21,279 nt of DNA. Origin: a virus. A program made the translations under genes and the position numbers. The stretch is taken from positions 1 to 21,279 of the IMG/VR virus record IMGVR_UViG_3300025128_000415. The stretch is one strand, 5' to 3'. Below the pieces are notes generated by a model. The model saw only the letters and a list, made by a program, of their open reading frames with translations, was not told the origin of the DNA and made no database searches. Shown one piece after another: positions 1-21,279 of this stretch (positions within the stretch are counted from its first letter, which is position 1; each line of letters begins with the position of its first letter).

Positions 1-112
1 CCGTTTTCATTTCTGCGATGGGTGTGGTGTCTGTGTTGAATACGTTCAGAACATCCAAGATAACTTTGTAATCGGCTTTGTTTAGTGATTTGATTTGAGT
101 TGAGTTTGACAT
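1..112 (-). CDS. partial early protein, N-terminus only
   Basis: The first 37 codons of a leftward gene that runs off the left edge. The start codon is the CAT at 110-112, preceded on the minus strand by AAAGGATCAAATCAA, the same leader used by the genes at 6792 and 21023. The visible product begins MSNSTQIKSLNKADY and is polar. It matches nothing I recognise. It is the first gene behind promoter module copy 1, so it is probably a small early protein like its two counterparts. Function unknown. Confidence 0.7.
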   Translation of the reverse strand, partial: MSNSTQIKSLNKADYKVILDVLNVFNTDTTPIAEMKT

Positions 113-270
113 TTGATTTGATCCTTTAATGAATTAACTTTGATGCTTTAAGCATACCATATAAATCGACAACTAACAGCATCTTATCTTCACTTTTTAG
201 AAATAATAAGAAAGTGATTAGGAAAACACTATTTTTATAGTGTAAAACCTAACAACTTTTTTGAAGATTA
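110..270 (-). promoter_or_regulatory. early promoter module, copy 1
   Basis: This stretch reappears almost unchanged at 21021-21183 and more diverged at 6790-6937. On the minus strand it holds an extended -10 (TGG then TATGCT, 151-159) overlapped by the palindrome ATGCTTTAAGCAT (143-155), then an AAGGA ribosome binding site and the start codon at 112. Further upstream is a hairpin-forming inverted repeat, ACACTAT-TTTT-ATAGTGT (226-243), joined to GGTTTTACACTAT on the minus strand (249-237). No good -35 is visible, which fits an extended -10 or activator-dependent promoter. The palindrome over the -10 looks like a repressor operator. This also covers the whole gene-free gap between 112 and 274. 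Confidence 0.7.
143..155. promoter_or_regulatory. palindromic operator over the -10, copy 1
   Basis: ATGCTTTAAGCAT is a perfect 6+1+6 palindrome. The same 13 bases occur at 6838-6850 and 21057-21069, each time over the -10 of a leftward promoter. That it stays identical while flanking bases change suggests a protein-binding site. The protein is unknown. Confidence 0.6.
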
Positions 271-273
271 ATC

Positions 274-1668
274 TCAGAAGGTACTCTTGATAGCTGGATT
301 TCCTACGTCCAAACAGCCCGCAACGTGTATGCACTGATGCTCCGAGAAGGCTGACTCACGTAGGACAATCCAGTTTAATCGTGTGACTCCGTTCTCCTTT
401 TCTTCAGCAGTAGCATTAAGGCCAATCATTCCAGTGACGTGAGCAAACTTCCGTTTATCTTCAGAAAAGTTGGCCCGTCCGATTGTGTTTGTATTGTATG
501 AGTTGGCATCGGCTTGTGTTGCAGTCACTAGCAAACAGTGATGCGATTGCGAAAGTGCACGCAGTTGTTTCCAAGTGGCGTTTATCTGATCCCTTGTGTC
601 CTTATATCCATGTGGCGGTGCTAATATATCAGCATAATCGACAACGATGACATCTGGTATCCAGCCGCTCCTCTCCCATGCTGCAAGAATAGATTTCATT
701 CCAGATACGGTCAAAGTTGAGTTCGGATGGCAAGACAATCGCAACATAGATTCATGGGATTTGATTTTGGATTTCATGACTTTCTGACAAGCCTTATAAG
801 CAGTCTGCCATCCTATAGATTTATCCTGCGTCCTGTTTTCGTGTTCTATGAGAGCAATAGGAACCCCCTCCTCCCGCTCAATATAGGTCGGGTAATCATA
901 GGATATAGGCTTCAAAGGATTCCTTGTAGCACGTGTCATGAATCGTCTCATAATTTGATTCTGACTCATATCCCCAACTTCAAAGAAGGCGACCCTCCGA
1001 CGCTGACACATAGCACGCCAAGCAAGATCAATTAGCCACCAAGTTTTACCTCTTTTCTCAGCTCCCATGAAGGCAACAAAGGCATCACGCTGAAGTGCTC
1101 CTTTGAAAAATTTACCCAGATCCCCCGGATATTTAACGATGGATTCCTGCTGTTCTTCAAATGCTTCTTTAATCGCATCTTGATCTTTTAGAACATCGAT
1201 GCCTGCTCCCGTACCCATTTCGACCTGTCCATATGAGTTGACCCGATCAAGAGCGGTATCAATATCCCCGTTGACTAAATCTCCCTTGATAGATTCACTG
1301 AGGGATCCCAATTTTACTTTATTAAAATAATTGGAAGCTAGGTCGATTGTGTAATTTGAATTTGAAGATTCTGCCCTTGCTTCATACTCATCGGATAATC
1401 CTGATAGGAATTTATCCACGATTTCCGTAGTTTCTTCATTATCGGATTTAGATGCCCAAGATTCAAACAAAGATTCAATTTCATGTTTTGGAGCAGTCTC
1501 ATATTCCGTATAGAAATCAACACACCATTTGGCTACTAAATTCCCCCAGACAGATTTGAATAGATTCGGTTCCCATTTCGATGCGATACTTCCTAGCACG
1601 TGTGTATCAACTATCATTCCAATCAGGATTTTTCTTTCTTCGCTGCCATCACGTCTTGTCACTTTCAT
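274..1668 (-). CDS. replicative DNA helicase, DnaB-like (SF4)
   Basis: A RecA-fold hexameric helicase that would unwind DNA at the phage fork. Seen: Walker A GAEKRGKT at residues 202-209, a hydrophobic strand ending in the Walker B aspartate (VIVVDYADIL, D344), and a following segment with LLVTATQ like the sensor strand of DnaB/gp41-type helicases. Residues 1-180 are the less conserved, mostly helical N-terminal part where DnaB proteins carry their primase-interaction domain. At 464 residues it has normal length. It is the last gene of the leftward replication operon and overlaps the initiator gene upstream by 20 bases, which suggests coupled translation. A RadA/Sms-like ATPase is less likely given the primase and initiator next door. 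Confidence 0.85.
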   Translation of the reverse strand: MKVTRRDGSEERKILIGMIVDTHVLGSIASKWEPNLFKSVWGNLVAKWCVDFYTEYETAPKHEIESLFESWASKSDNEETTEIVDKFLSGLSDEYEARAESSNSNYTIDLASNYFNKVKLGSLSESIKGDLVNGDIDTALDRVNSYGQVEMGTGAGIDVLKDQDAIKEAFEEQQESIVKYPGDLGKFFKGALQRDAFVAFMGAEKRGKTWWLIDLAWRAMCQRRRVAFFEVGDMSQNQIMRRFMTRATRNPLKPISYDYPTYIEREEGVPIALIEHENRTQDKSIGWQTAYKACQKVMKSKIKSHESMLRLSCHPNSTLTVSGMKSILAAWERSGWIPDVIVVDYADILAPPHGYKDTRDQINATWKQLRALSQSHHCLLVTATQADANSYNTNTIGRANFSEDKRKFAHVTGMIGLNATAEEKENGVTRLNWIVLRESAFSEHQCIHVAGCLDVGNPAIKSTF

Positions 1669-2842
1669 TTAATTCTTTTACTCTCCGTATGAGTTCATTC
1701 ACTTCTTTTGCCGGTCTTCCGTATTCCGCAAATATCTTTCCCAATTGTTTTAGAAAATCAGGAGAGTCTATTCGGAAGTTGAAGGAATGAAGTTTGCCAT
1801 TCCAGCCAGTCCAATTTATAATTCTGGTCCAAACCGACTCGAACCATTGTTCAACAAAATGATTAGATTGAGGCAGGGATTGAATCACGTGATTCAATAG
1901 ATTCCCGAACCTTTCATTTTTCATTCTGTTTAAGCGGTCTGGCAGCTCTGTATTAGCTACTTGATCCAACACCTTATGGATATTGGATCTAAAAAGATTG
2001 TATGCATCCAAACTAATTTGGACGCACGCTGATAGATTATCGTCACAATCATTCGGCCAGTTTTTATTGAGAAGCCTATCCGTTATTTTTTGGGCTTCTT
2101 GGGATACTTCAATATCCAAATTTTTATCGCCATCTGTTCTGGCTATTGCGTCCAGTAGTCTATGGAATTTATCTCTGAAGGATTTGGCCGTATAACATTT
2201 TGGAGTCCATTTATCTTGATGATTTTTGGAGTACCATTCCAAAACATTTTGAATTTTATCTTCCTTGATTTGGTCGGATTCACGCATCAAACGGATGTGA
2301 TCTGGCCAACTTTTGGGAACGGTTCTTTTTCTTTTCTTGGGCGGTAATGATTTTAATAAAATCTGGCAACACTCAAAGTCGAATGGATGGACCTCTGATG
2401 GAATTTCATCGTGAGAAAATCCAAATCCAGAATCTGCCGCATATGCTTTTTTATTTATCTTCCCCGTAGGGGAAGACAGGGTTGCACTGGCGTTCAAGTC
2501 TGCATTATACTGATTGTTTAATGCTGATGTATTTGTGATACGGTTGGTTCTACTCATATCCGGCACCATTGATAGGGTTCTTATGTGCCGCCTCCTGCCA
2601 TCGAATTTTACTTGCTCGATGAACCCACGCTGCTTTAGATTTTTGATCATTCGTGAAATATAAATATCACTGACGCCTAATAATTTAGCAAAATATCCAT
2701 TCGATGCGTAGCAGTCATTTTCTGATTCTTCTAAATTTTTGATCATAGATAATAATTGAATTTCACGTACAGATAAATCACCAGAAATCATTAGATTCCA
2801 TATTTCAATCGGTATCCATATTCCTTTGAATTTATCACTCAC
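1649..2842 (-). CDS. phage replication initiator-like protein with winged helix
   Basis: Residues about 20-85 read as a winged helix-turn-helix of the kind that begins many phage replication proteins (LSVREIQLLSMI, then YFAKLLGVSDIYISRMIKNL and a wing with GRRR). A low-complexity Ser/Asn/Ala linker follows at about 100-145. After that comes a helical region with PKSWPDHIRLM and KCYTAKSFRDKFHRLLDAI, resembling the C-terminal part of phage replication proteins that sit next to a helicase. Its likely role is origin recognition and helicase loading. The start overlaps the end of the primase gene by 4 bases, a typical coupled junction. The family assignment rests on architecture and context, so the function is inferred. 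Confidence 0.65.
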   Translation of the reverse strand: MSDKFKGIWIPIEIWNLMISGDLSVREIQLLSMIKNLEESENDCYASNGYFAKLLGVSDIYISRMIKNLKQRGFIEQVKFDGRRRHIRTLSMVPDMSRTNRITNTSALNNQYNADLNASATLSSPTGKINKKAYAADSGFGFSHDEIPSEVHPFDFECCQILLKSLPPKKRKRTVPKSWPDHIRLMRESDQIKEDKIQNVLEWYSKNHQDKWTPKCYTAKSFRDKFHRLLDAIARTDGDKNLDIEVSQEAQKITDRLLNKNWPNDCDDNLSACVQISLDAYNLFRSNIHKVLDQVANTELPDRLNRMKNERFGNLLNHVIQSLPQSNHFVEQWFESVWTRIINWTGWNGKLHSFNFRIDSPDFLKQLGKIFAEYGRPAKEVNELIRRVKELNESDKT

Positions 2843-3711
2843 AGTAGGAATCTCCGGAGCTGTTTTATTTCCTTTCTGGATGCTTCGGATGCATCTTTAG
2901 ATGATAGTTGGACGTTATAAGTTTCACCTTGAAATGGTTCCAGCAATGAACATAATTCTTCTGCACGTTTTTGAGCATCTAAATCATTATCAAAACATAT
3001 TACACGTATAGGATACTTGGATAATTTAAGCACTTGGTGTCTGGTAAATCCTGTTCCACAAATAGCAACAGATCCATGACCTGTTCTCCATGCATCAAAT
3101 GAACCTTCGTGAACTATAACAGCGTGGCTGCAATAATCTTCACCGTAAAGGATATGCTTATGGTTCATTGCTTCTTGATTTGAGTTTGCGGACATATATC
3201 GGACTTTGGCTTTATGCTTAATGCTTCTTGTAGTCCAACTGACTGTTCTCTGTTTATATGCAATCGGAATAAATATCCGCCATGCCAGAAAAGAATGAAG
3301 ACCGATCCCTTGTATTCCCCAATCATTAATTAACTGATCAGGATCATACTTTCTTTTTTTCAGATAATCCCGATGTGGTTTTTGGAGATCTGTTAATCCC
3401 GTAGGCAATTCCAACTTGCCTGTTGTTTTAATATCGTTTTCAAGGACGTTTGATTTTGAGATTTGTTTTAATAGGTCATTAATTTCTGAAAAGGAAAGAC
3501 CAGTGATTTCAACAAGTGATGAATTCAACTTATGATGACCACATTTCCAGCAGTGGACATAACTATTGCGCAGATTCCATCCGAGATGATATTTGTTTGT
3601 ATTTCTACCGCAGAAAGGACAGTCTGTTTGGACCCAACCAGCTCTGCAGTGATGATGACCTTCTCGAACAAATTGGATATTTAATCGTTCAAGTAGGTTA
3701 TCTAGTCTCAA
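2839..3711 (-). CDS. DNA primase (CHC2-type zinc finger plus TOPRIM)
   Basis: It would make RNA primers at the phage fork. The N-terminal zinc finger is visible as CPFC at residues 31-34 and CWKC at 54-57, the spacing usual in bacterial and phage primases. The TOPRIM domain shows HAVIVHEGSFDAW at about residue 200 (the catalytic Glu) and VICFDNDLDAQ at about 240 (the Asp-x-Asp that binds metal). At 290 residues it is short, lacking the helicase-binding C-terminal domain of DnaG, as is common in phages that encode a separate helicase; here that helicase is two genes downstream. The start lies 14 bases inside the end of the small ribbon-helix-helix gene. Confidence 0.88.
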   Translation of the reverse strand: MRLDNLLERLNIQFVREGHHHCRAGWVQTDCPFCGRNTNKYHLGWNLRNSYVHCWKCGHHKLNSSLVEITGLSFSEINDLLKQISKSNVLENDIKTTGKLELPTGLTDLQKPHRDYLKKRKYDPDQLINDWGIQGIGLHSFLAWRIFIPIAYKQRTVSWTTRSIKHKAKVRYMSANSNQEAMNHKHILYGEDYCSHAVIVHEGSFDAWRTGHGSVAICGTGFTRHQVLKLSKYPIRVICFDNDLDAQKRAEELCSLLEPFQGETYNVQLSSKDASEASRKEIKQLRRFLL

Positions 3712-3856
3712 TTTTTGAATCCTTCTTGACGGCTTCTCTCATCATTTCTTCTATTTTTTCAGTCATGGTCTTACCGCGTTTTGCGCAATATGCTTTGAAA
3801 TGATTTTTCACATCCATCGAGATGCCCCGAAGAAATAAAGTTGCTGTAGGCTTCAC
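3698..3856 (-). CDS. small ribbon-helix-helix (Arc/CopG-like) protein
   Basis: A 52-residue protein starting with GTG at 3856-3854. It has a strong AAGGAG site eight bases upstream, inside the end of the SNF2 gene; the helicase stop TGA overlaps the GTG (GTGA). The protein has the ribbon-helix-helix layout: a short beta strand (TATLFLRGI, residues 4-11), helix 1 (about 13-28) and helix 2 (TMTEKIEEMMREAVKK, about 30-45), with a charged tail. Arc/CopG proteins bind DNA as dimers and usually repress nearby promoters. Its place between SNF2 and primase, overlapping both (4 and 14 bases), suggests it is made with the replication proteins. One candidate target is the TTAGATAT direct repeat at the operon promoter; that is inference. 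Confidence 0.72.
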   Translation of the reverse strand: MKPTATLFLRGISMDVKNHFKAYCAKRGKTMTEKIEEMMREAVKKDSKIETR

Positions 3857-5196
3857 GAAATAAGCTCCTTTTGAAGTTCATCGAATATCGTGAGATCCTC
3901 GGAAGTTTCTCCTCCATCCAATGTTGCTGTTAAAACACTTTGTTTGTTTTGTATTATCTCTGACAATTTTTCTTCGATTGTATTATCAGCAATCATGTAG
4001 TAGCACGCTGCCGAATTACGCTGACCAATTCTGTGAATTCTATCTTCCCCCTGAGTATGCTCGGAAGGAGTCCATCCAAGTTCTGCAAATAGGACAGTAC
4101 TTGAAGCAGTCAGTGTTAGTCCTACCCCTGCTGCTTGTAAGTTGCCTATAAATAATCGAGTTGACGGATCTTTCTGGAACTTATCGACGACCATCTGCCG
4201 ATCTTTTGATTTTGTTTCTCCTGTTAAGGAGACAGAATTTTTGAACTCGGATTTTATTCGGTCAATAATCTTTTTATGAATACCGAAAACCACTAATTTG
4301 CCGTCTGTTTCTTCCAAAAAATTATGAATCCATTCCACAACGGATTCTATTTTTAATTCAGCAGCCAATCTTTTCAAATACCCCATCTTGACTAATCGTT
4401 CTGCTGATTCTGCTCTTTTAGCCTTTCCGACTGAATACTTTGCAAGCCAAGCAATCAAATCCTTTTCGGCTTCATCATATTCTTTTCTATTACTAATTGG
4501 GACTGTAACTACATACCGTGATTTATCTGGCAGATCCTTCAGCACATCCTTTTTTCTCCTCCGAATCATCATTAGATTGGTAAGGTTTTCGTGAAGTTCA
4601 TTGAGATTTTGAGATCCTTTGAAATCCCAGCCCCAAGGTGTTTTTCTGGCATTACAGTATCTCATCGCATAAGGCATAAAGGCTTTGAATTTACTTGGCT
4701 TCAAAAGATTCAAAATTGGAAACAATTCGGCTGGTCTATTGGTCAATGGAGTTCCACTGATGGCTATAATCTCCTTGATTCCCTTACATAGAGCCTTTAC
4801 TGCTTTAGTCCTTTTTGCTTTTCTATTTTTGATGTAGTGACATTCATCCAAAATGACCAAAGTAGGTTTTAATTTTCTGAGATGATTCACCCAAGCACCT
4901 AGGATTTCATAATTAATAATGATAAATCTGTTTTGATTGAATCCTACGGAGTTTGGAATTTTTCTGCCTTCTATAATTTCAGCATGCTCTCCGATATGAA
5001 CCGCCGCTTCTCTTGCCCAATTGAATTTCAAAGAGGCTGGACATATAACAATCGTTGTTCCTTTTTTATTTCTTTTGTGATAGTACAGAGCTTGAATGGT
5101 CTTACCTAGCCCCATTTCATCTGCCAGTAATGCTCTGCCTTTGAATTCCTCCAGTTGTAGAACACCTGTTTTTTGATAATCGTATAATTTTGTCAT
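3853..5196 (-). CDS. SNF2-family DNA-dependent ATPase/helicase
   Basis: A two-lobe SF2 ATPase of the SNF2 group. Lobe 1 has the Q-motif-like LYDYQKTGV at residues 4-12, Walker A DEMGLGKT at 26-33, DECH at 117-120 and SGTPLTNRP at 147-155. Lobe 2 has LVVFGIHKKIIDRI, GVGLTLTAS and the SNF2-typical QGEDRIHRIGQ near residue 390. At 447 residues it is a minimal SNF2 core without accessory domains, like SMARCAL1/HepA-type phage helicases. Such proteins translocate on duplex DNA and can remodel forks or remove bound proteins. In this operon a role in replication, recombination or origin opening is likely, not proven. Its start overlaps the sigma-like gene's stop by 4 bases. Confidence 0.9.
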   Translation of the reverse strand: MTKLYDYQKTGVLQLEEFKGRALLADEMGLGKTIQALYYHKRNKKGTTIVICPASLKFNWAREAAVHIGEHAEIIEGRKIPNSVGFNQNRFIIINYEILGAWVNHLRKLKPTLVILDECHYIKNRKAKRTKAVKALCKGIKEIIAISGTPLTNRPAELFPILNLLKPSKFKAFMPYAMRYCNARKTPWGWDFKGSQNLNELHENLTNLMMIRRRKKDVLKDLPDKSRYVVTVPISNRKEYDEAEKDLIAWLAKYSVGKAKRAESAERLVKMGYLKRLAAELKIESVVEWIHNFLEETDGKLVVFGIHKKIIDRIKSEFKNSVSLTGETKSKDRQMVVDKFQKDPSTRLFIGNLQAAGVGLTLTASSTVLFAELGWTPSEHTQGEDRIHRIGQRNSAACYYMIADNTIEEKLSEIIQNKQSVLTATLDGGETSEDLTIFDELQKELIS

Positions 5197-5699
5197 CTGT
5201 TTATTGCCTCCGATATTTCCTTAAAGGCTTTGGAGCATCTGGGAGAAGTCCATCCGGACGACATAAGTTCTGCCCTTATTTGTTGTTGTCCTTTTCTCAT
5301 TTGTGAATCAAATTTATTTGATAAACATAGTCGGACTACAATAGAGGCATCTTTGCTTAGATTCATCAATTGAATAAAATCATCAATATCAAAATCTGTT
5401 ATCTCTGTATTATGCATCCCTATTAGGATTTCAGAACTTTCACGAGGAATTAATTCATTCCTTTTTAACTGTTTTCTGAGTTTATCCATTAGCCGAAATT
5501 TGAGAGTCCTAACCAGATAGGAAGAAAATTTTGCTCCTTTGTCTGGTCTATAATCTTCACTGACTTTGAGGAATACTTCATTTGCTTCTGATAGGCAATC
5601 CTCTAAATTCATTGAATACTGTATCGCAAATTCAGCACATGTTTTTCTGATGAGACGTTCAACAGATATGTATTTGTCGTGCAGTGTCTTTTGATCCAT
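5193..5699 (-). CDS. sigma-70-like factor (region 2 type)
   Basis: A 168-residue protein. Residues about 30-80 look like sigma-70 region 2: EDCLSEANEVFLKVSEDYRPDKGAKFSSYLVRTLKFRLMD, with the conserved phe/tyr-rich core-binding helix pattern. The C-terminal third (about 115-165) may serve as region 4, but I see no clear helix-turn-helix. I chose the ATG at 5699, not an in-frame ATG at 5732, because the latter overlaps the promoter -10 and would lie at or upstream of the transcription start. The ATG at 5699 has GGAG six to seven bases upstream. First gene of the replication operon. It could redirect host RNA polymerase to late phage promoters; the GGTTTTACACTAT element is a candidate target. 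That role is inference. Confidence 0.65.
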   Translation of the reverse strand: MDQKTLHDKYISVERLIRKTCAEFAIQYSMNLEDCLSEANEVFLKVSEDYRPDKGAKFSSYLVRTLKFRLMDKLRKQLKRNELIPRESSEILIGMHNTEITDFDIDDFIQLMNLSKDASIVVRLCLSNKFDSQMRKGQQQIRAELMSSGWTSPRCSKAFKEISEAINR

Positions 5700-5730
5700 G
5701 ACTTTCTCCGTGTGAATGAGGGAATAATCC

Positions 5731-5759
5731 ATTATAACATATCTAACAAATATATCTAA
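5731..5759 (-). promoter_or_regulatory. replication operon promoter with direct-repeat operator
   Basis: On the minus strand this reads TG-T-TATAAT, a perfect extended -10 (hexamer 5731-5736, TG at 5738-5739). Upstream lie two copies of TTAGATAT, 13 bases apart (5752-5759 and 5739-5746), covering the -35 and spacer. The -35 hexamer itself is poor. The repeats look like a regulator site. Transcription would start near 5724 and lead into the sigma-like gene. Confidence 0.65.
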
Positions 5760-5762
5760 TAT

Positions 5763-5800
5763 GGTAAAAATTAGCCTCCCCGATTTGACTCAGGGAGGCT
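5763..5800 (-). terminator. Rho-independent terminator after the DUF932 gene
   Basis: AGCCTCCC (5773-5780) and GGGAGGCT (5793-5800) form an 8-bp GC-rich stem with a 12-base loop. On the minus strand the stem is followed by AATTTTTACC. It lies just past the stop at 5808 and insulates the replication promoter from leftward read-through. Confidence 0.85.
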
Positions 5801-5807
5801 TCTTGTC

Positions 5808-6554
5808 CTAGTTTGCCAAGTAGTAATCCGATTCAAATATATTTGCTTTTGGAAGCAACTCTCGGAACCGATTCATCTGGTCCATCTGAGCGTGAACCGG
5901 ATTCTTCTTGACGATATAGGTGAAGGCATTCAGCAATGCATAACTTGTGTTACGTCCATGCTCTGCGAATGTAGGATTGTGGTACTCTTTGTCCACTGCT
6001 CCGATTCGGCTGAATGGCATAAGTTGTCGCCGACCAGCTTCCATCAGAATCTGATCCGATTCTACTTGAGACAGTTCACGTTGCCTTAGTTGTGTGACTG
6101 TCTCCTTCAGATTACGTGATTTGATTTCATACTCATCTAGGGACTTTGTGATTTCATCACTTAGGCTGAACTGTTTCGTGTGCTTCTTCTGCATTACAAT
6201 CTCGCCAGTGGCCATCCCGTTGTTGCAAACTTGAACTACAGCTCCGACAACCATCTTGAGTGATTTTCGTAATGCGTTGGAAGTTATAAATCCAAGTGAC
6301 AGATCCATTCCCTCTGGAGTATCAACCCCCGGCAGTCGCATCTTAAAGGCTCCTGCTAAATCGGCTTTATCCTTGGACAGACTGAATCGTGATTCGGTAA
6401 TCTCCCAACCGCGATTTTGAATTTGCATCGAAAGAACATCCACGAGACGGCCGTGTTGAATTCCTTGCCAGTATCGACCAGCATTATCAGGAGTTTCAAG
6501 AGGGGTTGCTCGGAGTTGATCTACATTTGCATTTGATCCGTATACAGTAATCAT
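5808..6554 (-). CDS. DUF932-family phage/plasmid protein
   Basis: A 248-residue protein with the features of the DUF932 (TIGR03299-like) family found in phages and plasmids: an early beta region (NRGWEITESRFSLSKDKADLAGAFKMRLPG), a central LGFITSNALRKSLKMVVGAVVQVCNNGM block, a middle helical segment with coiled-coil character (about 135-165) and a C-terminal region ending in an aromatic-rich helix. The family's biochemical role is not established; some are annotated as SSB- or recombination-linked from context. AAGGAACC lies upstream of the ATG. It is second in a two-gene unit behind promoter module copy 2 and ends at the terminator at 5763-5800. Confidence 0.75.
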   Translation of the reverse strand: MITVYGSNANVDQLRATPLETPDNAGRYWQGIQHGRLVDVLSMQIQNRGWEITESRFSLSKDKADLAGAFKMRLPGVDTPEGMDLSLGFITSNALRKSLKMVVGAVVQVCNNGMATGEIVMQKKHTKQFSLSDEITKSLDEYEIKSRNLKETVTQLRQRELSQVESDQILMEAGRRQLMPFSRIGAVDKEYHNPTFAEHGRNTSYALLNAFTYIVKKNPVHAQMDQMNRFRELLPKANIFESDYYLAN

Positions 6555-6624
6555 TGCTAGGGTTCCTTTTTTGTTTTTATAAAATAGTGAGTGTTTAATA
6601 ATTATCGAGTTGAAATGATTTTGA

Positions 6625-6792
6625 TTAGATAGTTGTTTGTTCCATGACGTCGATCATGTTTAGCAAGATTTGTTTTTTATCTTCGCTAATTGTCTTGGCA
6701 ACATTTACATAATGTTTACAGTTTGCAAGCCGTTTGCGATCACCGTCTTGAGTAGCTTCTGTAATAGCTGCGAGTAGTGAAAAGATGTTCAT
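6625..6792 (-). CDS. small early protein, 55 residues
   Basis: First gene behind promoter module copy 2. Its CAT start (6790-6792) is preceded on the minus strand by the shared leader AAAGGATCAAATCAA. The product starts MNIFSLLAAITEATQDGDRK and is predicted to be two amphipathic helices; it has one Cys and no transmembrane stretch. No family recognised. Clean start, strong ribosome binding site and promoter make it a real gene. Probably co-transcribed with the DUF932 gene 70 bases downstream. Confidence 0.7.
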   Translation of the reverse strand: MNIFSLLAAITEATQDGDRKRLANCKHYVNVAKTISEDKKQILLNMIDVMEQTTI

Positions 6793-6860
6793 TTGATTTG
6801 ATCCTTTAAGTTTTTAAGATTAACTTGATTAAGTTTGATGCTTTAAGCATACCATATATT
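6790..6860 (-). promoter_or_regulatory. early promoter module, copy 2 (leftward part)
   Basis: Minus strand: extended -10 (TGG then TATGCT; hexamer 6846-6851, TGG at 6852-6854), overlapped by the palindrome ATGCTTTAAGCAT (6838-6850), then the AAAGGA leader and the start at 6792. Closely similar to copies 1 and 3 up to about 6885, then diverged. It is divergent with the late promoter at 6920-6960. Confidence 0.65.
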
Positions 6861-6922
6861 TCGTCAGTAAACAGCCCTAATCTTCAATTTTTTAATTTAT
6901 TTTCACGTGTTATATTTGTAGT

Positions 6923-6960
6923 ACGGTTTTACACTATTATGCTAATATATTACAAGCATA
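6923..6960 (+). promoter_or_regulatory. late operon promoter candidate
   Basis: GGTTTTACACTAT (6925-6937) runs directly into TATGCT (6938-6943), the same -10 hexamer as the leftward early promoters, and 12 bases further lies AGCATA (6955-6960). TATGCT and AGCATA are inverted half-sites of the early operator with 11 bases between them. The -35 is weak. GGTTTTACACTAT also occurs on the minus strand in module copies 1 and 3. It sits 15-50 bases before the terminase small subunit start, so it most likely drives the late operon. Confidence 0.55.
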
Positions 6961-6974
6961 AAAAGGAGATAAAA

Positions 6975-7736
6975 ATGCCTAAAAAAGTATGGAAGGATGA
7001 GAATTATGTACTTGCCTATGAGCTTGCGAAGTCCGGTATGAGCGAAATTAAAATGGCCAAAGCAATGGGAATTTCGGTAACCACACTCAGAAAATGGAAG
7101 GATCAAAAACCTGCTTTGAGATCCGCTATTGAAAAAGCCAGCTCATCTAATTCCAGAAGTATGTCAAACGTCCAAGATTTTCATGAGTATATTTATCAAA
7201 AGCTGCCTCCCCATTTAGCCAAAATATGGGATGAGATTCAAGCAGTTGAGCATGAGGAAAATTCTATTTTGAAAATAGAAGCTATGCTGAAGGGAGCAGG
7301 TAAAAGAGGTCGCCAGCATTTGTTTTTACATGCTCTTGTCACATCCAATTTTAATGTTAGCAGAGCCTGTTCGATGATGAATATGAGCCGCAAGACATTT
7401 GAGAATTGGGTAACTCACGAACCAGAATTTGGTGAGCTTATGCAGGAAATTGATTTCCATAAAAAGAACTTTTTTGAATCTGCTTTGATTGGACTTGTAG
7501 CTGGCGGTGATTCTTCGGCTACCATATTTGTGAACAAAACAATTAACCGAGACAGAGGCTACAATGAAAAGATAGAATTGGATATGAAAGGAACAATTGA
7601 ACACGAACATTTACATGCTCATATCCCTATCGACGATTTGAATTTGAGCTTAGAAGTGAAGCGTGAAATTTTGAGTGCAATTAGGTACCTTAATAAAAGT
7701 AATACCAATGTGCCTGCCGAGATCATTGCGAATTAA
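6975..7736 (+). CDS. terminase small subunit
   Basis: 253 residues from the ATG with AAGGAG eight bases upstream; a longer in-frame reading to 6825 lacks such a site and runs through the promoter. It would recognise packaging DNA and hand it to the large subunit. Residues about 10-45 form a first helix-turn-helix (AYELAKSG, then IKMAKAMGISVTTLRKWK). Residues about 118-160 form a second, the usual phage small-terminase type (FLHALVTSNFNVSRACSMMNMSRKTFENWVTHEPEFGELM). A helical oligomerisation region ends in TIFVNKTINRDRGYNEK, the typical family end. The C-terminal 45 residues are extra and His/Asp-rich. First gene of the late operon. Confidence 0.82.
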   Translation: MPKKVWKDENYVLAYELAKSGMSEIKMAKAMGISVTTLRKWKDQKPALRSAIEKASSSNSRSMSNVQDFHEYIYQKLPPHLAKIWDEIQAVEHEENSILKIEAMLKGAGKRGRQHLFLHALVTSNFNVSRACSMMNMSRKTFENWVTHEPEFGELMQEIDFHKKNFFESALIGLVAGGDSSATIFVNKTINRDRGYNEKIELDMKGTIEHEHLHAHIPIDDLNLSLEVKREILSAIRYLNKSNTNVPAEIIAN

Positions 7737-8133
7737 AAATTGCCCGTTTTGCGCATGTAGTTTTGTTGATTTTGAAGCAGACCTTTCGAGACATTGGATA
7801 ACCTGTTTATATTGCAATAGTACAGGACCACAAGGAGATTATTTTGGGGAGGCGGTCTTAAGGTGGAATGACAGAATGGTTAACAGAATAGCAGGAATTG
7901 ATTTTGGCAGTAGTGATGGTCAGGAGCACTTAAAGCCATACACATTACGGGCATGTCCTTTTTGTGGTGAGAGCAAAGAGGGACTAGAAATTATGGGCGA
8001 GGATGATGCCGAAGTATTTTGGTGTGCTTGTAATAGCTGCGGAACGGACGGACCTTATGGCTTCGAGAAAAAGATTGCTGTCCGACTTTGGAATCGTAGG
8101 ATTAGAATCAATCCAACAGATTTGAAAAATTGA
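7708..8133 (+). CDS. tandem Lar-like zinc-finger protein
   Basis: 141 residues with two copies of a Lar-type zinc module. Copy 1: CPFC (residues 12-15), CLYCNSTGPQG, then AVLRWNDR. Copy 2: CPFCGESKEG, CNSCGTDGPYG, then AVRLWNRR. The CPFCG...W..R pattern is that of the Lar restriction-alleviation family, whose founding member eases host type I restriction in Rac/lambda-related phages; most phage relatives are uncharacterised. Here two modules are joined by about 25 residues. The start is uncertain: ATG 7708 is inside the terminase small subunit end; TTG 7726 is an alternative. The overlap suggests coupled translation. Confidence 0.65.
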   Translation: MCLPRSLRIKNCPFCACSFVDFEADLSRHWITCLYCNSTGPQGDYFGEAVLRWNDRMVNRIAGIDFGSSDGQEHLKPYTLRACPFCGESKEGLEIMGEDDAEVFWCACNSCGTDGPYGFEKKIAVRLWNRRIRINPTDLKN

Positions 8134-8162
8134 TAATGACGATAATATAAGGAGAAGTCATC

Positions 8163-8258
8163 ATGCCAAAAGTAGGCGGAAAGAAATACCCATACACCAA
8201 ATCAGGAAAAGCAGCGGCGAAAAAAGCCAAAGCCAAGACAAGCAAAAAGAAGAAATGA
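8163..8258 (+). CDS. small basic phage protein, 31 residues
   Basis: A 31-residue product, MPKVGGKKYPYTKSG followed by an Ala/Lys-rich tail. AAGGAG lies eight bases upstream of the ATG. The MPKVGGKK.PYT pattern with a lysine-rich tail recurs as a very small protein in head gene clusters of many phages, with no established role; binding DNA or a capsid partner would fit its charge. Too short for most gene callers, but the strong ribosome binding site and recurring pattern support it. Confidence 0.75.
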   Translation: MPKVGGKKYPYTKSGKAAAKKAKAKTSKKKK

Positions 8259-8266
8259 ATTGAATT

Positions 8267-8746
8267 ATGGATGAGCATTCATTTTCAGAGCCGGGAGAAC
8301 AAAAGACTCCTGTACCCTCGAATTTCGATCCTGTAAATGTCCCTTTTCACTATAACCAAGGTCCGATTGAAGTTATTGATGTCATTATGGATCTTGAATT
8401 AGATAATGCTGAGGGGAATGTTGCAAAATACATTATGCGACATAGATACAAGAATGGAAGACAGGACGTTGAGAAGGCCAAAAGATATTTGGAATTGATC
8501 AAGATTAATTACGACAAATGGTATGGCGATAAAAATAGATTAGGGATCCGCGAAGTAGTATCCAATAGAAAAGAAAAGGCGGTTGAATACTCTATCTTGA
8601 TGAAATTAGATATTTGCGAGGCCTCGATTCTCAAAGATATAGTTATGCATTCCTACTCTCCAAAAAAGCAAAAGTTGATTGATCGTGCACTGGAGTTTAT
8701 TGATAAAATGCTTTCAAACTATAATAAATGGTATGAGAGAAAATAA
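8267..8746 (+). CDS. DUF3310 protein with a duplicated domain
   Basis: 159 residues. The DUF3310 pattern is clear at residues 20-75: VNVPFHYNQGPIEVIDVIMDL, then NVAKYIMRHRYKNGRQDVEKAKRYLELI. DUF3310 proteins are small phage helical proteins; T7 gp1.7, a nucleotide kinase, belongs to the wider group, so a nucleotide-metabolism role is possible. The C-terminal half looks like a degenerate copy: IMRHRY ... NYDKWYGDK at about 58-90 against IVMHSY ... NYNKWYERK at about 125-158. Eight bases after the small basic protein gene; the ribosome binding site is weak. Confidence 0.75.
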   Translation: MDEHSFSEPGEQKTPVPSNFDPVNVPFHYNQGPIEVIDVIMDLELDNAEGNVAKYIMRHRYKNGRQDVEKAKRYLELIKINYDKWYGDKNRLGIREVVSNRKEKAVEYSILMKLDICEASILKDIVMHSYSPKKQKLIDRALEFIDKMLSNYNKWYERK

Positions 8747-8903
8747 GAAAAAGAAGATGCCTGAAAAGGATCACAAGATATTATTGCAATGCTATTCCGA
8801 ACTGATGCGGACAGACTATAAAAATGAAACAAATGTCGTTCGGCGCATGAAACGGCTTCAAGATTGCTTTAATTCTAAAAAGAGGGATCAAGGTGAGTCC
8901 TAG
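8733..8903 (+). CDS. small charged protein of unknown function
   Basis: About 56 residues from ATG 8733 (14-base overlap with the DUF3310 gene) or 48 from ATG 8757, just after an AAGAAAAAGAAG purine run. The second start gives MPEKDHKILLQCYSELMRTD and is perhaps better. Helical and basic, one Cys pair far apart, no recognisable domain. The gene overlaps the terminase GTG start by 11 bases, as expected for a real gene in a packed operon. Confidence 0.55.
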   Translation: MRENKKKKMPEKDHKILLQCYSELMRTDYKNETNVVRRMKRLQDCFNSKKRDQGES

Positions 8904-10350
8904 TTTCAGTGAATTGGATTTAGTCAGATCAATATCCAAACAATCATTCTATGAGTTTCTGAAGGAATTCTGGGACGTTATTATCCCAGAGGAGCCCATA
9001 TGGAATTGGCACATAGAATATCTATGCAATGAGATGCAAGAAATAGCTGAGCGTGTCTTTGCGGGTAAGCCTAAAAAGCACGACCTCATAATCAATATCT
9101 CCCCAGCATCTACCAAATCCACAATAGCCTCTGTTGCTTTCCCTGCTTGGACTTGGACACGTATGCCTACTGCACGTCATATCTGCGGTAGTCACGCTTT
9201 CGATTTAGGAATGGATCTGTCCAGAAAGTGTCGAGATATTATTGCAGTTCAAGATAGGATAGACAATAAACCGTCATATCACGATTGCTTCCCTGAGATT
9301 GAATTAAGAGATGACCAGAACACTAAGGGATATTTTGCAAATACGATAGGTGGTATGCGGAAATCTGTAACTGTAGGTGGCAAATCTCCCGTTGGTTTTC
9401 ATGCTCATTTTTTAATTATTGACGATCCGATTGATCCGCAGAAAGTATTATCCGAAGCAGAAATCAAAAAAGCTAACACGTGGATGAATGAAACACTGCC
9501 ATCCCGTAAAGTAGACAAAACGCTGACTCCTACCATATTAATTATGCAAAGACTGCATCAAAATGACCCTACCGGTAATTGGTTAGCCAAAGCCAAGGGA
9601 TCGGATACAGTCAAGCATATCTCACTGCCTGCAGATATATCTGATGGATTTGAAGTTAAACCTGCGCATCTAGCTGATCACTATAAGGATGATCTATTCG
9701 ATCCTTTAAGACTTCCCAAGTCCATACTCAAAGAATCTCGCACACTATTAGGAGAGTTTGGATACAGTGGACAATATGGACAGAATCCAGTACCGTTGGG
9801 CGGTGGTATGTTTAAGGTGGAAAGAATAAGAATTGATGAAGCACCAGCGGATACCAATATTAAAAAGCGGGTGAGATTTTGGGATAAAGCGGGAACACAT
9901 GGTGGGGGAGCATATACGGTAGGGACTCTCCTAGGTATAGATGCTGATAATAGATATTGGGTGCTTGATATTGTAAGAGGTCAATGGGATTCTAGTGAGC
10001 GTGAAAAGGTAATACAACAAACAGCAGAAGCAGATGGGAGGAAAACCATTATAGGTCTTGAGCAAGAACCGGGCTCAGGGGGGAAAGAATCTGCAGAGGC
10101 TACTGTAAGGCGTCTTGCTGGCTTCAGAGTGAGAATAGATAGACCAACGGGTGATAAGGCTCTTAGGGCTGATCCATTTAGCTCACAAGTCAATTCCAAT
10201 AATGTGTTCTTAAAAAAGGCTGACTGGAACTCCGATTATTTGGAGGAACTTAGGTTCTTCCCAGCATCTACTTATAAAGATCAGGTTGATGCATCCAGTG
10301 GAGCCTTTAATCTTTTATGTAATAGGCGGCGAAAAGTAGGAGCCTTGTAG
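8893..10350 (+). CDS. terminase large subunit
   Basis: 485 residues, GTG start with GAGG seven bases upstream. The packaging motor and headful/cos nuclease. ATPase domain: Walker A-like NISPASTKST at residues 68-77 (a common deviant form in phage terminases) and Walker B FLIIDD at 173-178. The hinge region holds ILIMQRLHQNDPTGNW (about 215-230). RNase H-like nuclease domain: RFWDKAGT at 328-335 with the first acidic residue D331, GLEQEPGSGGKESA at about 393-406, and KDQVDASSGAFNLL near 465. All expected acidic positions are present. The stop codon TAG is itself the first linker word of the repeat array that begins at 10346. Confidence 0.93.
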   Translation: MSPSFSELDLVRSISKQSFYEFLKEFWDVIIPEEPIWNWHIEYLCNEMQEIAERVFAGKPKKHDLIINISPASTKSTIASVAFPAWTWTRMPTARHICGSHAFDLGMDLSRKCRDIIAVQDRIDNKPSYHDCFPEIELRDDQNTKGYFANTIGGMRKSVTVGGKSPVGFHAHFLIIDDPIDPQKVLSEAEIKKANTWMNETLPSRKVDKTLTPTILIMQRLHQNDPTGNWLAKAKGSDTVKHISLPADISDGFEVKPAHLADHYKDDLFDPLRLPKSILKESRTLLGEFGYSGQYGQNPVPLGGGMFKVERIRIDEAPADTNIKKRVRFWDKAGTHGGGAYTVGTLLGIDADNRYWVLDIVRGQWDSSEREKVIQQTAEADGRKTIIGLEQEPGSGGKESAEATVRRLAGFRVRIDRPTGDKALRADPFSSQVNSNNVFLKKADWNSDYLEELRFFPASTYKDQVDASSGAFNLLCNRRRKVGAL

Positions 10351-11346
10351 TTCATTTGCCGTACATGTAGGGCAAATGTACTTCATTTGCCCCTACATGA
10401 CGTACATTTGTACTTCATTTACCCTACATGTAGGGGCAAATGTACTTCATTTGCCGTACATTTGCCGAACATGTAATACATTTGTACTTCATTTGCCGAA
10501 CATGTAATACATTTGCCGAACATGTAGTTCAAATGTACTTCATTTGCCGTACATGTAATACATTTGTAGAACATGGAAGAACATGGAGAAGCATGGAGAA
10601 GCATGGAAGAACATGGAAGAACATGGAGAAGCATGGAGAACATGACGTTCAAATGTACTTCATTTGCCGAACATGACGTTCATTGAAGAACATGACGTAC
10701 ATTTGTAGAACATGACGTACATTGAAGAACATGTAGTTCATTGACGTACATTTGTAGAACATGTAGAACATGACGTACATTTGTAGAACATGACGTACAT
10801 TTGTAGAACATGTAGTTCATTGAAGAACATGACGTACATTTGACGAACATGTAGTTCATTGACGAACATGTAGTTCATTGACGAACATGTAGTTCATTGA
10901 CGTACAAATGTAGAACATGACGAACATGTAGTTCATTGACGAACATTGTAGAACATGACGTACAAATGTAGAACATGACGTACATTGACGTACATTGACG
11001 TACATTGTAGAACATGACGTACAAATGTAGAACATGACGTACAAATGTAGAACATGACGTACATTGACGTACATTGTAGAACATGACGTTCATTTGTAGA
11101 ACATTGTAGAACATGTAGTTCAAATGTAGAACATTGTAGAACATGTAGTTCAAATGTAGAACATGTAGTTCAAATGTAGTTCATTTGCCTAACATGTAGT
11201 TCAAATGTAGTTCATTTGCCCTACATGACGTACATTTGTAGAACATGACGTTCAAATGTAGAACATTGTAGAACATGGAGAAACATGGAAGAACATGACG
11301 TTCAAATGTAGAACATTGTAGAACATGGAGAAACATGGAAGAACAT
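10346..11346 (+). repeat. ~1 kb word-grammar repeat array
   Basis: Almost every base parses as a repeat of three slots: linker (TAG, ACG, CCG, AAG, GAG, TAC, TAA), then TTC, TAC or AAC, then ATG, ATTG, ATTTG or AAATG. Units are 9-11 bases, about 100 by eye, all with the same polarity. Local duplications are nested inside: a 19-base unit three times in a row (10842-10898) and an exact 50-base tandem duplication (11241-11290, 11291-11340). A purine-rich subregion (10573-10640) uses GGAG/GGAAG linkers. GAAC/GTTC, CATTTG/CAAATG, GTAC and CATG are complementary or palindromic, so the transcript could fold extensively. Reading frames through it are broken by TAG and by 10- and 11-base units, so I see no gene. 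It fills the gap between terminase and the next gene. Function unknown. Confidence 0.92.
11241..11340 (+). repeat. exact 50-bp tandem duplication in the array
   Basis: Positions 11241-11290 and 11291-11340 are identical, each starting GAACATGACGTTCAAATG and ending GGAGAAACATGGAA. A further GAACAT (11341-11346) begins a third copy that merges into the next gene. Identity over 50 bases amid degenerate words points to a recent slippage or recombination event. Confidence 0.95.
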
Positions 11347-11637
11347 ATGAGAAATTACGACCATGAGCCGATTGTGCCTTATGTAAACTATCTTGATTTA
11401 ATCAGTAACAAGGGTTCACGGGTAGATAAATTGGAATATCCATTGCATGTTCGGGAGGATAAGATATTAAATAGTGGAGAAGATTATGTATTGACGAAAG
11501 TGTCAAATACAAAGGGGGATATATTGCATGTTGTTTTAATTTCCTCGTTTGATGGGATCCACTGGTTTTGTTGGATTATTGAATATCAAAAATTTGACAT
11601 AATGGAGACAGGAAGGCAATGGGAGGATGGCAAATGA
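11347..11637 (+). CDS. hypothetical protein after the array
   Basis: 96 residues from ATG 11347, which has GGAAG five bases upstream within the last array word; an in-frame ATG at 11335 is also inside the array and has GGAG only four bases away. The product (MRNYDHEPIVPYVNYLDL...) has a mixed alpha/beta pattern with an aromatic cluster GIHWFCWIIEY near the C-terminus. No family recognised. Overlaps the metallophosphoesterase start by 11 bases. Confidence 0.6.
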   Translation: MRNYDHEPIVPYVNYLDLISNKGSRVDKLEYPLHVREDKILNSGEDYVLTKVSNTKGDILHVVLISSFDGIHWFCWIIEYQKFDIMETGRQWEDGK

Positions 11638-12535
11638 ATTACCTTTCCATGTTACGAAAACAGGAAAGAATCTTTTTGATGTAAATATGTTCCTAGAAGA
11701 TAAGATCCCTTCAGAATGGGAGCAGTGGGTCTTACTATCTAGTGATCGGCATTGGGACAATCCTAAATCGGATCACACTCTCCAGAAAAAGCATTTGGAT
11801 CAGGCTCTTGAACGAAATGCGGTTATTATAGATGCTGGTGATCTATATTGCGCAATGCAGGGGAAGTATGACAAAAGATCAGCCAAGTCTGATGTGAGAC
11901 CAGAACATCAGGTGAACAATTATTTGGATGCATTAATTAAAACAGGGGCAGACTTTTTCGCTCCGTATGCCAAGAATTTCGCATTGATTGCTGCTGGTAA
12001 TCATGAAGCGGCTATTAAAAAGAGGCATGAAACAGATCTTACCGAGAGGGTATGTTCCACCATTAATTATATATCAGGTGAGACTGTATACAATGGCGGG
12101 TATTCTGGATTTGTTCGTTTTCGGCTAACAGATTTACAGCCGGACAGAAATAGAACACTAGGAAGAAATGTGACCCTTCATTATTCCCATGGGTATGGTG
12201 GTGGTGGTCCTGTTACAAAAGGAATAATTCAAACGAATAGGAAGGCTGTTTATCTGCCTGACGCTGATATTGTAATTAGCGGGCATGTGCATGAGTCTTG
12301 GCAGATTGAATTAATGCGTGTCAGAGTAGGCAGGCAGAAGATATTTCATGACACACAAACACACATTTGTTTACCAACCTACAAAGAAGAATTTGGAACT
12401 GGCTTTGGAGGTTGGCACGTGGAAAGAGGCGCACCGCCTAAACCTTTAGGTGCTGTGTGGCTTCGATTCTTTTACTCCGGTTCCAGAGACATTGCAAAAA
12501 GGGGACTCAATTTTGAAGTAACAAGAGCAACTTAG
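11627..12535 (+). CDS. calcineurin-like metallophosphoesterase
   Basis: 302 residues with the full set of metal-binding motifs in order: SSDRHWD (D40, H42), DAGDLY (D72), AAGNHEAA (N125, H126), LHYSHGYGG (H188) and ISGHVHE (H220, H222). These bind two metal ions in the calcineurin-like phosphoesterase fold. Substrate is unknown: nuclease, phosphatase or cyclic nucleotide phosphodiesterase are all possible. GAGG lies next to the ATG, and the start is inside the preceding gene, indicating coupling. Its position between terminase and portal is unusual for a phosphoesterase, which usually sits with DNA metabolism genes; a defence-countering role is conceivable but unproven. Confidence 0.85.
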   Translation: MANELPFHVTKTGKNLFDVNMFLEDKIPSEWEQWVLLSSDRHWDNPKSDHTLQKKHLDQALERNAVIIDAGDLYCAMQGKYDKRSAKSDVRPEHQVNNYLDALIKTGADFFAPYAKNFALIAAGNHEAAIKKRHETDLTERVCSTINYISGETVYNGGYSGFVRFRLTDLQPDRNRTLGRNVTLHYSHGYGGGGPVTKGIIQTNRKAVYLPDADIVISGHVHESWQIELMRVRVGRQKIFHDTQTHICLPTYKEEFGTGFGGWHVERGAPPKPLGAVWLRFFYSGSRDIAKRGLNFEVTRAT

Positions 12536-12548
12536 GAAGGGGGAAGAT

Positions 12549-12815
12549 ATGATGAAGAAATGTTTTTTGTTTTTCTTTATCGTGGCAATCGGATCGGCAG
12601 CCGGTTGGTACATTAATCGAGTGGAGGCGCAGATAAAGGATTTGAAATCTCATGCGGCGTTGAATAGTAATATGGCAAATAGATCAGAAATGATGATGCA
12701 ACTATTTTTTGATACAGCTCCGCGTGAAATCATTAGGATTATTAGGGATAATAAATGTCAATGTGGGCATTCTAAGCCTAGAACAATAACATCCTTAAAT
12801 TATGATGATCAATAA
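12549..12815 (+). CDS. small membrane-anchored protein
   Basis: 88 residues, AGGAAGGGGGAAG upstream. After MMKKC there is a hydrophobic stretch (about residues 5-22, FLFFFIVAIGSAAGWYI), then a helical segment (NRVEAQIKDLKSHAAL...) and a short tail with CQCGH. This is a single-pass anchor or signal peptide followed by a coiled-coil-like domain. That resembles Rz-type spanins only in outline, and there is no endolysin nearby to support lysis. Function unknown. Confidence 0.55.
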   Translation: MMKKCFLFFFIVAIGSAAGWYINRVEAQIKDLKSHAALNSNMANRSEMMMQLFFDTAPREIIRIIRDNKCQCGHSKPRTITSLNYDDQ

Positions 12816-13068
12816 ATACGCTCAGCATTTCCTTTTGTCCCTTGGACCCATCCATCGGAAACACGAAACAGATATAAGCAAAGATCATGTCCTATTTAGC
12901 TGGTGGGAATGTTCTTGTATTCTTGATGTTAAAATTTTTGCCGATGGATGGATCCAATGGGAATCTACTATAGAAGGAAATAAGGATTCAGGGCAGTATC
13001 AATACAAGAACAAGATCCCCACTAATCTTCAACATCTTCTTCAAAAAGTTTCGGCACGCATAAATTGA
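12802..13068 (+). CDS. hypothetical small protein
   Basis: 88 residues (MMINKYAQHFLLSL...), Trp-rich middle (FSWWECSCILDVKIFADGWIQWES) that looks like beta strands, ending in a helix. No family recognised. Its start overlaps the previous gene by 14 bases. A 69-base gap with no obvious feature separates it from the portal gene. Confidence 0.55.
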   Translation: MMINKYAQHFLLSLGPIHRKHETDISKDHVLFSWWECSCILDVKIFADGWIQWESTIEGNKDSGQYQYKNKIPTNLQHLLQKVSARIN

Positions 13069-13137
13069 ATATCAATAATGCGGGATTAAATGTAAAATAT
13101 ATCACTTAGGTAATATCAATCTGATAAGGTTTTTCTT

Positions 13138-14664
13138 ATGCCGACTAAAATTCCAGACAAGCTCAAGCATCTCAGCTCATCGGTATCCATTTCAAATAAT
13201 AGAAGAATGATTGTGAATGATTCTTCAATATCCTTATTACGCAAAAATGTTCTTAATAAATTATTGGATCCTAGGCGTGATATTGATTCAGAATGTGGCT
13301 ATCCGGAAGACATAACTGCATCTCAGTTCAGATATTTATATGACAGGGAAGGTATTGCGGAACGTGTAGTATCCATATATCCAAATGAATGCTGGGCGGT
13401 AGATCCCGTAGTGTTTGAAAATGAGGAATCTGAAGGTACTGAATTTGAGGAATCTTTTTTAGAACTTCAGAACAATTTGAATCTATGGCATTTTCTAGCA
13501 CGTGCTGATATTATGAGTGGCATCGGTAGATTCGGATTGGTTCTTTTAGGGATTGATGACGGTAAGCAATTGCATGAGCCCGTTGACGGTATAGATGAAA
13601 GGGGCTTGAAAGTAGGTAATGCACAACACGAGTTGTTGTATCTAAGGGTGTTTGATGAATCTCTAATTGACATCTCCAGCAAAGAAACAGATCCAAGCAA
13701 TCCTAGATTTGGACAGCCTACTTATTACAGCATCACATTCGGCACGATCAATGAGGGTGTTAATATAGATGAAGGCACTATGCATCGGGTTCATTGGAGC
13801 CGAGTAGTACATATTGCAGATAACAGAATGTCCAGTGAGGTATATGGCACTTCACGAATGCAGCCCGTATATAATCGCCTGTATGATCTAAGAAAGTTAT
13901 TAGGCGGTTCAGCTGAGATGTTCTGGAAGGGAGCCTTCCCCGGATTATCTTTCGAGGTTAATCCAGATTTAGGCGATGTTGAATTGGATGCTGATGCTCT
14001 CAGATCTGAATTTGATTCTTACTCGAATGGTCTTCAAAGATACTTGGCACTGGCGGGCGTACAGGCTAAATCATTAGCCCCTCAAGTAGCTAATCCAGAA
14101 GCCCATATCAACGCACAAATTAAAGCCATAGCAATTACCTTAGGAGTGCCGCACCGTATTTTTATGGGATCGGAAGCAGCACAATTAGCAAGTTCACAAG
14201 ATAAACAAACATGGAATAATAGGGTCCGGCATAGACAAGAAAAGTATGTTGCTCCTATGTTGATCAGACCTTTCGTTCAAAGATTGATTGATTTAGGCAT
14301 ACTTCCTGACCCTGAATACTTCCAAGTAACTTTCGAGGATATATCCACTCCAAGTGAGGAAGATAAAGCAAGAGTTGCTGGAATTCAAGTGGAAGCAATT
14401 TCTAAATATATACAATCCGGAACCGATACCTTGGTTCCTCCTTTAGAATTTTTAACCATGATCATGGGAATGTCTTCCGATAAGGCTGAGGCTATATTAA
14501 TTGCTGCTACAGAGCAGATGGTTCAGGATAGGATAGATGAGGAGGAACATGAGCACGATCACGATGAGGAAGTATCCGAGGATGAGGAAGTGTCTGAGGA
14601 TGAGGAAGTTGTAGAGGAACCTCAAGATGAATTAGCCGAAGAAGAATTGGAGGAAGAAGAATAA
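13138..14664 (+). CDS. portal protein (DUF1073 type)
   Basis: 508 residues; AAGG about nine bases before the ATG. It forms the dodecameric vertex through which DNA is packaged. The core follows the DUF1073/anti-CBASS Acb1-like portal group: YDREGIAERVVSIYPNECW (about 67-85), DIMSGIGRFGLVLLG (about 124-138), RVVHIADNRMSSEVYGTSRMQPVYNRLYDL (about 224-253), then AIAITLGVPHRIFMGSEAAQLASSQDKQTWNNRV (about 331-364). The last ~45 residues are almost all acidic, with the DEEVSE motif in tandem (DEEVSEDEEVSEDEEVVEE). An acidic portal tail of this length is uncommon and could bind the neighbouring basic small protein or DNA. Confidence 0.88.
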   Translation: MPTKIPDKLKHLSSSVSISNNRRMIVNDSSISLLRKNVLNKLLDPRRDIDSECGYPEDITASQFRYLYDREGIAERVVSIYPNECWAVDPVVFENEESEGTEFEESFLELQNNLNLWHFLARADIMSGIGRFGLVLLGIDDGKQLHEPVDGIDERGLKVGNAQHELLYLRVFDESLIDISSKETDPSNPRFGQPTYYSITFGTINEGVNIDEGTMHRVHWSRVVHIADNRMSSEVYGTSRMQPVYNRLYDLRKLLGGSAEMFWKGAFPGLSFEVNPDLGDVELDADALRSEFDSYSNGLQRYLALAGVQAKSLAPQVANPEAHINAQIKAIAITLGVPHRIFMGSEAAQLASSQDKQTWNNRVRHRQEKYVAPMLIRPFVQRLIDLGILPDPEYFQVTFEDISTPSEEDKARVAGIQVEAISKYIQSGTDTLVPPLEFLTMIMGMSSDKAEAILIAATEQMVQDRIDEEEHEHDHDEEVSEDEEVSEDEEVVEEPQDELAEEELEEEE

Positions 14665-15365
14665 TGCAATTGTTGATTAAGGTAGGCACCTCTGGCGATG
14701 ACCCTCATTATCAGGATGGTGATATAGTAGAGGCCTTCAGTGATTCCCGTATATTACGAATGTATGCAGAGCAACTTTGCACCGGAAGTTTACGTGAGAA
14801 ATATATTGAGGCAACAAGCAAATATAAATTCCAACGTGTCGGTAGTTCGGTTGAACGGCACAATTTAATAACTGGACAAACAGATGTTCTTTCTAGTACC
14901 CCCAACGACCAAGGGGAGTATATAGATGTCCAAAGGTATGTTGATCGTAGGCGTGTATTGTTTGGGAATACTGGATCTGAAAGATGGTACGGAGGTTCCT
15001 CTGCTATTACATCCTCAGAACTGTGGGACATAATTGAAGTATCCAGTGATTATGTGAGATCCGATTATCAACAATGGCCCCTATCCGTTTCAGAGAAAAG
15101 ACACTTCCTTCCGATTAGTTGCAATGGCACTGGAGAGTTATCTCATGGAACCGCTTGCAGCCGCTTAGAGTCTATTTACAGTGATGAAGATAATCAGGTA
15201 ATACTTCAGAAGCGTAGATGGCGTGTCCCTTATTGGGATCTAGCCAGTTCACTTGGCATTAATATAGATGATGTGCGTGATCAAAATATAGAATTGGACC
15301 TTAGGCATGAATCAATTAGTGATTCCCCTATGCTTGATGAAACGAATGAGGACAAATTAATATAA
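14664..15365 (+). CDS. conserved phage head-region protein, function unknown
   Basis: 233 residues, joined to the portal gene by TAATG (stop and start share a base). The beginning MQLLIKVGTSGDDPHYQDGDIVEAFSDSRI and the later blocks VERHNLITGQTDV, RRRVLFGNTGSERWYGG and QKRRWRVPYWDLASSLGINIDDV resemble a hypothetical protein often found next to DUF1073-type portals. Role not established; by place a connector or head protein. Also joined to the next gene by TAATG. Confidence 0.65.
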   Translation: MQLLIKVGTSGDDPHYQDGDIVEAFSDSRILRMYAEQLCTGSLREKYIEATSKYKFQRVGSSVERHNLITGQTDVLSSTPNDQGEYIDVQRYVDRRRVLFGNTGSERWYGGSSAITSSELWDIIEVSSDYVRSDYQQWPLSVSEKRHFLPISCNGTGELSHGTACSRLESIYSDEDNQVILQKRRWRVPYWDLASSLGINIDDVRDQNIELDLRHESISDSPMLDETNEDKLI

Positions 15366-16495
15366 TGGCAACCATTACAAAAACAATTGGCACTAGCAGC
15401 CGTGATTATTCAACGATCACTTCATGGGAAGCGGATCTTGATAATTTTATGATTTATAGCATGGGAGATGATGCTATAGGGGAGTGCTATAATGATGCAA
15501 CTTTTGATGAAAAAGTAACCATTGATGGTGGTTCATCCACCATGCTTAATTCTGTAAAACTCACTGTTCCATCGTCAGAAAGACATGATGGTAAGGCTGG
15601 AACAGGCGCACGGATACAATACTCCGGATCAGAGTCGATCAGTTTCCTTATCAAGAGGAGCGATATAACTGTTGAGTGGCTGGAACTCGACCTGAGCAAC
15701 TGCGGATCTGCGGTATCGAGTGGTCTGAATTTTGGTGCGAATTCAACTCAAGAAGTTTATTTCACGAACAACCTGATCCATGACTTAAAGACACAAAGCG
15801 TCCACATTCATGGAATATATGTTTGGGGCACAGGTAGTTCATCAAACTCCCGGTATTTGATGAACAATATTATTTATAACATCGATAACTCATCGACGAC
15901 AAAAGAGGCCATGGGGATAACCGTATCATCAGGCAACTGGAATGTTTATCTCTATAACAACACGGTGTATCATGTAAAGACAACCAGTTCTGGAAAAGAT
16001 GCGTTTTGTTTCAATATTGTAGATACCGATACAATATTGAAAAATAATATTGCTGCTAGACCTGTCGCTGCTAGTGCTTCAGATGAAAAGTGTTTCGGCG
16101 GTTCGAGTTTTACAGGCTCGACTCACGACTATAATTTATCAACAGACTCGACTGCTACGGGAACCAACTCGGTAACTGGAGAAGATTATGATGATTTGTT
16201 TATTTCAACAGGAGTAGGCACTGAGGATCTTCACCTAAAGGAAGGTGCGGATGCTATAGATGCAGGCGTTGATTTAGGCACATCCCCTACCAATGTGAAT
16301 ATAGATATTGATGGACGTGATCGTGATGCTCAATCTGATACATGGGATATTGGAGCAGATCAATATGTTGCATCAGGCGGAGGCGGCGGAGGCGGTGGAG
16401 GAGATGTTCAAACAAATATAGTTAAACCTGTTGCCCTCAATCCATCAGCACTCGTTGCGCATACTATTACAGAGTATCACAAGAAACACAAATAA
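15365..16495 (+). CDS. parallel beta-helix virion protein
   Basis: 376 residues. The middle (about 90-260) has repeated strand-turn coils with Asn ladders (VYFTNNLIHDL, YLMNNIIYNI, VYLYNNTVYHV, TILKNNIAARP), diagnostic of a right-handed parallel beta-helix. Then comes a motif seen at the end of such domains, IDIDGRDRDAQSDTWDIGADQY (about 313-334). Ten glycines (338-347) form a flexible linker to a 29-residue tail with two lysine-rich ends. Such helices appear in tailspikes, decoration proteins and secreted polysaccharide-binding proteins. Placed between portal and MuF, a capsid-surface or spike role is likely. The middle looks slightly richer in G+C than its neighbours, so it may have been acquired. 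Confidence 0.72.
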   Translation: MATITKTIGTSSRDYSTITSWEADLDNFMIYSMGDDAIGECYNDATFDEKVTIDGGSSTMLNSVKLTVPSSERHDGKAGTGARIQYSGSESISFLIKRSDITVEWLELDLSNCGSAVSSGLNFGANSTQEVYFTNNLIHDLKTQSVHIHGIYVWGTGSSSNSRYLMNNIIYNIDNSSTTKEAMGITVSSGNWNVYLYNNTVYHVKTTSSGKDAFCFNIVDTDTILKNNIAARPVAASASDEKCFGGSSFTGSTHDYNLSTDSTATGTNSVTGEDYDDLFISTGVGTEDLHLKEGADAIDAGVDLGTSPTNVNIDIDGRDRDAQSDTWDIGADQYVASGGGGGGGGGDVQTNIVKPVALNPSALVAHTITEYHKKHK

Positions 16496-16513
16496 TAGGA
16501 AAGGAATTTTTTC

Positions 16514-16825
16514 ATGGCTGATTCTTTAACACAAGTTTTAACTGCTGCTACTTCTGGAAGTTCAGCGACAATTCAATGGTACGGAGGGACTGGACAGCTT
16601 GGCGTAACAGGAACATGGGGACATGATTCTTTATCCGTCAACTTAGAATGGTCCCCAGATGATGGCACAACATGGATTGCTGTTGGAGGCGATGCTTCTT
16701 TTAGTGCTGCTGGGGTTGTTTCGTTTACCCTTGGCAGTTGCGATATAAGAGTGACATTGGATAATCCGCACGCATCAACTTCCATCAACGCATGGATTAC
16801 AAAAACTACAGGACAGTGGACTTAA
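16514..16825 (+). CDS. small beta-rich virion protein
   Basis: 103 residues, AGGAAAGGA upstream. Mostly short strands with Gly, Ser and Thr, a WSPDDGTTWIAVGG turn and ITKTTGQWT at the end; no Cys pairs for metal. This pattern fits a small head-decoration or stabilising protein, and the position in the head cluster agrees. Exact family unknown. Confidence 0.6.
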   Translation: MADSLTQVLTAATSGSSATIQWYGGTGQLGVTGTWGHDSLSVNLEWSPDDGTTWIAVGGDASFSAAGVVSFTLGSCDIRVTLDNPHASTSINAWITKTTGQWT

Positions 16826-16828
16826 TTT

Positions 16829-16966
16829 ATGCGATAATTGGAGCACCCTATGGCTTTATCGAACCCCTCAAAATTTTATTGTCCTTACTGTAGAGACCAG
16901 CAGGAAGTACATAGGGGGATCTGTAACACATGTGGAAAGTTAATAGGGTGCTCCATCATATCGCAT
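16829..16966 (+). promoter_or_regulatory. long-range hairpin hiding a ribosome binding site
   Basis: The arm at 16829-16851 (starts ATGCGATA, ends TGGAGCACCCTAT) is the reverse complement of 16943-16966 apart from a 2/3-base bulge: 13 continuous bp plus 8 bp, with a 91-base loop. The left arm contains GGAG (16840-16843) and the first two bases of the ATG at 16850. In the mRNA this stem would block translation of the zinc-ribbon gene. The right arm is inside that gene, so the RNA could only be freed by translation or a factor. Not a terminator: no T run. Confidence 0.7.
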
Positions 16967-17209
16967 GATGAGGCTGGAACTTATTACGGCTGTCAAGATA
17001 ATCATAAATTAATCGAACAGCTGCAGAAAGTAACAAGGATCAAAGATTCTTTGATCATATCTATGTATTCAATATTGATGTATAAAACTAAACATGGACC
17101 GCCTCACGACAATCTTATAAAAGAATCATTGCGAGATATTAAGCAGATTGCTAGGAATAGCCTTAGGGAATTTGGAATAGATGAAGAAACACCGCCACGG
17201 TCCGAATAG
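16850..17209 (+). CDS. zinc-ribbon protein
   Basis: 119 residues from ATG 16850; a TTG at 16838 is in frame but inside the hairpin arm. Residues about 7-30 hold CPYC and CNTCG, a compact zinc-ribbon. The rest is a helical segment (LIEQLQKVTRIKDSLIISMYSILMY) with a basic end. No family recognised. The MuF gene begins 29 bases before its stop, so the two are coupled. Its start is locked by the hairpin at 16829-16966, which suggests low or controlled production. Confidence 0.65.
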   Translation: MALSNPSKFYCPYCRDQQEVHRGICNTCGKLIGCSIISHDEAGTYYGCQDNHKLIEQLQKVTRIKDSLIISMYSILMYKTKHGPPHDNLIKESLRDIKQIARNSLREFGIDEETPPRSE

Positions 17210-18980
17210 GTTGGTCTATAACGCAAATCCATTAAAGGTGGATCCTACAAGGACTACTGCACTTCGCAATTCTCTTATTAGGCAGATGCAGAAAAGATTA
17301 CTGCAATTAAGGCGTGCGATAAAGCACATTGTTGTGGATTTAGATGTTTTTGGATTAATAAGACAAAATCCATTTGCTGCCAATGAGAGATTCTTTTTTG
17401 AATCTTATGGGATAAAAACTCCTAGGCCGTCTGAGATTGAGAGCATTCTAGGAATAGGGTATAACCCAAATGTTGTTGCTGATGTTGGAGGTATAGTAGC
17501 TGCTCAGACTGCATCGGCTCAACTTACAGCCTACCGCTCTTGGTTATTACAGCAGGTAGAGGCTGGGATTCTTCAAGTACCCTCAGAATTTGCGGGAAAA
17601 CCTTGGTTGTCTCCTTACATTGAATCATCCTATAAACAAGCAGCTGTAAGAACTTGGGCAGATATTCACGGTGCTGCTGGAGCCGCCAGTGCAATGGGGG
17701 TGTCTCAATCTGCTTTTCTTCAGAGTGCATTTGCTAGACCATTTGCGCAGAATCAGATGCAACTGTTAGCTACTCGTGCATTCCAACAACTGCAAGGTGT
17801 TACGGCTGCAATGGAGCAGCAGATGTCCAGAATACTTGCAGATGGATTGGCACATGGACGACACCCGAGAGCAATAGCACGTGAACTAAATAAGGTTGTA
17901 TCAGGACTAGGTCGTAACAGAGCAAACACAATAGCACGAACAGAGATTATTCATTCCTATGCTGAAGGGACATTAGACACTTTTGAGCTTGCTGGCATGG
18001 AAGAAGTTACCATCATGGCTGAATGGCTTACAGCAGGAGACGATAGGGTATGCGACATTTGTGCTTCCCTTGAGGGGAAAGTTTATAAGGTGGAAGAAGC
18101 ACGAGGCATGCTGCCTAGGCATCCTAATTGTAGGTGTGCTTGGATACCCTATGATCCTATGTTTGATAAACATGGGAAGCCAGGCGGCACGACAAGAAAA
18201 CAAGAAATTCAGCCTGAGGCATCAACGCCTAGGGATGTGCAGTTGGAGAAGCAACGTCAATTGGTTATGGAGAAGGGAAAGAAGGATCAAGCGGAGCACA
18301 TGGTGCTTATGGATAAAGATGGGAAGGTGATTGCGAAGAATTCGGGGGATCCTCTTGGGGGATCTGTGGACATACCAAATCACCCAGCACTAGCAGATAA
18401 ACAAGCTGATCTGATTGCTATACATAATCACCCCGATAACACAAGACTGAGTCCACAGGATTTCAAAATGTTTGATACCCATCGAGGCATCAAACAAATA
18501 GACGCTATTACCCATGAAGGTGTGACTAACAGTGCTAGTATTATCGGAGATCCTCGCGATGTTTCAAAGTTTATCGACAAACGTATGGCAGAAATCAATG
18601 GAGAGATTGCCGATGAGGTTATTAAATTGGGAGGGAATATCACGAATGCGCAACGTGAAGCACTGCTCAGGAAAAAACATAGACTTTTGGAAGAAATTGC
18701 CGATGAATTAGAAAAGAAAGGATTGGTGAAACTTCAAGCCATAAAACCTAAGCCAAAACCTAAACCAAAACCTAAGTCAAAGCTCAAGGTACCAAGTCGA
18801 ATGACTAATCAAGTTGAAGTCAGGAAAAGATTAAACCGACTGCAAGCCGAAAGGAACTTAATGAAGTCAAAAGGGATGAATGTCGATAAGATTAGTGCCG
18901 AAATTGAAACTCTGCAAAATACTCTTGACCGATTGATTAAAAAACGCAGATCAAAGAATCGTCTGGGATTCAAAATCTAA
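17181..18980 (+). CDS. MuF-type head morphogenesis protein fused to a JAMM-like domain
   Basis: 599 residues. The SPP1 gp7/Mu gpF domain is at about 190-325: a helical stretch, GRHPRAIARELNKVV, ARTEIIHSYAEG (253-263), then WLTAGDDRVCDICASLEG and PRHPNCRC, a Cys/His set common in this family. Residues 365-460 carry a JAMM/MPN-like signature, HNHP (415-418), S424 and D427, with E372 as a possible catalytic Glu; the loop between the second His and Ser is one residue shorter than the usual seven. A KPKPKPKPKPKSK linker (523-535) leads to a helical coiled-coil end. MuF proteins enter the virion beside the portal, and C-terminal enzymatic or toxin domains are known, so this could be an injected or maturation protease. 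Protease activity is unproven. Confidence 0.8.
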   Translation: MKKHRHGPNRLVYNANPLKVDPTRTTALRNSLIRQMQKRLLQLRRAIKHIVVDLDVFGLIRQNPFAANERFFFESYGIKTPRPSEIESILGIGYNPNVVADVGGIVAAQTASAQLTAYRSWLLQQVEAGILQVPSEFAGKPWLSPYIESSYKQAAVRTWADIHGAAGAASAMGVSQSAFLQSAFARPFAQNQMQLLATRAFQQLQGVTAAMEQQMSRILADGLAHGRHPRAIARELNKVVSGLGRNRANTIARTEIIHSYAEGTLDTFELAGMEEVTIMAEWLTAGDDRVCDICASLEGKVYKVEEARGMLPRHPNCRCAWIPYDPMFDKHGKPGGTTRKQEIQPEASTPRDVQLEKQRQLVMEKGKKDQAEHMVLMDKDGKVIAKNSGDPLGGSVDIPNHPALADKQADLIAIHNHPDNTRLSPQDFKMFDTHRGIKQIDAITHEGVTNSASIIGDPRDVSKFIDKRMAEINGEIADEVIKLGGNITNAQREALLRKKHRLLEEIADELEKKGLVKLQAIKPKPKPKPKPKSKLKVPSRMTNQVEVRKRLNRLQAERNLMKSKGMNVDKISAEIETLQNTLDRLIKKRRSKNRLGFKI

Positions 18981-19028
18981 TAGCAAGCTGTTGCTGGTTC
19001 TATATTAATTCAAGAATAGGAATAGAAG

Positions 19029-19133
19029 ATGAAACAAAAGCAATTTGATTTTATGAAAGAAGAATGTTCCAAATGTAAATGCGGAAAAGATTGTCCTTGT
19101 TCTAGAACGAATAAGAAGTCAAAAGATGAGTAA
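19029..19133 (+). CDS. small Cys-rich, metallothionein-like protein
   Basis: 34 residues, AGGA upstream of the ATG. It contains five Cys in the pattern CxxCxCxxxCxC (residues 13-24: CSKCKCGKDCPC) with lysines on both sides. Such spacing can bind zinc or copper, as in small bacterial metallothioneins, though these are usually longer. Last gene of the late operon, directly before the terminator region. Its size invites doubt, but the ribosome binding site and Cys pattern support it. Confidence 0.5.
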   Translation: MKQKQFDFMKEECSKCKCGKDCPCSRTNKKSKDE

Positions 19134-19139
19134 ATATAA

Positions 19140-19229
19140 AACCCATGACGGCTAGGGGTTCTCTGTCATGGGTTCGTACCAGTTATGGTGGGAGCAGAAA
19201 TGCGAGGGTGGGTACTGGTACGTTTTATT
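19140..19229. terminator. double-hairpin bidirectional terminator
   Basis: Two adjacent perfect stems between converging genes. Hairpin A: AACCCATGAC (19140-19149) with GTCATGGGTT (19165-19174), loop 15. On the minus strand it is followed by TTATATTTA, so it stops leftward transcripts. Hairpin B: CGTACCAGT (19175-19183) with ACTGGTACG (19214-19222), loop 30, followed on the plus strand by TTTTATT, stopping the late operon. The T tract of B overlaps the stop of the minus gene. Confidence 0.8.
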
Positions 19230-19752
19230 CACCAATAATAACTACTTGATAGGAACAAGCTGTATCTGAACTTGTATTTGCTATCTTTAGCACATCACCT
19301 GTTCCAGCAGTTACAGCATATCCTGCGGCTGTTGGATTCCACACACAGAATACTCCGCCGGAAGCAACTTTCACTTTATCGGTAGCTGATCCCAAGAAAG
19401 AAGAAAATGCATTTGTTCCTGCTCCTATTTCTAGGACGGTATTCGCACTGCTCTCATCTAGGTTGGCTACAAATAATCCTCTGACTATCGTGAATGTCAG
19501 AGTATCGCCAAAGGCGTCTGTAATACTTCCGGAAAGGTCTAGGCTCTCATCGGAAGAAGCGGATAAGGATCGAATATCGTGCCATACCGTGCTTGCAACA
19601 TCTCTGGCACCTGTTCCGTTTGTCAGTTCATCTATAACTTGAAATGTATTATTGTCTTTAATGGATGGAGCATCTGTAACAGAGCTGTCAGGAGTGTTAA
19701 TGTATTCCCAAATTGCTCTGAAATTAAACTCTGCTGTGAATGTTTTCGTCAT
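19225..19752 (-). CDS. virion decoration-like protein on a solo transcript
   Basis: 175 residues, GAGGTG upstream. The C-terminal half reads as a family I associate with phage head or tail decoration: SITDAFGDTLTFTIVRGLFVANL, ASGGVFCVWNPTAAGYAVTAGTGDVLKIAN, with strand-turn alternation and no enzymatic motif. It has its own promoter (TATAAT at 19788-19793) and is closed by the double hairpin at 19140-19222. So a structural gene is transcribed alone, opposite to the late operon, as in a moron-like unit. Exact place in the virion unknown. Confidence 0.65.
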   Translation of the reverse strand: MTKTFTAEFNFRAIWEYINTPDSSVTDAPSIKDNNTFQVIDELTNGTGARDVASTVWHDIRSLSASSDESLDLSGSITDAFGDTLTFTIVRGLFVANLDESSANTVLEIGAGTNAFSSFLGSATDKVKVASGGVFCVWNPTAAGYAVTAGTGDVLKIANTSSDTACSYQVVIIGE

Positions 19753-19787
19753 TCTTATTTCACCTCAATAATTATTAGGATGATTTA

Positions 19788-19816
19788 ATTATAGACTGTT
19801 TACATATTTATCGGAA
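19788..19816 (-). promoter_or_regulatory. promoter of the solo decoration-like gene
   Basis: Minus strand: perfect -10 TATAAT (19788-19793), 17-base spacer and a weak -35 TTCCGA (19811-19816). GAGGTG precedes the start codon at 19752. Lies in the only gap between this gene and the next one. Confidence 0.6.
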
Positions 19817-19818
19817 TC

Positions 19819-20055
19819 CTATTTGGCTTTCATTGGAAACTTTTTCCTCCAAGTTTCTGTAAAGAACCATGTTGGCATTTTATCTCTTGGTTGCTGGAAG
19901 GACATTGTATCAGCTACGGCAAAAGCTCCGTGCCAGATGATGGGGTTCTTGCCTTCAAGGAATAGCTGATTTCCTTTTTCTATGGCATCATTAATATCTT
20001 CAAAAAGTTCAGTGACAATGTGACAGTAGTCGATTTTATATTGAAGTTCAAACAT
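19819..20055 (-). CDS. early hypothetical protein
   Basis: 78 residues (MFELQYKIDYCHIVTEL...), mixed alpha/beta with an aromatic end (TWFFTETWRKKF). The start follows the shared leader ending in AAATCAAATG, as do the next three genes. Last gene of the leftward unit from promoter copy 3. No family recognised. Confidence 0.6.
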   Translation of the reverse strand: MFELQYKIDYCHIVTELFEDINDAIEKGNQLFLEGKNPIIWHGAFAVADTMSFQQPRDKMPTWFFTETWRKKFPMKAK

Positions 20056-20093
20056 TTGATTTCTGCTTTCGTGTTTGATTTTTAGTTTGAGAA

Positions 20094-20432
20094 TTATTTT
20101 TCTTCTAATAGTGAGGCTTCAAAATCCTTTATGAACTGGGAGTTCGGGTCTGTTCTTTTTAGGAAATCGAGTATTTGATCATTGCTCATTGTGCTTCGGC
20201 TTCTTACCTGTCTTTTGGAAAGGTCGCCACAAGCGGCACACACCCAAAAATTTTCAACTTCACTATCTTTCACTTCCTGCCAGAAGCCCAAGTGACGCAA
20301 TTCTTCACGGTCCGATTTGAAGAATTCGTTGCATCCACAAACTTCACAACGGTTTTTATTTCGTTTATGGTGCTTGTTACCTTCTGTACAAAGTACGCAA
20401 GGATCAACTGTTTTTCTTTCTTTGTTTGACAT
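20094..20432 (-). CDS. early Cys-rich zinc-binding protein
   Basis: 112 residues with Cys at 12, 15, 29, 32, 34, 65 and 68: CVLC, CEVCGC and CAACG, so two or three zinc knuckles. A basic cluster HHKRNKNR lies between. No specific family recognised; likely a small nucleic-acid or protein-binding early factor. Shares the AAATCAAATG leader. Confidence 0.6.
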   Translation of the reverse strand: MSNKERKTVDPCVLCTEGNKHHKRNKNRCEVCGCNEFFKSDREELRHLGFWQEVKDSEVENFWVCAACGDLSKRQVRSRSTMSNDQILDFLKRTDPNSQFIKDFEASLLEEK

Positions 20433-20453
20433 TTGATTTTCCTTTCTAATGTT

Positions 20454-20711
20454 TTATGACCAATGTTTTGAGTTCTTAAAATGATCGAGATTCAAATTGA
20501 ATTTTTGCATTTTGAGAATCAGGTTTTCGGCATCATCATAAGCCTGATCAACTTCAGGATTGATTCTGTCGATTTGTTTGAAATTGAAAATGTGATTGTG
20601 ATGGAATTCATATTCCCAGTCAATATGAGCAATAATGGAAATTCCGGTTGCTCTTGTGGAATCGACTGGATGGTTGTAGATGTTTTCGGTTGTGAATTGA
20701 ATGTTTGTCAT
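20454..20711 (-). CDS. early hypothetical protein
   Basis: 85 residues, His/Asn-rich (YEFHHNHIFNFKQ), then an amphipathic helix with Leu/Met (AENLILKMQKFNLNLDHF). Shares the AAATCAAATG leader. No family recognised. Confidence 0.58.
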   Translation of the reverse strand: MTNIQFTTENIYNHPVDSTRATGISIIAHIDWEYEFHHNHIFNFKQIDRINPEVDQAYDDAENLILKMQKFNLNLDHFKNSKHWS

Positions 20712-20780
20712 TTGATTTTGCTTTCGTTTTTGAGTGTTTGAAAAAGAGCAGTTTCAGGACTTGCTCAGGTCAAAGGGTTG

Positions 20781-21023
20781 TTAGTTGGTGACACAAAGTC
20801 CGTTGTGAACAAACCATGCTGGTTTAGGAAGGCCGTTTTCTCGCCATGTGTCCCAGATGTTGATAATGACGCAGAAGAATCGGCCTTCATTGTTTACTGC
20901 TACGATGTAGCGGATGAACTTTGATTTTTCCCCAAGAGGTTCAATAACCTTCTCCAACTTTGCGATTGCTCTGCCTTGGGACTTGTAAGTGTTATAACTG
21001 TTGTTTCCGAATACGTTTGTCAT
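20781..21023 (-). CDS. early hypothetical protein, first of its operon
   Basis: 80 residues (MTNVFGNNSYNTYKSQG...), beta-strand rich (FIRYIVAVNNEGRFFCVIINIW) with an aromatic end. AAAGGATCAAATCAA precedes the start, the full leader of the three promoter modules. No family recognised. Confidence 0.62.
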   Translation of the reverse strand: MTNVFGNNSYNTYKSQGRAIAKLEKVIEPLGEKSKFIRYIVAVNNEGRFFCVIINIWDTWRENGLPKPAWFVHNGLCVTN

Positions 21024-21183
21024 TTGATTTGATCCTTTAAGTTTGAATTAACTTTGATGCTTTAAGCATATCAAATAAATCGTCAATAAACAGTTCTAAA
21101 TCTTCATTTTTTAGAAATAATAAGAAGATAATTAGAAAACACTATTTTTATAGTGTAAAACCTAACAACTTTTTTGAAGATTA
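21021..21183 (-). promoter_or_regulatory. early promoter module, copy 3
   Basis: About 163 bases nearly identical to 110-270. Minus strand: extended -10 (TGA then TATGCT; hexamer 21065-21070), palindrome ATGCTTTAAGCAT (21057-21069), AAAGGA leader. Upstream is the ACACTAT-TTTT-ATAGTGT inverted repeat (21139-21156) and GGTTTTACACTAT on the minus strand (21162-21150). The similarity to copy 1 ends at exactly GAAGATTA; then the second word array begins. Confidence 0.7.
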
Positions 21184-21189
21184 GGGATT

Positions 21190-21252
21190 TCAATTGAACG
21201 TCATGTTCTTCAATTGAACGTCATGTCTTCAATGTTCTTCAATGAACGTCAA
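21190..21252 (-). repeat. second word-grammar array (short, opposite strand)
   Basis: On the minus strand this reads ACG TTC ATTG, AAG AAC ATTG, AAG AC ATG, ACG TTC AATTG, AAG AAC ATG, ACG TTC AATTG: the same grammar as 10346-11346 with the extra core AATTG. About six units. It lies upstream of promoter copy 3. The last ~27 bases of the window are only loosely related, so the right border is unclear. Confidence 0.8.
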
Positions 21253-21279
21253 ATTGGCAGAGACAAATTTGTATGAATT

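Follow-up and report, generated by a model that had tools for sequence, protein, structure and literature searches.

Bacterial minisatellites (VNTRs) are composed of intergenic head-to-tail units, form higher-order blocks, and change in copy number while their flanks remain stable. The STRR sequences of cyanobacteria are short heptamer repeats in non-coding arrays. In mycobacteriophages, stoperators and start-associated sequences are short, partly palindromic repeats near gene starts, which are dispersed and strictly conserved. One report (PMC4679880) describes arrays of the intergenic repeat TAACTGA, which are commonly situated immediately 5' of a start codon.

The window analyzed here, 21,279 bases long, comprises an entire IMG/VR record that is classed as linear, and it contains a repeat array of 1 kb. 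Like minisatellites, the array is intergenic and head-to-tail, and it has blocks, degenerate units and length changes beside stable flanks. It differs from them in its approximately 30 partly palindromic unit types of 9-11 bp, built from a few short words, in its location in a phage late operon, and in the replacement of its word set between sister lineages. It shares with TAACTGA arrays the short direct non-coding words and an end that precedes a start codon; however, TAACTGA and STRR are each one fixed heptamer at many genomic sites, whereas here a single phage genome has many related words gathered mainly in one place. Stoperators and start-associated sequences are likewise repeated short, partly palindromic phage words near gene starts, but here such words are packed into one dense, fast-changing array. 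Iteron origins resemble it in their repeated units of ~10-20 bp near helical spacing; unlike these, the array has no conserved unit, lies away from replication genes, and is absent from relatives. Phage genomes are compact, and a limited search of the open-access literature turned up neither an account of a phage array like this one nor a non-coding minisatellite of kilobase scale in any phage late operon; the locus looks unusual for a phage.

We consider, with moderate confidence, that the locus is a hypervariable, non-coding, multi-word (VNTR-like) minisatellite that originated a single time and is remodelled through duplication and deletion of blocks. The direct observations behind this reading are the exact position of the array, its restriction to a single clade, the sister repeats at the same junction, length change beside identical flanks, block duplication, and word turnover.

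Layout and composition of the array

The gene content indicates a tailed phage, with a DnaB-like helicase, a replication initiation protein, a primase, a DNA helicase and a sigma-like protein on the - strand, and a TerS-like protein at 6972-7736, TerL (terminase large subunit), portal and a head morphogenesis protein on the + strand. A 179-amino-acid (aa) protein encoded at 5193-5732 on the - strand, in which sigma-70 region 2 alone was detected, is a candidate phage sigma factor for control of the late genes. The protein encoded at 7675-8133, between the TerS-like and TerL genes, matches the Lar family of restriction alleviation proteins twice (Pfam PF14354, E 5.5e-14). Positions 1-270 and 21014-21190 of the window, together with 1946-2117 and 4278-4448 of L239, are diverged copies of one - strand intergenic leader that precedes several small genes. 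It has a conserved TTGACG...TTAAAGCATCAA stretch and a hairpin (for example, ACACTATTTTTATAGTGT), and is probably a repeated early promoter or leader.

The array fills the gap between the TerL stop and the next start codon (Table 1). The TAG stop of TerL, at 10348-10350, sits within the first array unit, and the last unit provides GGAAG, a ribosome-binding-like site, to the downstream gene, the product of which had no match in PHROG or Pfam.

Table 1. Features of the array and its surroundings (window coordinates)
Feature	Position	Strand	Basis or remark
TerL gene	8893..10350	+	PHROG 38, E 1.5e-77; sequence
Array, 99 units of linker + (TTC/TAC/AAC) + (ATG/ATTG/ATTTG/AAATG)	10346..11346	+	sequence, TRF, tokeniser
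5' section with CC-type linkers	10346..10480	.	holds longest imperfect inverted repeat
17-bp dyad CAAATGTACTTCATTTG, copy 1 of 6	10373..10389	.	dyad scan
Other dyad copies	10437-10453, 10530-10546, 10650-10666, 11171-11187, 11202-11218	.	read from sequence
Block of GGAGAAGCATG / GGAAGAACATG units	10568..10644	+	resemble ribosome-binding site plus ATG
50-bp five-unit block, exact tandem duplication, 2.1 copies	11240..11346	+	TRF, 100% matches
Gene for 96-aa conserved protein, start codon abuts last array unit	11347..11637	+	sequence, relatives
Mini-array with words of the main array, opposite polarity	21189..21252	-	84% identity to main array, E 2.5e-13; alignment

A simple tokeniser divided the array into these 99 units, each of 9-11 bp, and a last incomplete one. 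Exact core-plus-tail words occur 93 times on its + strand, against a mean of 5.1 (maximum 14) in 500 dinucleotide shuffles; outside the array, the window has 1.5 per kb. Of the words listed for each slot, linkers fit in 92 of 99 units, cores in 94 and tails in 98. The original prediction of a non-coding array at this position, with about 100 units of 9-11 bp and almost no base outside a three-slot grammar, is confirmed; its single polarity is borne out as a predominant direction. Stop codons number 18/28/27 and 12/5/13 in the six frames, the longest open stretch has 101 codons, and reading TAG as a residue (Q) gave no gain in open length, so that a protein-coding repeat region is ruled out under both the standard code and TAG readthrough. 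Membership of the CRISPR class, already denied at the outset, fails as well, since the units are contiguous and variable, with neither identical repeats nor unique spacers of constant length.

The three slots had been thought to vary independently, but they do not. After core AAC, the tail is ATG or ATTG in every case (43/43 units); ATG does not occur after core TTC (0/25), nor core TAC after linker TAG (0/37). Moreover, mutual information between linker and core, core and tail, linker and tail, and tail and next linker exceeded that of all 5000 permutations in each case. GATC is the sole GWWC word missing from the array (0 copies, versus 19 of GTTC, 26 of GTAC and 41 of GAAC).

Direct blocks of at least 20 nt are repeated far more than in unit-order shuffles (500 shuffles, P<0.002), and TRF reports families with periods of 10, 20, 30, 50 bp and more. 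Together with the exact 50-bp duplication, these long blocks identify a minisatellite-type array with higher-order blocks, contrary to the earlier statement that it is not a plain minisatellite; head-to-tail units within the range of about 9-100 bp and local block duplication, both typical of that class, are present. The repeated blocks thus appear to be the trace left by block-wise tandem duplication. The longest imperfect inverted repeat has 54-nt arms that are 80% complementary. Exact inverted repeats of at least 16 nt do not exceed the level of unit shuffles, and inverted duplication was therefore dropped as a mode of growth.

Distribution and turnover among related phages

Among 50,697 phage and 72,556 plasmid records, blastn found nothing that matched the array, and no exact 29-mer of it was found in the viral contigs. 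A scan of these contigs for a triple TACATTTG returned 89 stretches; the informative ones among those inspected were sister arrays, coding or plain tandem repeats, and clusters of cyanobacterial LexA-like boxes in unrelated contigs, while the remaining stretches were screened by word density only. A mixed-orientation scan (CAAATGTA/TACATTTG/CAAATGTA) returned contig L062 and five contigs with a match in apparently ordinary gene sequence. Such arrays were thus found in this clade only, by scans that require particular words and miss arrays made of others.

The only contig overlapping the window lineage, L062, is 99.94% identical to the window over 4788 bp; it starts inside the array and shares 321 identical array bases. 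In addition, five sister-lineage contigs carry repeats at the same TerL junction, made mostly of other words; their TerL is 88-92% and their portal, where compared, 91-92% identical. Short reads struggle with repeats, and L062 breaks within the array; nonetheless, with this identical stretch and five further contigs at hand, an assembly artefact is hardly conceivable. For the existence of the array it is largely refuted, whereas the exact length appears less secure.

Four of the sister arrays measure 982, 1044, 951 and 702 bp; in L172, which shows only the 3' part, the length is at least 487 bp. Between G002 and G001, all 3000 of 3000 flanking bases are identical and the array differs by +62 bp (2 x 31); L008 differs from G001 by one SNP in 3 kb of flank, and by -31 bp and six mismatches in the array. 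Copy number thus shifts beside stable flanks, as in VNTRs. In the alignment of L143, seven gaps of 10-116 bp fall within the array versus two 2-bp gaps in 3.1 kb of flank. The differences of 31 and 62 bp could in part reflect collapse of repeats in short-read assembly; those of L008 and L143 comprise substitutions besides length change. As judged from these comparisons, the array appears to turn over much faster than the adjoining genes, which bears out the suggestion of an unstable, expanding element.

Phages that carry an array group together as a single clade in a TerL tree (support 95/94); their sister group consists of phages that lack it. In relatives without it that retain the downstream gene, the gap after TerL is 0, 15, 18, -3, 12 and 12 bp; the array-free relatives include phages with 85% identical TerL. 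The array therefore appears to have arisen once, at the junction of TerL and the next gene, in a small clade of uncultured phages. It had been reasoned that relatives lacking the array, with no trace of it elsewhere, would speak against the element. Some relatives do lack it, but the sister lineage has an array of other words, and the same genome has a second mini-array; tandem-repeat searches found no second array of this kind in the sister genomes.

The array separates two late genes whose counterparts in relatives overlap or lie almost end to end. In these relatives, the TerL stop and the start of the downstream gene coincide or are a few bases apart (as in L010, with TATAATG), so that translation of the downstream gene is probably coupled to that of TerL; the array probably ends this coupling. 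As read from the sequence, the downstream gene of the array clade must draw its ribosome-binding site from the last unit (GGAAGAACAT-ATG). In other, distant relatives, large gaps between TerL and portal mostly hold genes or are free of repeats. In L027, a distant relative (TerL 49%), a non-coding stretch after TerL, at ~11850-12110, repeats GGTTYTGACTGG several times; TRF does not call these repeats, which may represent a separate, independent cluster of words in a comparable position.

Elements shared by the two array types

While the remaining words mostly differ, the word TACATTTG/CAAATGTA is common to both array types. CAAATGTA has 25 copies in the window array and 19 in the sister array (both orientations), and GAACTACA has 14 and 9; these shared words indicate common descent of the two types. 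The 17-bp dyad CAAATGTAnTWCATTTG, with half-sites always N5 apart, has six copies in the window array and two perfect ones in the sister array, and was found nowhere else in these genomes. The array period is 9.8-10.3 bp in the window and a sharp 10.40 bp in the sister (power 11.0, versus a shuffle maximum of 4.3). The persistence of one word, one dyad and a period of ~10 bp amid this change of words hints at selection.

In the minisatellite reading, replication slippage or recombination between ~10-bp, partly palindromic copies would extend, trim and homogenize the array during phage replication, and ectopic copying would occasionally seed a mini-array elsewhere in the genome, as at 21189-21252. 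The array itself is probably not essential. A useless 1 kb should be lost from a compact phage genome, yet both lineages retain 0.7-1.05 kb, which argues against this reading. No sequence-specific function needs to be invoked, and the retained word, dyad and period leave a modest chance of one. With arrays in two sister lineages and none in an outgroup, the gain can be dated, and the turnover of words and the changes in length can be followed in the same system; it can be asked there how satellites start and whether selection keeps any word.

Possible functions of the array

Among functional readings, a protein-binding platform is the least improbable, and we regard it as unlikely. A phage or host DNA-binding protein would recognize TACATTTG or the dyad repeatedly on one helix face, and the array would serve as a decoy, a silencer, or an aid to segregation or packaging. 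TACATTTG and the dyad are the only long elements that the two diverged arrays have in common; this, the confinement of the dyad to the arrays with its constant half-site spacing, the ~10-bp periodicity of both, and the presence of HTH proteins in the phage (for example, the TerS-like protein) are consistent with such a platform. Against it, that same confinement leaves no promoter-linked operator for the array to work with, perfect dyads number only two in the sister array, close relatives manage without any array, and common descent alone suffices to explain the shared words. A bolder version, in which the array is helically phased and rapidly rewritten while selection keeps only the dyad, its half-site TACATTTG and the ~10-bp beat, is improbable; by analogy, it would resemble a satellite-DNA arms race in a phage. 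If a protein does bind the shared dyad, the array would be a new phage device.

It had also been suggested that the array could fold through mutually complementary words. Its words are indeed partly complementary, and the folding of its RNA surpasses that of dinucleotide-shuffled sequence (z -7.3 for the + strand and -10.1 for the - strand; -6.1 and -4.8 for the sister array); true complement matches lie far above pseudo-complement controls in both arrays. However, compared with random orders of its own units, the array folds slightly worse (z +1.3 and +1.0), and with the shared word masked, the complement excess of the window array over the controls vanishes. The complementarity thus resides mostly in one word pair, word order contributes nothing, and no particular structure is being kept. 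Words with shuffled letters but the same repeat pattern attained the observed energy three times in 60 if the shuffling was by slot, and never in 40 if it was by unit. The location between co-directional late genes would suit a structured late RNA, a folded transcribed spacer that lowers or delays downstream expression or protects mRNA ends. Given the unit-order and masking results, which leave selection for RNA structure unsupported, a best Rfam match of 26.5 bits against a gathering cut-off of 290, and no excess of terminators or promoters, we hold this reading to be rather improbable. Sigma-70-like sites number 5 versus 6.8 expected, and a promoter array was accordingly rejected. TACATTTG fits the Bacteroidetes promoter element TAnnTTTG; this candidate was dropped because the TTG at -33 is almost always missing and the genes have Shine-Dalgarno-like leaders.

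An origin of replication or a packaging (pac/cos) site, also among the roles first proposed, is very unlikely, even though the array adjoins the terminase gene and its iterated ~10-bp words look like iterons. A pac or cos site would be needed by all phages with this terminase, but relatives whose TerL is 85% identical lack the array and have hardly any spacer at the junction, which makes an essential role unlikely; nor are the words conserved between sister lineages, unlike the initiator-binding unit of an iteron origin or the sites of TerS.

Alphaproteobacterial LexA boxes are GTTCN7GTTC or GAACN7GAAC (PMC3091678). A decoy for the SOS repressor LexA through GTTC, GAAC or GTAC half-sites, one form of the host-protein decoy suggested earlier, has next to no likelihood: GWWC half-sites at N5-N7 are plentiful and the sister array has four GAACN7GAAC, but strict boxes in the window array number one for the cyanobacterial class, two for the alphaproteobacterial, and none for the Gram-positive or gammaproteobacterial. 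In the viral contigs at large, the cyanobacterial LexA box RGTACNNNDGTWCB forms clusters of 4-7 copies within 300 bp in five unrelated contigs (L139 at 10860, L098 at 461, L165 at 125, L096 at 4280, and L091 at 2592). Those in L098 and L165 appear intergenic, and the clusters possibly serve LexA titration or regulation by putative cyanophages.
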